Assembly (NCBI RefSeq): GCF_024346675.1
Contig: NZ_AP024850.1
Location: forward strand, 3,410,001 to 3,474,000
Reading direction: 5' to 3'
Length of the DNA: 64,000 bases
From: Photobacterium sanguinicancri
Lineage (GTDB): Bacteria > Pseudomonadota > Gammaproteobacteria > Enterobacterales > Vibrionaceae
Within the stretch, counting starts at the first letter, position 1; each line of letters opens with the position of its first letter. The notes beneath the pieces are model-generated. The model was not told the origin of the DNA. It was given only the letters and a program-made list of their open reading frames with translations, and did no database searches. A program made the position numbers and the translations under genes. This document shows, piece after piece, positions 1 through 64,000 of this stretch.

Positions 1-1
1 T

Positions 2-1027
2 AACACAAAGATCTGCGCCATCATGAAAGCGGATGCTTACGGCAACGGTATTGCTGGCTTAATGCCATCTATCATCGCGAACAATGTTGCTTGCGTTGGT
101 ATCACAAGCAACGAAGAAGCACGCGTAGTCCGTAAACATGGCTACACAGGTAAAATCATGCGTGTACGTGCGGCTAGTCGCAACGAAATCGAAGGCGGTC
201 TAGATTTCCACATGGAAGAACTAATCGGCACCAAAGAACAAGCCGATCAAATCATTGAAATTGCACGCACACACGGTACTACGATCCCAGTTCATCTTGC
301 TCTTAACACTTCTGGTATGGGTCGTAACGGTTTAGATTTAACAACATACGCAGGCCAAGTTGAAGGCGTGCAAATCGCAGGTGATCCTAATCTAAAAATC
401 GTCGGTATGATGACCCACTTCCCAAATGAAGGTCTCGACGAAATCAAGCGTAAAGTTGAACGCTTTAAAGTGGAAACACAATGGCTAATCGACAGTGCAG
501 ATCTCACCCGTGAAGACATCACCCTTCACGTAGCGAACTCTTACATCACGTTAAACTTACCAGAGGCGCATCTAGATATGGTTCGTCCTGGCGGGATGCT
601 ATATGGTGACTATCCAGCAAAAGCACCATTCCAACGTATTGTGTCATTCAAAACGCGTATTGCATCGCTGCACCACTTTCCAGCAGGTAGCACCATAGGT
701 TACGGCAGCACCGTGGTATTAGATCGTGATTCTGTATTAGCGAACCTACCAATTGGTTACTCTGACGGCTTCGCGCGTTCACTCAGCAATAAAGCAGAAG
801 TCCTTATCAACGGCCAACGTGCAAAGGTAATGGGGATGGCATCAATGAACACCACCATGGTCGATGTCACTGATATCGTTGATGTTGAAGCAAATAGCGA
901 AGTAGTGATCTTTGGCCCACAAGGCCAAGACGTTATTACCAGTGATGAAACTGAAGAACGCAGCGGTCGAATCTTACCAGAGCATTACACTATTTGGGGG
1001 GCAACTAACCCTCGAATTTACCGCTAA
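2..1027 (+). CDS. Broad-specificity amino acid racemase, 5' end cut by window
   Basis: PLP-dependent fold-type III racemase that interconverts L- and D-amino acids. In Vibrionaceae the broad-specificity enzyme BsrV is periplasmic and makes non-canonical D-amino acids. The frame is open from base 2, so the N-terminus, including any signal peptide, lies outside the window. The first visible residues hold the PLP-lysine motif (MKADAYGNG). Further on are GMGRNG, a GYGST segment, GYSDGF and a SMNTTMVDVTD stretch. The last looks more like the Bsr group than housekeeping Alr, which usually has a SMD version. The C-terminus ends in WGATNPRIYR. A strict alanine racemase cannot be excluded without the missing part. 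Family assignment is firm; substrate range is inference. Confidence 0.85.
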   Translation, partial: NTKICAIMKADAYGNGIAGLMPSIIANNVACVGITSNEEARVVRKHGYTGKIMRVRAASRNEIEGGLDFHMEELIGTKEQADQIIEIARTHGTTIPVHLALNTSGMGRNGLDLTTYAGQVEGVQIAGDPNLKIVGMMTHFPNEGLDEIKRKVERFKVETQWLIDSADLTREDITLHVANSYITLNLPEAHLDMVRPGGMLYGDYPAKAPFQRIVSFKTRIASLHHFPAGSTIGYGSTVVLDRDSVLANLPIGYSDGFARSLSNKAEVLINGQRAKVMGMASMNTTMVDVTDIVDVEANSEVVIFGPQGQDVITSDETEERSGRILPEHYTIWGATNPRIYR

Positions 1028-1040
1028 TAAAGCAAAAAAT

Positions 1041-1063
1041 AAGGCCAGCACAGTGCTGGCCTT
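1041..1063. terminator. Inverted repeat terminator after racemase gene
   Basis: An 11-bp perfect inverted repeat (AAGGCCAGCAC / GTGCTGGCCTT) starts 13 bases after the racemase stop. An A-rich run precedes it, and only a weak T run follows on the plus strand. It is a plausible terminator. Confidence 0.6.
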
Positions 1064-1247
1064 ACTCTCCCGTACCATCAATGTTTCACATCTTATCGAT
1101 AAAAAAATATCATCGTCATAATTCTCGATTTTCGTTCGATTTGCGTGCATAGTCGCCATCCATTCAGCTACGGGCAACAAGGCTCTAAGGGAGTTCGCCA
1201 AACTTCCCTCAGCTGGTCATTAATTTCTATTTGTCGCGAGTAACGCA

Positions 1248-2153
1248 ATGAAAATTGGCATTCTTTCCCAAAACGAAAACCTATACTCTACCCGTCGTCT
1301 ACGTGAAGCATGTGAATCACGCGGTCATGAACCCGTGATCATTAATGCATTACGTTGTTATATGAATATCAACTCGGTTCAGCCATCAATTCATTTTGAG
1401 GGTAATGACTTAATAGGCTTCGACGCTATTATTCCGCGCATTGGTGCTGATATAACCTTTTATGGGTGTTCAGTGTTACGCCAATTCGAAATGATGAATG
1501 TGTTTTCGATTAACCCCTCGATTGCGATTTCTCGCTCTCGTGACAAATTGCGTTCATTACAATTGCTAAGCCGTAAAGGCGTTGGCATGCCAATCACGGG
1601 CTTTGCAAGCAAACCTGATGATGTGCCAGACCTAATCAAAATGGTTGGTGGTGCACCTTTAGTCATTAAATTACTGGAAGGTACACAAGGCATCGGTGTT
1701 GTACTTGCTGAAACACAAAAAGCCGCAGAAAGTGTTATCGAAGCATTCATGGGCTTAAAAGCCAATATCATGGTGCAGGAATACATTAAAGAAGCAGGTG
1801 GTGCAGATATTCGCTGTTTCGTTATTGGCGATAAAGTGATTGCCGCTATGAAACGCCAAGCCGCTGAAGGCGAGTTCCGCTCTAACCTTCACCGTGGTGG
1901 TAGTGCATCACTGATTAAGATCACACCAGAAGAACGTAAAACAGCTGTTGCTGCGGCAAAAGCGATGGGCTTAAGCGTGGCTGGGGTTGACCTACTTCGC
2001 TCAGAACGTGGTCCACTAGTGATGGAAGTGAACTCATCACCAGGCCTTGAAGGCATTGAAGCGGCTACGGGCAAAGATATTGCTGGCATGATTATCGACT
2101 ATATCGAAAAGAACGCACAGAAAAAAAGTCGTCGTTTGTTGCACGATCAGTAA
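1248..2153 (+). CDS. rimK: Ribosomal protein S6--L-glutamate ligase RimK
   Basis: ATP-grasp ligase that adds glutamate residues to the C-terminus of ribosomal protein S6. The 301-residue product closely follows E. coli RimK (300 aa): MKIGILS start, CYMNIN, IPRIG..ITFYG, the central [21 protein letters not shown] nucleotide-binding region (about residues 128-148), FRSNLHRGG, and the metal-binding end [14 protein letters not shown]. The ATG at 1248 gives the family N-terminus exactly. The gene stands alone between two hairpin terminators, so it is probably transcribed by itself. Nothing is missing. Confidence 0.95.
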
Positions 2154-2240
2154 AAAGTAACAGCGTGTACGATAGATAAAACAACGGTAACGTGTTTTAG
2201 CCACAAAACCTCTCTGCGAATTTATAATTCGCTTAATCAA

Positions 2241-2270
2241 AAGCAGCTGAGCTTCAGCTGCTTTTTCTTT
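2241..2270 (+). terminator. Rho-independent terminator of rimK
   Basis: A 10-bp stem (AAGCAGCTGA / TCAGCTGCTT) with a 3-base loop is followed by a T-rich run (CTTTTTCTTT), 88 bases after the rimK stop. Confidence 0.85.
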
Positions 2271-2396
2271 ATCTCCAAACACTCCAATCAATAAAAGCCT
2301 CTAACTCTCACACCCTTATTGGATTATAAGTTGTTGTTATAGTTGCGTTTTAATTTAGCCTAATCAAATGGGTATAACTACACCCACTTTTTAATG

Positions 2397-2416
2397 AGGG
2401 GCACCCCTATTTTTTT
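2397..2416 (+). terminator. Orphan terminator-like hairpin
   Basis: AGGGG and CCCCT separated by two bases are followed by ATTTTTTT. No gene precedes it closely, and the two-base loop is tight. It may end a short untranslated transcript or be chance. Confidence 0.25.
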
Positions 2417-2501
2417 GACCATGACATAAACCTATAACGCTATGCCGCACGAAGTAATTTACTCATTAAAATCCATACTACATACCCCTGACATCAAAAA
2501 T

Positions 2502-3320
2502 GTACAGCATTAATGACCAATACCACCTAAAAGGTGAGCGCTTCACTGAAATTATTCACCCTCTCTTAATTTACATGTAAGCCATTGATTTTAAGTGCAA
2601 TATTTCCTGTACAGCTTTTCTGGCTTTTTTAAAAGTGAACCATACATGATGTTTTTTAGCCTACAGATGTATTTTTACTTATCCAATAATACCAGCTAGA
2701 ACGCCCGTACAGCTTTTCACCAAAAAAGCAGCAAAAAGATACACAAAAATAAACTCGCAATTAACCAGCAATAAAATCAAAGTTAAGCTCATGTTTTAAA
2801 AGAAATTAAATCACAGTACAGCTTATTTTGCTTTTTGTCGGGTAAAGGGTGCCATGTATATTTCACAAAGAAGAACCATAAAAACAGCGACGAATGGTAA
2901 GTATGAATGGCCAATATGAGGGACATAAAGGAAAGGAAAGAACAGATTACAAAGCAGTAAAGGATAAACCGTCATTATTAATGTCCCCACACCAAGATAC
3001 CAAACGACATCACTAATGATTCCAGAGGGTTAATACCCTTAATTACTTAGTTATATATTTGTCAAAAAGGCTACTCACTAGCAATAATTAATACCTCTTC
3101 TACATCATTTTCCCTGCACAACATTCTTAGCACTTATCTATCCTGCTAGCGATTCCGAGGTTAACCATACTAACGCGTACAGCTTTAGCTTAAGCGTACT
3201 GGAAAATGGTGAGCAGTTTGACACTCATACTTTAAAAACAACAAGATGAATCTAAGTGTTTGATTTTATGGGGTTAAATAAACGTACAGCTTATTGAGCT
3301 TTTTCATGAGTGAACTGTAC
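2502..3320. repeat. Cluster of six GTACAGC motifs in a gene-poor region
   Basis: GTACAGC occurs at 2502, 2609, 2707, 2816, 3177 and 3284. Successive spacings are 107, 98, 109, 361 and 107 bases, so five of the six recur at about 100 bases. The copies at 2609, 2816 and 3284 extend to GTACAGCTT, two or three A/T bases, two variable bases, then GCTTTTT. The copy at 3284 ends with CTGTAC at 3315-3320, giving a 37-base element with inverted ends. The copy at 2609 shows a similar GTGAAC..TAC end. The family is not recognised. Degenerate short mobile elements, a regulator-binding array or small-RNA ends are all possible. Confidence 0.5.
2823..2975 (-). CDS. Possible small membrane protein or gene remnant
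   Basis: A 50-codon minus-strand frame (ATG at 2975, stop at 2823) encodes two hydrophobic stretches and a basic end (starts MTVYPLLLCNLFF, ends APFTRQKAK). GGGG lies about nine bases before the ATG. The frame stays open upstream without a start to 3029 and continues hydrophobic (DVVWYLGVG), with a GTG at 2990, so this could be the tail of a decayed membrane protein gene. The stop codon abuts the GTACAGC copy at 2816. No family is recognised; reality is uncertain. Confidence 0.25.
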   Translation of the reverse strand: MTVYPLLLCNLFFPFLYVPHIGHSYLPFVAVFMVLLCEIYMAPFTRQKAK

Positions 3321-3483
3321 AGGTGGAAATGAGCATGAGGAACTAAAGATATAAACAAGATTTAGCCAGAATACGGCATAACTTTAGTCATAAACATACG
3401 CCAAAACCCCAGCCCTATTCACACTCAACTGGCACAAAAGCGTACATATTCCTTTTCAGCTCCCTTAAGCTTTCTACAGACGT

Positions 3484-3512
3484 AAAAAAGCCGAAGTATA
3501 AACCTCGGCTTT
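3484..3512 (-). terminator. Terminator of groES-groEL
   Basis: Read on the minus strand, an AAAGCCGA / TCGGCTTT stem is followed by TTTTTT, about 140 bases beyond the groEL stop. No gene lies between. Confidence 0.75.
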
Positions 3513-3649
3513 CTAAACCTACTGGATAAATAGGTGGGCTAACTCAACGCTGTATGGCTTTAGTACAAGGAGAGCACGCGGAGTTTACGCTAGTAAATGA
3601 GCATGCTCGACGCAGTAATTAAGCCTTACAGCAAGAGATAGGCTGGCTA

Positions 3650-5317
<1,668 letters not shown>

Positions 5318-5335
5318 TTAATGTAGGTGAATGGA

Positions 5336-5626
5336 TTATTCAACGATTGCCATGATGTCGTTTTCAGACATGATTAGCACTTCTTTACCGTCGATTTTTT
5401 CTGATTTAGTGCCGTAGCCTTCAGCGAAGATAACGGTGTCGCCAACTTTAACGTCTAGCGCTTGTACTGTACCGTTTTCTAAGATGCGACCTTTACCTAC
5501 TGCAAGGATCACACCGCGTGTTGATTTTTCAGCGGCAGAACCAGTAAGAACGATGCCACCAGCAGACTTTGATTCAACTTCTTGGCGTTCAACGATAACT
5601 CGGTCGTGTAATGGACGAATATTCAT
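5336..5626 (-). CDS. groES: Co-chaperonin GroES (Hsp10)
   Basis: Seven-subunit lid of the GroEL chamber. The 96-residue length is normal. Family landmarks are the [14 protein letters not shown] start, the mobile loop that contacts GroEL ([12 protein letters not shown], about residues 20-31), the GKGRILENG roof region and the [14 protein letters not shown] segment. A GGAGAG ribosome binding site precedes the ATG at 5626. It is first in the operon with groEL. Confidence 0.98.
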
Positions 5627-5709
5627 CGGTCGTCTCTCCTAATTTGGTTATGTCCAATAAAAATAAGTGAGTAAGATAATGTAAGGCGCTTACTCCTTCG
5701 ATACATAGC

Positions 5710-5737
5710 ATGTTGGGTCGATTTTCTGGAACCCAAG
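5710..5737 (-). promoter_or_regulatory. Possible heat-shock (sigma-32) promoter of groES
   Basis: On the minus strand CTTGGG and CCCAACAT are separated by about 14 bases, some 85 bases upstream of the groES ATG. They partly match the sigma-32 pattern (CTTGAA, 13-15 bases, CCCCATNT). The match is incomplete; support comes mainly from what is known of groESL regulation. Confidence 0.35.
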
Positions 5738-5834
5738 CCTTACAAGCTAAATAAATTCAAAATTTCTTCGAGAACTTTTGCCCCGTCACATTCTTTGCTT
5801 TAGGGTGAGCGAGCATCTTTACGTCGAGGCAACT

Positions 5835-7205
5835 ATGACGCGTACGAATACCCCAGATAAACACGGCCTTCTCACAGCCCCCATTGATCTCGTTTTACGC
5901 CGCCTCACCATTCCGATGGTGTTTGGCATGGTGGCGATTCTGATGTTCAATCTGGTTGATACACTTTTTATTTCTTTGCTCGGCACCGAAGCGCTCGCTG
6001 CCGTGAGTTTCACCTTTCCAGTTACCTTTGCGCTGAACTGTATCACCATGGGCGTGGGCGTGGGTTTATCCACCTCTATTGGCCGTTTATTGGGCCAAGG
6101 CGACATGGCATCTGCAGCACGTTTTTCCAGCCATGGTTTGTTACTCGCTGTCATCTTAATGATTGCCGCTTCAAGCTTAGGTTTAGTTACCATTGATCCT
6201 TTGTTTTCATTATTAGGGGCTTCACCTAGCCTGCTCCCTATCATCAATGAATACATGTCAGTGTGGTATATCGCCATTCCACTATTAGTGATCCCGATGG
6301 CGGGTAACAGCGCAATTCGAGCAACAGGTGATACCAAAACCCCCGCTAAGATCATGATGCTGGCAGGCTTGATCAATGGGATCCTCGATCCGTTATTGAT
6401 CTTCGGCTACGGCCCATTTCCTGAACTCGGGGTACAAGGGGCCGCGATTGCCAGTGGAGTCAGCTGGGCAGTGGCCTTAGTCGGCTCTTTATATGTGCTG
6501 ACTAAACGTGAAAAGCTATTGGCCTGGCCACAACTTAATAAATTGCTCCACGATTGGCGCCAAGTATTAGAGATAGGCACCCCTGCAGGCCTGTCCAACG
6601 CATTAACGCCGTTGTCTGGGGCATTCTTAATGGCAATTTTAGCCGCCCAAGGGACAACGTCTGTCGCCGCCTATGGCGCAGCAATGCGGATTGAGTCGAT
6701 TCTTATCATTGTCATGATGTCACTGGGTTCAGCACTGATGCCTTTTATGGCACAGAACCTCGGGGCTAATAATCCACAACGTGCTTTTAAAGCACTGTTT
6801 ATGGCAATGCGCTTTGCGATCGTATTTCAATTATTAGTGTTTGTGATGATGGTGCCGCTTAGCTGGCCGTTGTCGGCACTTTTCAGTCAAGACAGCCAAG
6901 TACAGGATTTATTGTGGCATTACTTGATGGTGGTGCCATTAAGTTATGGCTTACAGGCCGTTTGCATGTTGCTGATCAGCGGATTAAATGCAATGCATAA
7001 ACCCATGAATGCATTAATTTGGAATTTACTTCGTCTGTTCGCATTTCTGTTACCAACAGCTTGGCTTGGCAGCCAATATTACGGGACTGAAGGGCTATTT
7101 ATTGGCATTGCTATTGCCAACATTTTTAGTGGGATTGGTGCTTACTGTTATGCACTGCGTATTCGACGCCAATGCCTGGCACCAACAGACCTACCAAACG
7201 GGTAA
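5835..7205 (+). CDS. MATE family multidrug/Na+ antiporter
   Basis: Twelve-helix inner-membrane exporter of the MATE family, which couples Na+ or H+ influx to export of cationic drugs and metabolites. The product from 5835 is 456 aa, the usual size. The family pattern is clear: LVLRRLTIPMVFGMVAI and LVDTLFISLLG near the start, GVGVGLSTSIGRLLGQGD (helix 2 region), GNSAIRATGDTKTP, and the mirrored second half with GLSNALTPLSGAFLM and MPFMAQNLGANNP. An in-frame ATG 57 bases upstream (5778) exists, but the start at 5835 (MTRTNTPDKHG) has a GAGG site and fits family length. The substrate cannot be told from sequence. Confidence 0.88.
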   Translation: MTRTNTPDKHGLLTAPIDLVLRRLTIPMVFGMVAILMFNLVDTLFISLLGTEALAAVSFTFPVTFALNCITMGVGVGLSTSIGRLLGQGDMASAARFSSHGLLLAVILMIAASSLGLVTIDPLFSLLGASPSLLPIINEYMSVWYIAIPLLVIPMAGNSAIRATGDTKTPAKIMMLAGLINGILDPLLIFGYGPFPELGVQGAAIASGVSWAVALVGSLYVLTKREKLLAWPQLNKLLHDWRQVLEIGTPAGLSNALTPLSGAFLMAILAAQGTTSVAAYGAAMRIESILIIVMMSLGSALMPFMAQNLGANNPQRAFKALFMAMRFAIVFQLLVFVMMVPLSWPLSALFSQDSQVQDLLWHYLMVVPLSYGLQAVCMLLISGLNAMHKPMNALIWNLLRLFAFLLPTAWLGSQYYGTEGLFIGIAIANIFSGIGAYCYALRIRRQCLAPTDLPNG

Positions 7206-7259
7206 AAACAGGCAGTATAAATAGCCGAACGGGCTGGTCAAATAAAACAAGATATGAAT

Positions 7260-7287
7260 AAAAAAGCAGCCTAGGCTGCTTTTTTTG
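7260..7287. terminator. Bidirectional terminator between MATE gene and fxsA
   Basis: A perfect palindrome AGCAGCC-TA-GGCTGCT is flanked by six A on the left and T runs on the right. It lies between convergent genes and can serve both. Confidence 0.85.
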
Positions 7288-7330
7288 TTATTCACATATT
7301 GTCATGACTACAATCACATCATGTTACCAA

Positions 7331-7894
7331 TTAAGGTAAACGCGGTGCGTCGTCATCTTTTTTCTCTTCATCTTTGCGCTCAAATTCCCCATCAAATACA
7401 TCGCCATTTTGATTACGACGCTGAGAACTAAATGGGTCTTGTTGATCAAACGGGCCTTGCTGATCAAATGGACCTTGTCCATTAAATCCTTGACCACCAC
7501 CAAAGCCGCCACTGAAACCAGCTCCAGCTCCCATGCTATTAACTTTAACTCGGCTCATTAGCTGCTTGGCTAAATACGCACGTGGGGCTGGTAACAGCAC
7601 AGCCATACCAAGAAAGTCAGTCATAAAGCCAGGTGTAAGCAGTAGCACTCCCGCAACCGCCAGCATGACACCTTCTACAATTTGCTGGGCTGGTAGCTCA
7701 CCTTGCGCCAATTTGCCTTGTACCGACATTAAAGTCGCAATGCCTTGGCTACGCACCAGTGACGCCCCAACAATGGCCGTTACCAACACGAGTCCAATCG
7801 TTGGCCACATACCGAGAAAACCACCTACTTGTACAAACAGAGCGATCTCCACAATCGGCACAACAATAAAAAGAAACATTAAAATAGGAAACAC
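7331..7894 (-). CDS. fxsA: FxsA family membrane protein
   Basis: Small inner-membrane protein whose E. coli homologue, when overproduced, relieves exclusion of phage T7 by the F plasmid; its normal role is unclear. The 187-residue product shows the family core: a first helix (FPILMFLFIVVPIVEIALF), a second (GLVLVTAIVGASLVRSQG), LMSVQGKLAQGELPAQQIVEG, and a third helix region ending LLTPGFMTDFLG. The tail is Gly/Gln-rich (FDQQGPFDQQDP) and strongly charged at the end. In E. coli fxsA also sits between aspA and groES; here it diverges from aspA. Confidence 0.9.
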   Translation of the reverse strand: MFPILMFLFIVVPIVEIALFVQVGGFLGMWPTIGLVLVTAIVGASLVRSQGIATLMSVQGKLAQGELPAQQIVEGVMLAVAGVLLLTPGFMTDFLGMAVLLPAPRAYLAKQLMSRVKVNSMGAGAGFSGGFGGGQGFNGQGPFDQQGPFDQQDPFSSQRRNQNGDVFDGEFERKDEEKKDDDAPRLP

Positions 7895-8126
7895 GACTTA
7901 CCTCTTGGTGGTCTGTGATAATTGCCGCCCAACGACCCCACTGTCGATGGTCAACATGAAAAATTAGGGTATATCTAAACTATGCGGGCATTGTGGCATT
8001 TTTCAAGCGCATTGGCGTAGACCAAGCTTGCATAATTCGTGACAAGATAAAACAAACAAAGCTTTCACATTTTACTATATTTGGTCATTTTTCATCTTAT
8101 TCAGCGCATCACTTGTTAACAGGCAA

Positions 8127-8142
8127 TGTGAGCTAACTCTCG
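8127..8142 (+). promoter_or_regulatory. Possible CRP site upstream of aspA
   Basis: TGTGA-gctaac-TCTCG: one perfect CRP half-site and a second half matching three of five bases (TCACA), about 200 bases before the aspA start. E. coli aspA is CRP-activated, but this match alone is weak. Confidence 0.3.
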
Positions 8143-8176
8143 TTTTTATGCAAATAAAACCACGCCATTCAAAAAA

Positions 8177-8190
8177 GTGATCTGGATTAT
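8177..8190 (+). promoter_or_regulatory. Possible FNR site upstream of aspA
   Basis: GTGAT-ctgg-ATTAT matches the FNR consensus TTGAT-N4-ATCAA at seven of ten positions. Location and the anaerobic role of aspA/dcuA support it. Confidence 0.4.
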
Positions 8191-8195
8191 GTTTT

Positions 8196-8213
8196 TACCC
8201 CTAAAGGGGAGTA
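8196..8213 (+). promoter_or_regulatory. Possible NarL/NarP 7-2-7 site upstream of aspA
   Basis: TACCCCT-AA-AGGGGAG: an inverted pair of NarL-type heptamers two bases apart, the first perfect and the second matching five of seven. It is next to the FNR candidate. The same bases can form a CCCCT/AGGGG hairpin, so a structural role is an alternative. Confidence 0.35.
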
Positions 8214-8335
8214 TTATCGTCTGCAAATAAGGTGTCAGGTACGATCATCTAGCCAACACTTCTGCAGAATGGATTCTTATTCAGAACTGGCTCAACATTT
8301 GAATTTTCTTAGCAGATTCCCCATAAGGCTACATT

Positions 8336-9796
8336 ATGTCTCAGATGATTGATCTAGAAAAAAACGAAGCAACTCTTAACGTTGCAACCCGCATTGAAGA
8401 AGATCTACTTGGTGAGCGTCACGTTCCAGCTGATGCTTACTGGGGTATTCACACTCTTCGCGCTGTTGAAAACTTCAACATTTCTAAAACGACTATTTCT
8501 GATGTTCCAGAATTCGTTCGTGGCATGGTTTTCACTAAGAAAGCGGCTGCAATGGCGAACAAAGAACTAGGCGCTATTCCTTCTGAAGTTGGTGAGTACA
8601 TCATCAAAGCATGTGACCTGATCCTAGATACAGGCAAATGCATGGATCAATTCCCATCAGATGTTTACCAAGGCGGCGCAGGCACTTCAGTTAACATGAA
8701 TGCTAACGAAGTTGTTGCTAACCTAGCACTTGAGCTAATGGGCAAAGAGAAAGGCGAATACGACATCGTTAACCCTAACGATCACGTAAACAAATCTCAG
8801 TCTACTAACTGTGCTTACCCTACAGGCTTCCGTGTTGCTGTATACAACAGCATCATCAACATGCTTGACGCACTTGAGCATCTAAAAGCCGCTTTCGATG
8901 CAAAAGACAAAGAATTTTCACACATCCTGAAAATGGGCCGTACCCAACTTCAAGATGCTGTACCTATGACTGTAGGCCAAGAATTCCACGCTTTCGGTAT
9001 TCTTATTAAAGAAGAAATCAAAAACCTTAAGCACACTGCAGAGCTTCTACTTGAAGTTAACCTTGGCGCTACCGCTATCGGTACTGGCTTGAACGCTGCA
9101 ACTGGCTACCAAGAGCTTTCAGTTCAACGTCTTGCTGAAATCACAGGTCTACCTTGTACTCCTGCTGAAGACCTTATCGAAGCAACATCAGACTGTGGTG
9201 CTTACGTAATGATTCACGGCGCACTTAAGCGTACAGCTGTGAAACTGTCTAAGATTTGTAACGACTTACGTCTACTTTCTTCAGGCCCACGTACTGGTCT
9301 AAACGAATTAAACCTACCTGAAATGCAAGCTGGTTCTTCTATCATGCCAGCTAAAGTTAACCCAGTAATCCCAGAAGTGGTTAACCAAGTGTGTTTCAAA
9401 GTAATTGGTAACGACACTACCCTAACTTTCGCAGCAGAAGCAGGTCAGCTTCAGTTGAACGTTATGGAACCAGTGATCGGTCAGGCACTATTTGAGTCTA
9501 TCGACCTACTGAAAAATGCCGCTATCAACCTAACTGATAAGTGTATTGTTGGTATTACAGTGAACAAAGAAGTGTGTGAAAGCTTCGTGTTTAACTCTAT
9601 CGGCATCGTGACTTACCTAAACCCATTCATCGGCCACCACGAAGGCGACATCGTTGGTAAGATTTGTGCGGAAACAGGTAAGAATGTACGTGAAGTAGTA
9701 CTAGAGCGTGGTCTTCTAACTGAAGAACAACTAGACGACATCTTCTCAGTACAAAACTTGATGCACCCAGAATACAAAGCAAAACGTTACAACTAA
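8336..9796 (+). CDS. aspA: Aspartate ammonia-lyase
   Basis: Converts L-aspartate to fumarate and ammonia, feeding anaerobic fumarate respiration and nitrogen supply. The 486-residue product follows E. coli AspA throughout: [34 protein letters not shown], the superfamily signature loop [15 protein letters not shown] (about residues 333-347) and the end [10 protein letters not shown]. The N-terminus is about 13 residues longer than E. coli. An oddity is that the conserved STND motif reads STNC (Cys159, codon TGT at 8810-8812). It precedes dcuA by 123 bases in the same orientation, an arrangement also seen in E. coli. Confidence 0.96.
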
Positions 9797-9829
9797 TAGT
9801 AACGGCCCTCGTAATATAAATTAAAATTT

Positions 9830-9863
9830 GGCGGATATTCAGGACGAGTGTCCGCCCTTCTTT
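9830..9863 (+). terminator. Weak hairpin between aspA and dcuA
   Basis: A GGCGGA / TCCGCC stem with a long loop is followed by CTTCTTT. It could attenuate rather than stop transcription, letting aspA be expressed above dcuA. Confidence 0.4.
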
Positions 9864-9919
9864 GCTACAGATTCCCCCCTTTTATTTTTTTGATTAACTT
9901 TAAGACAGGATAGATCCCT

Positions 9920-11227
9920 ATGATTGGTGTAGAACTCTTTGTTGTTCTCGCGTTTATTTATTTAGGCGCACGTATCGGTGGTATTGGTATTGGTTTGGCA
10001 GGTGGCGCTGGTGTCATTGTGTTATCGCTCTTTTTAGGCGTGCCCACGAGTCAATCTTTTATCCCCGTAGATGTAATCCTTATTATCATGTCAGTTATTA
10101 CCGCAATCGCCGCAATGCAAGTGGCTGGTGGTATGGACTGGCTAGTTGAAATAGCAGAAAACTTCCTTCGCAAAAACCCTAAACACATCACTTTCTACGC
10201 GCCTATCGTGACATACCTAATGACACTGATGGCGGGCACAGGCCACACGGCTTTCTCTACCCTTCCGGTTATTGCTGAAGTTGCTAAAGAGCAAGGCGTT
10301 CGTCCTTCTCGTCCACTTTCTATCGCCGTTGTTGCATCTCAAATCGCTATCACTGCATCGCCAATTTCAGCGGCAGTTGTGTTCTTCTCAGGTCTGCTTG
10401 AGCCACTAGGCGTGGGTTACTTAACCCTGCTTGCGATTTGTATTCCAACGACTTTCCTAGCATGTATGGCTGGTGCGTTTGTTGCTAACTTCCTTGGCTG
10501 TGAACTAAAAGACGACCCTATCTACCAAGAACGTCTAGAGAAAGGTCTGATTAAGCTAAAAGGTACTGAAAAGCGTCAGATTTTGCCAACAGCAAAAACT
10601 GCGACTTACATCTTCCTAGCGGCTATCGCATTTGTAGTGTGCTACGCAGCAGCAATTTCAAGCTCTGTTGGTCTAATTGAGAACCCAGCACTGGGTCGTA
10701 ACGAAGCTATCATGACAGTAATGCTGGCAGCAGCAGCGGCTATCGTGACATTCACTAAAATCGACGCATCAAAAATCGCAGCAGCGCCAACGTTCCGCTC
10801 TGGTATGACAGCATGTATCTGTGTACTAGGTGTGGCATGGTTAGGTTCTACGTTCGTTAACTCACACGTTGATGGCATTAAAGAAGTAGCCGCTTCACTA
10901 CTGAGTGACTACCCATGGATGCTAGCTATCGTATTGTTCCTAGCTTCTATGCTGCTTTACTCTCAAGGCGCAACCACTGTCGCACTAATGCCTGCTGCAT
11001 TGGCTATCGGTGTTGCTCCTCTTACTGCTATCGCATCGTTTGCAGCAGTAAGTGCACTGTTCGTACTTCCTACTTACCCAACGCTACTAGCGGCAGTTGA
11101 GATGGATGACACAGGCTCTACCCGTATCGGTAACTTGGTATTTAACCACCCGTTCTTTATTCCTGGTGTGGTGACCATTTCAACTTCGGTTGCACTAGGC
11201 TTCTTATTCGGCGGTATGATTCTTTAA
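9920..11227 (+). CDS. dcuA: Anaerobic C4-dicarboxylate transporter DcuA
   Basis: Inner-membrane carrier that exchanges aspartate, fumarate or malate for succinate. The 435-residue protein is hydrophobic throughout and matches E. coli DcuA rather than DcuB in its diagnostic stretches: GARIGGIGIGLAGG, AAMQVAGGMDWL, FLRKNPKHITFYAPIVTYL, LPVIAEVAKEQGVRPSRPLS, ITASPISAAVV, DDPIYQERLEKGL and ACICVLGVAWLGSTFV. The last transmembrane region follows FNHPFFIPG. The pairing with aspA makes sense: imported aspartate is deaminated to fumarate and the reduced succinate is exported. A strong hairpin terminator follows. Confidence 0.92.
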   Translation: MIGVELFVVLAFIYLGARIGGIGIGLAGGAGVIVLSLFLGVPTSQSFIPVDVILIIMSVITAIAAMQVAGGMDWLVEIAENFLRKNPKHITFYAPIVTYLMTLMAGTGHTAFSTLPVIAEVAKEQGVRPSRPLSIAVVASQIAITASPISAAVVFFSGLLEPLGVGYLTLLAICIPTTFLACMAGAFVANFLGCELKDDPIYQERLEKGLIKLKGTEKRQILPTAKTATYIFLAAIAFVVCYAAAISSSVGLIENPALGRNEAIMTVMLAAAAAIVTFTKIDASKIAAAPTFRSGMTACICVLGVAWLGSTFVNSHVDGIKEVAASLLSDYPWMLAIVLFLASMLLYSQGATTVALMPAALAIGVAPLTAIASFAAVSALFVLPTYPTLLAAVEMDDTGSTRIGNLVFNHPFFIPGVVTISTSVALGFLFGGMIL

Positions 11228-11258
11228 TCGCTTGAAAATATAAGTTCTAGAACAGAAT

Positions 11259-11285
11259 GAGGTCACCTTCGGGTGGCCTTTTTTG
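11259..11285 (+). terminator. Rho-independent terminator of dcuA
   Basis: AGGTCACC-TTCG-GGTGGCCT: an eight-pair stem with one G-T pair and a stable TTCG loop, followed by TTTTTT. Confidence 0.9.
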
Positions 11286-11696
11286 TGCCATTGAAATAAA
11301 TAACAGCGAGATAGATTGAATCGGTAGAACAACTGAAAAGCTGAAGTATACTCAACATGGTTAGTATTTACTTACTATCATTATAAGCGGTGATTTATTG
11401 TGGCTGAATAACAAGAGAGAATGAAAAATAGTGTTACGTTTTTAATGTATTAAGAAAGGAGTAAAGCAGGAGAAAAACGCGGTAAAATAAGGTAATTATT
11501 GTCTCCGCCCCATCCTAGGGCGAAGACCCGAACACCAACGGATTCCCATCGTTAGTGTTCTACTCGAATAACTCACCAATCCCAGTGTCTTATTCGATAT
11601 GTCTCAGTGTTTTGCTACAGATTCAGGTTGAAGACAGAACAACCTGAGTCCTTATAGTAGTCACAGCACGCCTAATGCGATAGAGGTAAAAGCGTG
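11286..11696. other. dcuA-LysR intergenic region
   Basis: 411 bases without a gene. The second half contains the hairpin array described as a candidate RNA; the first half is AT-rich with nothing recognised. Confidence 0.5.
11500..11650 (-). ncRNA. Candidate structured RNA with GGA-bearing hairpin loops
   Basis: Three inverted repeats lie in a row: 11530-11540/11550-11560 (11 bp), 11564-11571/11590-11597 (8 bp, perfect) and 11623-11630/11640-11647 (8 bp, perfect). The single non-matching pair in the first is G-U on the minus strand but C-A on the plus, favouring minus-strand RNA. On the minus strand two loops contain GGGA, and further GGA motifs flank the hairpins, as in Csr/Rsm-type RNAs that bind CsrA. 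A strong terminator is not evident. Identity is inference only. Confidence 0.3.
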
Positions 11697-12638
11697 ATGC
11701 AGCGATGCAAAAATGGTATGAAGTTAGATGACCTACGCACCCTAATTGCGATTGCTCAGCAAGGAAGTTTCAGAGCCGCAGCCAGTGCACTGGATATCCC
11801 CCCTGCGACCTTGAGCCGTCGATTACAACGGCTAGAAGATACCTTAGGTAGCCAATTGGTTATCCGTGATAGCCGCAATGTATCACTGACACCGCTTGGC
11901 CAAAATTACTTCGATCGCTGTCAGCCTCTCATTGATGATTTAGAAGCCGCCACCAGCGAAATTCAGGACAGCAGCCAAAACACCCCACGCGGCGCGTTAC
12001 GTATTTCCGCGCCTGTTGGTTTGCTTACCTATCAACTGATGCCACTATTTAATCAGTTCTTAGCGCAGTACCCTGAAGTCACGTTATCGTTGAATCAGTT
12101 ATCGAATCAGCAACACGATTACAGCCCCGAACAATATGATGTAGTGTTTAGGGTCGGTCAGCAGCCAGATTCTAGCTTTGCGGCTGCAACCATTGGTGAA
12201 TCACAACGTATTTTGGTTGCTTCCCCTTGCTATTTAGCACAGCAAGGCACACCTCATACTCCTGAAGAACTAGAGCTTCATGCCCGCCTAGCCAGTGTGC
12301 CTGAATTTGAATGGGCACTCACTTCTAAGCAAAGTAATCAAACCGTCTGGCTTAACTCACCAGTACGGATGGCCATTGCCGATCTTAACAGCATTAAGCA
12401 AGCGACTATTAGCGGACTAGGCATCGCTTGCCTACCAAATTATGTTGTGGCAGACGCCATCGCCCAGCAGCGATTAACGACGATGATGCCAGAGTGGTAC
12501 TCACCACCACGCCCTATTTACATGCTTTATCAGCGCTTAGGCTATGTCCCTTTGCACATTAGTCACTTCATTGATTTCATGCGAAGCGCCTTAACTACAT
12601 CATCAGTCTTAACTTGCTCAATAGCAGATAAAAAATAA
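11697..12638 (+). CDS. LysR family transcriptional regulator
   Basis: Winged-helix DNA-binding protein with a periplasmic-binding-protein-like effector domain. The HTH is at the N-terminus (about residues 10-65: LRTLIAIAQQGSFRAAASAL...PATLSRRLQRLE), followed by VSLTPLGQNYF and the effector domain from about residue 95 (GALRISAPVGLL) to the end. The type resembles the CrgA/AaeR subgroup. The ATG at 11697 has GAGG ten bases upstream; a later ATG at 11718 (MKLDDL) is also possible. Its target is unknown. The neighbours dcuA and crbR suggest a metabolic role, but the sequence does not show one. Confidence 0.85.
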   Translation: MQRCKNGMKLDDLRTLIAIAQQGSFRAAASALDIPPATLSRRLQRLEDTLGSQLVIRDSRNVSLTPLGQNYFDRCQPLIDDLEAATSEIQDSSQNTPRGALRISAPVGLLTYQLMPLFNQFLAQYPEVTLSLNQLSNQQHDYSPEQYDVVFRVGQQPDSSFAAATIGESQRILVASPCYLAQQGTPHTPEELELHARLASVPEFEWALTSKQSNQTVWLNSPVRMAIADLNSIKQATISGLGIACLPNYVVADAIAQQRLTTMMPEWYSPPRPIYMLYQRLGYVPLHISHFIDFMRSALTTSSVLTCSIADKK

Positions 12639-12782
12639 CAGAAAAACACACACGATTACCCAGAGTGCCAGTGCCTTCACAAGCGAATACTATCAACCTC
12701 TGATCCAACGCAGATCTTGAGTGTTAACAAATTGATCTCGCTATAAGGCAGTGATAGCTTAAAGAAAAGGATTAATAATGAG

Positions 12783-13424
12783 ATGGATATGGACGCCCAA
12801 TACACTATTGTCATTGCCGATGATCACCCACTGTTTCGTAATGCGTTATTTCAATCGGTACATATGGCTTTCAGTGGAGCCAACCTACTAGAAGCTGACT
12901 CGCTCGACTCACTATTGACCCTGCTCGATAAAGAAGAAACTGATGTCGACTTGCTACTACTCGATTTAAAAATGCCGGGTGCCAATGGCATGTCAGGGCT
13001 GATTCAGTTACGTAACCAACATCCCGACCTACCGATCGTGGTCATCTCTGCCAGTGAAGAGCACAGTGTGGTGAAGCAAGTACGCAGCCACGGTGCATTT
13101 GGCTTTATCCCCAAATCTAGCGACATGCGCGCTTTAGTGTCCGCGCTGAACCAAGTTTTAGAAGGCGAACCCTTTTTCCCTGAAGGCATGAATGAAGCCG
13201 ATGATGATGGGCATACTGAATTAGCAGAGAGAATAGCCACCCTAACGCCTCAGCAATACAAAGTGCTTTGCATGCTGTCTGATGGCTTGCTCAACAAGCA
13301 AATCGCCTATGACTTAAATGTGTCAGAAGCAACAATTAAGGCCCATATGACGGCCATTTTCCGTAAACTTAATGTTAGAAATCGCACTCAGGCAGTAATT
13401 TTGCTACAGCAAATGGATTTATAG
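12783..13424 (+). CDS. crbR: NarL/LuxR-type response regulator, probable CrbR
   Basis: A receiver domain (about residues 5-120: IVIADDHPLFRNAL acidic pocket, phospho-acceptor Asp in LLLLDLKMPGANG, VVISAS, lysine in FIPKSS) is followed by a LuxR-type HTH (about 150-210: LTPQQYKVLCMLSDGLLNKQIAYDLNVSEATIKAHM). In Vibrio cholerae CrbR is the partner of the transporter-kinase CrbS and activates acs. Here a CrbS-like kinase, actP and acs all lie in the same region, so CrbR is the natural assignment. AAGGA lies upstream of the ATG. The partner assignment is inference from context and domain type. Confidence 0.78.
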   Translation: MDMDAQYTIVIADDHPLFRNALFQSVHMAFSGANLLEADSLDSLLTLLDKEETDVDLLLLDLKMPGANGMSGLIQLRNQHPDLPIVVISASEEHSVVKQVRSHGAFGFIPKSSDMRALVSALNQVLEGEPFFPEGMNEADDDGHTELAERIATLTPQQYKVLCMLSDGLLNKQIAYDLNVSEATIKAHMTAIFRKLNVRNRTQAVILLQQMDL

Positions 13425-13440
13425 CATCAATCATTTAATT

Positions 13441-13552
13441 GCATCGATAGCAGTATCATCTATCGATGCAGCTAACGAATACTCCCTTATATTTAAAGGG
13501 ATATAGCAATAAATAGTATTGGATAGCATACCTTTAGCTTTAATGGCTAAAG
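13441..13552. other. Three hairpins between crbR and marC
   Basis: A perfect 10-bp inverted repeat (GCATCGATAG / CTATCGATGC, 13441-13469) begins 16 bases after crbR. A CCCTT..AAGGG element and CTTTAGC / GGCTAAAG (13532-13552) follow. None has a T run, so these are not clear intrinsic terminators. They may be operators or a structured leader. Confidence 0.35.
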
Positions 13553-13698
13553 TTACCATGTATTTTGTAACAACTTAAACGGTCAAAGTACGCAATATTT
13601 TCATAAAAAGTCATACCTTTTTGCTATCCTTAGCAATAAATACAGATTAAACCCTCAAATTACATACAATTCCTCTCTATCATCTTAAGGAGGCTCTT

Positions 13699-14331
13699 TT
13701 GCTTAGTGCTTTAGTTACCCAGTTTGTTCTTATTTGGGCCGTCGTTGATCCTATCGGTTCTGTTCCTGTTTATCTTGCTCAAACCAACCACCTCACCGCA
13801 CATCAACGCCGGTTAGTCGCATTAAAAGCTGTAGGCATTGCGACTGGCGTACTGTTATTCTTTGTTATCGTGGGGCAGATCCTATTAGAAGCGATGCAAA
13901 TTCCCCTTCCCGCCTTCCAAGCAGCGGGTGGGTTAGTCTTACTTTTATTTGCTCTCACCATGATTTTTGGTGAAGGCAAAGTTGACCAAGAATGTAAATT
14001 AAGCCAAGACGATGTTGCACATTCAGAGCTTGGCAATTTAGCGGTTTATCCACTAGCGATCCCTTCTATCGCCTCTCCGGGCGCTATGATGGCCGTCGTC
14101 ATGCTGACGGATAACAACCGCTATGCACTGGGTGATCAAATAATGACAACCTTAGTCATGCTAGCCGTGTTAACCATCACGTTATTGCTATTACTCGGTG
14201 CTAATAAGATCCAGAAATACATTGGCACAGTGGGCGCGGCGATCATCAGCCGAGTCATGGGGTTAATACTCGCGGCCGTTGCAGTCAATAACCTGCTGGT
14301 TGGCATAAAAGATTTTTACATCATGGGTTAG
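13699..14331 (+). CDS. MarC family integral membrane protein
   Basis: Six-helix inner-membrane protein of the MarC (UPF0056) family, whose function is unsettled; the old link to multiple antibiotic resistance has not held up. The 210-residue product has the family motifs WAVVDPIGSVPVYLA near the start, FQAAGGLVLLLFALTM, and AIPSIASPGAMMAVVML. The chosen start is a TTG with a very good AAGGAGG site five bases upstream; no better ATG exists near it. It lies between crbR and the acetate uptake pair, but is closed off by its own terminator. Confidence 0.88.
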   Translation: MLSALVTQFVLIWAVVDPIGSVPVYLAQTNHLTAHQRRLVALKAVGIATGVLLFFVIVGQILLEAMQIPLPAFQAAGGLVLLLFALTMIFGEGKVDQECKLSQDDVAHSELGNLAVYPLAIPSIASPGAMMAVVMLTDNNRYALGDQIMTTLVMLAVLTITLLLLLGANKIQKYIGTVGAAIISRVMGLILAAVAVNNLLVGIKDFYIMG

Positions 14332-14385
14332 ACCTTAGGCTAACGCAACATTTCATTAACACCTCGAAATATTCGCTAACCTCAC

Positions 14386-14411
14386 AAAATCGCCGTATTC
14401 GTGGCGATTTT
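14386..14411 (+). terminator. Terminator of marC-family gene
   Basis: AAAATCGCC / GGCGATTTT stem of nine pairs with an eight-base loop, followed by TGTCGTTT. Confidence 0.75.
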
Positions 14412-14533
14412 GTCGTTTATCCCTCGACTAAAGTTGCACTGTGTCTTTCATTATTCATTGCTATTGTCGTTACGTAACATTTTATTAACGTGCAAATTGC
14501 GTTTTTACTTTCGTAACGTGTAAGGAGATAACA

Positions 14534-14800
14534 ATGGCGTTTGAATCCAAGGAACATGCACAAGCCTACTGGCGAGAAAACCTCGCAACGATGGGATCGT
14601 TATTGGCCATTTGGTTCTTAGTCTCATATGGCGCAGGGATCTTATTTGTGGATGTCCTCAACAACTTTCAAATCGGTGGCTTTAAACTGGGTTTTTGGTT
14701 CTCACAGCAGGGAGCTATCTATACCTTTGTCGCCCTGATTTTTGTCTACGTGATGCGTATGAACGCACTGGATCGTAAGTTCAACGTACAGGAAGACTAA
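14534..14800 (+). CDS. DUF485 membrane protein, ActP partner (YjcH-like)
   Basis: An 88-residue inner-membrane protein of the DUF485 family with two helices (about residues 22-44: GSLLAIWFLVSYGAGILFV; and 57-78: QGAIYTFVALIFVYVMRMN). E. coli YjcH is the equivalent, encoded between acs and actP. AAGGAG precedes the ATG. The next gene, actP, starts 11 bases downstream, so they are co-transcribed. The family probably assists or stabilises the acetate symporter; the exact role is not established. Confidence 0.9.
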   Translation: MAFESKEHAQAYWRENLATMGSLLAIWFLVSYGAGILFVDVLNNFQIGGFKLGFWFSQQGAIYTFVALIFVYVMRMNALDRKFNVQED

Positions 14801-14811
14801 GAGGTTATTTC

Positions 14812-16515
14812 ATGGATATTCAAACTTGGACGTTTATTTTAGTTGGTTTTACTTTCTCGGTGTATATCGGCATTGCCATCTGGGCACGTGCTGGCTCCAC
14901 CAGTGAGTTTTATGTCGCGGGCGGTGGTGTTCACCCTGTCGCAAACGGGATGGCAACAGCAGCAGACTGGATGTCGGCAGCATCGTTTATTTCAATGGCA
15001 GGTATTATTTCTTTCGTCGGCTATGACGGTGGTGTGTATCTGATGGGGTGGACGGGCGGCTATGTCCTACTTGCGTTATGCCTTGCGCCTTATCTACGAA
15101 AATTTGGCCAATTCACTGTGCCCGATTTTATCGGAGAACGTTACTACTCCAGAACTGCACGTATGGTTGCCGTCTTTTGTGCCATTTTCGTTTCGTTTAC
15201 TTACGTAGCAGGTCAAATGCGTGGTGTGGGCGTAGTATTTGCTCGCTTCCTCGAAGTTGATATCAACATGGGTATCATCATTGGGATGGGTATTGTGTTC
15301 TTCTATGCAGTTTTAGGCGGTATGAAAGGCATTACCTACACCCAAGTTGCACAATTTTGTGTTCTGATTTTTGCTTTCTTAGTGCCAGCAATCTTCACAT
15401 CAATCATGATGACAGGTACCCCAGTGCCACAACTCGGCCTAGGCTCAACACTCACAGGGTCAGAAACCTATGTACTGGATAAGCTTGATGGCTTGACCAC
15501 CGAGCTCGGCTTTACCGCCTATACCGATGGCTCCAAAAGTATGGTTGATGTGTTCTTCATCTGTGCAGCCTTGATGGTAGGTACCGCAGGATTACCTCAC
15601 GTTATCATTCGCTTCTTTACTGTGCCTCGCGTAAAAGATGCCCGTATTTCTGCAGGCTGGGCATTGTTGTTTATCTCACTACTTTATACCACGGCACCGT
15701 CGGTTGCTGCATTTGCACGTATCAATATGATTCAGACTATCAATGGTCCTGAAATGCAAGGTGTCACGGCTGAACAAGCACCAGGCTGGGTGACTAACTG
15801 GGAGAAAACAGGACTGGTTAAATGGGAAGATAAAAACGGCGATGGCAGGATGTTCTACTCGGGCGATGAGCGTAACGAGATGAACATCAACCGTGACATT
15901 ATCGTACTGGCAAGCCCTGAGCTGGCAAATCTACCTAACTGGGTTGTCGCACTATTGGCCGCAGGTGGTTTAGCCGCAGCCCTATCAACAGCTGCAGGCT
16001 TGCTGCTGGTGATTTCAACCTCGATTTCACATGATTTACTCAAGAAAGGTTTTAAGCCAGATATGACCGATAAACAAGAACTAATGGCCGCACGTATCGG
16101 TGCCGCTGTGGCGATTGTCGGTGCAGGGTATCTGGGTATTAATCCGCCAGGGTTTGTCGCTCAAGTTGTTGCGTTCTCGTTTGGCTTAGCCGCAGCATCT
16201 TTCTTCCCTGCCATTATTCTGGGCATCTTCTATAAGCAGATGAACAAAGAAGGAGCCATCGCGGGCATGTTAAGTGGCATCACCTTCACCGCCTCTTACA
16301 TCATTTACTTTAAGTTCATCAATCCAGCAGCAAGTACCCCTGAAAACTGGTTCTTTGGCATCAGTCCTGAAGGTATTGGCACGTTAGGAATGTGTTTGAA
16401 CTTTGTGGTATCGATTGTGGTTAATAAATTTACCGCGGAAGTACCAAAAGAAGTACAAGATATGGTGGAATCAATTCGTTACCCTAAAGGCGCTGGCGAA
16501 GCACACGACCATTAA
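14812..16515 (+). CDS. actP: Cation/acetate symporter ActP
   Basis: Sodium:solute symporter (SSF) family carrier that imports acetate and other short carboxylates. The 567-residue product begins with a helix (FILVGFTFSVYIGIAIWAR), then EFYVAGGGVHPVANGMATAADWMSAASF typical of ActP, and RYYSRTARMVAVFCAI. Later come TAGLPHVIIRFFTVP, the AAALSTAAGLLLVISTSISHDLLKK segment, and a His-rich tail (AGEAHDH). An insert around residues 320-360 (WEDKNGDGRMFYSGD) is a hydrophilic loop. It lies next to crbR and crbS, which is consistent with joint control by the acetate switch. Confidence 0.93.
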   Translation: MDIQTWTFILVGFTFSVYIGIAIWARAGSTSEFYVAGGGVHPVANGMATAADWMSAASFISMAGIISFVGYDGGVYLMGWTGGYVLLALCLAPYLRKFGQFTVPDFIGERYYSRTARMVAVFCAIFVSFTYVAGQMRGVGVVFARFLEVDINMGIIIGMGIVFFYAVLGGMKGITYTQVAQFCVLIFAFLVPAIFTSIMMTGTPVPQLGLGSTLTGSETYVLDKLDGLTTELGFTAYTDGSKSMVDVFFICAALMVGTAGLPHVIIRFFTVPRVKDARISAGWALLFISLLYTTAPSVAAFARINMIQTINGPEMQGVTAEQAPGWVTNWEKTGLVKWEDKNGDGRMFYSGDERNEMNINRDIIVLASPELANLPNWVVALLAAGGLAAALSTAAGLLLVISTSISHDLLKKGFKPDMTDKQELMAARIGAAVAIVGAGYLGINPPGFVAQVVAFSFGLAAASFFPAIILGIFYKQMNKEGAIAGMLSGITFTASYIIYFKFINPAASTPENWFFGISPEGIGTLGMCLNFVVSIVVNKFTAEVPKEVQDMVESIRYPKGAGEAHDH

Positions 16516-16537
16516 TGATTAAAGAGAACAATAAGAA

Positions 16538-16566
16538 AAAACGGAGTAATTGCTCCGTTTTTATTT
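16538..16566 (+). terminator. Terminator of DUF485-actP operon
   Basis: AAAACGGAG / CTCCGTTTT stem followed by TTATTTTT, 20-odd bases after the actP stop. Confidence 0.85.
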
Positions 16567-16670
16567 TTAATACTCTAAAAGTAAGACCATTCATATTTTC
16601 GACATCTTAAACCACCGCGATGTCTTATTAACGAGACATAAAAGCACGATAAAGCCAACAGTAAATGCCA

Positions 16671-16883
16671 CTAGTTGCTATGAAGGAATTTTCTTTTGTA
16701 GTCTGATGATTTACCAAAAAGAAGCGTCATCAATAATGGCACTAAGAATAGTGGTAAAAACAAAACATTCTCTTCTACCAGCGTCATATATACACATAAT
16801 ATAGTGAAAACCAGCGTAAGTAATAGAATAATTCTATGAACCCAAGGGTGATCAGATGAAAAAACTGCATAGGAACGAAACAT
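16671..16883 (-). CDS. Hypothetical small membrane protein
   Basis: A 70-residue protein with two hydrophobic helices close together (about residues 17-35, IILLLTLVFTILCVYM; and 39-57, NVLFLPLFLVPLLMTLLF) and a basic tail (KSSDYKRKFLHSN). The start ATG at 16883 has a purine-rich upstream stretch (AAGTGAGAG). The region is AT-rich compared with its neighbours. No family is recognised. It may be a real small inner-membrane protein, or an acquired or decaying gene. Confidence 0.45.
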   Translation of the reverse strand: MFRSYAVFSSDHPWVHRIILLLTLVFTILCVYMTLVEENVLFLPLFLVPLLMTLLFGKSSDYKRKFLHSN

Positions 16884-17192
16884 TGGCTCTCACTTCTAAC
16901 ACGTTGTATTTATTTAGTAATTTACAAATATATATAATTAGCGAAAATCTTATCTCAGATGGTGTACACCAACTATTCCCTCAAGATCACACTTTTATTT
17001 TAATAATAGCTTTTAGTGTTAATGATATTAATAAATTCCCTGCATGAATCCAATCTATTTATTCCATTAAAAAATGCATGTTAACATTAAACTTTATTAT
17101 GAGTGAAATCTTCAATAATATAAAGCGACCACTTTTCATAAATGTAAAAGCCACGTAGAACAAAAAGCTCTCCTTTTTTAAGACTTTTATTT
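16884..17192. other. AT-rich intergenic region
   Basis: About 310 bases upstream of the small membrane protein gene and downstream of crbS. No convincing gene, repeat or RNA is seen. Confidence 0.5.
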
Positions 17193-20100
17193 TTAAGATA
17201 AAACTGCCCGTAACTTTAATGGTTTCACAGGCTTACTTATAAAACTAAAACCATATCCTCTAATCATCTTTTGAGTTTCTGTCGTGCGATCTGCGCTAAT
17301 AATTGCACCTTTAAACGTTGTACCTAACCGTAAACGACATTGTTGTAAAACATGCAGACCGGTTTGCTCTTTGGCTAAATGGTAATCACTTAATACAAAT
17401 GCTGGATACCAGCCATCATCGAGATGTTGCATCGCATCAGAGATATTTTCTGCTAAACGGACATCACACCCCCAACGCCCTAGCAAGGTTTCCATTCCCA
17501 GTAAAATATCGGATTCATTATCCACGCACAGAACTTTAACGCCATCGAGTGCTGGACGAGAAGGTATCATGACCAAAGGCTTCACCTTCGCTGCTACTTG
17601 CCCTCGCTCCGTTGTTAAGGCAAATACTGTCCCCTTACCAACCCAAGAGCGCAGAGACAACGGATGGTCAAGCACGCGCCCGATCCCACGAGCTATTGCT
17701 AAGCCAAGCCCGAGTCCATGTTCAATATCACCGCGATCTAGTCGCGTAAACTCATCAAAGATACTGGCTTGTTTCGCTTTAGGAATACCAGGCCCATTAT
17801 CCCAAACCTCAATCCGATATTGCCCTTGTATACGCCTTCCCCCCAGCGTCACTTTACCTTTCGGGTTATAACGAAATGCGTTGGTCAAAAAATTCTGCAA
17901 AGCACGGCGCAATAATTTAGGGTCCGATTGAATAACCACCTTAGTGCTAACGACATTGAAATTGATCCCTTGCTGCTTCGCTAACGCACCAAACTCAGCC
18001 TCTAGCGTATTAAACACATCACTCAGAGGAAAAGCATGCACATTAACCTGCAACTTGCCGGCCTCTAACCGCGATACATCCAGTAAATCCCCAATCAGAT
18101 CTTCAGCAGCCTCCAAGGCACTTTCAATATTATGCGCTAATTTTCGGCTCTCTTTCTCTTTGGTCACTTCACTCAGTGACGATGAAAACAAACGCGCCGC
18201 ATTTAACGGCTGCATTAAATCATGACTAACAGCGGCCAAGAAACGGCCTTTTGAATGGGATTGTTGTTCCGCTTGTTGCGTCGCCGTCACCAGTTTTCGA
18301 TTCAATAATTCAAGCTCTTGAGTACGTTTCTGCACCCGGGCTTCTAAGTTTTCGTTGGCTTCTTTCAAGGCTTGCTCGGCTTGGCGAAATGCCGTGATAT
18401 CAGAAAAGCTCATCACAAATCCGCCACCGGGCATAGGGTTGCCTTGTACTTCGATCACTTGCCCATCACTACGAATGCGTGATGAGGTATGAGCAGTGCC
18501 TCGCTGTAAGTGCTCAACCCTTTTTGCCACATGCTTTTCAGGATCACCCGTGCCACACAAACCTTGTTGAGCGTTATATCGAATCACATCAGCGATTGGA
18601 CGACCAACTTGGATTAACCCAGCAGGGAAGGTGAACAATTCTAAATAGCGCTGATTCCACGCCACTAACCTCAGCTGCTTATCCACGACAGCAATACCTT
18701 GATTAATATGCTCAATCGCCCCTTGTAATAAACCGCGACTAAAATCGAATAACTCAGAGGCTTCATCAACGATGGTCGCGACCTCTTCAAGCTGCATATT
18801 GCGACCTTTTAATGCGGAAGTAAGTACTAACCTCGCAGAGGACGCACCAAACACGCCAGCTAACACCCGTTCGGTATGACGGATCAAAGCTGCACTGGCT
18901 TGCAGTTCTGATGTTAAGGTGCCTCGGTGTTGTTCTGAAAATTGGCGAAACGCCTTTCGAGCTCGTTTACGGCCAACAAAACGTGCCGCTAGCATCTCAA
19001 GCTCACCAACCGTCACGCGACTTTGATATAAGCTAACATCGTCCGTTTCAGGTAATGGCGCACCGACGAATGTCGCGGCCTGTAACCGTTCAGTCAGTGA
19101 TGAACGGGTAAATACTGACACCAATACGTACAAGCTGATGTTAACCATTAAGCTAAGCAACATGCCCCAATCAACCGTAGTAAGCACTTCCAATATTGGT
19201 AATGACGGTGGCGTGAGTAGCCATAACAACACATTGGTTTCAGCCGTACCTGCGAGCATGCCGGTTTGAGTCATCATGGTGATCACCCAGATGGTGATAC
19301 CACCAATTAGTCCAGCGTATACCCCGTTACGATTACCTTCTCGCCAGTAGATCCCCCCCAGTAATGCGGGAGAAAATTGCGCGATAGCAGCAAAAGACAA
19401 TAAGCCAATCGCCGATAACGACGGGATATTATCGAGAATTTGATAAAACCCCCATGCCGCCAGTAGTAACACCAAAATAAGGGCACGACGGATATTAAGC
19501 AGTAAACCAGAAAACGCAGAAAACCGTCGGTCCGAAATACGTAAACGTCTTAGCAACAAAGGCAAAACAAGATCATTCGACACCATGATGGCTAACGCGA
19601 TAGTAGACACTATCACCATGCCACTGGCTGCCGAGGTTCCGCCTAAGAACGCCAGTAGTGCAATATTCTCAGCACCTTGTAATAACGGCAGGTTTATCAC
19701 GTAGGTATCAGCCGATACTTGCGGGATCAGTGCTTCACCAGCTAAAGCAAGCGGCAGCACAAAGATCCCCATTAGTACTAAATAGCCAGGAAATATCCAG
19801 CGCGCTTTGTGTAGATCTTGCGCTCTATTATTTTCGACGACGATAGTGTGAAACTGGCGTGGCAAACAAATAATCGCCGCCATGGTCAGCAAGGTATGGA
19901 TTAGGAAACTACCGATATTCAACGAACTGGTAGCGATATGTTGCTGGGCGCTAACCGTCCAGCCCGGTTGTTCAATCAGCAACCAAACCGCAAAGCCCCC
20001 CACAATAAGAAACGCCCCTAATTTAATGAGCGACTCAAAAGCCACCGCCATCATCATGCCACGATGGTGTTCGGTGGTATCAATATGACGAGTGCCAAAC

Positions 20101-20627
20101 AGCACAGTGAAGGCTGCCATACACAAGGTCACCACCAAAGCGGTATCAAAAGACACTCCAGCCCCGAAGCTAAATTGCGCCCCCAAGTCAGGTGCAATTT
20201 GAGTCAGCCCCATGGTGATACCCCGTAGTTGCAAGGCGATATAAGGCAAAATGCCAATCACTGCAATCACAGTAACAAGCACAGCAAGCCCTTGCGACTT
20301 CCCATAACGAGCAGCAATAAAGTCAGCAATCGAGGTAATGTGTTCACGTTTAGCGATGAGGATCAGACGAGCCAGAATGCGCCAGCCCAGCGTAAAGACA
20401 AGAATAGGGGCGAGATAAATAGGAAGGAATGACCACGTATCTTGGCTAGCTTGTCCGACCGTGCCATAGAAGGTCCACGAGGTACAATAGACCGCGATCG
20501 ATAAGCTATAAATCCAAGGGCGCCAGCGCGCAAGCCATGTGTTTTTTTTATCACCATACCAAGCGATAAAAAACAGTACCCCTAGGTACATCAGTGATAC
20601 TGGTACAACGACCCATCCTTGCGTCAT
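17193..20627 (-). CDS. crbS: SLC5/SSF transporter-hybrid histidine kinase, probable CrbS
   Basis: A large fusion of a sodium:solute-symporter-like membrane domain (about residues 1-500) and a signalling part. After the helices come a linker region, a PAS domain (about 635-740: GAIEHINQGIAVVDKQLRLVAWNQRYLELF), a coiled coil, HisKA with the phospho-acceptor His (FLAAVSHDLMQPLNAARL, about 795-815), the ATPase domain (DNGPGIPK, GLGLGLAIARGI), and a C-terminal receiver with Asp in FVLSDYH. In Vibrio cholerae CrbS activates CrbR to induce acs. The start at 20627 (MTQGWVVVPVS) has GGGG five bases upstream and is preferred to one 60 bases earlier. The product is 1144 aa. Confidence 0.88.
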   Translation of the reverse strand: MTQGWVVVPVSLMYLGVLFFIAWYGDKKNTWLARWRPWIYSLSIAVYCTSWTFYGTVGQASQDTWSFLPIYLAPILVFTLGWRILARLILIAKREHITSIADFIAARYGKSQGLAVLVTVIAVIGILPYIALQLRGITMGLTQIAPDLGAQFSFGAGVSFDTALVVTLCMAAFTVLFGTRHIDTTEHHRGMMMAVAFESLIKLGAFLIVGGFAVWLLIEQPGWTVSAQQHIATSSLNIGSFLIHTLLTMAAIICLPRQFHTIVVENNRAQDLHKARWIFPGYLVLMGIFVLPLALAGEALIPQVSADTYVINLPLLQGAENIALLAFLGGTSAASGMVIVSTIALAIMVSNDLVLPLLLRRLRISDRRFSAFSGLLLNIRRALILVLLLAAWGFYQILDNIPSLSAIGLLSFAAIAQFSPALLGGIYWREGNRNGVYAGLIGGITIWVITMMTQTGMLAGTAETNVLLWLLTPPSLPILEVLTTVDWGMLLSLMVNISLYVLVSVFTRSSLTERLQAATFVGAPLPETDDVSLYQSRVTVGELEMLAARFVGRKRARKAFRQFSEQHRGTLTSELQASAALIRHTERVLAGVFGASSARLVLTSALKGRNMQLEEVATIVDEASELFDFSRGLLQGAIEHINQGIAVVDKQLRLVAWNQRYLELFTFPAGLIQVGRPIADVIRYNAQQGLCGTGDPEKHVAKRVEHLQRGTAHTSSRIRSDGQVIEVQGNPMPGGGFVMSFSDITAFRQAEQALKEANENLEARVQKRTQELELLNRKLVTATQQAEQQSHSKGRFLAAVSHDLMQPLNAARLFSSSLSEVTKEKESRKLAHNIESALEAAEDLIGDLLDVSRLEAGKLQVNVHAFPLSDVFNTLEAEFGALAKQQGINFNVVSTKVVIQSDPKLLRRALQNFLTNAFRYNPKGKVTLGGRRIQGQYRIEVWDNGPGIPKAKQASIFDEFTRLDRGDIEHGLGLGLAIARGIGRVLDHPLSLRSWVGKGTVFALTTERGQVAAKVKPLVMIPSRPALDGVKVLCVDNESDILLGMETLLGRWGCDVRLAENISDAMQHLDDGWYPAFVLSDYHLAKEQTGLHVLQQCRLRLGTTFKGAIISADRTTETQKMIRGYGFSFISKPVKPLKLRAVLS

Positions 20628-20736
20628 GAACACCCCTAACCGTGTTAACTCTCCGTTAAGCCATGTTAACGACAGGACAGTTATCACTCAATCAGGGGGA
20701 TCACAGTTCAGCAAGACGGTATTACACGGGCAACGC

Positions 20737-21666
20737 CTAGAATAAACCTTTCTTTTTAATCTTTTGCACATTGGCAATACGCTGTGAAAGATCGGCTTCA
20801 TTATCCTGCGGTGTAGCTTTGGGCTCTGCCGCTGGCGCATTCAATGATAAATTACGGATCATTTGGGTTTGTGCTTTCAGCATGGCTTTCAGCTCAGCCA
20901 TTTCTTGCGACACTTTCTCTGCATTTTCAGCCTGAGCCGACGCTAATGCCGAGGCTTGTTTCTGCGCCTCTAATAGCGCTTTGATCTCTTCTAATTGCTG
21001 GGTTTGCTGATCCAAAGCAATAGCTTGTTGTTCCGACATCGCGCGAATAATTTCCGCTTTTTCTGTCGAAGTACAATCCTGACCAGACAGACGCGCTTCC
21101 ACTTCCATCAACTGTGAATGAAGCGGTCTAAATTGGGCCTGCATCGCCTGTGTAACAGCCATTAAACTGGCTTCAGATAAGTCAGTTTCTGCCGTACATT
21201 CTTCGCTCGATGCTTGGTTTTCACGATCTTCGCGTTGAGCTTGACCTAACTGAGTCACGCTCTGCTGAAGTTGCGCTAAACCTTGGTTTACCGAACTTAA
21301 ATCAACCGCACCTTGTAACTGCTCCAACATCCCCGAAATATCGGAACTTTCCGCGCCATCTAACTGAAACCCACAGATTTCAAGTTGACGTCGTAGTGTT
21401 GGAATATCAACGGTATCCTTACCCAAGTTATCCACTAAACCCTGACTTAATACTGGGCTTAGCAGATACATATACATACCCGCCAGATAAATGGTTTTGT
21501 GCATATGCAAACTCGAATGCAGCGCGGCTGCATCCGACGGGTTTTCGACTAACTGCTTACGCTCATCGACCCACTTTTGCATCACCCCGACCGCAAAGCG
21601 GTCGGACTGAGATTTAACTAAATCAAGATAGATCGAATAATTAACCCGTTTTAATTGGCTACTCAT
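20737..21666 (-). CDS. ParR-like N-terminus with long coiled-coil tail, partner of ParM-like actin
   Basis: A 309-residue protein. The first about 90 residues resemble the ribbon-helix-helix ParR adaptor of plasmid R1 in pattern: a strand-like VNYSIYL, an amphipathic helix, then HKTIYLAGMYMYLLSPVLS, comparable to ParR's ALTAGLALYRQDPRTP. Residues about 100-290 are Gln/Glu/Ala-rich heptad-like coiled coil with two Cys-containing short insertions. The end is strongly basic (VQKIKKKGLF). ParR proteins are usually about 100-120 aa, so the coiled coil is an unusual extension. The ATG at 21666 lies within the last bases of the ParM-like gene (8-base overlap), giving translational coupling. Function as a centromere-binding adaptor is inference. 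Confidence 0.6.
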   Translation of the reverse strand: MSSQLKRVNYSIYLDLVKSQSDRFAVGVMQKWVDERKQLVENPSDAAALHSSLHMHKTIYLAGMYMYLLSPVLSQGLVDNLGKDTVDIPTLRRQLEICGFQLDGAESSDISGMLEQLQGAVDLSSVNQGLAQLQQSVTQLGQAQREDRENQASSEECTAETDLSEASLMAVTQAMQAQFRPLHSQLMEVEARLSGQDCTSTEKAEIIRAMSEQQAIALDQQTQQLEEIKALLEAQKQASALASAQAENAEKVSQEMAELKAMLKAQTQMIRNLSLNAPAAEPKATPQDNEADLSQRIANVQKIKKKGLF

Positions 21667-22705
21667 CCTCAACCTCTATCAATGATTCTGGCTCGACTTC
21701 TAGATCGTCAAAATCGCTGTGGTAAATACACAATTCACGTGCAAGTGCAGACTGTGCATCGTTAACCAGCACAACACGATCACCTAAGGTCGCATACGCT
21801 TCTTTCAGTGCAGGTGCAATTAACGGTGCGCCACCACCCACTAGGTAAACACGGTTAGGATTTTTGGCAAACTTCTTCGCTTCGTAGGCAACAGAGGTTC
21901 CAAGTTCTTGGATCTTGTTTTCAATCTTAGTCAGAATCACATCAATCTGAGATTCGTCATTAACTACTTCTCGTACGAAGTCCATATCATAACGACGCTT
22001 AATCAGCTCATTCGCCACTAAGTAACTTGCATCACTATCGGCGGCGGCTAGTGCTTTACGCGCCGCATCCGTCACCATAGAAACGCCAATTTCTTTGTTA
22101 CCGTAAACCGCAGATACATCGTCAAATTCACCAACGACCACACCCATATCAAGGGTCGTACCGCCACAGTCAACAACCAATGAGCGAGTGAATTCGTTAC
22201 AGTTAGAATCCATTAACGTCGACAATACTGCTGGTACACTTTCAGGCATCACAACAACATCAACAACCTCAAACAGATCGCCTTTATTCAACGCAATTTC
22301 ACGCATCAAATTTTGACGTTTTTTCTCAATGTTCGCTTCGTTACGCTGGCAATCTTCCGCGTTATAAAACTCAGTGATTGGCAAGGTAACCACTAAACGA
22401 ACTGGACAAGGTGTTACACCGGTTTGCAACAGCGCATGGTGAACACCAAGCAGGTTTAAATCATCGTATTGATAATCGACATGCGTTGTTTCTAACGCTT
22501 TATCTGACGTTGCATCGTACGTGTACTTCGTGGTGCCGATGGTGTAGTTAAACACCTTCTTATCACGACGCAGCGCCGCACTTTTCCAATCTTTACGGAA
22601 AGAGTTCGGCGAAATAATCGTCTTAAGCTGAGTACTTTCAATCCAGCTTACTTTTACATTTGTAGAACCGTCATCAACCGCAAAGGTAAACGCAGAAACT
22701 GTCAT
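21659..22705 (-). CDS. ParM/StbA-like actin-family ATPase
   Basis: Bacterial actin homologue resembling ParM of plasmid R1, which polymerises to push plasmid copies apart. The 348-residue product has phosphate-1 (FAVDDGSTNVKVSW), many ParM-specific stretches (ISPNSF, DKKVFNYT, VHHALLQTG, LPITEFYN, VMPESVPA), phosphate-2 (VVDCGGTTLDMG) and the adenosine motif (VYLVGGGAPLI), in the right order. All key nucleotide-binding motifs are intact. The start at 22705 has GAGTGA upstream. The gene overlaps a ParR-like gene downstream. It follows the flagellar stator genes but is separated from them by a hairpin. No clear parC repeats were found in the 145 bases upstream. Confidence 0.85.
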   Translation of the reverse strand: MTVSAFTFAVDDGSTNVKVSWIESTQLKTIISPNSFRKDWKSAALRRDKKVFNYTIGTTKYTYDATSDKALETTHVDYQYDDLNLLGVHHALLQTGVTPCPVRLVVTLPITEFYNAEDCQRNEANIEKKRQNLMREIALNKGDLFEVVDVVVMPESVPAVLSTLMDSNCNEFTRSLVVDCGGTTLDMGVVVGEFDDVSAVYGNKEIGVSMVTDAARKALAAADSDASYLVANELIKRRYDMDFVREVVNDESQIDVILTKIENKIQELGTSVAYEAKKFAKNPNRVYLVGGGAPLIAPALKEAYATLGDRVVLVNDAQSALARELCIYHSDFDDLEVEPESLIEVEDE

Positions 22706-22745
22706 ATTTTTCACTCGCAATTTTTATTATCAATAACAAACAGAG

Positions 22746-22776
22746 AAGCCGAAGGTAGCCACGCCACCTCCGGCTT
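22746..22776 (-). terminator. Hairpin between lafU and parM-like gene
   Basis: AAGCCGAAGGT and ACCTCCGGCTT form an 11-pair stem. The one non-Watson-Crick pair is G-U on the minus strand. Downstream T content is modest (CTCTGTTTGTT). It probably ends the lateral flagellar operon. Confidence 0.6.
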
Positions 22777-22850
22777 TCAATTCAATCAAACACTTAGCAA
22801 AACACTCATTGATATGAATATTATCGGCATCATGCTCTTCTACTTAACTA

Positions 22851-23852
22851 TTAATTCAGCATGACCTCTAAACGGCTTACTGGCTGGTTCGATTCTGCAA
22901 AGTTACGCGCTTGCTGCAACGCAGGCGAATCGGTCACTGCAGGACCTTGACCAAACAACAAGGCCAGCTGGGTATCTGCCTCTTTGGTTAATATCATCAT
23001 CTCGATCCGACGGTTTTTACCGCTTTTCGGATCATTTTCATTAACCAACATTCGCTCAGCCATCGCAGCCACCTGCAAGACATTGCCTTGTGGTAAACCA
23101 GAACTAACTAAGGTTTGGCGTGCTTTTAATGCCCGCTCACCAGACAGTTCCCAGTTAGAGTATGTATCACGATGGAATCGAGTTACATCGGTATGGCCAC
23201 TGATCACCATCCGATTTTTAATCTGGCCTAATATTGGCGCTAAGCTATATAACATATCTTCGAAGAAAGGTGTCATATTTGAGCTTCCCCGCTCAAACAT
23301 AAAATGCTTGGTACTATCTTGGATCAAAATACGTAGCCCCTGCGGGACAATTTCCAGCACCACATTTTCAGAGGCAGACAGAGCATCAGTCACCGATTTC
23401 AGCTCATTCGCCAACATCATCAGCTGCGCCGTTGATAAGTGCTTACCCGCAATCATCGAATTCAGCTTTGAACCACGGCCTGCATTAGCACCGACTTTCC
23501 CTTCTGGGATCTGCTGGTGTAATGAAGAGTCTAATTTATTATTGCCGCTTAAATTCGACTGAACTGGGTTTTCAAATGGTGATGCCTCACCGCCAAAGTC
23601 AATCGGGAACGGGCTGTTAGCGACGTCAAACACGTTCTCCATATTGTCGAAGACACTGCTATGTTGCAGTCGGTATTGAATTTCTTCACGCTCTTCTTTG
23701 GATGCAATTTCCATGATCCACAGCACCATAAAAAACGCCATCATCGCGATTGCGAAATCGGCAAACGCGACTTTCCACGCTCCACCGTGGTGTTCATCGT
23801 GATGACCGCGTTTTTTCTTTTTGACGATGATGATATGAGGTTCTTTGCTCAC
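22851..23852 (-). CDS. lafU: Lateral flagellar stator protein LafU (MotB)
   Basis: H+-channel stator subunit anchored to peptidoglycan. The start is taken as GTG at 23852, with GGAG upstream and four bases after the lafT stop. This places the proton-binding aspartate of FADFAIAMMAFFMVLWIM at residue 32, the same number as in E. coli MotB. An alternative ATG at 23933 would overlap lafT by 77 bases. The C-terminal OmpA-like domain (about residues 190-300) contains VISGHTDVTRF and the NRRIEMMIL motif. It is last in the fliD-to-lafU operon, matching the V. parahaemolyticus order. Confidence 0.92.
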   Translation of the reverse strand: MSKEPHIIIVKKKKRGHHDEHHGGAWKVAFADFAIAMMAFFMVLWIMEIASKEEREEIQYRLQHSSVFDNMENVFDVANSPFPIDFGGEASPFENPVQSNLSGNNKLDSSLHQQIPEGKVGANAGRGSKLNSMIAGKHLSTAQLMMLANELKSVTDALSASENVVLEIVPQGLRILIQDSTKHFMFERGSSNMTPFFEDMLYSLAPILGQIKNRMVISGHTDVTRFHRDTYSNWELSGERALKARQTLVSSGLPQGNVLQVAAMAERMLVNENDPKSGKNRRIEMMILTKEADTQLALLFGQGPAVTDSPALQQARNFAESNQPVSRLEVMLN

Positions 23853-23856
23853 GTTA

Positions 23857-24705
23857 TCAGTCTCCAGAAACCCATTTTTCCATCGTAATAAACGATGGTT
23901 TATATTCAGAATGCAGCACTTTGCGTCCAGCATCTAACGCCAGCAGTGTTGGTTTTCCTTGCGCTTGGGTGACCAAAATTGCAGAAACCATATTTAACGC
24001 CATCATCTCTTTTTTCACTTGGTTAGCAATGCTGGCTGCAATCGGTTCAAATACGCCATAGCACATTAAAATACCGAAGAAAGTACCCACTAACGCCGCA
24101 GCCACTTTGACACCAATCAAGGCCAAGGCCCCACCAATGCTCTGCATGGTCACAACAATACCCAATACTGCTGCGACAATACCGAAACCAGGCATGGCTT
24201 CACCTACCTTGCCCAAAGCTTTAGATGGACGAAGTAAGTCTTCTTCTAGCGCATGTAACTCCAGTTCCAATACCGCTTCTAAATCATGATGGCTCATTTT
24301 ACCCATTGCCATCATTCGCAAGTTATCGGTAATAAAACTCACTAGAACATTTGATTTAGTCACCTCAGGGTACTTACTGAAAATATCGCTACCTTGTGGA
24401 TTTTCAATATGGTCATCGAGCTTTTTAATGCCATCTTTACGAATAACTTCCAGTAATTCGTACATCAACTCTAATACGGATTTAAAGAAAGATTCGCCGT
24501 AGCCTTTCCCAAACATCATCTTTAAACGGGTTAGGATATTTTTAAGCACGTATGGCGGGTTAGAAATCACCATCGCGCCAAAACCGGCCCCCAGAATAAT
24601 GACAAATTCTGCCGGTTGCCAAAGTGCCAGCATTCGCCCCGAGGCATGGGTATAGCCATAAACAATGGACCCGAAGACAATGACAAAACCAATGATAAGT
24701 TGCAT
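23857..24705 (-). CDS. lafT: Lateral flagellar stator protein LafT (MotA)
   Basis: Four-helix stator subunit that couples proton flow to torque. The 282-residue length and sequence resemble proton-type MotA rather than the shorter Na+-type PomA. Visible are the N-terminal helix pair, the cytoplasmic loop with VLVSFITDNLRMMAMGKMSHHDLE, and GKVGEAMPGFGIVAAVLGIVVTMQSI leading into helices 3-4 (VAAALVGTFFGILMCYG). It starts 12 bases after lafS and ends four bases before lafU. Confidence 0.94.
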   Translation of the reverse strand: MQLIIGFVIVFGSIVYGYTHASGRMLALWQPAEFVIILGAGFGAMVISNPPYVLKNILTRLKMMFGKGYGESFFKSVLELMYELLEVIRKDGIKKLDDHIENPQGSDIFSKYPEVTKSNVLVSFITDNLRMMAMGKMSHHDLEAVLELELHALEEDLLRPSKALGKVGEAMPGFGIVAAVLGIVVTMQSIGGALALIGVKVAAALVGTFFGILMCYGVFEPIAASIANQVKKEMMALNMVSAILVTQAQGKPTLLALDAGRKVLHSEYKPSFITMEKWVSGD

Positions 24706-24717
24706 GCTATAACTCCG

Positions 24718-25470
24718 TTAAACTACTTCTCGCCAATCCGCTAACGTCGCCTGTAACGTCTTCAAGGCTTTCTTGTGAATTTGGCTAATACGCGCCTCTG
24801 TTAATTCAAAAACCAGCGCGATTTCTCTTAAATTCATTTCATGCTCGTAGTAAAAATTCAGCATGATTTGTTCACGTTCACTCAGTCGGGATAACGCCTT
24901 GACCATGGCATTTTTTAGCTCGGCCTTTTCATGTGCTTGGCACTGAAAGCTCAACCCAAAAAATTGTTCACCATCTTCTTGTAAAGACTCAAAGCTACCT
25001 AAACTTTCTGCTTGAACATCCACTCGACGGCGATAAACTTCACTTAACTCAACATCAAGTTCCGTCGCTAATTCAGCATCACTCGGCGATCGTCCTAAGC
25101 GACGACTCAACGCTCGCTCAGCATCACGCAGTTCATAGCCACGTTGACGATAACGACGAGAACGCCAATCCATTCGTCGTAGCTCATCCAAAATTGCACC
25201 GCGAATGCGCTGTACCGCAAGACGTTCTAACGCTTCATCGCTTTCATCAGGATAACGGCGGATCACATCCAATAACGCCATCAAGCCGATCTGCTCCATA
25301 TCTTCCATTGAGATAACGGCATTCACTTGTGGTGTCATATGGCGAGCAACCCGGCGTACCAGTCCGGCATACTTGGTTAATAAGCGTTGTTCTTGCGCTT
25401 TTTGACCAAGCTGCTGATGCTGTTGATACGCGTTAACCCCTTGAGGGTCATACATAGCTGCATTCTGCAT
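24718..25470 (-). CDS. lafS: Lateral flagellar sigma-28 factor LafS (FliA)
   Basis: RNA polymerase sigma factor of the FliA group for late flagellar genes such as flagellin, hook-cap and motor genes. The 250-residue product has region 2 (about residues 35-105: AGLVRRVARHMTPQ, DMEQIGLMALLDVIRRY, AVQRIRGAILDELRRMDWRS), region 3 (ALSRRLGRSPSDAELATEL) and region 4 with the HTH (LSEREQIMLNFYYEHEMNLREIA, ISQIHKKAL). FlgM encoded at 42462 is its probable anti-sigma factor. Confidence 0.94.
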   Translation of the reverse strand: MQNAAMYDPQGVNAYQQHQQLGQKAQEQRLLTKYAGLVRRVARHMTPQVNAVISMEDMEQIGLMALLDVIRRYPDESDEALERLAVQRIRGAILDELRRMDWRSRRYRQRGYELRDAERALSRRLGRSPSDAELATELDVELSEVYRRRVDVQAESLGSFESLQEDGEQFFGLSFQCQAHEKAELKNAMVKALSRLSEREQIMLNFYYEHEMNLREIALVFELTEARISQIHKKALKTLQATLADWREVV

Positions 25471-25478
25471 GGGCGCTC

Positions 25479-25961
25479 CTATTGGATGACCATTTTGGTG
25501 ATCAGGATTCGGTCGATGCCATTACTTGAATTCATTTCATTCATCACCTTGCCGAGATAATCTTTTAATTCAGATTGCAGAACAGGGATAACACCTTGTG
25601 CCGAGAGTGATTCATAATCTTTACCACTCACCAAGGTGATCACCGCATTGCGGATCACCGGCATGTAATCTTCCAGCACTTTCAGCTGATCTTCGTTGTA
25701 GCTCATGATCGACAGCTCTAGCATTAAATAATGCAAACGGTCGTCACCTTTCACGCTCATCACGAATTTTTTTAACGGTAAAAATACCGGTTTTTTCACC
25801 AACGCTGTGGCAGGTAGTGCTTGCACAGCCGCATTTTCAACAGCCACGGCTTTTTGCTGTTGGACATACCACCAGCCTCCGCCTCCTGCTAACGCGAGTG
25901 TTATCACTCCAGCTGCGATTATTAGCGGCAATTTTGATTTTGGTTTTACTTCTTCTGTCAT
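25479..25961 (-). CDS. lafF: Lateral flagellar FliL-type protein (LafF)
   Basis: Single-pass inner-membrane protein that sits around the stators and aids torque in swarming. The 160-residue product has a short cytoplasmic basic stretch, one helix (about 11-29: PLIIAAGVITLALAGGGGWW) and a periplasmic FliL domain containing LPLKKFVMSVKGDDRLHYLMLELSI and a C-terminal DRILITKMVIQ. It precedes lafS, matching the lafF position in V. parahaemolyticus. Confidence 0.88.
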   Translation of the reverse strand: MTEEVKPKSKLPLIIAAGVITLALAGGGGWWYVQQQKAVAVENAAVQALPATALVKKPVFLPLKKFVMSVKGDDRLHYLMLELSIMSYNEDQLKVLEDYMPVIRNAVITLVSGKDYESLSAQGVIPVLQSELKDYLGKVMNEMNSSNGIDRILITKMVIQ

Positions 25962-25981
25962 TATTTTGCTAACACCACAAT

Positions 25982-27151
25982 TTAAATCATTGATTCAAAA
26001 CGACTTGAAGACCGTTTTAAACCGTCTAATGCGCCACCTTGTAGAACAGTGCGGCTATTCGATGCCACCACATCATCTTGCCCGTCGAACGACGAGTGTG
26101 ATTGTTGGCCTTGTTGTTGATTACCACTAGAAACAGACACGTCACCCAGCTGCAATTGCCCGCCTTCGAAGTCAAACCGCAAGCGTTCGGCATTGGCTAG
26201 CAAAGCTTCACGTAATTGGGGGTGAGCCGCGGTGAAATGCACCGACACTTTGTCACCTTCCATCCGTAGATTAATGTCTAGCTTGCCCAATTCAGGCGGG
26301 TCTAAGCGAACATGGGCTTGTTGTAAATGATCGGTCTTACTGAACTGCATTCGCGATCGCAGTTGATCAACCAGATCCTTACCCCAATCAGGCTGTGTAA
26401 TATCCACACTGGCTTGAAATTGTTGCGGTGCCATTTTTGTTGCTTGCTCTGCCGCTGTATTGTGTAGTTGTGTCGCTGGCGATAGTGATGCTTGTAAATT
26501 TTGACCATGCGTTTGCGTTGCCGCAATTAGACGCTCTAATGCGGCACTGTTAAGGTCCGCCTTCGGCATATCCGATAATTGCTGGCGGAGCGCTTGCAGT
26601 AATTCCGCCTGCGCCGCAGCACCGCCTTTTTTGGCTGCAACAATGTCAGCAAGATCTTGCGGCAGTTGCCCCTGCATTTTCAGATCTGCTTGCTGAGCCG
26701 CATTCGCGTCCATCACTTGCGCACCTTTAAAAGGCATCGCATTCATGGTTGTTAGCGACCCCACTTGTACTTGACGTTGCGGTAACCCAGCCGATGTTAA
26801 TTGCTCACCGTCATGGCCTGCCGTATTACCATTTAGCATCTGCTTTAACTGCGCTAAATACGCATCCGACACCACAAAGCCCGCAGCTGGTTGTGCAGCT
26901 TCATCTGCTTTTAGTTCGTTATCGTTGTCATTTTTTTCTTTCGCCTTTGCATCAGCCTTTTTCATCGCATTCTGGCGAAGTTCGCTTTGGTTCAGTTTCT
27001 GCTCAAATTGTTGAAAGCCCATTGGTTTATCCAATGGCGAATTCCCTTTAACAATAGGGTTGGCATTGGATGCGCTAGCGCTTGAGGCAGAACTTGAAGC
27101 TGAACTTGATACAGAGCTTTGACGTGTCGACTGATTGGCTATGGATTGCAT
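25982..27151 (-). CDS. lafE: Lateral hook-length control protein FliK (LafE)
   Basis: Secreted ruler that sets hook length and switches export to filament proteins. The 389-residue product from 27151 has a long Ala/Gln/Ser-rich disordered N-terminal two-thirds and a conserved C-terminal Flg_hook domain (about residues 265-350) with VRLDPPELGKLDINLRMEG, followed by FTAAHPQLREALLANAERLR. The start at 27151 (MQSIANQST) lies just after the fliT stop; the longer frame from 27259 would run into fliT. The ruler region is poorly conserved, as is usual. Confidence 0.88.
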   Translation of the reverse strand: MQSIANQSTRQSSVSSSASSSASSASASNANPIVKGNSPLDKPMGFQQFEQKLNQSELRQNAMKKADAKAKEKNDNDNELKADEAAQPAAGFVVSDAYLAQLKQMLNGNTAGHDGEQLTSAGLPQRQVQVGSLTTMNAMPFKGAQVMDANAAQQADLKMQGQLPQDLADIVAAKKGGAAAQAELLQALRQQLSDMPKADLNSAALERLIAATQTHGQNLQASLSPATQLHNTAAEQATKMAPQQFQASVDITQPDWGKDLVDQLRSRMQFSKTDHLQQAHVRLDPPELGKLDINLRMEGDKVSVHFTAAHPQLREALLANAERLRFDFEGGQLQLGDVSVSSGNQQQGQQSHSSFDGQDDVVASNSRTVLQGGALDGLKRSSSRFESMI

Positions 27152-27161
27152 TAAATGATTC

Positions 27162-27449
27162 TCAACGATTCTGCAGGTAGGCCTGCATCCCTTCGGTATT
27201 GGTTTGCTGTTGCTGTATTTGCGCACGGATCTCGCTTTTTTCCGATTCTCCGCGTGCAATCATCAGACTATAAAATTGATTAATTTCAGCTAACTTCGCT
27301 TTTACTTCAGAAGCCAGTGGCGCTTGTTTTAATTTAGGTAAGGCTTGCTGCAACTTAGTATCCAAGGCTGCTAACTTATCCCAATCTTCCGCCACTAACG
27401 CTTGCTTAAAGTGCTGGAGAATACTCTCTAGTTGCCGCTCAATCTTCAT
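27162..27449 (-). CDS. lafD: FliT-like export chaperone (LafD)
   Basis: A 95-residue, mostly helical protein in the position of LafD/FliT, the small cytoplasmic chaperone for the filament cap FliD. Sequence conservation in this family is low. The evidence is location between fliS and fliK, size, and an amphipathic helical pattern (LESILQHFKQALVAEDWDKLAALDTKLQQALP). It overlaps the end of fliS by 11 bases. Confidence 0.75.
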   Translation of the reverse strand: MKIERQLESILQHFKQALVAEDWDKLAALDTKLQQALPKLKQAPLASEVKAKLAEINQFYSLMIARGESEKSEIRAQIQQQQTNTEGMQAYLQNR

Positions 27450-27846
27450 TCGCTACCTGAATACGATCAGGTTTTAGCACCACCCAGCCATCCAAGATGT
27501 CACGAATTAAACGACTGACTTCATCAATCGCCGCCATATCGTTTTGTAAATTCGCTTCAAATAAGCGACGGCCGCAGTAGTCATATAAGCGGAATAGCTC
27601 TTGGGTAACCTCGCCCCCTTTTTGCTCATCCAACACTGAACTTAGGCCGTTTAAAATGTCGAGGCATTTAGTGATCATCATGCCTTTATCAGCCACTTGG
27701 CCGCGTTCCATAAAGCCACGAGCGCGGCTTAAATTATCAAGCAAACCTTCCAACAGCATTTGGATCAAACGGTGTGGGCTAGCTGATGCCGCTTGGGCAT
27801 GGTTTTGCGATTGCTGGTAGGCACCAAGGCCTTCTGGGTTCATCAT
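27439..27846 (-). CDS. lafC: Flagellin chaperone FliS (LafC)
   Basis: Cytoplasmic chaperone that binds the flagellin C-terminus and prevents polymerisation before export. The 135-residue protein shows the FliS hallmark start (AYQQSQ..QAASASPHRLIQMLLEGLLDNLSRARGFM, about residues 9-45) and LFRLYDYCGRRLFEANLQND. It lies directly after the cap gene fliD. Confidence 0.93.
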   Translation of the reverse strand: MMNPEGLGAYQQSQNHAQAASASPHRLIQMLLEGLLDNLSRARGFMERGQVADKGMMITKCLDILNGLSSVLDEQKGGEVTQELFRLYDYCGRRLFEANLQNDMAAIDEVSRLIRDILDGWVVLKPDRIQVANED

Positions 27847-27866
27847 TATTTGAATTCTTTTCGTTA

Positions 27867-29411
27867 TTAGCTAAGCATGCCAATCAACATGCTTTGGGTT
27901 TGGTTCATATTGGCAATTTGGCTATCCATACGTGCGTAGTAATCACGTAAGGTGATCGTCTTGGCTTTCATGCGTTCATCAAGCTGTTCACGATCTTTTT
28001 GCAAAGTTTTGTTGTTGTATTCCAGCTGATCGGTACGCTGATCGTAGATACCACCATTTTTGTGGTAGTCATCTAACACCACCAGCATCTTATCCATCAT
28101 GCCGGGCTGGGTGTCGGTACCTATGAACAAGTTAGCCACTTGCTCAAAGTCATCTTCGATGGCTTTATCGAGCTTGGTGTTGTCGATTTCCAACACGCCT
28201 TTTTGGCTAGTGGTAATACCCAACTGGGACAAAGTGCTAAACGTTGATGCGCCGTATTCATCCGAAATCACACCGCGTAAACGGCTAACCATACTTCGCA
28301 CTGACGCGTTACCCGACAGCGCTGCCGCGCCATCTTCGCTCGACTTGGTGTAGGTATTAACGGTTTCGATAATCTTGTTGTATTCATCAACAAAAGTCTT
28401 AATGGTGTCTTTAACGCCACTCTGATCCGCTTCTACCTTGACGTTGACGGCACCCACGGCTTTTAAATTCAGGGTCATGCCATCAATGACATTTTCCATT
28501 TTGTTGCTGGCCGATGTCAGTGTCATCGAGCCAAACATCACCTCGGCATCTTGTGCGGCTTGAAGATTAACGACGGTAGAATCAACGCTTGGTGACGGCG
28601 TAAAACCAGATACATCTATTGAGTTAATGCTGTTTGCATTACCGGTATCTTTCGCATTCAATACCAGACTGACATTGTCACCACTGCGCACCAATGTCGC
28701 TTTAGCGAAATCATTTTTAGGGTCGTTATTAATCGCCTGTTGGATTTCTTCGAATTTAACGCCATCGTTTTGTAAGCGTGTTTTTTCTGTCGTAATTGCG
28801 TCTAAACGACTTTGATAGCTGTCGTGACGATCTTTGTCGTAATTGGCATGAGCAGGATCGGTCAGTGCCTTTTCCGCTTCCGCTTTTTCAGCTGGAACGG
28901 TTAAGTCATAGCCGTGTTTTTTGGCCACTGATTCAAGTTGGCTGTCGGTTAGCTCTTGCGTTTTGGTGTCTTGTGCGGCGATTAAATCCGCTTGCAGCTT
29001 GGCAATATCAACCGTCACTTCTTTGCCGACTTCACCAAATTTAATCACCCCTTGGGTGAAGGTTTCATCAGCACCGGCTTTAAGTAACTGATCACGCTGC
29101 GCTGTTGCTAACTGCTTCACATCAAAAGCATATTCACCCGCAACCGCATTGGCATCCACTGCCACACTTAAGAAGTCTTCATTGCTCAAAATAGCTTTTA
29201 GTTTTTCTAGTTCTCGCTTTGAGCCAAGATCTTCTACTGTGTCACGAAAGCCGTTAATGGTGTTCTGAATTTCTTTCAGCGCTTCCATTTCAGCTTTGTT
29301 CATACCCTCTTGACGGTTCAGCTGATTGTCTTTTGGGGCACGTTCGGCAGCAATGATGGCGCTAATCATTGATTCATAATCAATACCGGAACCAATACCT
29401 GTCATTATCAT
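27867..29411 (-). CDS. lafB: Lateral filament cap protein FliD (LafB)
   Basis: Forms the cap at the filament tip under which flagellin is inserted. The 514-residue product has the FliD start (GIGSGIDYESMISAIIAAERAPK, about residues 5-27), a variable middle, and a conserved C-terminal half (VKVEADQSGVKDTIKTFVDEYNKIIETV, and a coiled-coil end with MDSQIANMNQTQSMLIGML). ATG at 29411 has GGAG about ten bases upstream. It heads the operon that runs to lafU. Confidence 0.94.
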   Translation of the reverse strand: MIMTGIGSGIDYESMISAIIAAERAPKDNQLNRQEGMNKAEMEALKEIQNTINGFRDTVEDLGSKRELEKLKAILSNEDFLSVAVDANAVAGEYAFDVKQLATAQRDQLLKAGADETFTQGVIKFGEVGKEVTVDIAKLQADLIAAQDTKTQELTDSQLESVAKKHGYDLTVPAEKAEAEKALTDPAHANYDKDRHDSYQSRLDAITTEKTRLQNDGVKFEEIQQAINNDPKNDFAKATLVRSGDNVSLVLNAKDTGNANSINSIDVSGFTPSPSVDSTVVNLQAAQDAEVMFGSMTLTSASNKMENVIDGMTLNLKAVGAVNVKVEADQSGVKDTIKTFVDEYNKIIETVNTYTKSSEDGAAALSGNASVRSMVSRLRGVISDEYGASTFSTLSQLGITTSQKGVLEIDNTKLDKAIEDDFEQVANLFIGTDTQPGMMDKMLVVLDDYHKNGGIYDQRTDQLEYNNKTLQKDREQLDERMKAKTITLRDYYARMDSQIANMNQTQSMLIGMLS

Positions 29412-29468
29412 GCTGTGCTATCTCCATTCAAAAGGGGAATGTGGTAGGAAGCGCCCTATACCTACGCG

Positions 29469-29495
29469 TATAAAGCAAAGTTCATACCAACTTTA
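29469..29495 (-). promoter_or_regulatory. Candidate sigma-28 promoter of the fliD operon
   Basis: On the minus strand TAAAGTTG is followed after 11 bases by GCTTTATA, about 57 bases before the fliD start. The -35 part and spacing match the sigma-28 consensus (TAAAGTTT, N11, GCCGATAA); the -10 match is partial. Confidence 0.4.
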
Positions 29496-29543
29496 AGTTG
29501 TTGATTTTGTTGTTTTGGGTGAGTTTCAGGCTTGTGATAAAAA

Positions 29544-29570
29544 TAAAGCGGAAGTAAAACTTCCGCTTTA
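29544..29570 (-). terminator. Terminator of lafA
   Basis: A 12-bp perfect stem (TAAAGCGGAAGT / ACTTCCGCTTTA) with a 3-base loop is followed on the minus strand by TTTTTATC. Confidence 0.92.
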
Positions 29571-29611
29571 TACATTCAACGTTGGTTAACGCCCATTGGA
29601 GTGGGTGACGA

Positions 29612-30901
29612 TTAACGTAGTAGTTGAGAAACCATGCTTGGCATTTGGTTTGCCTGAGAAAGCACTGTGATACCTGCTTGCATCATAGTGTTTTGCTTAG
29701 TCATGTTTGCAGATTCTGCAGCGATGTCAGCATCCATGATGCGGCCTTTCGCAACAGACATGTTCTCAGAGATGTTGCCAAGGTTGTTGATAGTTGATTG
29801 GAAACGGTTTTGAGTCGCACCAAGGTCAGCACGTACAGCGCCAACGTTCTCGATCATTGCATCAATTTCTTTAATTGCAGTTTCAGAACCAGCGATGTCT
29901 TTTACATTACCAAGTTTAGACGTATCTAGTGCTGCGCTATCTACTTGAACGTTGATAACATTTGGATCTTTAAATGCAGTAGTGTCAACTTTTGCACCAG
30001 TCATTGCCGTTTGAAGAGCAGACATGTCGAAATTACCGTCAGCATCAGCAGTTGGTAGTTTCACACCGCCATTTGTACCTGCATCTTCTGTTAGGCCTTT
30101 CGCCGCAGTAGCTAACGCTTCTAGTTTAGTTGCTGCATCTTTACCGCCAGTTGCAAGCGTGATTTTAACATTTGTACCAGGAGTCGCACCATCTTCTACT
30201 GCAGCATCAATTCCCATATCTTTTAGGAATTTTTCTGCATCAGCCTTGCCACCAAGCGCTGTGATATCTGCAGATTTAGTGCCATCAGTAAGAGCTTTAA
30301 GCGCTGTTAACTTAGTTTCAACAGCTGTAACATCTGTGTTTTTTTGTGCAGAATCAGATTTAACGCCAAGCTTAGCTAGCGTGTCGTTAATTGCTTGTGT
30401 TGAATTTGATTTGCTTAATTTAGACGCATCTACTGTTTTAACATCTGCACCCACTTGGAAATCAACACCCGTGTTAAGCTTTTCAAACAAACTCTCACCT
30501 TTACCGTAAGTAGTTGTCTCTTGGATACGGCTAAGTTCTTTACCCATCGCTTGGAATTCTTTGTCTAGTGCTGCACGGTCAGAATCTGAGTTAGTACCGT
30601 TTTTAGATTGCACAGACAGGTCACGCATGCGTTGTAGGATGTTAGTGTACTCTTGCAGTGCACCTTCAGCCGTTTGTGACATAGAGATGCCATCGTTCGC
30701 GTTGCGTTGCGCTACTTTAAGACCGTTAACTTGAGAGTCCATACGGTTTGCGATTTGTAGGCCAGCAGCATCGTCTGATGCACTGTTAATGCGAAGACCA
30801 GTAGATAGGCGTTGTAGTGAAGAATTAAGTGAACCTTGAGTGCTAGTAAGGTTACGCTGTGCATTCATTGATGCAAAGTTAGTGTTGATGGTCATTGCCA
30901 T
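29612..30901 (-). CDS. lafA: Lateral flagellin LafA
   Basis: Filament subunit of the lateral flagella. The 429-residue product has the conserved N-terminal D0/D1 ([62 protein letters not shown]) and C-terminal D1/D0 ([37 protein letters not shown]). Between about residues 165 and 335 is a variable outer domain rich in Ala, Asp, Lys and Thr. V. parahaemolyticus LafA is about 284 aa, so this one carries a larger surface domain. GAGGA lies before the ATG. It is monocistronic with its own terminator. Confidence 0.93.
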
Positions 30902-30940
30902 GAGAGCAGTCCTCTATGTAATAGTGTTCCACAGTGCCGC

Positions 30941-30965
30941 CTTACGGCAATGGGCTCGGTTGTTA
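30941..30965 (-). promoter_or_regulatory. Possible sigma-28 promoter of lafA
   Basis: On the minus strand a -10-like GCCGTAAG lies about 40 bases before the lafA start, with TAAC 13 bases further upstream. The -10 resembles GCCGATAA; the -35 is weak. Confidence 0.3.
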
Positions 30966-31105
30966 CTTTTTCAGAGCGACCCACTTTTTACGCTTCTTAA
31001 GTATTTTTTTGACTTTATTTCGTGGTGTGACCTTGCTGCGAGGAAATGCGTATATTTAACCAAAAAAGCTATTCACTCATGTGCTTATAGATAAATAGCA
31101 GGCAC

Positions 31106-31131
31106 AAAAAAAGCGGGGAAGACCCGCTTTT
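31106..31131 (-). terminator. Terminator of flagellin-like gene
   Basis: AAAAGCGGG / CCCGCTTTT with a 5-base loop, followed on the minus strand by TTT, about 90 bases past the stop of the flagellin-like gene. Confidence 0.85.
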
Positions 31132-31219
31132 ACTGGCTTTGCAGCTTAATTTCACGATGAAACACTTTTCACGATTAAACACTCAGCGCCAAGGTGCATT
31201 GCTTAAATTGTTTTACTAC

Positions 31220-32305
31220 TTAAGGTTCTAGCAAAGCCACCACGTTATGACGGGTAGCATTAGCTTGGGCCAATAATGTCGGTACCGCATTTTCTATTAG
31301 CTGAAGCGATACTTCTTGCGGCGCATCCATCCAAGTGGCTTCAATGTCACCTTGCTGGTTCACAATGCCAGACTTCAAACTGTTGGTGCGGACAATTCGC
31401 TCTAAATCCGCGCCGACTTGCTGCTGAGCGCGATCAATTTGGCTCAGTGCCTGCTGCACTTTTTGTAGCATTCGCTCGATGTCAGCCAGTGCTTGGCGAG
31501 ACTGTTGCGGTTTACCGAATTCTAACGCTTCCGGCTCGCTCGCTTGCTTATCGTGTGATTCAAGGCGTGCTTTAATCGGATTACCCGATGGCAGAATTTG
31601 ACCACCGCCCGACACCCACACCCCTTTACGAATATTGACCCATTCGGCTTTATCGACCGTGAAAGCCATGTCACCAAACTTATCAACACCGACCTGAATG
31701 CCTCGCGGTGCTAAAGCGCGATCTAATTTATTGGCAATTTCATGGCTGTTTTCATCGGATTCAATTAAAGCGCGAACAGAAGAAGGTGAACCAGATTCAA
31801 ACTGAAAACGGACAATTTCATCTTGGCTACGCAAGGTGTTTAAACGCAGGCCTTTAATGCCAAATTGCTCGGTTTGCTGTTCGCCTTCTAGCCGTGGCGT
31901 TAAATCGTGGTGCAGTACAGGCGCACCTTGGTATTTCGCTTCACGGGTTAATTTAACTAACTTACCTTTTAACTGGTGCAGCGATTGCTGAAGTTGGTCA
32001 CGCTTGCCTTCTTGGCTGCTCAGTGAACGGCGCGCCACTTGACGCAGCTGGTTTAACAGTTCGCTGGCATCACGTAAGGCTTTTTGAGCGGTTTGCGCTT
32101 GAGCCGCTTGGTTATGCGCTAACGTGGTTTGGGTAAGCAGACTACGCGGTTTACCCGTTAGCCCTGATTGTTGCTGCTCTTGGCGAGATTTTTTCTCAGA
32201 TACACGACTGACCGCAGCGACGGGTTGTTGCTGAGCAATGCGTTCAGGTTGGGTACTGTCACCACTACGAAGGGTATTGGGACTCGAAGAAATTTGATTA
32301 ACCAA
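31220..32305 (-). CDS. Divergent flagellin-like protein
   Basis: A 361-residue protein with flagellin traits at both ends of its core. About residues 78-140 (ASELLNQLRQVARRSLSSQEGKRDQ..YQGAPVLHHD) resemble flagellin D1, and the C-terminus (LQLIENAVPTLLAQANATRHNVVALL) matches a flagellin D0 helix. The usual N-terminal D0 motif is missing, replaced by a Gln/Ser-rich stretch of about 60 residues. It lies between flgL and lafA with its own upstream repeat array and terminator. It may be a minor filament or junction protein; this is inference. A true second flagellin is less likely given the N-terminus. Confidence 0.65.
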   Translation of the reverse strand: MVNQISSSPNTLRSGDSTQPERIAQQQPVAAVSRVSEKKSRQEQQQSGLTGKPRSLLTQTTLAHNQAAQAQTAQKALRDASELLNQLRQVARRSLSSQEGKRDQLQQSLHQLKGKLVKLTREAKYQGAPVLHHDLTPRLEGEQQTEQFGIKGLRLNTLRSQDEIVRFQFESGSPSSVRALIESDENSHEIANKLDRALAPRGIQVGVDKFGDMAFTVDKAEWVNIRKGVWVSGGGQILPSGNPIKARLESHDKQASEPEALEFGKPQQSRQALADIERMLQKVQQALSQIDRAQQQVGADLERIVRTNSLKSGIVNQQGDIEATWMDAPQEVSLQLIENAVPTLLAQANATRHNVVALLEP

Positions 32306-32329
32306 GGCGGCCTCTTTTACTCATAAGAC

Positions 32330-32417
32330 TGCATCTAGTAACAGAAAACGTCTAATAAAAGAAAACGCCTCGTAATAAAAAGCGTCTAGCTATAAAAAAC
32401 GTTTGCCACTAGATGCA
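32330..32417. repeat. Four 17-bp tandem repeats bracketed by 10-bp inverted repeat
   Basis: Four adjacent 17-bp units lie at 32336-32352, 32353-32369, 32370-32386 and 32387-32403, with the shared plus-strand pattern TA(N)TAA(N)A(A/G)AAAACG(T/C)C. They are enclosed by TGCATCTAGT (32330-32339) and ACTAGATGCA (32408-32417), a perfect inverted pair. The array sits between flgL and the flagellin-like gene, immediately upstream of the latter. The spacing of about 1.6 helical turns per unit would allow repeated protein binding. No known family is recognised. Confidence 0.7.
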
Positions 32418-32467
32418 ATAAATATCAAACCAAGATGAGCAAATATGGGTATTTACTCAGGTTGGTA

Positions 32468-33382
32468 TTACATCAATTTAAACAGCGATAAATTCTGTAC
32501 TTTGCTGTACGTCATTTGGGTCGCTTGCAGCGCAGCCATCTGAGTATTGAGCTCTAAAATCGCTTGGCTGTAGTCTAAATCTTTCACATCGCCGATCAGT
32601 TTATCATTGATGAGCTTATTATCATCATGCGAACCCGAAATCATGGTCAATGAGTTTTGCTGACCACCGACATCGGTTAATGCACCATTGATAGACGATA
32701 AGGTACTTTTGATGTCAGTTTGCGCTTGCGTCACACTGCTAGTGAGGTTGCTACCATCAATAGCGGGGTTACGTAGATCATTAATCACGCTATCTAGAGT
32801 ATTGAAAATATTATCGCTACCGTTAGAGAACATCACATCCGCGGTTTGGTTAGCCGGGATCGACATCGATTCCGCAACCTGTACTTCACGTTGGTCACTG
32901 TTGCCTTGGTAAACATATTCCCCTGTTGCTGGGTCTTTGACTATGGGTTGGGTATCGGTTTTAGTACCCGCGAAAATGTAATCACCGTTAGGGTTTTTAC
33001 TGTTCGCGATATCCGTTAGCTGCCCCAAAATACCATCCAGTTCAGTGGCGATCGCTTCACGTCCTTCCATGGTGCTATTACTGGCACTCAGTATACCTGT
33101 CACCAACTCTTGCGCTCGTAATACCGCAGTATTAGAAGCATCAAGGTGCGATTCTGTCTGGCCCAACTGGGTTGTCAGGTTCGAGATATTCTTTTTAAAT
33201 TGGCTAATGTCAGCCTGCTCACGATCCAACATCATCAGTTGCACCGCACCCAGCGGATCATCCGAGGGTTTCAGCATTCGCTCGCCAGAGTTTAGCTGAA
33301 TAAAGCTTTTATTCACCCCAGTTGTCGAGCTCTGCATGCTCGTCAACATGATGTTATTCATTTGCGATGTGCTTATCCGCAT
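32468..33382 (-). CDS. flgL: Lateral hook-filament junction protein FlgL
   Basis: Second hook-associated protein, joining hook to filament. The 304-residue product shows the flagellin-like ends of FlgL: MRISTSQMNNIMLTSMQ, IQLNSGERMLKPSDDPLGAVQLM, and the C-terminus YSQAILELNTQMAALQATQMTYSKVQNLSLFKLM. Its middle contains NPNGDYIFAGTKTDTQP, typical of FlgL. Last gene of the flgB-L operon. Confidence 0.95.
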   Translation of the reverse strand: MRISTSQMNNIMLTSMQSSTTGVNKSFIQLNSGERMLKPSDDPLGAVQLMMLDREQADISQFKKNISNLTTQLGQTESHLDASNTAVLRAQELVTGILSASNSTMEGREAIATELDGILGQLTDIANSKNPNGDYIFAGTKTDTQPIVKDPATGEYVYQGNSDQREVQVAESMSIPANQTADVMFSNGSDNIFNTLDSVINDLRNPAIDGSNLTSSVTQAQTDIKSTLSSINGALTDVGGQQNSLTMISGSHDDNKLINDKLIGDVKDLDYSQAILELNTQMAALQATQMTYSKVQNLSLFKLM

Positions 33383-33409
33383 AATTCAATCCTGCTTGGG
33401 TATTATTAA

Positions 33410-34816
33410 TTAGCGGAACATCGACAAAGTGACATCAAACAGCTGTTGAGCCGTTGAAATCACTTGCGCATTCGCTTGGTACATTTGGGTATACGTCATG
33501 ATACTGGCCGCTTCCTCATCGAGGTTGACGCCACTTTTACTATCACGTTCACCTTGCGCTTGATCGACTAACGCTGCTGATGCTTTGGTATCCGCTTCAA
33601 GCTGCGCAGTACGAATCGCCCAGTCACCGGTTAAACCTGTGTAGTTGCTGTAAATCGACTTGCCATTAAGCTTATCAATCGCCAGTTCATAGTTTTTTAA
33701 CGCCTCAGGCGACAGCTTGCTTTTGTCTACATCGACAGGGGCATTTTTAAGTTCAATTAAGCCCTTAAGGTTGTCACTGTTACCCGGTTCATCAGCGGCT
33801 GATGAAAACGCTAATTGCTTAGGGTCATCCACCAATAAGGTTAATTTAGCCGCCGCGCCTTCTACGCTATCCACGCCACCAAATACCGCCTTACCAGCCT
33901 CGCCATTGAGGTCGAAACCTTGCTGATGCTTTTCGTTAAATTCGGTCGCAAAGCTGTAGGCCATCACATCTAACTCACGGCGTAAGCCTGTCAGTTCGTT
34001 GTCACGGTAATCCACTAAACCACCAATGGTGCCGCCTAAGTTGTCATCCAATGCCAGATTGGTATCGCCACGCTTAAGGACTAACTCACCATTGTGATCT
34101 TGGCTCAATTGGCTTGCTGTGGTACCGCTGACCAGTGTTTGGCCTTTCGCCATAGTAACGGTCACTGTGCCGTCATCATGGTAGGTCGGGTTCACGTCCA
34201 TCATTGACGATAACTGACGGATCGCTTCATCTCGGGCATCGAGTAGGCTACTGGCCGCTTCGCTGTTACCACCGACATCGCGAATACTGCTGTTAAGGCT
34301 CGCAATGCTAGCCATTAGGGTATTGGCATCGGTGATCGACGCATCCAGCTGGCCATTAACTTGTCGTTCTTGGCTATCAAGCTGGGTGCTTAAATTATTA
34401 AAACGCTGCACCATCGACTTGCTTTCACTGACAATCGTCTGGCGATAAGCAATGTCTTGTGGTTTAGCCGACGCTTCATTTAACCCTGCATAGAAGCGGT
34501 CTAAACCCGTGCTGATAGAGGTGCTTTTATTGTTAAGCACAGTTTCCGTTTTTTGCATGTACTGTGAGCTAATCGAATTGTAGCCCCACGAGCCACGCTG
34601 ACGATAAATCTGCTGATTAAGGTAGTTATCCGCCATGCGTTCAACATTGCTGACGCCAACACCTGCACCACTATTATTCGCACCAGTGACAGAACCAAAA
34701 CCCACGCGCTGACGGCTGTAACCTGGGGTCATCACGTTAGATACGTTGTGGGCTGTCACAGAAAGGCCGGCGTTCGCAGCATTCATGCCGGACAAGCCGA
34801 TATTAATCAAACTCAT
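33410..34816 (-). CDS. flgK: Lateral hook-associated protein FlgK
   Basis: First hook-filament junction protein. The 468-residue product starts MSLINIGLSGMNAANAGLSVTAHNVSNV, a rod/hook-family N-terminus, has GYSRQRVGF, and ends with the hook-family helix (EEAASIMTYTQMYQANAQVISTAQQLFDVTL). It overlaps the flgJ stop by four bases (ATGA), indicating coupled translation. Confidence 0.95.
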   Translation of the reverse strand: MSLINIGLSGMNAANAGLSVTAHNVSNVMTPGYSRQRVGFGSVTGANNSGAGVGVSNVERMADNYLNQQIYRQRGSWGYNSISSQYMQKTETVLNNKSTSISTGLDRFYAGLNEASAKPQDIAYRQTIVSESKSMVQRFNNLSTQLDSQERQVNGQLDASITDANTLMASIASLNSSIRDVGGNSEAASSLLDARDEAIRQLSSMMDVNPTYHDDGTVTVTMAKGQTLVSGTTASQLSQDHNGELVLKRGDTNLALDDNLGGTIGGLVDYRDNELTGLRRELDVMAYSFATEFNEKHQQGFDLNGEAGKAVFGGVDSVEGAAAKLTLLVDDPKQLAFSSAADEPGNSDNLKGLIELKNAPVDVDKSKLSPEALKNYELAIDKLNGKSIYSNYTGLTGDWAIRTAQLEADTKASAALVDQAQGERDSKSGVNLDEEAASIMTYTQMYQANAQVISTAQQLFDVTLSMFR

Positions 34817-35322
34817 AGCTCTTCGTTATCCATCTGGATTTTTAAATGCTGCGACAGTGGGGTCGTATTTCCCCACCAATGTGGCAACTTCACGTTGTTA
34901 CCGGATTGCAATGTGGTGTCATTGACCGGGCTAAAGCGCCCCGCTAATGATTCAATCGGTGTCTGTTGATTAACAGCGACCGCCTGTGGCTGTGGCTTAA
35001 ATGCTTCATGCTGACCAAGTTGTTTAATCAACATGTCAGAAATGCCCATGCTCTGCTGCTGACTCATTTCAACCGCAATTTGGCTATCGTACATTTCACG
35101 GTAAAACTTCTGTTGCTTGCTGTTAAACGGGGAGTCTTCGCCATCATTCATCGACTCAGATGCTTTACGCATATGGCGTAGCACGGTTTGCAAAAAGACC
35201 GCTTCAAACTGATTCGCCGCTTGCTCCAGTGCTTGTGTCTTGTCCGGATTTGCGGTGATTTTATTTAGTTCACTCATGTCGTTATACAAAGCTGAGTGTT
35301 GCTCGTTATCAATCGCTTTCAT
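34813..35322 (-). CDS. flgJ: Lateral rod-assembly protein FlgJ, no muramidase domain
   Basis: Rod-capping protein. At 169 residues it contains only the N-terminal rod-binding domain (QALEQAANQFEAVFLQTVLRHMRKASE, FYREMYDSQIAVEMSQQQSMGISDMLIKQL); E. coli FlgJ (313 aa) also has a C-terminal peptidoglycan hydrolase domain. The lack of the hydrolase means another enzyme must open the cell wall for this system. The ATG overlaps the flgI stop (TAATG). Confidence 0.92.
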   Translation of the reverse strand: MKAIDNEQHSALYNDMSELNKITANPDKTQALEQAANQFEAVFLQTVLRHMRKASESMNDGEDSPFNSKQQKFYREMYDSQIAVEMSQQQSMGISDMLIKQLGQHEAFKPQPQAVAVNQQTPIESLAGRFSPVNDTTLQSGNNVKLPHWWGNTTPLSQHLKIQMDNEEL

Positions 35323-36431
35323 TACAGAATTACCAACTCACCATCCAGTGCACCAGATTCATCTAACGCAATCAAAATCGACATCAGATCATTCGGTGAA
35401 GCACCTAAACTATTCACGGCATCAACAATGCTTTGCAGTGATGTACCTTGATTGCCTTCTGGCCAAATAAAGACTTTGCCGCGCTCTTGATCAATCGACA
35501 CATCTGACGATGGTGTAACTGTCGTTTTACCGTTGCTGAATGCGTTTGGCTGGCTCACATTGAAGTTTTCAACCACGCTCACGGTTAGGTTGCCATGGCT
35601 AACTGCAGCTGTGTGTACCCGTACATCTTTACCCACCACGATAGTACCGGTACGAGCATTAAAGACCACACGATCCAGTTTCTTCTGCTGTTCAACCTCT
35701 AGGTTTTCAAGCATGGCTAAGAAGGTAACGCGTTGGCTGGCTTTATGCGGTGCTCGCACGCGAATACGGGCATGGCTTTCCGCCATTGCCACTTCTGGAC
35801 CAAACACGCGATTAATTTCTTTTTCGATGTTACGGGCCGTATTAAACCCTGGGACTTTTAAATTCAGCACAACATCCGTCGAGGTTAAAAACGACGACGG
35901 AATTTCACGCTCGATGATCCCGCCATTCGGAATAAGACCCGCTGTTGGAATATTGATGGTTATGCCCGTGCCGCTATTACCTTGTGCATTCACACCACCA
36001 ACCACTAAGTTGCCTTGGGCCATTGCATAGATTTGACCATCCACACCTTTTAACGGCGTCAGTAACAATGTGCCGCCACGTAAGCTTTTAGCATCACCAA
36101 TTGATGATACGGTAATGTCTAATGACTGGCCTTTGCCTGCTAATGCGGGAATGGAAGCATTCACTGCAACCGCCGCGACATTTTTCAGTTTAGGGTCAAC
36201 ATTTGCTGGCAACTGCACGCCAAACTGGCTCAGCATGTTCTTCACCGATTGCGAGGTAAACTTGGTTTGGTTTTTATCACCCGTACCACTTAACCCCACA
36301 ACCAAGCCGTAACCCACCAGCTGGTTTTCTCGAATGCCTTGAATATCGACCAAACTAAGCAGTGGTCGAGCCGACGCTAGCAATGGGCACAGCACTAAAC
36401 CTGCCGCTAAAAGTATGTGTTTGAATGTCAT
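35322..36431 (-). CDS. flgI: Lateral P-ring protein FlgI
   Basis: Periplasmic P-ring protein. From the ATG at 36431 the product is 369 aa with a signal peptide (MTFKHILLAAGLVLCPLLASA, about residues 1-21), then the mature RPLLSLVDIQGIRENQLVGYGLVVGLSGTGD, and the C-terminal LQSIVDAVNSLGASPNDLMSILIAL. The start overlaps the flgH stop codon by one base (TAATG); the frame is open 15 bases further, but that would precede the signal peptide with extra residues. Confidence 0.95.
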   Translation of the reverse strand: MTFKHILLAAGLVLCPLLASARPLLSLVDIQGIRENQLVGYGLVVGLSGTGDKNQTKFTSQSVKNMLSQFGVQLPANVDPKLKNVAAVAVNASIPALAGKGQSLDITVSSIGDAKSLRGGTLLLTPLKGVDGQIYAMAQGNLVVGGVNAQGNSGTGITINIPTAGLIPNGGIIEREIPSSFLTSTDVVLNLKVPGFNTARNIEKEINRVFGPEVAMAESHARIRVRAPHKASQRVTFLAMLENLEVEQQKKLDRVVFNARTGTIVVGKDVRVHTAAVSHGNLTVSVVENFNVSQPNAFSNGKTTVTPSSDVSIDQERGKVFIWPEGNQGTSLQSIVDAVNSLGASPNDLMSILIALDESGALDGELVIL

Positions 36432-37090
36432 TAGATTGGGAACCATGAACTGTTAAAGAATCGAGAAAGCCAGCCCGCTTCATTCGCATCAGCCAATGTG
36501 CCTCGACCAGAATAGGTAATCCGCGCATCACCCAGACGTTGAGATGAAATGCGGTTAGAGCCATCGATATCATCTACTCGCGCTAAACCAGACAAGCGAA
36601 TGTATTCGTCACCTTGATTAAGCTTGAGCCACTTTTCACCACGTACACGTAACACGCCATTTGGCATCACTTCTGATACCAATACGGTAATGCTGCCGCT
36701 TAACGAGTTTTGCTGTGAGCTTGATGACGCCCCTTTAAAGTCACGATCACCTTTTAGTGAAAACTCGCCTTTCGGGTAAGTTGCACCTGCAATGGTTGGG
36801 ACGCTGATGCCGGTATTACTTTCTTTACCAAATGAAGTACCCGCTTTTTTACTTGAGCGCGTTTGCTCATCCAACACCACGGTTAAAATATCGCCGGTAC
36901 GAAACGCACGGCGATCTTGAAATAACGCCATGCCGTAGCTGGCATTGAACAAACTGCCATCTTTGTCTGGCGTAAATGTTGGATAGTTGGTGTATGGCAC
37001 CTCTTCCGGTGGCTGACGGTCAACTACACTTGAGACAGGGGCACACCCTGTCATCACCAATGCAGCCAAAAGAAAAATAATGCGCATCAT
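36431..37090 (-). CDS. flgH: Lateral L-ring lipoprotein FlgH
   Basis: Outer-membrane L-ring lipoprotein. From 37090 the product is 219 aa with a lipoprotein signal peptide ending in LVMTGC (Cys near residue 16). Conserved later segments are DRRAFRTGDILTVVLDE, GSITVLVSEVMPNGVLRVRGEKWLKLNQGDEYIRLSG and DARITYSGRGTLADANEAGWLSRFF. AAGG lies before the start; a longer frame from 37120 would overlap flgG. Confidence 0.94.
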   Translation of the reverse strand: MMRIIFLLAALVMTGCAPVSSVVDRQPPEEVPYTNYPTFTPDKDGSLFNASYGMALFQDRRAFRTGDILTVVLDEQTRSSKKAGTSFGKESNTGISVPTIAGATYPKGEFSLKGDRDFKGASSSSQQNSLSGSITVLVSEVMPNGVLRVRGEKWLKLNQGDEYIRLSGLARVDDIDGSNRISSQRLGDARITYSGRGTLADANEAGWLSRFFNSSWFPI

Positions 37091-37100
37091 CGCCTTACCC

Positions 37101-37886
37101 TTACATTGATTGGCTAACAAACTTCAACATTTGGTCTGCACTTGAGACCACTTTGGCGTTCATTTCGTAAGCTCGTTGAGTGGTGATCATGTTCACCATT
37201 TCTTCAACCACACTCACGTTAGAGCCTTCTAGCGTAAACTGGCTAATCGCACCAATGCCGTCTTCACCGCCGACGCCTTCAATTGGAGCACCAGATGCAC
37301 CGCTCTCACGGAATAAGTTACCGCCCATCGCTTCAAGGCCCGATGGGTTAGTGAAGTTAGCTAAAGTGATTTGACCGATTTCTTGCTGTTCAGGCTCGCC
37401 TTGCACTTTGATCGACACCATGCCATCAGTACCAACACTCATGCCTGTCGCGTTTTCTGGGATCTCAATGTTTGGGATCATAGGTAGACCAGCGGCGTTA
37501 ACCAGTGCGCCTTCCGAGTTACGGTGAAACTGACCGTTACGGGTATATGCCGTGGTACCGTCGCTCAATTCAACTTGGAAGAAACCTGCGCCCATGATCG
37601 CCATGTCTGTGGCTTCTTGGGTATTTTGGTAGCTACCGGTTTTCATCAGCTTTTGAGTGCCAACCGTGCGTACACCATTACCCAACTGCAAACCACCTGG
37701 CGCTTCATTTTGCTGATCAACCATTGAACCTGGTTGCTTTTTCATTTGATAAAACAAATCTTCAAATACCGCGCGGTCTTGTTTAAAACCAACGGTATTT
37801 ACGTTTGCGAGGTTATTGGAAATAACCTGCATTTGGGTATCTTGCGCTGCAAGACCTGTTTTACTCACCCAAAGTGCTGGATGCAT
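37101..37886 (-). CDS. flgG: Lateral distal-rod protein FlgG
   Basis: Major distal rod subunit. The 261-residue product starts MHPALWVSKTGLAAQDTQMQVISNNLANVNTVGFKQDRAVFEDL, the classic FlgG N-terminus, and ends with the rod/hook-family helix (EEMVNMITTQRAYEMNAKVVSSADQML). GGAG lies eight bases before the ATG at 37886; a GTG two codons upstream is possible. Confidence 0.96.
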   Translation of the reverse strand: MHPALWVSKTGLAAQDTQMQVISNNLANVNTVGFKQDRAVFEDLFYQMKKQPGSMVDQQNEAPGGLQLGNGVRTVGTQKLMKTGSYQNTQEATDMAIMGAGFFQVELSDGTTAYTRNGQFHRNSEGALVNAAGLPMIPNIEIPENATGMSVGTDGMVSIKVQGEPEQQEIGQITLANFTNPSGLEAMGGNLFRESGASGAPIEGVGGEDGIGAISQFTLEGSNVSVVEEMVNMITTQRAYEMNAKVVSSADQMLKFVSQSM

Positions 37887-37979
37887 TGTCACTACTCCTG
37901 AATATATGCAGCGCCTTATCGGGCAAGACGCTGGAGAGATAAAAACCGAAACAAAAAACGATAGCTTAGCTAGGGTTCC

Positions 37980-38714
37980 TTAACTGCCACGCACTAAGCG
38001 ATTACCCGCCGTGGCCAGTTGTTCTGCGGTTTTCATCATTTTGACTTGAAGTTCGAAATTACGAGCAAGGGATATGTTATTCACTAACGCATCAATGGCA
38101 TTTACGTTGCTGCTTTCAAGGTAACCAGAAGCAACGGTCACGGTATCATCCGCCTCAGCTTGACCACCGCCGCCAACAACACGGAATAAACCATCTTCGC
38201 TTTTACGCAGTTGATTGTTTTCAGGCTTAACCAGCTTGAGTTGACCCACTTCTTGGATCAAACCGCCACCCTGCGGCACAATTGAAATAGTGCCATCTGA
38301 ACCAATACTTAGCTGCTCATACTCAGGGATAGAGATCGCGCCACCGGTGCCCATAACAGGCCGTTCACCCAACATTAGTTGGCCACCCGGACTTAACGTG
38401 AAGTTACCCGCACGGGTATAAGCTTCGTCATTTTCACCCGCTTCTACCGCAAAGAAACCTTCGCCACGAACCGAGACATCTAACGGGTTGTCAGTGTGTT
38501 GCAACGTGCCTGCTGAAAAATCAGAACCACCCGCACGCGCAGCGACTAAGGCGCGTGTGTCGTAGCCTTGGCCCTTCACTTTAATGCTGTCAGCCTGTTC
38601 GATATCGGTACGAAAACCCGTGGTATTCACGTTAGCGAGGTTATTCGCGTGTACCTGCTGCGCCATCATCACGCGGCTAGCGCCTGACATTGCAGTGAAC
38701 AATAATTTATCCAT
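37980..38714 (-). CDS. flgF: Lateral proximal-rod protein FlgF
   Basis: Proximal rod subunit of 244 residues. N-terminus MDKLLFTAMSGASRVMMAQQVHANNLANVNTTGFR and C-terminus LVNNISLARNFELQVKMMKTAEQLATAGNRL are of the FlgF type. It lies 13 bases after flgE in the operon. Confidence 0.95.
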   Translation of the reverse strand: MDKLLFTAMSGASRVMMAQQVHANNLANVNTTGFRTDIEQADSIKVKGQGYDTRALVAARAGGSDFSAGTLQHTDNPLDVSVRGEGFFAVEAGENDEAYTRAGNFTLSPGGQLMLGERPVMGTGGAISIPEYEQLSIGSDGTISIVPQGGGLIQEVGQLKLVKPENNQLRKSEDGLFRVVGGGGQAEADDTVTVASGYLESSNVNAIDALVNNISLARNFELQVKMMKTAEQLATAGNRLVRGS

Positions 38715-38727
38715 GCCGAACCTCGAC

Positions 38728-39984
38728 TTATAAGTTCTGGAATAGGATTTGAGTCATCTCTTGCGATACTTTGATGGTCTTCGCATTCGCTTGGTAGTTA
38801 CTTTGTGCTGACATTAACGACACCATTTCATTGGTTAGGTTAACGTTAGAGTTCTCGTACATACCGGTACGAAGTGCGCCCATTTGACCAGTACCCGGCG
38901 TACCAAGTAGCGGAGCACCAGAAGCAAAACTTTGGGTCCAGCGTGTGCCACCTGCTTGTTGCAAGCCTTCTTGGTTAGGGAAGCGAGCCATCAACACTTG
39001 GCCTTGCGCCTTGGTTTGGCCATTTGAATAACGCGCGTACACAGTACCGTCACCTTCAAAATACCAACCCGCAATTTGACCCGGTGCGTGACCGTCTGGT
39101 GCATTTTTATTAATCGAGAATTCGCTACCGTACTGGGTAGTATCAGTCAGCGTCATACCAACAGATTGAGCCGCAGCGCCATTGCTGAACACAAGATCAA
39201 CTGGCAGGGTGTCGATTTTCATCGTTGGCGGCGTGGTTGAATTGTCCATCGCTGGTGCGCCATTGACTGTGGCTAGTTTACCGTCGCTATCAAAACCCAT
39301 GGTATTGGTTTGGCCTTTCAGCACATCACCATCTAGCGCGTAATGCACTTTCCACTCATTACTGCTGGTTTTTACATAGTACTGGGTAACTTGGTGCTCA
39401 CTACCTAATGAGTCATACACCGTAGAAGTCACGCTAGAGGTAAACGTTGATGGGTCTTCTGGATCGAATTTGTCATCCGCTGAATTAGTCACGATGGCCG
39501 CGTTGGCATCAAGGTTAAGACCTTGCTGTACTTTAGTGGTGGTTTTCGCCGCCATGTCACCGGTATCAACGCGCAAATCAGTCACTGTACCCGTTTGGAT
39601 TTGACCTGACTCTGTCACGCCATAACCTTGTAAACGGTGACCATCACCCGACACCATGTAACCCTCGGTATCTAGGTTGAATACACCATTACGGGTAAAC
39701 ATTTGTTGGCCATTGTTTTGCACCATGAAGAAGCCTTCACCATTAATTGCCAAGTCACTATTACGACCTGTACTGGTGGTACCGCCAGAGGTAAAGCTTT
39801 GACGTACTTGTGCGACTTCAACACCGTTCATTTCACCGCCGCCAAACTGGGGTGCATACACATCTTGGAATTCAGTACGTGATGATTTAAAACCCACGGT
39901 ACCGACGTTCGCAATATTGTGGCTAATTGAGTTCATCTGCTCGGATGTTGCTCGCAAGCCACTTAGGCCAACACTGATTGACAT
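38728..39984 (-). CDS. flgE: Lateral hook protein FlgE
   Basis: Hook subunit. The 418-residue product has MSISVGLSGLRATSEQMNSISHNIANVGTVGFKSSRTEFQDVYA at the start, the FlgE D1/D2 core (LAINGEGFFMVQNNGQQMFTRNGVF; SSVTSTVYDSLGSEHQVTQYYVK) and a C-terminal helix (NLTNEMVSLMSAQSNYQANAKTIKVSQEM). Length is normal. Confidence 0.96.
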   Translation of the reverse strand: MSISVGLSGLRATSEQMNSISHNIANVGTVGFKSSRTEFQDVYAPQFGGGEMNGVEVAQVRQSFTSGGTTSTGRNSDLAINGEGFFMVQNNGQQMFTRNGVFNLDTEGYMVSGDGHRLQGYGVTESGQIQTGTVTDLRVDTGDMAAKTTTKVQQGLNLDANAAIVTNSADDKFDPEDPSTFTSSVTSTVYDSLGSEHQVTQYYVKTSSNEWKVHYALDGDVLKGQTNTMGFDSDGKLATVNGAPAMDNSTTPPTMKIDTLPVDLVFSNGAAAQSVGMTLTDTTQYGSEFSINKNAPDGHAPGQIAGWYFEGDGTVYARYSNGQTKAQGQVLMARFPNQEGLQQAGGTRWTQSFASGAPLLGTPGTGQMGALRTGMYENSNVNLTNEMVSLMSAQSNYQANAKTIKVSQEMTQILFQNL

Positions 39985-40016
39985 AAAAGAATCCTATCTA
40001 CATTAATTTTTATTAT

Positions 40017-40700
40017 TTACGCCGTAATTTCACGCATATCGAACATCGACATTTTGCCAACGCCCGCAAGACTTAATAACACCGCACCGCCATCGGCAGG
40101 GATGTTGACCGATTCAACCTCAGCCGCAATCATGATGTTTTGTTCCCATGCTTGCTCACCGCTTTCAGCAACCACTTTGAATGAGTAACTGCCTTTACCT
40201 AGGTCATCGCCATCGATTTCAAATTCAGCCATGCCTTTACCTTGTGCACCCAGCTTAATCTTGTCGACTTCTTTACCTTTATCGTCGTAGACCACCACAG
40301 TGGCACTATCAACTGGCTTGTCGAACTGAACGCGGCCATTGATTTTCTGACCTTCGGCCACATCAAGATCGCCTTTCACATCCATTAGCACTTTTTTACC
40401 AACTAGGTTGGTGGCCTGTAGCATTTCCAAATTGGTCATGCCGATGTTCATGTTCATCATGCCTTGCTTCACCCCTTCCAAACTGGAAACAGCAGACATC
40501 ATGCCCAATTGCGTCAAGTACTCGGTACCATCCGTCGGATTAAGTGGGTTCTGGTTTTGCACCTGTGCCACCATCATGGTCAAAAACTCATTGCTGGTTG
40601 GCGTCATATCTTTTTGGCCGTTACTGGTCACTTGTGGTTCAGCATTTTGCGTAGCTGCACGGTTGTACTGACCAGCAGTATTAATTTGCGGTAGGCTCAT
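40017..40700 (-). CDS. flgD: Lateral hook-cap protein FlgD
   Basis: Scaffold that caps the growing hook. The 227-residue product contains the conserved FlgD N-terminal block (SNEFLTMMVAQVQNQNPLNPTDGTEYLTQLGMMSAVSSLEGV, about residues 36-78) and a beta-rich FlgD Ig-like half. It lies between flgC and flgE. Confidence 0.94.
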   Translation of the reverse strand: MSLPQINTAGQYNRAATQNAEPQVTSNGQKDMTPTSNEFLTMMVAQVQNQNPLNPTDGTEYLTQLGMMSAVSSLEGVKQGMMNMNIGMTNLEMLQATNLVGKKVLMDVKGDLDVAEGQKINGRVQFDKPVDSATVVVYDDKGKEVDKIKLGAQGKGMAEFEIDGDDLGKGSYSFKVVAESGEQAWEQNIMIAAEVESVNIPADGGAVLLSLAGVGKMSMFDMREITA

Positions 40701-40711
40701 TGGTTATCCCC

Positions 40712-41131
40712 TTAGCTTGTTTGACCAAGACGAAGAATGCTTTGCTGCATACTGCGTGCTCGACTCATTACATCAACATTGGTTTCAAAACTGCGCGAAG
40801 CAGCCATCATGTCAGCCATTTCTTCAACCACATTGACGGTTGAATGGAAGACATACCCTTGTTTGTTTGCTTCAGGGTGATTCGGTTCGTAGCGACGACG
40901 CAGTGGTTCATCACTTTCAATAACGTCATCAATACGCACACGAGTGCCAGCATTAGGATCGTTCATATCAACCATGACGGAAGAAAATACTGGGCGCTTA
41001 GCGCGGTAGCCGTCACGTTCTGAACCAGACACGACATCGGCATTCGCAATGTTACTGGCGACCGTATTCAAACGAACGCTTTGCGCTGTCATTGCAGAGC
41101 CTGCAATGTCATAAATAGATGAAAAAGACAT
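40712..41131 (-). CDS. flgC: Lateral proximal-rod protein FlgC
   Basis: Proximal rod subunit of 139 residues. It starts MSFSSIYDIAGSAMTAQSVRLNTVASNIANADVVSG and ends with EEMADMMAASRSFETNVDVMSRARSMQQSILRLG, both characteristic of FlgC. It follows flgB after five bases. Confidence 0.95.
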   Translation of the reverse strand: MSFSSIYDIAGSAMTAQSVRLNTVASNIANADVVSGSERDGYRAKRPVFSSVMVDMNDPNAGTRVRIDDVIESDEPLRRRYEPNHPEANKQGYVFHSTVNVVEEMADMMAASRSFETNVDVMSRARSMQQSILRLGQTS

Positions 41132-41136
41132 AGAAA

Positions 41137-41511
41137 TTATTGCCCGTTAATGGCCTGCTTCAGACCGCGAATTTTCATATTCAAAAAAGTAAGGCTGGTT
41201 TCAAGATCCATTGCGTTACCCGCAAATTTTGCTTGTTCAACGCCCAGTTCAACGGTGTTGCCATCTTGTGCTGGCTGCTGTGGATTGCGATACAGTAATT
41301 CATGCGATTGCTGTGTCTGACGACGACCAAGATGCCGAGAACGCGCGTCACTCGCGACCTGGTTCATTGCGTCCTGAAAACTAATATCACGCGCTTTAAA
41401 ATTTGGCGTATCCGTATTGGCTAAGTTACTTGCCAGTACCTTTGCGCGTTGTGTTCGGAACTGCAATGTATTAGGGTGTACCCCTAACGCATCTTCGAAG
41501 TTGATTGCCAT
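41137..41511 (-). CDS. flgB: Lateral proximal-rod protein FlgB
   Basis: First rod subunit and first gene of the flgBCDEFGHIJKL operon. The 124-residue product (from ATG at 41511) has FEDALGVHPNTLQFRTQRAKVLASNLANTDTPNFKARDISFQDAM and the C-terminal EQAKFAGNAMDLETSLTFLNMKIRGLKQAING. A sigma-54 promoter lies just upstream. Confidence 0.94.
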   Translation of the reverse strand: MAINFEDALGVHPNTLQFRTQRAKVLASNLANTDTPNFKARDISFQDAMNQVASDARSRHLGRRQTQQSHELLYRNPQQPAQDGNTVELGVEQAKFAGNAMDLETSLTFLNMKIRGLKQAINGQ

Positions 41512-41547
41512 CTCACCCACCACCTATAAATTGAATATCAACTATAA

Positions 41548-41563
41548 AGCAATTTTCATGCCA
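41548..41563 (-). promoter_or_regulatory. Sigma-54 promoter of the flgB operon
   Basis: On the minus strand TGGCATGAAAATTGCT carries GG and GC ten bases apart in a nearly consensus -24/-12 sequence (TGGCAC-N5-TTGCA/T). It lies 37 bases before the flgB start. LafK, a sigma-54 activator encoded in the same block, is its expected regulator. Confidence 0.8.
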
Positions 41564-41585
41564 CCCATTTAAAGCCAACATATCA

Positions 41586-42356
41586 ATGCCTTACACAAAT
41601 AATAGTTACGTTGAGACCAATAAGCGGAAGTATGACTTCCGAGCGGAAATCCGCCCCGTGTTTCTCATGCTTGGTGTACTCGTTTCTGGTGGGATATTCA
41701 GCACGGAAGTCATTGCAAGCAAAGCGGATATATCAACCCAAGCTCATCAACAAATTCGCAGCTATTTATATCGTGATGTTGCCCGTTTTGCGGGGAGTAT
41801 TGGCAGTAATGATTTTCGCATCGATCTAGATAAATCAACCTTATCCGACTGTGATACCCCATTTGAAATTAGCCGAAATAAGGCACGTCCACCGACGGGA
41901 AAAGTCACACTCACGGTTGAATGCCACCATCCTAAATATTGGAAGTCACGCGTTAAAGCGGAAGTACGGGTTTACCAAAAAATCGTCGTCGCGAAACACA
42001 CCATTGAGCGTGATCAAGTGCTAACCGCCAATGATTTTAAACGCCGTCGTACCGACATTTCTTATGTGCGACAGGGATATTTTACGACCTTCAACGAGTT
42101 GGATAATCAAGTCAGTAAACGCAGGATTACGGTAGGGAAAATCATTAGCCCACGTATGGTGGAGTTTGCAAAATGGGTTGAGCGCCATCAAGAAGTGGTG
42201 ATCGAAGCAAGGATTGGGGGCATGGCGGCTAGAATGAAAGGCGTTGCGTTAGAATCGGGCAGTAAAGGGGAGCAAATAAAAGTGAAAAACAGCACATCCG
42301 ATAAAACAATTTTAGCGACGGTTGTTGGCCCCAAAAAAGTACAAACCCTGTTTTAA
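41586..42356 (+). CDS. flgA: Lateral P-ring assembly chaperone FlgA
   Basis: Periplasmic chaperone for P-ring formation. The 256-residue frame has a hydrophobic signal-like segment (about residues 26-44: FLMLGVLVSGGIFSTEVIAS) and a C-terminal SAF domain (VAKHTIERDQVLTANDFKRRRTD, VGKIISPRMVEF, VVIEARIGGMAARMKGVAL). The start is uncertain: the ATG at 41586 lacks a clear ribosome site, and two small hairpins (41625-41641 and 41643-41654) lie before alternative starts (GTG 41658, ATG 41667). It diverges from flgB. Confidence 0.88.
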   Translation: MPYTNNSYVETNKRKYDFRAEIRPVFLMLGVLVSGGIFSTEVIASKADISTQAHQQIRSYLYRDVARFAGSIGSNDFRIDLDKSTLSDCDTPFEISRNKARPPTGKVTLTVECHHPKYWKSRVKAEVRVYQKIVVAKHTIERDQVLTANDFKRRRTDISYVRQGYFTTFNELDNQVSKRRITVGKIISPRMVEFAKWVERHQEVVIEARIGGMAARMKGVALESGSKGEQIKVKNSTSDKTILATVVGPKKVQTLF

Positions 42357-42461
42357 GCTTCTTTTTAGGTTAGTTTTATAACAAAAGGTTAAAAAAGCAG
42401 TTAAGCTCTGTGACGGCTGGTCGCTGTATACCAATAACCCTACCACCCAGTGAGTACATTC

Positions 42462-42737
42462 ATGATTGGAAAAATTCACAACTCTGTATCGCTGCCTGTT
42501 AATGCAGACAACCGCTCACATGCGAGTAAAACAGCAAGCTCAACGATGACGAAGCAAGTCGAGTTAAGCAGTGAAGTACAGTCATTACAAAACGCGAAAG
42601 CCGATCTTCAAAACACCAGTGATGTTGATATGGATAAAGTCGCGAAAATGAAGCAATTACTGCAATCAGGTCAAGCGACAGTGGATCTTGATCAATTAGC
42701 AGGAACGATGGTTGATTATTACCAAGGCAATCAATAA
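42462..42737 (+). CDS. flgM: Anti-sigma-28 factor FlgM
   Basis: Binds the sigma-28 factor (here LafS) until the hook is complete and FlgM is exported. The 91-residue product has a disordered Ser/Asn-rich N-terminal half and the conserved sigma-binding C-terminus (VDMDKVAKMKQLLQSGQATVDLDQLAGTMVDYYQGN, about residues 55-90). Start ATG at 42462; a GTG 12 bases upstream is possible. Its TAA overlaps the flgN ATG. Confidence 0.9.
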   Translation: MIGKIHNSVSLPVNADNRSHASKTASSTMTKQVELSSEVQSLQNAKADLQNTSDVDMDKVAKMKQLLQSGQATVDLDQLAGTMVDYYQGNQ

Positions 42738-43171
42738 TGAGCGACACCAGTAGCTTGGTTAAAACCTTGCTCAATGAACTGAACCAAGATGTTGCCCACT
42801 ATCAACAATTAGTGGCTCAACTAAAGCAACAACATGTGCTGTTGGTTAATCGCGATAACCAAGCGCTGATCGGCCACAATCAACAGTTACAATCCTTGAT
42901 GGCATTGTTAAACCAGCACGCGACGAATCGCCATGCTATTTTAACCCGATTAGGCGTAACCGCAGATAATGACGGTATGCAGAAGCTATTGAAGAAACTG
43001 CCACAACAAGTGCAGCAAAAAGGCATGATGTTATGGCAAAAACTGTATGAGCAAACATTGGCCTGCCAAGACCTAAATAATACCAATGGGCGTTTATTAG
43101 CGCAGCAAAAGCAGTTGATTGATCGGTTACTCAAACCCGAGCAACAATACTGCTATGGCCCCGGCGAGTAA
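42737..43171 (+). CDS. flgN: FlgN-like export chaperone
   Basis: A 144-residue, helical, Gln-rich protein in the flgA-flgM-flgN position. FlgN is the cytoplasmic chaperone for FlgK and FlgL. It starts by TAATG overlap with flgM. Sequence conservation is modest; location and helical coiled pattern (LVAQLKQQHVLLVNRDNQALIGHNQQLQSLMALLNQH) give the call. It converges with fliJ. Confidence 0.85.
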   Translation: MSDTSSLVKTLLNELNQDVAHYQQLVAQLKQQHVLLVNRDNQALIGHNQQLQSLMALLNQHATNRHAILTRLGVTADNDGMQKLLKKLPQQVQQKGMMLWQKLYEQTLACQDLNNTNGRLLAQQKQLIDRLLKPEQQYCYGPGE

Positions 43172-43197
43172 TCGTACGCTACTCGCTGGTGGTAAAA

Positions 43198-43632
43198 TTA
43201 TGTTAATCGCTGGCGATAAAATTTGTTGGCAGAGAGTTCATCAAGGATCTTTTGCTGCTGACGTTCTTGCTTTAGCGCGATCTGATTTTGACGTTTCTCG
43301 ATGATCTTCTCCCCCATCCGCACTTGGCAATGCTGCTGTACCAAGCGTTCATTAGTGGTTCGCAATTCTACGGCTGACATCGCTAATTCATGACGCTGTA
43401 AATTAGTTAAATTATCCAGCTGATAACGAAAACGTCCGATCCCTTTTAGCATCAATGCCGATGCTTGCTGACCACCTTCAATACAGTACTCACCCGATAG
43501 GCTTTCAAGTAATTCTAATCGCTGTTGATGGGCTTGATGCTGGCTATTAATCTGACCGTATTCTTGTTGAATGGTATCAAATTGGCGCTGTTGCTGTTCC
43601 CGCCAATGTTGCAGCATTTTCACTCGTCGCAT
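43198..43632 (-). CDS. fliJ: Lateral export protein FliJ
   Basis: A 144-residue coiled-coil protein of the flagellar export ATPase complex (central stalk with FliI and FliH). The sequence is almost wholly helical and Gln/Arg-rich (QHWREQQQRQFDTIQQEYGQINSQHQAHQQRLELLE). The position directly after fliI at the end of the fliEFGHIJ group supports the call. Confidence 0.88.
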   Translation of the reverse strand: MRRVKMLQHWREQQQRQFDTIQQEYGQINSQHQAHQQRLELLESLSGEYCIEGGQQASALMLKGIGRFRYQLDNLTNLQRHELAMSAVELRTTNERLVQQHCQVRMGEKIIEKRQNQIALKQERQQQKILDELSANKFYRQRLT

Positions 43633-43642
43633 CAGAATTTCC

Positions 43643-44974
43643 TTACGTTAACTGCATCATGGCATGCTGTGTTTCTTCTAACATCACGCGCTCTTGCATG
43701 CCTTGCTGAAGAAACTGACAAATCGCAGGGTATTGCTGAACCGCTATATCAAGACTCGGATCTTGCCCCGGCTGATAACCACCTAATGCAATCAAGTCTT
43801 GGATTTGGCGATAACGCGCATAGCGTTGTTTAATTTGCTGGGCTTGTTTTAGCTGCTCAGGGCTCACCACTTGTGGCATCGCACGACTGATCGATTGCTC
43901 GATATCAATCGCAGGGTAATGCCCTTGTTCCGCTAATTCACGGTTCAACACTATGTGTCCATCCAAAATAGCGCGGGCGGCATCGGCGATAGGATCTTGT
44001 TGATCATCCCCTTCCGATAGCACGGTATAAAACGCAGTGATCGAGCCTCGCTCCGTCGCGCCATTTCCGGCACGCTCCACCAACTGCGGCAATAAGCTAA
44101 ATACCGAAGGCGGGTAACCTTTGGTCGCAGGCGGCTCACCCACCGCCAAGGCGATTTCACGCTGGGCTTGGGCGTAACGCGTCAGTGAATCCATCAGTAG
44201 TAAAACGTCATGGCCTTGATCACGGAAAAATTCAGCAATGCGGTGGCACAAAATCGATGCACGCAGGCGCATCAAAGGTGGATCATCCGCTGGTGAAGCA
44301 ATCACCACGGCATTTTTCATGCCTTCTGGACCCAAAGAGTGCTCGATGAATTCACGTACCTCACGGCCACGTTCACCAATCAAGCCAACCACTGTAATTT
44401 CAGCAGTGGTGTTACGGGTCATCATGCCTAACAGTACACTCTTACCGACACCACTCCCCGCGAACAAGCCCATCCGTTGACCTTTACCGACACTCAACAT
44501 ACCGTTGATGGCACGTACACCGACATCTAACTGCGTCGAAATAGGTAAACGCTGCAAAGGGTTGATGGTTTCACCTTGCAAGTTGATGCGCTGTTCACCA
44601 TGGATCGCTCCTTTTCCATCCAAGGGTTCACCCAACCCATTAAGCACACGGCCTAACATGCTGTAACCGACATCAATTTTACTGTCGCCATGCAAAGGTA
44701 AAACACGGCTGCCTGGGCGTAATCCTGTGGTATGACGGATAGGCATCAGTACCGATGCTTGACGGTCAAACCCCACCACTTCAGCTTCCACTAAGGTGCC
44801 GTGATCAGTTTCAATCATGCAGCGTTGACCGGTACATAAGCGGCAACCCACCGCTTCAAGGGTCAAACCCGCCATTCGGGTTAACCGCCCCCATGTGCGA
44901 GCAACAGGTACTTCTGGCACCTGTTCGACCGCAGAACTGAGGCGAGCATTCAGCTCTTGAAATAAATCACGCAT
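43643..44974 (-). CDS. fliI: Lateral flagellar export ATPase FliI
   Basis: Hexameric ATPase that energises flagellar type III export. The 443-residue product has Walker A (GLFAGSGVGKSVLLG, about residues 168-182), Walker B region (VLLLMDSLTRYAQAQREIALAVGEPPATKGYPPSVF) and the beta-subunit-like core. It overlaps the fliH end by eight bases. Confidence 0.97.
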   Translation of the reverse strand: MRDLFQELNARLSSAVEQVPEVPVARTWGRLTRMAGLTLEAVGCRLCTGQRCMIETDHGTLVEAEVVGFDRQASVLMPIRHTTGLRPGSRVLPLHGDSKIDVGYSMLGRVLNGLGEPLDGKGAIHGEQRINLQGETINPLQRLPISTQLDVGVRAINGMLSVGKGQRMGLFAGSGVGKSVLLGMMTRNTTAEITVVGLIGERGREVREFIEHSLGPEGMKNAVVIASPADDPPLMRLRASILCHRIAEFFRDQGHDVLLLMDSLTRYAQAQREIALAVGEPPATKGYPPSVFSLLPQLVERAGNGATERGSITAFYTVLSEGDDQQDPIADAARAILDGHIVLNRELAEQGHYPAIDIEQSISRAMPQVVSPEQLKQAQQIKQRYARYRQIQDLIALGGYQPGQDPSLDIAVQQYPAICQFLQQGMQERVMLEETQHAMMQLT

Positions 44975-45677
44975 CGCTTAGTAAACTATCTCGAATCGAA
45001 TCCATACAGGTTTCTAACCGCTCTTCACTATCAGCAAAAGCTTCTGACTCACTACTGGTCACGCGACAACTACCAATCGCCAACGTGTCGTCTGGCTGTA
45101 GTGTCCAACTTGCCACTTGCTCTGGCACCAACTCAACCAAACGCTGGCAATCTTGCGGGTTTAGATAAATCACTAAATCCGGTTTTTGCTCTGGCATTTG
45201 TGCGAGGGTTTCTTCAATCAAGTGCACCATCTGACCTGGCTTCAGTGTCAGTTCAGCACGGATCACTTGGCGCGCGACCTTCTGTACCAAGTCACAGATC
45301 ATTTCACTTTGCTGACGTACATGTTGCTGGAACACTTGCTGGATCTGCTGCATTAAATGATCAACCGATGCTGCAGTGCTCCCCATTTGTTGTTGAACCT
45401 GCGCAACACCTTCACGAACACCTTGTTGGCGACCTTGCTCTAATCCTTGCTCGTGTCCCGCTTGTAGCCCTTGCGCGACACCTTCTTGGTAACCCTGCTC
45501 ATGGCCTTTTTGCTGGCCATCTTGGAAGCCATTATGAAATTCATCTTGGTATGAGCCCGTTGTTTCATCACCAAACAAATCATCTTCTTCTGGCTGCATC
45601 AAGGGCGGAAAATGATAAGGCCGATATTGACCAAGCTGAGGATGCATAACATTGCTCGGCTGATTCTTTTTCATCAT
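44967..45677 (-). CDS. fliH: Lateral export regulator FliH
   Basis: Peripheral stalk and regulator of FliI. The 236-residue protein has a conspicuous run of GxxxG-type helix repeats (about residues 45-95: FQDGQQKGHEQGYQEGVAQG and continuing), typical of FliH, and a C-terminal globular domain with DLVQKVARQVIRAELTLKPGQMVHLIEETLAQMP. Confidence 0.93.
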   Translation of the reverse strand: MMKKNQPSNVMHPQLGQYRPYHFPPLMQPEEDDLFGDETTGSYQDEFHNGFQDGQQKGHEQGYQEGVAQGLQAGHEQGLEQGRQQGVREGVAQVQQQMGSTAASVDHLMQQIQQVFQQHVRQQSEMICDLVQKVARQVIRAELTLKPGQMVHLIEETLAQMPEQKPDLVIYLNPQDCQRLVELVPEQVASWTLQPDDTLAIGSCRVTSSESEAFADSEERLETCMDSIRDSLLSDA

Positions 45678-45683
45678 TTATCC

Positions 45684-46691
45684 CTATTCCACCACAGGTT
45701 CACTAAAGAGCTGCAATTCAATCTCACCAGCATCAGCCAGTTGGCGCAGTATTTGTACCAGCTGGTTACGTGCCTCTTCCACTGCGCTCACACGCACACG
45801 GCCTTTACCTTCCATCGCTTCACGCAAGTACTGGGCAGCACGTTTAGGCATAGTGGCAAATACTTTAGCCAGTAGCTCTTCATCGGCACCTTTAAGTGCG
45901 GTTGCGAGTAGATCTTGATCCACTTCTTCAACCAAGCGCTCAAGGGTATCTTCCGTTTGGCGAACCAAAATACTGAAGTTGTACATTTGCGATTCGAGCT
46001 GGGCGACTAACTCAGGGTCAATCTCTTTCAGCCCTGTCATGACTTTTAGGCTCTGATCACCTTGCAGACGATTAATGATGTCACCGGCTTTTTGAGTACC
46101 ATCAATCAGGGTGCTATTTTGCTGACCGACCTGCGATAAGAATTTCTCCAATAACACGTGCACTTCTTGCATCATGTCTGGGTGAATTTCTTTTAAGTTC
46201 GCTAAGCGATAGAGCAATTCATCAAGGTTATCTTGTGGCAGTTTCGCCAACAGCCCAGTTGCCACGTCAGGCTCAAGGTACGCTAAGAACACCGCTTGCA
46301 TCTGCGGGTGTTCACCTGAAATAAGTTCGGCTAATTTGGCTGGCTCTAACCACTGTAAACGCTGCAAGTTATGTTTCAGCGAGTCACCGTAAATCGCATC
46401 TAACAGCGGCTGAGACAATGACTGCCCCAGCGCTTTATTCAACGTACGTTCTAGGTAGCTACGAGAAGCACCTGAAATACCTGATTCACGTTTAAAATCT
46501 TGGAAGAAACGTTGGAACACACCTTCCGCTTGATCTTTTTTCACGGCCGGAATACTTGCCATAGCAATCGATAATTGGCGCACTTGCTCACGATCGAGTT
46601 GCTGCAATACGTTAGCTGCAGCTTCCTCCCCCATGCTTAGCAATAAAATTGCGGCTTGCTCGATGCCTTGGTTGTTATTATTCGTCTGCAT
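45684..46691 (-). CDS. fliG: Lateral motor switch protein FliG
   Basis: C-ring protein that contacts the stator and carries torque. The 335-residue product includes AAILLLSMGEEAAANVLQQLD at the N-terminus, the EHPQ motif (ISGEHPQMQAVFLAYL, about residues 122-137), and the C-terminal charged torque helix (FATMPKRAAQYLREAMEGKGRVRVSAVEEAR). It overlaps fliF by 14 bases. Confidence 0.96.
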   Translation of the reverse strand: MQTNNNNQGIEQAAILLLSMGEEAAANVLQQLDREQVRQLSIAMASIPAVKKDQAEGVFQRFFQDFKRESGISGASRSYLERTLNKALGQSLSQPLLDAIYGDSLKHNLQRLQWLEPAKLAELISGEHPQMQAVFLAYLEPDVATGLLAKLPQDNLDELLYRLANLKEIHPDMMQEVHVLLEKFLSQVGQQNSTLIDGTQKAGDIINRLQGDQSLKVMTGLKEIDPELVAQLESQMYNFSILVRQTEDTLERLVEEVDQDLLATALKGADEELLAKVFATMPKRAAQYLREAMEGKGRVRVSAVEEARNQLVQILRQLADAGEIELQLFSEPVVE

Positions 46692-48378
46692 CTTTCGGGG
46701 TTATCCATTGTTTAACAACATGAGCGACACGTTCCGGTTCTTTTTCCGATAATGTCTGCAAGTAAGAGGTTTGAATTTCTAAACCCGTTTCAGGGCTTGG
46801 CAGCTCAGGCATACTACCTTCAGATACCACCGCTGAGCTTAACGTTGCTTCCGTCATTGCGGCTTTTTCTAGCGGCGCTTCTAATTCACTGTCTGAGGTT
46901 GCCACTGTATTGTTATTGTTGGTATTGAGTGTCGCCACGTCGCTGCCAGTTTTACTCTCAGGTAAAACATTATCCAGTATCGGATCTTTACTGCGCTGAC
47001 GCTCACCTGCTAATTGGCGAATAGCTGGACGCACCACAACAAGTAAAATAACTAACGCGACAATCGCAGATAAAATGTATCGTAAGTAATCCAACCATAC
47101 ATTTTGCATCCACCACACAGGCTCTTCCGCCAATAGCTGAGCTTCCGCTTTATTAAACGGATAAACATGCAGGCTAAAACTATCGCCACGTGCAGCTTCA
47201 ATACCCATCGCATCGCCCAACATTTGGCGAATACTGTCAATTTTAGCTGGAGGGAAGCTGGCAGGATCACCATTTAGCAACACAGATACACTTAAGCGTT
47301 CAATCTGGCCTTGCTGGTAATAAGTATGTTTCATGGTGCGATCCATGGCGTAATCACGTGAATTTTCACCACGCTCATTACCTGCATTTGGATCTTTTTC
47401 TTCATCGCCTTCTTCCGGTGGACGATTACTTAAAGCACCCGGTACACCTTGGGCTGCCTTGCCCACGCGGCGATCGTAAGAAGAGAATTCTGAACGTACA
47501 GTACCTTCAGGCGAATACAGTTCCTCTGTGGCTTCAGTGCGGTCAAAGTTCACTGCCGCAGCCACTTCAACTTGGAAGTTGTCGTTACCGACCATAGGAC
47601 GCAACATGCGTGAAGCGCGATTAATGTAAGTCGCTTCAAGTTTTTGAACGTAATCTAAGTAGGCGCTACTGTTTTTACCATGACGGCCTTCACCGACTAA
47701 CGCTGACAACAAATTACCTTGTTGATCGATCACGTTAACTTGATCAGGTTCAAGCTCGGGAACACTACCCGCGACAAGGTTAACAATCGCGGTGACCTGC
47801 TCTGTGCTCAAAGCTTGGCCTGGTTGTAATGAAAGAATGACCGATGCTGAAGCTTGCTCTTTATCGCGGCGTACAAACAACGTTTGCTTGGGCATCGCCA
47901 AGTGAACACGAACGTTACGCACAGCATCCAGCGCCATAATACTGCGCGCTAATTCACCTTCAAGACCATGACGGTAACGAGCATTTTCAACAAATTGACT
48001 AGTACCTAAACTTGAATCTTGGCTAAGAATTTCAAGGCCTGCAGGTAATTGTGCCTCAACACCTGCCGCAGCAAGTGCCAGCCTTGCTTTACCTAAACTA
48101 TTGCGATCAACCATTACGCTGCCTTTTTGTGGCTCGACGTAATAATCCAATCCTTTTTCTTCAAGTACTGCAATTACTTGGCTACGATCAAACTGCTCAG
48201 CTTCACCGTAAAGCGGGCGATACTGGCTACTGCCTTGCCATAAACCTAACACGACAGCTACGGTTACTAAGGCTGCGATGGCCGCTAACAAGCCCGCTAA
48301 ACGCATACCTGAAAATAAACGTCCCATTCCTGTTGGGCCTGCCATGTTTACCAATTTTTGCTTCATTACTTCAGTCAC
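46678..48378 (-). CDS. fliF: Lateral MS-ring protein FliF
   Basis: Forms the MS ring in the inner membrane. The 566-residue product has an N-terminal helix (LAGLLAAIAALVTVAVVLGLW), periplasmic ring-building motifs (RYRHGLEGELARSIMALDAVRNVRVHLAMPK), a second helix (ILSAIVALVILLVVVRP, about 435-455) and a C-terminal FliG-binding stretch (YLQTLSEKEPERVAHVVKQWI). The start is a GTG at 48378, with an ATG four codons in. Confidence 0.96.
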   Translation of the reverse strand: MTEVMKQKLVNMAGPTGMGRLFSGMRLAGLLAAIAALVTVAVVLGLWQGSSQYRPLYGEAEQFDRSQVIAVLEEKGLDYYVEPQKGSVMVDRNSLGKARLALAAAGVEAQLPAGLEILSQDSSLGTSQFVENARYRHGLEGELARSIMALDAVRNVRVHLAMPKQTLFVRRDKEQASASVILSLQPGQALSTEQVTAIVNLVAGSVPELEPDQVNVIDQQGNLLSALVGEGRHGKNSSAYLDYVQKLEATYINRASRMLRPMVGNDNFQVEVAAAVNFDRTEATEELYSPEGTVRSEFSSYDRRVGKAAQGVPGALSNRPPEEGDEEKDPNAGNERGENSRDYAMDRTMKHTYYQQGQIERLSVSVLLNGDPASFPPAKIDSIRQMLGDAMGIEAARGDSFSLHVYPFNKAEAQLLAEEPVWWMQNVWLDYLRYILSAIVALVILLVVVRPAIRQLAGERQRSKDPILDNVLPESKTGSDVATLNTNNNNTVATSDSELEAPLEKAAMTEATLSSAVVSEGSMPELPSPETGLEIQTSYLQTLSEKEPERVAHVVKQWITPKDADE

Positions 48379-48391
48379 TTAAGCATTCCCA

Positions 48392-48736
48392 CTACACAGG
48401 CATTTTCATAACATCATCGTACGCAGTCAGGAGCTTATTGCGCACCTGCACCATAGCAGAGAACGCAAGACTCGCTTTTTGGCTAGCAACCATCGCGCCA
48501 ACCAAGTCATCACTCTGACCAGTATCGACTGCTGTCATCTTTGCAGATGCATCACGACTTTGTTGATCGACGTTATTCAAGGTTTCAGTGATCACACTGG
48601 TAAAATCTACCGCTTGTGTTTGCGGTGTAGTGATCGGATTTGGCGCAATTTGGATCGCATCAAATGACTGGATTTGTGCCTGAACTTCAGCAATTTGACT
48701 TAAAGGCTGCTGCATGGCTAACACGTTATTTTGCAT
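48392..48736 (-). CDS. fliE: Lateral MS-ring/rod adaptor FliE
   Basis: Links the MS ring to the rod. The 114-residue protein has the conserved C-terminal half (DQQSRDASAKMTAVDTGQSDDLVGAMVASQKASLAFSAMVQVRNKLLTAYDDVMKM, about residues 58-113). It sits 20 bases after lafK. Confidence 0.94.
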   Translation of the reverse strand: MQNNVLAMQQPLSQIAEVQAQIQSFDAIQIAPNPITTPQTQAVDFTSVITETLNNVDQQSRDASAKMTAVDTGQSDDLVGAMVASQKASLAFSAMVQVRNKLLTAYDDVMKMPV

Positions 48737-48756
48737 TACAAGGTCTCTAAAAATGC

Positions 48757-50238
48757 TTAAGAAAAGTTATAGTTATTCGCTGAAAGTTCAGCGCTTTGAT
48801 TCGTAAGGATTTGTTCTACATCCATACCCTGCTCACGCATCGTTTGCAGCTTGTACCGTAACGCACGCGTCGATACACCTAGCTCTTCTGCTGTTTTACT
48901 ACGATGGCCATTAAAGCGACGTAAGGTCTCTATAATGGTATTAAATTCTGCTAGCTTGCGGCTTTTTTGTAAATTTGGTCGGTTGTTCGTGACCACCTCA
49001 CTCACCGCATCCACGCTTAAAGGTTGGTGTTCAATCGGCATGACTGTTGTCGTCCCGTTCATGGCAACCAACTCATCAGGGGGGGTACTCTCTGGCTCCG
49101 TCACCAAAGGTTGACCCGGTAACATCAAATCTTGTGCGCGGATCAAGCAACCATGGCTCATTACCAAGGCGCGTTGAATTATGTTTTCTAGTTCACGGAC
49201 ATTGCCCGGCCATGTATAAGCCGTCAGTGCGCGTTTCGCCGAATCTGTAAAATGGGTAGATTCTTGCCCTAGCATCATGTGTCGCTTAAGCAGGTGCTTG
49301 GCCAGTGGAATAATATCTTCCGTACGATCGCGTAATGACGCACAGCACAATGGAAAGACGTTTAGACGGTAGTAAAGATCTGCTCTAAAGCGACCTTCCG
49401 CAACGGCTTTTTCTAGATCCTGATTAGTGGCAGCAAGAACACGAATATCAAGATTAATCTTCTGGTGGCTGCCTAAACGCTCAACTTCTTTTTCTTGCAG
49501 TACACGCAGCAACTTGGTTTGCAATCCCAGTGGCAGCTCAGCAATTTCATCCAGCAGCAGTGTGCCACCGTTGGCGATTTCAAGCTTGCCTGGTTGCGCC
49601 GATGACGCGCCAGTAAAAGCACCTTTGGCATGGCCAAATAAAATCGACTCAATCATGGTTTCAGGAATAGCGGCGCAGTTAATCGCGACAAAAGGTGCTT
49701 GTGAACGCGGCGATGCATTATGAATAAAACTCGCGAGCACTTCTTTGCCAGTGCCACTTTCACCATTGATTAAAACAGAGGCATCGGTTTGAGCAACACG
49801 CTGTGCCAACTGCAATAATTGTTTACTCTGTGGCGCTTTTGCCACCATGGATGAACACGACTGACTGGTTTGCATAATACGCTGAACCAGTTGCCCTAAA
49901 TGCGTATGGCCAAATGGGATCAGTAAATAATCGGTCGCACCAACTTGCAATGCGCGACTTACCTGAGTGGCATGCGGCAATTCAGATAGCACGGCAATCG
50001 AGCCGTCATAGCCATGACGACGCACTAACGCAATAATATCCGCCGCTTCACTACCATCTTCCAGACACGCAGGAACCAATAGAAGATCCCAAACTTGCTG
50101 ATCGAGAGTATTTAAACAATCCATCGGATTAGTGACTCGACTAAGTTGATAGCCTTCCGCTTCACCATTCGCCAAAACGTTATCAAGAACGGCATGCTGG
50201 GGGTGAAACATCAGTACTTGCCAAATTTTCCTTGTCAT
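48757..50238 (-). CDS. lafK: Sigma-54-dependent flagellar master activator LafK
   Basis: Activates sigma-54 promoters of the lateral flagellar genes. The 493-residue product has an N-terminal receiver-like domain (about 1-125), an AAA+ domain with Walker A (INGESGTGKEVLASFIH), the sigma-54 contact loop GAFTGA (HAKGAFTGASSAQPGKL), Walker B (GGTLLLDEIAELPLG), and a C-terminal Fis-type HTH (HRSKTAEELGVSTRALRYKLQTM). In the receiver part, the acidic pocket and phospho-acceptor Asp are replaced (FHPQH and LLVPACL), so phosphorylation is unlikely, as in FleQ/FlrA-type regulators. AGGAG precedes the ATG. It overlaps motY by four bases. Confidence 0.92.
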   Translation of the reverse strand: MTRKIWQVLMFHPQHAVLDNVLANGEAEGYQLSRVTNPMDCLNTLDQQVWDLLLVPACLEDGSEAADIIALVRRHGYDGSIAVLSELPHATQVSRALQVGATDYLLIPFGHTHLGQLVQRIMQTSQSCSSMVAKAPQSKQLLQLAQRVAQTDASVLINGESGTGKEVLASFIHNASPRSQAPFVAINCAAIPETMIESILFGHAKGAFTGASSAQPGKLEIANGGTLLLDEIAELPLGLQTKLLRVLQEKEVERLGSHQKINLDIRVLAATNQDLEKAVAEGRFRADLYYRLNVFPLCCASLRDRTEDIIPLAKHLLKRHMMLGQESTHFTDSAKRALTAYTWPGNVRELENIIQRALVMSHGCLIRAQDLMLPGQPLVTEPESTPPDELVAMNGTTTVMPIEHQPLSVDAVSEVVTNNRPNLQKSRKLAEFNTIIETLRRFNGHRSKTAEELGVSTRALRYKLQTMREQGMDVEQILTNQSAELSANNYNFS

Positions 50239-51107
50239 GAGCCTGCTCCTGATTTTCTTACCAGTCGAACCGTGGCACGACGATTTGATTGCAACGCTTG
50301 AGAATTGCTTTCGGTACTCACTAAATAGCGATCACCATGAGAACGGATCTGCAACAACTTACGAGGAACGCCAAGCTCAATCAGCATGGCAGCAACTTCC
50401 TCGGCTCGCTGGCGAGAAATACGCATCTTGCTACTGAATTGCCCTAATTGATCGGAATAACCATCAACTAACACTTTCTGAACCTGTGCATCAATACGAA
50501 TATATTCAGCAATCCCTTTTAGCTTGTTAATATCTTGCTTATTTAAGCTTGAAGACGCGGCATTAAAATAAAATTCAGAATCTCTAATTTGTTGATAGTT
50601 ATATGCTATTAATTGATTTTTACATTGCTGAAACTCAGCCATCGGCTCAGTTAAATTAATATTTTGAATTACTACACTGCTGTTTTTTTGACGGTCATCC
50701 GTCAAAGTAACTTTAACCCATCGGCCATGATTTAACTCATTAATAACATTCTCAGCATTGTTTATTATTAATTCATCAGCAGATTGAGAACGTTGAGCCT
50801 GGGTTTTTGAATATAACTTAACAGCTGGAGTCGATGTCCAAAATGGTGATACTGATTCCACATCAACAATATTAATAAATGGCTTAATTTTAGTGGATTT
50901 TATCTTTAAGCGTGTTTTTTCCCCTGCTTCAGAAATAAGTTTCACTGAACCAAAATCTCGGATCTCATGAGAAATAACACAAGAAGTTTTACTACCATAA
51001 AAATCCCACCCACTATCGTCTAATGCTGCCATCCATTTATTTTCTCGCGCATTAACTGCACAGGAAGCAATCAGCATAAGAGTGACAATGATTCTATTGC
51101 AAACCAT
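50235..51107 (-). CDS. motY: Lateral MotY-like protein with OmpA domain
   Basis: Periplasmic T-ring-like protein that helps position stators; a lateral motY precedes lafK in V. parahaemolyticus as well. The 290-residue product (ATG at 51107, GGAG nine bases upstream) has a signal peptide (RIIVTLMLIASCAVNA, cleavage near residue 20), a MotY-type N-terminal beta domain, and a C-terminal OmpA-like peptidoglycan-binding domain (VLVDGYSDQLGQFSSKMRISRQRAEEVAAML...NRRATVRLVRK). It is first in the motY-lafK-fliEFGHIJ run. Confidence 0.88.
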   Translation of the reverse strand: MVCNRIIVTLMLIASCAVNARENKWMAALDDSGWDFYGSKTSCVISHEIRDFGSVKLISEAGEKTRLKIKSTKIKPFINIVDVESVSPFWTSTPAVKLYSKTQAQRSQSADELIINNAENVINELNHGRWVKVTLTDDRQKNSSVVIQNINLTEPMAEFQQCKNQLIAYNYQQIRDSEFYFNAASSSLNKQDINKLKGIAEYIRIDAQVQKVLVDGYSDQLGQFSSKMRISRQRAEEVAAMLIELGVPRKLLQIRSHGDRYLVSTESNSQALQSNRRATVRLVRKSGAGS

Positions 51108-51742
51108 TACAAGGAACTCCAGAACAACCTTCAAACACAGCCAAAGCTATTTAAATAGCATAAGAAACGCCAAAGCGACCAACCTTGAACAAATCTTAAA
51201 TTTTATTTAATAAAAAGAATAAAAATAAAATAAATCTAATTTTTCAGCAACTTAAATAGATAAAACGACAAAAAAATGACATCACCCAATCAGGATAAAT
51301 ATCACCTCAAATAACATGGAAATTTATTATTTCACTTTTAATATACGCGCTAATAAGAATGCATTAGCTCTGGCATGTCAACTGTCAATAAAATGAACAT
51401 TAAAAAGTCAATAATTTGGTCAATTATTAATCCAGTGGATAGCACCCATTATATAACACGACGTACAGTATATTATTGCACTACTAAAAGTGGATTGGTT
51501 TGACAAGGCAACCATTATAAAGGTAGTCTCTCTCGCCAAAATGAAGCCGTAATAAAAATAACAAAAACACCGATATTAACCAGTGAAATTTAACTTTTCC
51601 CGTTTTAATTATTTAAAACATTTCATTAACTTTTATTCCGTGTTTATTATTTAATATAATTTATCAAGAATATAAGCGTTTTTGTTCAACTTGATAATGA
51701 CCACTATCCATCGACTGTCAGACTTATTATTTGCAAGTGATT
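51108..51742. other. motY-fliM divergent control region
   Basis: 635 bases of very AT-rich DNA between two divergent operons, probably holding the entry promoters of the lateral system. Best signals are a partial sigma-54-like TGGCATGTCAACTGTC at 51371-51386 (the -12 GC is GT) and an AATAATT / AATTATT inverted repeat at 51410-51428. No gene is seen. Confidence 0.4.
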
Positions 51743-52642
51743 ATGACTAAAAAGAGTAAAATCATATCCAATACTGATCAGGTCGAAGTTCGCGATTTTG
51801 ATCTTGCTAGCCCAGAACATCGTATCGGTGCGCTCCAAGCGATCATCGATAATGTCTGCAAACAATTTGAACGAACGGCTCGGCAGTCATACCATCATCT
51901 ACTTCGCCACCCTGTATCGTTCAGCCTTGAACAGCAAGATACGCTGAAACTTCAAGATTACTTACAGCAAATGCCAAAGCCGTCACTGTATCGTGAGTTT
52001 ATTGTGTCACCACATGACTTACACGGCACCATTGCGATTGATGGCGAACTGCTTTTCTTTATGGTCGATCTGTTCTTTGGTGGTCTCGGCAGTAATAAAC
52101 GAAAACGTACTGAGATGAGTGATACGGAACTTCGCTTAGTCGAACGCTTTTTTTGTGTCGCCCTTGAGCATTTCTCCAACGGCTGGCACAGCATCACTAA
52201 TTGGCAAAGCGAGCTAACCGAGAAGAATACACTGCGCCTCGGCAACATGATGCAAACCAATCAACTCTATCAAGTCTGTCACTTCACAATGGAAGTCGCC
52301 GGGCATAAGGGCTGGCTGGCCATCTCGCTACCTTTTGCCGGGTTGGACTTTTTACGTGACCAGCAAAAACCGATAGATATTGATACCGACCCTGAATTAC
52401 AGGCCCGAATTCAAAATAAAATCTGTCAGGCGCCAATGCACCTAACAACAACATTAGCTGAGCGCCGTTTGCCTTTAGGTAACGTGATGGATCTAAAAGC
52501 TGGTGATGTTATTCCGATTGAGTTACCAAATGAAGTTACGGTTAAGGCGGGGAATACAGCCCTGTTTACTGCGCGCGTTGCGGAAAACAATGCCAGCCTA
52601 GTTCTTCAAGTCCAAAGCGTGATTAAGCAAAATAGGAATTAA
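51743..52642 (+). CDS. fliM: Lateral motor switch protein FliM, no CheY-binding peptide
   Basis: C-ring switch protein. The 299-residue product has the FliM middle domain (YHHLLRHPVSFSL, YREFIVSPHDLHGTIAIDGELLFFMVDLFFGG) and the C-terminal SpoA domain (LGNVMDLKAGDVIPIELPNEVTVKAGNTALF). The canonical N-terminal peptide (LSQxEIDALL) that binds CheY-P is absent: the protein opens MTKKSKIISNTDQVEVRDFD. Reading upstream in frame to the preceding stop at 51698 shows no such motif, so the absence is not a start-site error. It heads fliMNPQR-flhBA. Start ATG 51743. Confidence 0.92.
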   Translation: MTKKSKIISNTDQVEVRDFDLASPEHRIGALQAIIDNVCKQFERTARQSYHHLLRHPVSFSLEQQDTLKLQDYLQQMPKPSLYREFIVSPHDLHGTIAIDGELLFFMVDLFFGGLGSNKRKRTEMSDTELRLVERFFCVALEHFSNGWHSITNWQSELTEKNTLRLGNMMQTNQLYQVCHFTMEVAGHKGWLAISLPFAGLDFLRDQQKPIDIDTDPELQARIQNKICQAPMHLTTTLAERRLPLGNVMDLKAGDVIPIELPNEVTVKAGNTALFTARVAENNASLVLQVQSVIKQNRN

Positions 52643-52643
52643 A

Positions 52644-53003
52644 ATGTCTGAACAAGTCTCTGATTTAAATATCGATCTTGATGACCTTGATCTTGGCAGC
52701 TTAGGGCAAGACCCAATGCCCGCTGCGATGAATACTCCAACGCAAGATATGAGCTTCATTCGAAATATTCCAGTCAATCTGACACTGGAAGTGGCGAGCA
52801 CTGAACTGATGGTCGGTGACTTAATGAATGTCGGTTTAGGCACTGTAATTGAGCTTGATAAGCTTAGCGGTGAAGCGATGGATGTGAAAGTCAACGGTAC
52901 TCTACTTGGCCATGCTGAAGTGGTTATTGTGAACAACAAATACGGCCTACGTTTAGTCGATGTGGTTGATGACAATGACATGCTAAAAGGGCTTACCAAG
53001 TAA
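52644..53003 (+). CDS. fliN: Lateral switch protein FliN
   Basis: C-ring protein of 119 residues with an acidic N-terminus (LNIDLDDLDLGSLG) and a SpoA domain (FIRNIPVNLTLEVASTELMVGDLMNVGLGTVIELDKLSGEAMDVKVNG). Its TAA overlaps the fliP ATG. No fliO gene lies between fliN and fliP. Confidence 0.95.
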   Translation: MSEQVSDLNIDLDDLDLGSLGQDPMPAAMNTPTQDMSFIRNIPVNLTLEVASTELMVGDLMNVGLGTVIELDKLSGEAMDVKVNGTLLGHAEVVIVNNKYGLRLVDVVDDNDMLKGLTK

Positions 53004-53731
53004 TGCGCTATCTGGCTTTAATGGGCTTATGGCTCTTTGCTTGTACGCCTGCATGGGCACAAGATTTGTCATTACTGACCATTAACGGCCCTGCAGGGCA
53101 AGAGGAATACAGCGTAAAGCTACAAGTCTTCTTGCTCATGACAGCACTGGCTTTTTTACCCGCCATGTTGCTGATGGTAACCAGCTTTACCCGCATTATT
53201 ATTGTGCTCGGTATTTTACGCCAGGCCATGGGTTTACAACAAAGTCCACCCAATCGTATTTTAGTCGGTATCGCGATGACAATGACCTTATTTATCATGC
53301 GTCCCGTGCTTTACGACATCTATGATAATGCGGTCATTCCTTATCAAGAAAACCAAATGACGTTGCAAGATGCGGCACAAACAGCGGCAAAGCCACTACG
53401 CCAGTTTATGTTGCAGCAAACACGTGAAACCGACTTAGAACAAATTCTGCGTATAGCCAACGAGCCCGCACCTGACAATCTCGATGACCTCGATTTTCTG
53501 ATAGTCATGCCCGCATTCGTCCTTAGTGAGCTTAAAACCGCGTTTCAAATCGGCTTTATGTTATTCATCCCCTTTTTGATTATCGACATCGTTGTCGCCA
53601 GTGTATTGATGGCGATGGGTATGATGATGCTATCGCCACTGATCATTTCCTTACCATTCAAGCTAATGATTTTTGTCATGGTCGATGGCTGGTCAATGAC
53701 GGTTGGAACATTAAGTGCCAGCTTTGGCTAA
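53003..53731 (+). CDS. fliP: Lateral export gate protein FliP
   Basis: Core export-gate membrane protein. The 242-residue product has a cleavable signal peptide (LALMGLWLFACTPAWAQ), then FLLMTALAFLPAMLLMVTSFTRIIIVLGILRQAMG and DFLIVMPAFVLSELKTAFQIGFMLFIPFLIIDIVVASVLMAMGM, highly conserved FliP segments. Normal length. Confidence 0.96.
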   Translation: MRYLALMGLWLFACTPAWAQDLSLLTINGPAGQEEYSVKLQVFLLMTALAFLPAMLLMVTSFTRIIIVLGILRQAMGLQQSPPNRILVGIAMTMTLFIMRPVLYDIYDNAVIPYQENQMTLQDAAQTAAKPLRQFMLQQTRETDLEQILRIANEPAPDNLDDLDFLIVMPAFVLSELKTAFQIGFMLFIPFLIIDIVVASVLMAMGMMMLSPLIISLPFKLMIFVMVDGWSMTVGTLSASFG

Positions 53732-53764
53732 GCAGTTATTCATCACCGGGGAAATGGATAAGAT

Positions 53765-54034
53765 ATGGGTTCAGAATTTGTAGCGGCATTTTTTGGTGAT
53801 GCACTCGTTATCATCATCAGCATGGTGTGCGTATTAATTGTGCCAAGCCTTTTGGTTGGTCTTGTGGTCAGTATTTTTCAAGCCGCCACCCAAATCAATG
53901 AACAAACGCTGAGTTTTCTCCCGCGCTTACTGGTTACTTTGGCTATGCTGGGGTTTGCTGGCCCTTGGCTACTGCGCACATTGGGTGATTTATTTACCCG
54001 TCTGTTCCTCGATATTCCACATTTAATCGGTTAA
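53765..54034 (+). CDS. fliQ: Lateral export gate protein FliQ
   Basis: An 89-residue, two-helix export-gate subunit (SMVCVLIVPSLLVGLVVSIFQAATQINEQTLSFLPRLL is the diagnostic middle). It lies between fliP and fliR. Confidence 0.95.
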   Translation: MGSEFVAAFFGDALVIIISMVCVLIVPSLLVGLVVSIFQAATQINEQTLSFLPRLLVTLAMLGFAGPWLLRTLGDLFTRLFLDIPHLIG

Positions 54035-54040
54035 CCCATT

Positions 54041-54817
54041 ATGGAGTTATCCGCAGCGCAATTCACCGCATTAATCGGGCAGGTATGGTGGCCGTTCTTT
54101 CGTATTAGTGCCGCATTAATGCTAATGCCTATCTTTGGTGGTAGCCAAATTCCGGTACAGGTCCGCATTGCCTTATCGCTCATTATTAGCGTGCTTGCCG
54201 CTCCGTTAATGCCGACAATGCCTGCGGTTGATCCCCTTTCTGTTGAAGCGCTAATTCTCGCGGGACAACAAGTGATCATCGGCGCTATGCTCGCCTTATT
54301 GCTCGATTTACTCTTTGCCATTTTCACTACGATGGGGCAGATCTTATCGATGCAAATGGGCCTAGGGATGGCGATGATGAATGACCCGATTAATGGGGTC
54401 AGTATTCCTGCGTTAGGTAAGTATTATCAACTCTATGCTTTAATGCTTTTTCTGGCGCTAGATGGCCATTTAGTCGCGTTAGATGTAATGGTACAAAGCT
54501 TCAACATTTGGCCCGTCGGCGAGATGATGAGCCAAATGGCACTGCATACTATCATCATGCGATTTGGCTGGATGATGGCCGCCGCTTTGCTGCTCTCGTT
54601 ACCCGCTGTTTGTGCCATGTTATTGGTCAATGGATCATTCGGTATGATGAACCGCGCCGCACCTCAGCTTAACGTGTTTGCGCTTGGCTTCCCGATGACC
54701 ATGCTATTAGGACTAATTTGTTTATTAATCACCACATCAGGGATCCCAGAGAACTTCACTCGCTTAAGCAGTGAAACTCTCTCCCTGATGCTGACCTTAG
54801 AGGAGGCGCATCCGTGA
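54041..54817 (+). CDS. fliR: Lateral export gate protein FliR
   Basis: Export-gate membrane protein of 258 residues with several helices. FliR markers are FFRISAALMLMPIFGGSQIPVQVRIALSLIIS, GLGMAMMNDPINGVSIPALGKYYQLYALMLFLALDGH and MMNRAAPQLNVFALGFPMTMLLGL. It overlaps the flhB start by four bases (GTGA). Confidence 0.95.
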   Translation: MELSAAQFTALIGQVWWPFFRISAALMLMPIFGGSQIPVQVRIALSLIISVLAAPLMPTMPAVDPLSVEALILAGQQVIIGAMLALLLDLLFAIFTTMGQILSMQMGLGMAMMNDPINGVSIPALGKYYQLYALMLFLALDGHLVALDVMVQSFNIWPVGEMMSQMALHTIIMRFGWMMAAALLLSLPAVCAMLLVNGSFGMMNRAAPQLNVFALGFPMTMLLGLICLLITTSGIPENFTRLSSETLSLMLTLEEAHP

Positions 54818-55941
54818 GTGAGAATAGCAGTCAGGACAAAACGGAACAGCCCAGTCAACAGAAATTACGTAAAGCCAGAGAGGACGGTAATCTCCCTCGT
54901 TCAAAAGAGCTGGTGACCGCATTAATGACACTGGGTAGTGCACTACTACTGACGGCCTTTGGTGGCACCTTGGCGGAAATGTTTCGTCAAGTTACCCTAC
55001 TGAATATGCGGTTATCTAAAGAAGCCGCTTTTGACACTAAAATCATGCTTCAGAACCTCAGTGAAAGTTTATGGTTAATGGTATCAGCCATTGGCCCTAT
55101 GCTAGGGCTACTGGTGCTCATTACCATTTTCGCCAATCTACTTCGCGGGGGCTGGAACCTGTCGGCAAAATCAGCCCAGCCCAAATTCTCCAAGCTTAAT
55201 CCTATTTCAGGGATTAAGCGGATGTTCTCGACCAAGTCATTAGCTGAACTGGTTAAAAGTATTCTCAAGGTCACCTTGATTATCGCCACCTTGGTGCTGT
55301 TAATTAAAAACACCCTTAACGACATTGTGAATTTACAACGCTTACCGCTACCCGAAGCCATGCTACAAACCGTCGATTTTTTATGGCTTGGGCTGTTTAG
55401 CTTTGGTTTGGCACTGCTGTTCATTGCGATTTTAGAACTGCCATATTCGGGCTGGGAGTACACCAAACAGCTCAAGATGACCAAACAAGAAGTAAAAGAA
55501 GAAAGTAAAAACAGCGAAGGTCGCCCTGAAGTCAAAGCCCGAATTCGCCAGCTACAACAGCAAATGTCGCAACGTAGTTTGACCCAAACCGTGCCCCAAG
55601 CGGATGTCGTCATTACCAACCCAACGCACTATGCGGTGGCACTGAAATACGATTTAGATAAAGCTGGTGCACCCTTTGTGATCGCCAAAGGTGTCGATCA
55701 AATGGCGCTCCAAATTCAGCAAGTGGCACGCCGCCATGATTGCCCTGTGGTAGAAATTCCGCCGCTTACCCGTGCTGTGTATTACTCCACTAATGAATGG
55801 CAGGAAGTGCCTGCTCCTTTATATGTCGCCGTTGCACATATTCTGACGTTTGTTTTCCAAATGAAAGAATATCAAAAAGGGCGTCAGCCAAGTAAACCTG
55901 AATTTCCACGGGTCTCTATTCCCCGAGAACTTCGTCGTTAA
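54814..55941 (+). CDS. flhB: Lateral export switch protein FlhB
   Basis: Export-gate protein that switches substrate specificity after autocleavage. The 375-residue product has the basic N-terminus (DKTEQPSQQKLRKAREDGNLPRSKEL), four membrane helices, and the autocleavage motif NPTH (DVVITNPTHYAVALKYD, about residues 264-280). Start is GTG at 54814, coupled to fliR. Confidence 0.96.
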   Translation: MSENSSQDKTEQPSQQKLRKAREDGNLPRSKELVTALMTLGSALLLTAFGGTLAEMFRQVTLLNMRLSKEAAFDTKIMLQNLSESLWLMVSAIGPMLGLLVLITIFANLLRGGWNLSAKSAQPKFSKLNPISGIKRMFSTKSLAELVKSILKVTLIIATLVLLIKNTLNDIVNLQRLPLPEAMLQTVDFLWLGLFSFGLALLFIAILELPYSGWEYTKQLKMTKQEVKEESKNSEGRPEVKARIRQLQQQMSQRSLTQTVPQADVVITNPTHYAVALKYDLDKAGAPFVIAKGVDQMALQIQQVARRHDCPVVEIPPLTRAVYYSTNEWQEVPAPLYVAVAHILTFVFQMKEYQKGRQPSKPEFPRVSIPRELRR

Positions 55942-55956
55942 CGAGAACAATCTGCC

Positions 55957-58056
55957 ATGAAACAGAAACTCGCTCCCATTATGTCCGTGCTTAGCAAAGG
56001 GCAAATAGGGATCCCGCTCCTCCTGATGACCCTTCTTGCAATGGTCATCTTACCCGTGCCGCCCGTTATTCTGGATATGTTGTTCACCTTCAACATTGTC
56101 TTGGCTTTGTTGGTGACCTTGGTCAGTGTTTACAGTAAACGTTCGCTCGATTTCTCGGTATTCCCGAGTATCTTGCTGATTGCGACATTGCTCCGTCTGG
56201 CATTGAATGTTGCATCAACACGGGTGGTATTACTCCATGGTCACGAAGGTGGCGATGCGGCAGGTAAGGTGATTCAAGCCTTTGGTGATGTGGTTATCGG
56301 CGGTAACTATGTTGTCGGTATGGTGGTGTTCGTTATTCTGATGATCATCAACTTCGTGGTGGTCACCAAAGGTGGCGAGCGAATTTCAGAGGTTAGCGCC
56401 CGCTTCACTTTGGATGCGATGCCCGGTAAACAGATGGCGATCGATGCGGATTTAAACGCGGGAATTATCGACCATAACCAAGCCAAGAAACGCCGTGAAG
56501 ATGTCGCCCAAGAAGCCGACTTCTTTGGTTCGATGGACGGTGCGTCCAAGTTTGTTCGTGGTGATGCTATCGCGGGGATGTTGATCCTATTTATCAACAT
56601 CATTGGTGGTGTCAGCATTGGTGTATTTCAACATGGCTTAGGCTTTTCAGACGCGTTCCAAACCTTTGTGCTGCTCACCATTGGTGATGGCCTTGTGGCG
56701 CAAATTCCATCGCTATTACTAGCAACATCTGCGGCTATTGTGGTAACTCGCGTTACCGACAGCAATGATTTAGCCAATCAAATTACCAGCCAAATGCTGG
56801 CATCGCCACGCGCACTGTATGTCGTGGCAGGTATCATGCTGGTGTTAGGCTTGATCCCGGGCATGCCCCATGTGGCATTTCTATGTTTTGCTGCCGTCGT
56901 TGCATTTGCTGGCTGGAAAATGCGGGAAGAAGCACCGACGATCAATCATGACGATTTGGCGCGTGCCGAAGAGATCGTTGAACAACATGATCAACCCGAC
57001 CAACGTGAAATTGCGTCAAAAGATATTCCTCTCGTTCACGCTATCAGTCTGAATGTGGGCTATCGCTTAGTGAACTTGATCGACCGAAAGCAAGGTGCTG
57101 AATTACTTAGCCGCTTACTTGGGGTACGAAAAACCCTCACTGAGCATCGCGGCTTTGTGGTGCCTCAAATCCATGTGCGTGACGATTTAGCATTAGATGC
57201 CAATCATTATAAAATTGCCGTCCGCGGTGCCAACATCGTTGAAGCTGAAGTCGAGATGGACTGTCTACTGGCCATTAACCCAGGGCAAGTCTACGGCAAT
57301 GTCGATGGCATTATGACGCGTGATCCCGCTTATAACATGGAAGCCATTTGGATTAAGCCTCACGATAAAGATAAAGCGGTGAACCTAGGCTATACCGTGG
57401 TCGACCATGCCACCATCATTTCGACCCATATCAGTAAAGTGATCAACGACTGTATTGAAGAAGTACTCAGCCCAGAAGAAGTAACCGGAATAATGGATCG
57501 CTTAGCGGCGCTTAACGGTAAATTAGCAGATGACCTACAGCAGAAGTTAACCCAGCAACAGCTACTGCGTGTTTTCCGTCAGCTGACCGTCGATGGGGTG
57601 TCACTATCGGATATTGTTACGATTGCCAACTCGCTGGTTGAATCAGCCGAACTATCCAAAGATCCTATCTTGTTAGCAGCCGATGTTCGCTGCATGTTAC
57701 GCCGCGTCATTTTAGGCAACTTAGTGGGTACCAAGGCTGATATTCCTGCTATTACGCTGTCAGCAGAGCTCGAAAATATGCTGGTTAATGCGCTAAGCCA
57801 AGCACAAGCAGGTGGTCACGTTCAACTCGATGGTTTCGCCCTTGAGCCAACCGTGATTGAAAAACTACAACGCAGCTTGCCAGAGGTGCTGGATAACATG
57901 CGCCTAAATAGCCACACTCCAATTTTATTGGTGATGCCACAATTACGCCCACTGCTAGCACGTTATTCTCGAATTTGTGCCCGTGGTTTACATGTGCTGT
58001 CATTCAATGAAATCCCCGATGATCGCAATATCTCGGTCGTCGGCAACATGGGTTAA
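55957..58056 (+). CDS. flhA: Lateral export gate protein FlhA
   Basis: Major export-gate protein of 699 residues. The N-terminal half has eight helices and the conserved FHIPEP-region sequence (FSVFPSILLIATLLRLALNVASTRVVLLHGHEGG; RFTLDAMPGKQMAIDADLNAG). The C-terminal cytoplasmic domain (from about residue 330) binds chaperones. It is the last gene of the fliM operon and is followed by a terminator. Confidence 0.97.
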   Translation: MKQKLAPIMSVLSKGQIGIPLLLMTLLAMVILPVPPVILDMLFTFNIVLALLVTLVSVYSKRSLDFSVFPSILLIATLLRLALNVASTRVVLLHGHEGGDAAGKVIQAFGDVVIGGNYVVGMVVFVILMIINFVVVTKGGERISEVSARFTLDAMPGKQMAIDADLNAGIIDHNQAKKRREDVAQEADFFGSMDGASKFVRGDAIAGMLILFINIIGGVSIGVFQHGLGFSDAFQTFVLLTIGDGLVAQIPSLLLATSAAIVVTRVTDSNDLANQITSQMLASPRALYVVAGIMLVLGLIPGMPHVAFLCFAAVVAFAGWKMREEAPTINHDDLARAEEIVEQHDQPDQREIASKDIPLVHAISLNVGYRLVNLIDRKQGAELLSRLLGVRKTLTEHRGFVVPQIHVRDDLALDANHYKIAVRGANIVEAEVEMDCLLAINPGQVYGNVDGIMTRDPAYNMEAIWIKPHDKDKAVNLGYTVVDHATIISTHISKVINDCIEEVLSPEEVTGIMDRLAALNGKLADDLQQKLTQQQLLRVFRQLTVDGVSLSDIVTIANSLVESAELSKDPILLAADVRCMLRRVILGNLVGTKADIPAITLSAELENMLVNALSQAQAGGHVQLDGFALEPTVIEKLQRSLPEVLDNMRLNSHTPILLVMPQLRPLLARYSRICARGLHVLSFNEIPDDRNISVVGNMG

Positions 58057-58092
58057 GCCATCGCGCTCACAAGAATAAACCCGCAATCATAA

Positions 58093-58124
58093 AAAACGGG
58101 GCACCTCATTGGCGCCCCGTTTTT
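58093..58124. terminator. Terminator after flhA
   Basis: AAAACGGGGC / GCCCCGTTTT stem of ten pairs followed by T; preceded by A run. It lies between convergent flhA and the MFS gene and can serve both. Confidence 0.88.
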
Positions 58125-58146
58125 CATTTAAGCCATTTCGTTATGG

Positions 58147-59304
58147 CTAAGAAACCACGTGTGCTGTGGTTTTCTTTTCGACCGGAATAAACAGAACAGG
58201 CACAGCCATGACAGCCATCAACCAGAATAAGTTAGCCCCCCACAAACCGTATAACCAACCACTCAGTGCAGTCATCAATGCCATGAACGCCCCTAATGGC
58301 AAGGCATTGTATAGCGCCTGCAAAGCAACCATTTGGTTACTTGGCGCTTGCTGAATATAGCGAATTGCCGCTAAGTGTGCCGCAGCAAATGTCACACCAT
58401 GTAACGCTTGTGCAATGACCAACATCGGTAATGCCGTCATAGATGCGGTCATCCCCCAGCGCAGCAATACACCAAATGCCGCTAAACGGAACATCCCCGC
58501 CACACTCCAATTGACAAACAAACGCTTACTGGTGGCAAAGACGAAAATTTCAGCCACCACGCTGAAACTCCATAAGTAACCAATAATGGCTTCGCTATAA
58601 CCAATTTCTTTCCAGTAAATTGCACTAAAACTATAATAAGCGGCATGACTACCTTGCAGTAATGCGGCAATCACCAATAAGCGAATCACTAAACTATCCC
58701 GCAACATTTCACTTAATGCTGGGCGACTCTGTCCACTTTCTTCATGAGCGCTTGGAGCAATAGTTGGGTTTCGCATAGAAAACACCAATGCTGCCGCGAG
58801 GCCCGCAATCGCCACCCACGGAATAACATTTGCGCCATATTGAGCGGCTAACAAACCCACCAGCGTTGAACCACCAATAAAAGCAATCGATCCCCAAAGG
58901 CGGGTACGACCATAGTCTAAGTGACCATCCTTCGCATAGTGATTGGCCAGTGCATCTGACAAGGGAATCACCGGACCTGCCGCTAAGTTAAACAGTACAG
59001 TGACTGCCGCTAACGCCCACAAACTGCCCCCACAGAATATGTAAATAACACAACTTAACAACGCAGCTAAAGCAAGCCAGCGCAGCGCAGGGATCAAATG
59101 TTCCACTTTATGAATGCGTGGTGTCAGCACTAAATTGGCAACACAACGCACTGCTAAACCCATGCCAATTAACAAACCAATATTTGAGGCGTTCACCCCT
59201 AGATGCGCAAACCACAATCCCCAAAACGGTAAATAAACACCATAACTAAAGAAAAAACCGAACAGGTACTGCGAGGTCCAACCATACGGACTACTACGAA
59301 ACAT
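58147..59304 (-). CDS. MFS transporter, HcaT-like
   Basis: Twelve-helix major facilitator related to E. coli HcaT (putative 3-phenylpropionate transporter). From the ATG at 59304 (AGGA about eight bases upstream) the product is 385 aa, close to HcaT's 379. Matching stretches are FFFSYGVYLPFWGLWFAHLGV, GLLIGMGLAVRCVANLVLTPRI, DYGRTRLWGSIAFIGGS, LLQGSHAAYYSFSAIYWKEIGYS and IIGYLWSFSVVAEIFVFATSKRLF. An open frame extends to 59457, but its translation is not membrane-like and not shared with HcaT. The substrate is not established. Confidence 0.85.
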   Translation of the reverse strand: MFRSSPYGWTSQYLFGFFFSYGVYLPFWGLWFAHLGVNASNIGLLIGMGLAVRCVANLVLTPRIHKVEHLIPALRWLALAALLSCVIYIFCGGSLWALAAVTVLFNLAAGPVIPLSDALANHYAKDGHLDYGRTRLWGSIAFIGGSTLVGLLAAQYGANVIPWVAIAGLAAALVFSMRNPTIAPSAHEESGQSRPALSEMLRDSLVIRLLVIAALLQGSHAAYYSFSAIYWKEIGYSEAIIGYLWSFSVVAEIFVFATSKRLFVNWSVAGMFRLAAFGVLLRWGMTASMTALPMLVIAQALHGVTFAAAHLAAIRYIQQAPSNQMVALQALYNALPLGAFMALMTALSGWLYGLWGANLFWLMAVMAVPVLFIPVEKKTTAHVVS

Positions 59305-59517
59305 GCGACATCCTAATGCACGAAAATAAGGCGGTATTATGCCTAAAGTTTCATCATGCGCCCACCGTAATAGCAGCATTATTTCGCCTAAAAGTGCCAT
59401 GAACTGGCGTGAAGGAAGAGGTAAGATAAAATCTAGACTAAAGTCGTCTGGTTTCATTACGCATCAACACTGACAATAGCTTTATCCCTTTTTGTATGGT
59501 GCCAGCTTGGAGCTAAG

Positions 59518-61341
59518 ATGACTGATAAATTTGATACTTCGCTGCCGCCTTTCGATCGCTTAACAGCCGCCGAACAACAAACATTACGTAACGCACTTGA
59601 TGTTATCTATTTTCGGGCAGGCGAAACCGTTATTGCCGCTGGCGCTGAATGCCATCAGCTTTACATCATCATAAAAGGCAATATCGAAGAATATAGCGCG
59701 CCGTTAACCCCTGAAGAGCATCACCACAAAGAAACCTTCGCTCACTACGCCAATGATGATTTATTTGATGTCAGCGCCCAGATTAAAGGCCAGAGCCGTC
59801 ACGCATTTAGAGCCTGTGAGGATACGATTTGTTATACCCTGCCGCGTGAATTATTCGTACAGTGCTATCAAAACAACAGTCAATTTGCAGCCTATTTCGA
59901 TACGAATCTCACCAAGCGCCAAGCCTTATTAGAAGAAGCGCATCATCAACAAAACTTGGCGGAATTCATTCTGACAAAAATTGATGATGACAACATTCAA
60001 CCTTGCTTGGTGGTACCGCATGACACCCCTTTATTATCGGTCACCCAGCAAATGAAAACCAAAGAGCTGGATGCCGCCTTTGTAACCCTCAATAACTTGC
60101 CGCAATACGGCATTGTGACCCGCACCGACTTATTACATGCCACTTTACTTGATGGGCACCCGCACAATACTGCGGTAAGTCGCATCGCCACCACACCGGT
60201 TGTCAGTGTCAATAAGGGGGATTATCTGTTCAATGCCATGCTGGCAATGACACGCCAAAAAGTAAAACGAGTACAGGTCTGCGATAACGATGCCGTGGTC
60301 GGTATGCTCGATTTAACCCAAGTGCTCAGCTTGTTTTCAACTCACTCTCATGTACTAACACTACGTATTGCGCGGGCTGAAACTATCGAAGAGTTAGCCC
60401 TTGCCGCTAATAGCCAGCAAACCTTGGTCGAGACGTTATTCAACAATGGGATTCGCACCCTATTTGTAATGGAACTGATAGCTGCCGTTAACGAACAAAT
60501 CATAGAGAAAGCCTTCAAGCTGATAGTGCCCACTCACTTACAACCACACTGTTGTTTAATGGTGATGGGCTCTGAAGGTCGTGGTGAACAAATATTAAAG
60601 ACAGATCAAGACAATGCATTAATCATTGAAGATGGTATCGACTGGCCTGATTGCGCCAGCGTGATGACTCAACTGACCAATACATTACAACAGCTCGGCT
60701 ACCCACTTTGCCCAGGTAATGTCATGGTCAGTAATCCGCATTGGGTTAAATCACAGCGAATCTGGCTCCAGCACATCACCCAGCTCTGTCAGCATGGTGA
60801 TCCTGATAGCATGATGACGCTTGCCATTTTAGCCGATAGCCATGCCGTTGCAGGTAACCAAGCCTTGCTGACACCATTACAAGCATGCCTTCATCAACAC
60901 CTTGCCGACCAAGAACGTTTGCTCTCTATCTTCACCCGCCCAGCATTGAAATTTAGTATCCCGTTGACCTTATTTGGCAACTTAAAGGCAGGCAAACACG
61001 GACTGAACATCAAGCAAGGTGGGATTTTCCCCATCGTACATGGCATACGTGCACTGGCGCTGGAACACAACATTAGCCCCAACAATACGTTTGAGCGCAT
61101 TGCGGTATTAACAGAGCAACGCGTACTGGAGCAACGTACTGCAGACAATTTAAGTGAAGCCCTAAAACTGTTTATTAAATTGCGCCTTCACCAACAATTG
61201 CGCCAACAAAAAGATGGGCAACAGCACCATATTGATATCAGCACCTTAAGCCGTGCCGAACGAGACGTGCTGCGACATAGTTTGCATGTCGTTAAAAAAT
61301 TCAAAGAATGGCTGGGTTACCACTACCAGATCCGTGATTAA
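59518..61341 (+). CDS. cNMP-binding/CBS/DUF294 nucleotidyltransferase protein
   Basis: A 607-residue cytoplasmic regulator-like protein. Domains in order are a cyclic-nucleotide-binding-type beta barrel (about 10-140), a CBS pair (about 150-275), a DUF294 nucleotidyltransferase-like domain with the signature MGSEGRGEQILKTDQDNALI (about 345-365), and a DUF294 C-terminal helical region. In related bacteria it is encoded next to a DnaQ-like exonuclease and acs, as here. Homologies suggest protein nucleotidylation (GlnD-like), but its substrate and link to acetate metabolism are unknown. Confidence 0.85.
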   Translation: MTDKFDTSLPPFDRLTAAEQQTLRNALDVIYFRAGETVIAAGAECHQLYIIIKGNIEEYSAPLTPEEHHHKETFAHYANDDLFDVSAQIKGQSRHAFRACEDTICYTLPRELFVQCYQNNSQFAAYFDTNLTKRQALLEEAHHQQNLAEFILTKIDDDNIQPCLVVPHDTPLLSVTQQMKTKELDAAFVTLNNLPQYGIVTRTDLLHATLLDGHPHNTAVSRIATTPVVSVNKGDYLFNAMLAMTRQKVKRVQVCDNDAVVGMLDLTQVLSLFSTHSHVLTLRIARAETIEELALAANSQQTLVETLFNNGIRTLFVMELIAAVNEQIIEKAFKLIVPTHLQPHCCLMVMGSEGRGEQILKTDQDNALIIEDGIDWPDCASVMTQLTNTLQQLGYPLCPGNVMVSNPHWVKSQRIWLQHITQLCQHGDPDSMMTLAILADSHAVAGNQALLTPLQACLHQHLADQERLLSIFTRPALKFSIPLTLFGNLKAGKHGLNIKQGGIFPIVHGIRALALEHNISPNNTFERIAVLTEQRVLEQRTADNLSEALKLFIKLRLHQQLRQQKDGQQHHIDISTLSRAERDVLRHSLHVVKKFKEWLGYHYQIRD

Positions 61342-61370
61342 TCAAAGCCAAGATAGTAAGAGAGAATCCT

Positions 61371-61994
61371 ATGAATAGTCTTCGCCGCGCTTGGTATCAG
61401 CATAAAAATAAACACAGTCAGTACGCCGCGCTGTTTCAGCGTTACCAAGGTGATGAGTTAATCTCACTTGATTGTGAAACCACCAGCTTAGATCCACACA
61501 GCGCAGAGTTGGTCACGATTGCAGCCACTCGCATAAAAGCGAATAGGATACTCACCAGTCAATCCATCCATCTTTCACTCCAAGCCCCATCCAGTCTTGA
61601 TGGAACCTCTGTTGCCATTCATCAGATCCGCCACCAAGACTTACAGCATGGCCTCAACAATGAGCAAGCACTTACCCAATTACTCGACTTTATCGGTAAT
61701 CGCCCGTTAGTCGGCTACCATATTCGCTACGATAAAACGATCCTTGACCGGTATTTTCAGCAGCACTTTGGTTTCCCACTGCCGAACAAATTAGTGGAAG
61801 TCAGCCACCTATACCATGAACGGTTAGAGCGCTTATTACCTAACGCTTATTACGATTTAAGCCTAGAAGCGATTAGCCATCACCTTGGGTTACCCGTACC
61901 AGAACGCCACGATGCACTCGAAGATGCCATCGCCGCTGCTTTAATTTATGTACGCTTAAAGCATGGCGACATGCCGATGCTGACATCGTCTTAA
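61371..61994 (+). CDS. DnaQ-like 3'-5' exonuclease (DEDDh)
   Basis: A 207-residue exonuclease of the DNA polymerase III epsilon family. The three DEDD motifs are visible: ISLDCETTSLDPHSAELVTIAA (about residues 33-54), LVGYHIRYDKTILDRYF (about 118-134), and the third with the catalytic His (RHDALEDAIAAALIYV, about 180-196). It lacks the polymerase-binding tail of true DnaQ and is paired with the DUF294 gene 29 bases upstream. Substrate unknown. Confidence 0.88.
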   Translation: MNSLRRAWYQHKNKHSQYAALFQRYQGDELISLDCETTSLDPHSAELVTIAATRIKANRILTSQSIHLSLQAPSSLDGTSVAIHQIRHQDLQHGLNNEQALTQLLDFIGNRPLVGYHIRYDKTILDRYFQQHFGFPLPNKLVEVSHLYHERLERLLPNAYYDLSLEAISHHLGLPVPERHDALEDAIAAALIYVRLKHGDMPMLTSS

Positions 61995-62262
61995 TCCTTC
62001 TTGGTATCAAAATTTCGCTCAGAAAGTACTGATACAAACCTTGATAAGGCCATTGCCTACTCACCTTTTTCAATGAAACATCCATGTAAACAGCTGTAAT
62101 AACAGTTGATCTGTCCCTCTCATCCTAAAGTCTAATTGTGACAAACCAGAATCTGAATCAAGTTAATAACCAGTAAAGACAATAACGAAACAACAGCCTG
62201 AATACAGACAAGAATATCCCAGTCCAGATAGCGGCTATAGATGGGAACACAAGGAGAATAGG

Positions 62263-64000
62263 ATGAGTGAGGTTCATGTTTACCCTGTCAATCAAGCGAT
62301 TGCAGATACTGCACACATTACAGAAGACAAATACCGTGAGATGTACCAACAATCAGTCATCAACCCTGAAGGCTTCTGGCGTGAACACGGTCAGATCCTT
62401 GATTGGATCAAACCTTTCTCTAAAGTAAAAAACACTTCATTCGATACTGGTCACGTCAATGTAAATTGGTTTGAAGATGGTACCTTAAATGTGTCGGTCA
62501 ACTGCCTTGACCGCCATCTCGCAACGCGCGGCGATCAACCCGCCATCATCTGGGAAGGCGATGATCCTACCGATGATGCCACCCTGACTTACAACGAATT
62601 ACACGAAGAAGTCTGTAAATTCTCTAACGCCCTAAAAAGCCAAGGCGTACGTAAGGGCGATGTCGTTTGTCTTTATATGCCAATGGTGGCGGAAGCGGCC
62701 ATTGCTATGCTGGCGTGTACCCGCATAGGTGCCGTTCATACCATCGTTTTTGGTGGCTTCTCACCCGAAGCACTTGCAGGCCGTATCGTCGATTCCAATG
62801 CCAAAGTTGTTGTCACCGCCGATGAAGGGGTACGTGCAGGCCGCGCAGTACCACTAAAGAAAAATGTTGATGCCGCATTAGCTAACGATAATGTCACCAG
62901 TGTAGAAAAAGTACTGGTACTTAAGCGTACTGGTGGCACCGTCGAATGGGATAGCGAACGTGATGTATGGTGGCATGAAGCTACAGCCGTTGCCTCTGCC
63001 AACTGCGAACCCGAAGAAATGAATGCCGAAGACCCGCTTTTCATTCTTTATACATCAGGTTCGACAGGGAAACCCAAAGGTGTACTTCACACAACAGGCG
63101 GCTACCTTGTGTATGCCACTATGACCTTTAAATATGTTTTCGATTATCAAGAAGGCGATATTTATTGGTGTACTGCCGATGTTGGTTGGATCACCGGTCA
63201 TAGTTACTTGGTATACGGGCCACTGGCTAACGGCGCAACGACATTATTATTTGAAGGTGTACCTAACTACCCTGGCACTAGCCGAATGAGTGAAGTGGTC
63301 GATAAACACAACGTCAGCATTCTTTATACCGCCCCAACCGCTATCCGCGCTTTAATGGCCAAAGGGGATGAAGCCATTAAAGGCACCTCACGTTCAAGTT
63401 TACGTATTATGGGCTCAGTGGGTGAACCGATTAACCCCGAAGCGTGGGAATGGTATCACCGCACGATAGGCGATAGCCGCTGCCCAATTGTTGATACTTG
63501 GTGGCAAACAGAAACTGGCGGGATTTTGATCACCCCACTACCGGGTGCGACAGCACTGAAACCTGGCTCTGCGACGCGTCCTTTCTTTGGGGTGCAACCT
63601 GCAATTGTCGATAACATGGGTAATATCCTTGAAGGCGCAACTGAAGGTAACTTGGTGATGGTTGATTCATGGCCGGGCCAGATGCGTACCTTGTGGGGTG
63701 ACCACGAACGTTTTGAGCAAACCTATTTCTCTACTTTCCAAGGCATGTATTTTACCGGTGATGGTGCGCGTCGTGATGAAGATGGTTATTACTGGATCAC
63801 TGGCCGTGTCGATGATGTCCTGAATATTTCAGGTCACCGTATGGGGACGGCAGAGATTGAATCGGCACTGGTTGCCTTTGATAAAATAGCCGAAGCCGCA
63901 ATCGTCGGAGTACCACACGACATTAAAGGCCAAGCCATTTACGCTTATATCACCTTAAATGATGGCGAAATCCCAAGTGCAGAACTGCACAAAGAAGTGA
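62263..64000 (+). CDS. acs: Acetyl-CoA synthetase Acs, 3' end cut by window
   Basis: AMP-forming enzyme that converts acetate, ATP and CoA to acetyl-CoA. The ATG at 62263 has AAGGAG nine bases upstream. The visible 579 codons (E. coli Acs has 652 residues) include the P-loop-like motif [18 protein letters not shown] (about 264-281), [36 protein letters not shown] and [38 protein letters not shown]. The last part, with the acetylated lysine, is beyond the window. Expected target of CrbS/CrbR. Confidence 0.96.

Follow-up and report, generated by a model that had tools for sequence, protein, structure and literature searches.

A chromosomal ParM-type actin gene and its probable ParR-derived partner accompany secondary flagella in Photobacterium and relatives and may work for them

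The window, i.e., the whole 64,000-nucleotide stretch of the Photobacterium sanguinicancri chromosome analyzed here, carries a ParM-type actin gene (parM) and the gene of a partner protein next to the lafU end of a lateral flagellar gene block (Table 1). A preliminary description of this DNA had given an overlap of 8 bases between the two genes, which is indeed what the reading frames show.

Table 1. The gene pair and its flagellar neighbourhood (positions in the window)
Feature	Position	Strand	Basis or remark
parM, ParM-type actin gene, 348 aa	21659..22705	minus	curated-model and R1 ParM matches; start ATG at 22705, stop 21659-21661
Partner gene, product probably ParR-derived, 309 aa	20737..21666	minus	profile comparison, tail, model helices; start ATG at 21666, stop 20737-20739
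Overlap of parM and partner gene, 8 bases	21659..21666	minus	identical in 21/21 Photobacterium copies
lafU-parM gap, terminator-like hairpin at ~22746-22776	22706..22850	minus	by eye
lafU (lateral MotB-type), upstream neighbour of the pair in type-A blocks	22851..23933	minus	named by resemblance
Lateral flagellar block, lafU to flhA	22851..58056		gene names by resemblance to annotated clusters

Curated ParM models match the actin over its whole length, placing it in the ParM family: the Pfam domain StbA_N scores 201.7 bits (cut-off 24.6) and the second ParM domain 126.7 bits (cut-off 27.4). ParM chains of plasmid R1, from the PDB set, match it at 237 bits over nearly the whole length. Judged by these matches, the protein is an R1-type ParM, in agreement with the earlier statement that it keeps the ParM features. 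Its closest plasmid relatives, which are about 53% identical, come from Vibrio breoganii, Providencia, Escherichia and Serratia plasmids, and its C-terminal tail is about 17 residues longer than those of the enteric plasmid ParMs. A 78%-identical match labelled as plasmid-borne sits in Photobacterium sp. DA100 on a replicon of 2.1 Mb, most likely chromosome II.

The partner protein consists of an N-terminal domain (N-domain, approximately residues 1-104), a coiled coil that varies between members, and a C-terminal end, QKIKKKGLF, that is conserved. No Pfam or NCBIfam model matches it above cut-off, and no PDB entry does so at E ≤ 10. The plasmid ParR family PF10784 (Plasmid_stab_B) gives no match at E ≤ 1 for the partner and two relatives, P0011 and P0012; among the controls, three plasmid ParRs score 86.9-100.8 bits and the V. 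breoganii plasmid ParR gives no match. When the N-domain profile is aligned to that of plasmid ParR (PF10784) by hhalign, the score is 34.6, a value reached by none of 200 column shuffles (highest 23.2) and compared with 10.8 for the reversed control; with the Vibrio members added, the score is 38.5 vs. a highest value of 22.1 among 100 shuffles. This profile similarity identifies the N-domain as a remote homologue of plasmid ParR, and the ParR-like N-terminus recognized by the preliminary description is thereby supported. From 5.8 billion proteins, word-based searching retrieved 13 relatives of the partner, the named ones all from Photobacterium, and missed distant members that profile searches later recovered.

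Common to the 21 Photobacterium orthologues are an N-domain of roughly 100 residues and the end [QR]K[VI]KKKG[LI][FW], with very different coil lengths in between. The long coiled coil, also part of the earlier description, is seen as long helices at residues 124-151, 163-195 and 200-275 in a low-confidence monomer model (24 rows, mean pLDDT 59.4, pTM 0.30) whose quality is poor and in which the N-terminal strand of the putative ribbon-helix-helix (RHH) fold does not take shape. The earlier claim that the KIKKKGLF end is unlike ParR did not hold. A hydrophobic last residue combined with two or more K/R among the final ten residues is found in 33/33 partners and in 68/70 plasmid ParRs, compared with three of the 56 genes of the window, a set that includes the partner. 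The basic hydrophobic tail is therefore an ordinary ParR feature. In ParR, this tail grips the end of the ParM filament.

The columns that are invariant in a 24-row alignment include L5, K6, R7, N9 and S11 in the N-domain and K302, K304, K305, K306 and G307 in the tail. N9 and S11 lie on the strand that, by analogy with other RHH proteins, we expect to face DNA. Their invariance would suit transcription control, in which the partner would bind DNA and regulate the lateral flagellar genes, with ParM modulating it and filaments being secondary. The repression by ParR proteins of their own promoter also speaks for such a role. However, N9 and S11 vary among the Vibrio members, and the conserved tail points to filament binding; we regard this explanation as unlikely.

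The terminator-like hairpin in the lafU-parM gap is also present at two related loci, L045 and L046 (by eye). As the preliminary description had stated, parC repeats are not seen upstream of the actin gene: the 161 bases scanned upstream of the window parM contain no direct repeats of at least 9 bases. In the enteric plasmid relatives, parM is immediately preceded by palindromic repeats at intervals, with the form AATACTCA..TGAGTAT. Direct-repeat scans covered eight regions and then sixteen, four of which were plasmid controls. Three of these controls show 3, 2 (L051) and 4 iteron copies and the V. breoganii control shows 0 in 121 bases; the chromosomal relatives give mostly two-copy matches and one three-copy match (L040), with no regular array. 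When one mismatch is allowed, 9-mers reach at most 2-4 copies in 34 upstream stretches of 320 bases, a set that includes no plasmid control. There is thus no clear centromere array beside the pair, and sites elsewhere are possible; this absence is suggestive only, because the V. breoganii plasmid control also shows none.

The lack of a clear array of iterated sites beside the genes weighs against another explanation, according to which the pair helps to segregate the chromosome or chromosome II and is tied to lateral flagella only via shared ancestry. Such a role would fit the ParR-type domain of the partner and the behaviour of other chromosomal ParMs, which polymerize and, in one case, have a working parC, as described in the main text of PMC12270681. 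We consider a segregation helper quite improbable, in view also of the genomic distribution described below.

The close ParM family occurs in 21 of 52 Photobacterium genomes, after three distant further ParM places (G005, G009 and G043) were set aside. The lateral FlhA proteins of these genomes fall into type A (16 genomes, 80-100% identical to the window) and type B (21 genomes, 57-60%), in addition to a degenerate copy in G040. All 16 type-A genomes have the pair adjoining the block, downstream of lafU, and several of them have one or two fliB-like genes in between; fliB encodes a flagellin lysine methylase. Five type-B genomes, which make up subtype B2 in this genus, hold the pair elsewhere (in G012 and G045, the replicon concerned is some 2.1 Mb in size), and the remaining 16 type-B genomes do not have it, nor do any of the 14 Photobacterium genomes without a LafU match. 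Physical linkage could explain type A alone. In a tree of the polar FlhA, types A, B1 and "none" are intermixed: G033, of type B1 and without the pair, is almost identical to the pair-bearing type-A genomes G001 and G042, and G031, which has neither block nor pair, falls into a group with G011, G018 and G032. That near-identical relatives such as G033 vs. G001 and G042 differ in both flagellar type and pair argues against a segregation helper, although linkage alone could suffice to produce this pattern.

The variability of the block has a published counterpart in P. profundum SS9, as which G032 was taken on the basis of matching coordinates. PMC1239915 gives 13,496-49,254 for the flagellar cluster and 13,500-51,360 for the segment absent in 3TCK. 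This segment ends at the partner gene, and block and pair form one variable segment. Such joint variability would be expected of a neutral or selfish hitch-hiker, i.e., a partition module that mobile flagellar blocks, themselves once plasmid-borne, have taken along. G036 also favors such a passenger: most of its block is lost and no lateral FliF is left, and the pair is intact. Nevertheless, hitch-hiking has in our judgement a rather low probability, owing to the unlinked copies and the selection on them, both of which are treated below.

Across 329 Vibrionaceae genomes, the partner profile has 36 matches at E ≤ 0.001, 34 of which were taken as real; the other two, in G010 and G262 (E 7.6e-5 and 5.5e-4), involve the coil region only and were counted as without the pair. 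Lateral-type LafU is found in 119 of the 329 genomes (E ≤ 1e-20), namely in 33/34 pair-bearers vs. 86/295 others (Fisher p 2.5e-15, not corrected for descent). Since 86 of the 119 LafU-bearing genomes are without the pair, lateral flagella as a class do not require it. Exceptions to the association are G098 with the pair and no LafU match, and G074 with a type-A LafU and no pair. The position of the pair also differs: it follows fliB or lafU in G073 and G088, occupies in five Vibrio the flhB end of an additional, distinct lateral cluster, and has no match to a flagellar structural gene of the window within about 10 kb in six genomes.

A LafU tree of 46 sequences, selected by hand, places types A and B2 next to each other (100/97) and the ten B2 rows in one clade (100/99), with the classical Vibrio type and B1 separate from A/B2. 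A B2 profile likewise scores 622-675 bits for the eight intact B2 LafU sequences and 313 for the next best sequence; in G102 and G194, the B2 LafU is in pieces. The partner is present in 10/10 B2 genomes, which belong to two genera, and always on a contig other than that of LafU (contigs of >1 Mb in G012, G045, G104 and G118), which is difficult to reconcile with a hitch-hiker. Nine of these ten genomes, i.e., all except G045, were compared for their gene neighbourhoods; the pair sits in four different ones, and that of the LafU-less G098 is a fifth. The ParM tree, from which the split ParM frame of G102 was left out, recovers the same groups as the LafU tree except that the Vibrio B2 copies of G104 and G118 fall outside the B2 cluster. 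The pair thus tracks the LafU subtype, which is a further argument against a segregation helper; the presence of the pair without LafU in G098, and in G474 of the wider sample below, is in favor of one.

Upstream of the B2 parM, an element TTCAAA-N12-(A/G)(A/G)TTTGC, a candidate operator or promoter, was recognized by eye (L034, L037, L039, L042, L143, L144 and L145) and is conserved at three different genomic locations, which can be read in favor of transcription control. However, it is not evident in G104 and G118 (L146, L147), and it neither resembles the lafA promoters of the same genomes nor is found at lafA, which speaks against such control. A scan for sigma-28-like promoters gave no convincing match.

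The association extends over the order. In a sample of 394 genomes, the partner is detected in 21 at E ≤ 1e-8, 20 of them outside Vibrionaceae, and ParM lies beside the partner in all 20 of the latter (70-76% identity in 19, in pieces in G635). Nineteen of the order-wide partners were read, all of which end in [KR]G[IL][FW]. At E ≤ 1e-40, a limit that was chosen after the scores were known and that gives 60/394 genomes, LafU is present in 19/21 pair-bearers vs. 41/373 others (Fisher p 4.6e-15, calculated with 42 instead of 41 and not corrected for descent). At E ≤ 1e-30, LafU is found in 77/394 genomes and 20/21 pair-bearers, the additional one being G635 by a 110-bit match taken as not lateral; G474 has the pair and no LafU match. 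In genus g84, G485 combines a lateral-type LafU with an intact ParM, and G635 combines the absence of a lateral-type match with a ParM in pieces. The preliminary description had named a scattered distribution, with no link to flagellar blocks or plasmids, as an outcome that would speak against its reading; the link persists in the Vibrionaceae as well as in the order-wide sample.

Named relatives, 99 in all, were obtained in a further scan; the best 80 of them were analyzed, some of their loci ending at contig ends. These best 80 include Photobacterium, Vibrio, Enterovibrio, Aeromonas, Enterobacter, Lelliottia, Kluyvera, Citrobacter, Leclercia, Pantoea, Hafnia, Shewanella, Ferrimonas and Moritella, among others. 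At least two flagellar genes lie within 6 kb in 35 of the best 80, namely in Photobacterium (14/17), enteric bacteria (18/21), Vibrio (2/3) and Enterovibrio (1/1), and lafU was matched upstream of parM in 17 of the 18 enteric flagellar loci. In the same set of 80, flagellar neighbours within 6 kb are absent from the Aeromonas (0/17), Ferrimonas (0/8) and Shewanella (0/10) loci.

ParM is under strong constraint. Its dN/dS is 0.01-0.04 in those genome pairs, 10 out of 12, whose dS is finite, unlinked B2 copies included, and that of the whole partner is 0.08-0.17, looser than ParM, in the six out of 12 with a finite dS, with dS being high or saturated in many genome pairs. The gene pair is not a decaying relic, and strong purifying selection that extends to unlinked copies is not what a neutral or selfish hitch-hiker leads one to expect.

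Secondary flagellar clusters do occur on plasmids, in V. breoganii and P. toruni, which again fits a hitch-hiker. The 341-kb V. breoganii plasmid has its flagellar cluster at 4-41 kb (L192, NZ_CP016179.1 4152-40884) and a ParM at 325 kb. The 97-kb P. toruni plasmid carries a secondary flagellar cluster together with chemotaxis genes (L194, NZ_CP101697.1 61963-96880) and no annotated ParM in a gene table that is incomplete. The short ParR of V. breoganii was considered as a missing link to the partner, but the comparison did not support it (single-sequence profile score 14.1 vs. shuffles of up to 20.0). The pair may descend from a flagella-bearing plasmid. The earlier suggestion that the block itself once travelled on a plasmid is plausible: the joint presence of a cluster and a ParM on the V. 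breoganii plasmid is in its favor, whereas the ParR kinship found no support and the flagellar cluster of that plasmid is of a different subtype. On the ParM tree, no branch is longer than that of the V. breoganii plasmid ParM, so that a sister relation is not claimed.

Among known systems, the pair is most readily compared with the type II partition system ParMRC of plasmid R1 and its enteric relatives, with which it shares a ParM 53% identical to the enteric plasmid protein, a ParR-related N-domain, a basic hydrophobic tail and the gene order parM-parR. We note two differences. First, the pair is chromosomal, has no clear parC array and is linked to secondary flagella. Second, the partner is 171-362 aa long with a coiled coil, vs. 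about 130 aa for plasmid ParR. Chromosomal ParMs (cParMs) of Desulfitobacterium, Clostridium and others were reported in JBC in 2025 (PMC12270681), whose main text describes chromosomal ParMs that polymerize, one of them with a working parC. The cParMs of that text resemble the present ParM in being chromosomal, conserved within genera in several cases and of unexplored role; the two characterized ones are from Firmicutes, unlike this pair, and the words "flagell", "Vibrio" and "Photobacterium" are absent from the main text. On the flagellar side, the block that adjoins the pair is of the kind known as lateral flagella in Vibrio and P. profundum and as Flag-2 in Enterobacterales (PMC6993521). 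ParM and StbA are absent from the main texts of two papers on Enterobacterales flagella (PMC6993521 and PMC7526173), and a search of the openly available literature found no report of an association of ParM/StbA with lateral flagella.

The gene family, its co-occurrence with secondary flagella in cis and in trans and the strong purifying selection form the basis of our interpretation. The earlier suggestion that the pair now serves another job is probably correct. In our view, there is an even chance that the pair is a domesticated plasmid-partition (ParMR) module working for secondary (lateral/Flag-2) flagella. A shared function is favored over linkage by the unlinked B2 copies in two genera, the varied positions at which the pair is attached, the association across the order and the joint decay seen in G635. 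Counting against service to flagella are the exceptions G098, G474 and G074, the retention of the pair after block loss in G036, and the dissimilarity of the B2 parM upstream element to the lafA promoter.

Within this flagellar interpretation, ParM would polymerize into dynamic filaments, and the partner would dimerize via its N-domain and extend by a coiled coil of variable length. Its basic C-terminal hook may hold the end of the ParM filament, as in ParR, while the N-domain may hold a cargo, either a site of flagellar assembly or a small number of DNA sites. Growing filaments could then spread lateral flagella, or their assembly sites, along the cell and into both daughters. The reach that the coiled coil gives to the adaptor fits the moving or spacing of a cargo. 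More specifically, and more tentatively, the pair may constitute an actin cytoskeleton dedicated to secondary flagella, which would partition or space assembly sites in several groups of Gammaproteobacteria, namely in Vibrionaceae and Enterobacteriaceae, and perhaps in Aeromonas, Shewanella and Ferrimonas. We infer that distributing flagellar assembly sites outweighs transcription control, hitch-hiking and chromosome segregation as the role of the pair.

Polar flagella are placed by FlhF/FlhG; to our knowledge, how lateral flagella are placed and shared between daughters is an open question, for which a conserved actin filament system that accompanies the flagellum from family to family, unlinked copies included, would, if the interpretation is true, be a candidate answer. 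It would also provide a first testable function for chromosomal ParMs, a group that PMC12270681 describes as unexplored in its role.

Several minor observations concern the variable surroundings of the pair. In the collapsed block of G036, an open frame (L028 7342-8427) ends in the C-terminal part of lafU and overlaps a fliR-like end, and the fliB-like gene, parM and the partner gene are still open. The Vibrio genomes G155, G274, G298, G325 and G327 have a second lateral-type cluster besides the usual lateral LafU (L203-L207), and some of these second clusters contain several flagellin-like genes. Comparison of the window (27867-30901) with L044 (11888-14995) from the same species gives 63% identity for flagellin and 58% for FliD, vs. 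96-100% for most neighbour genes; a fliB-like gene precedes parM in L044 only, and we read these differences as a swap of a filament cassette. The window also encodes at 17193-20687 a protein of 1164 aa, which appears by eye to combine a symporter-type membrane part, a histidine kinase and a receiver. Its gene sits between the pair and an acetate-permease-like gene in the window, L045 and L046, and a relative in G036 lies by flhA, at the opposite end of the block.
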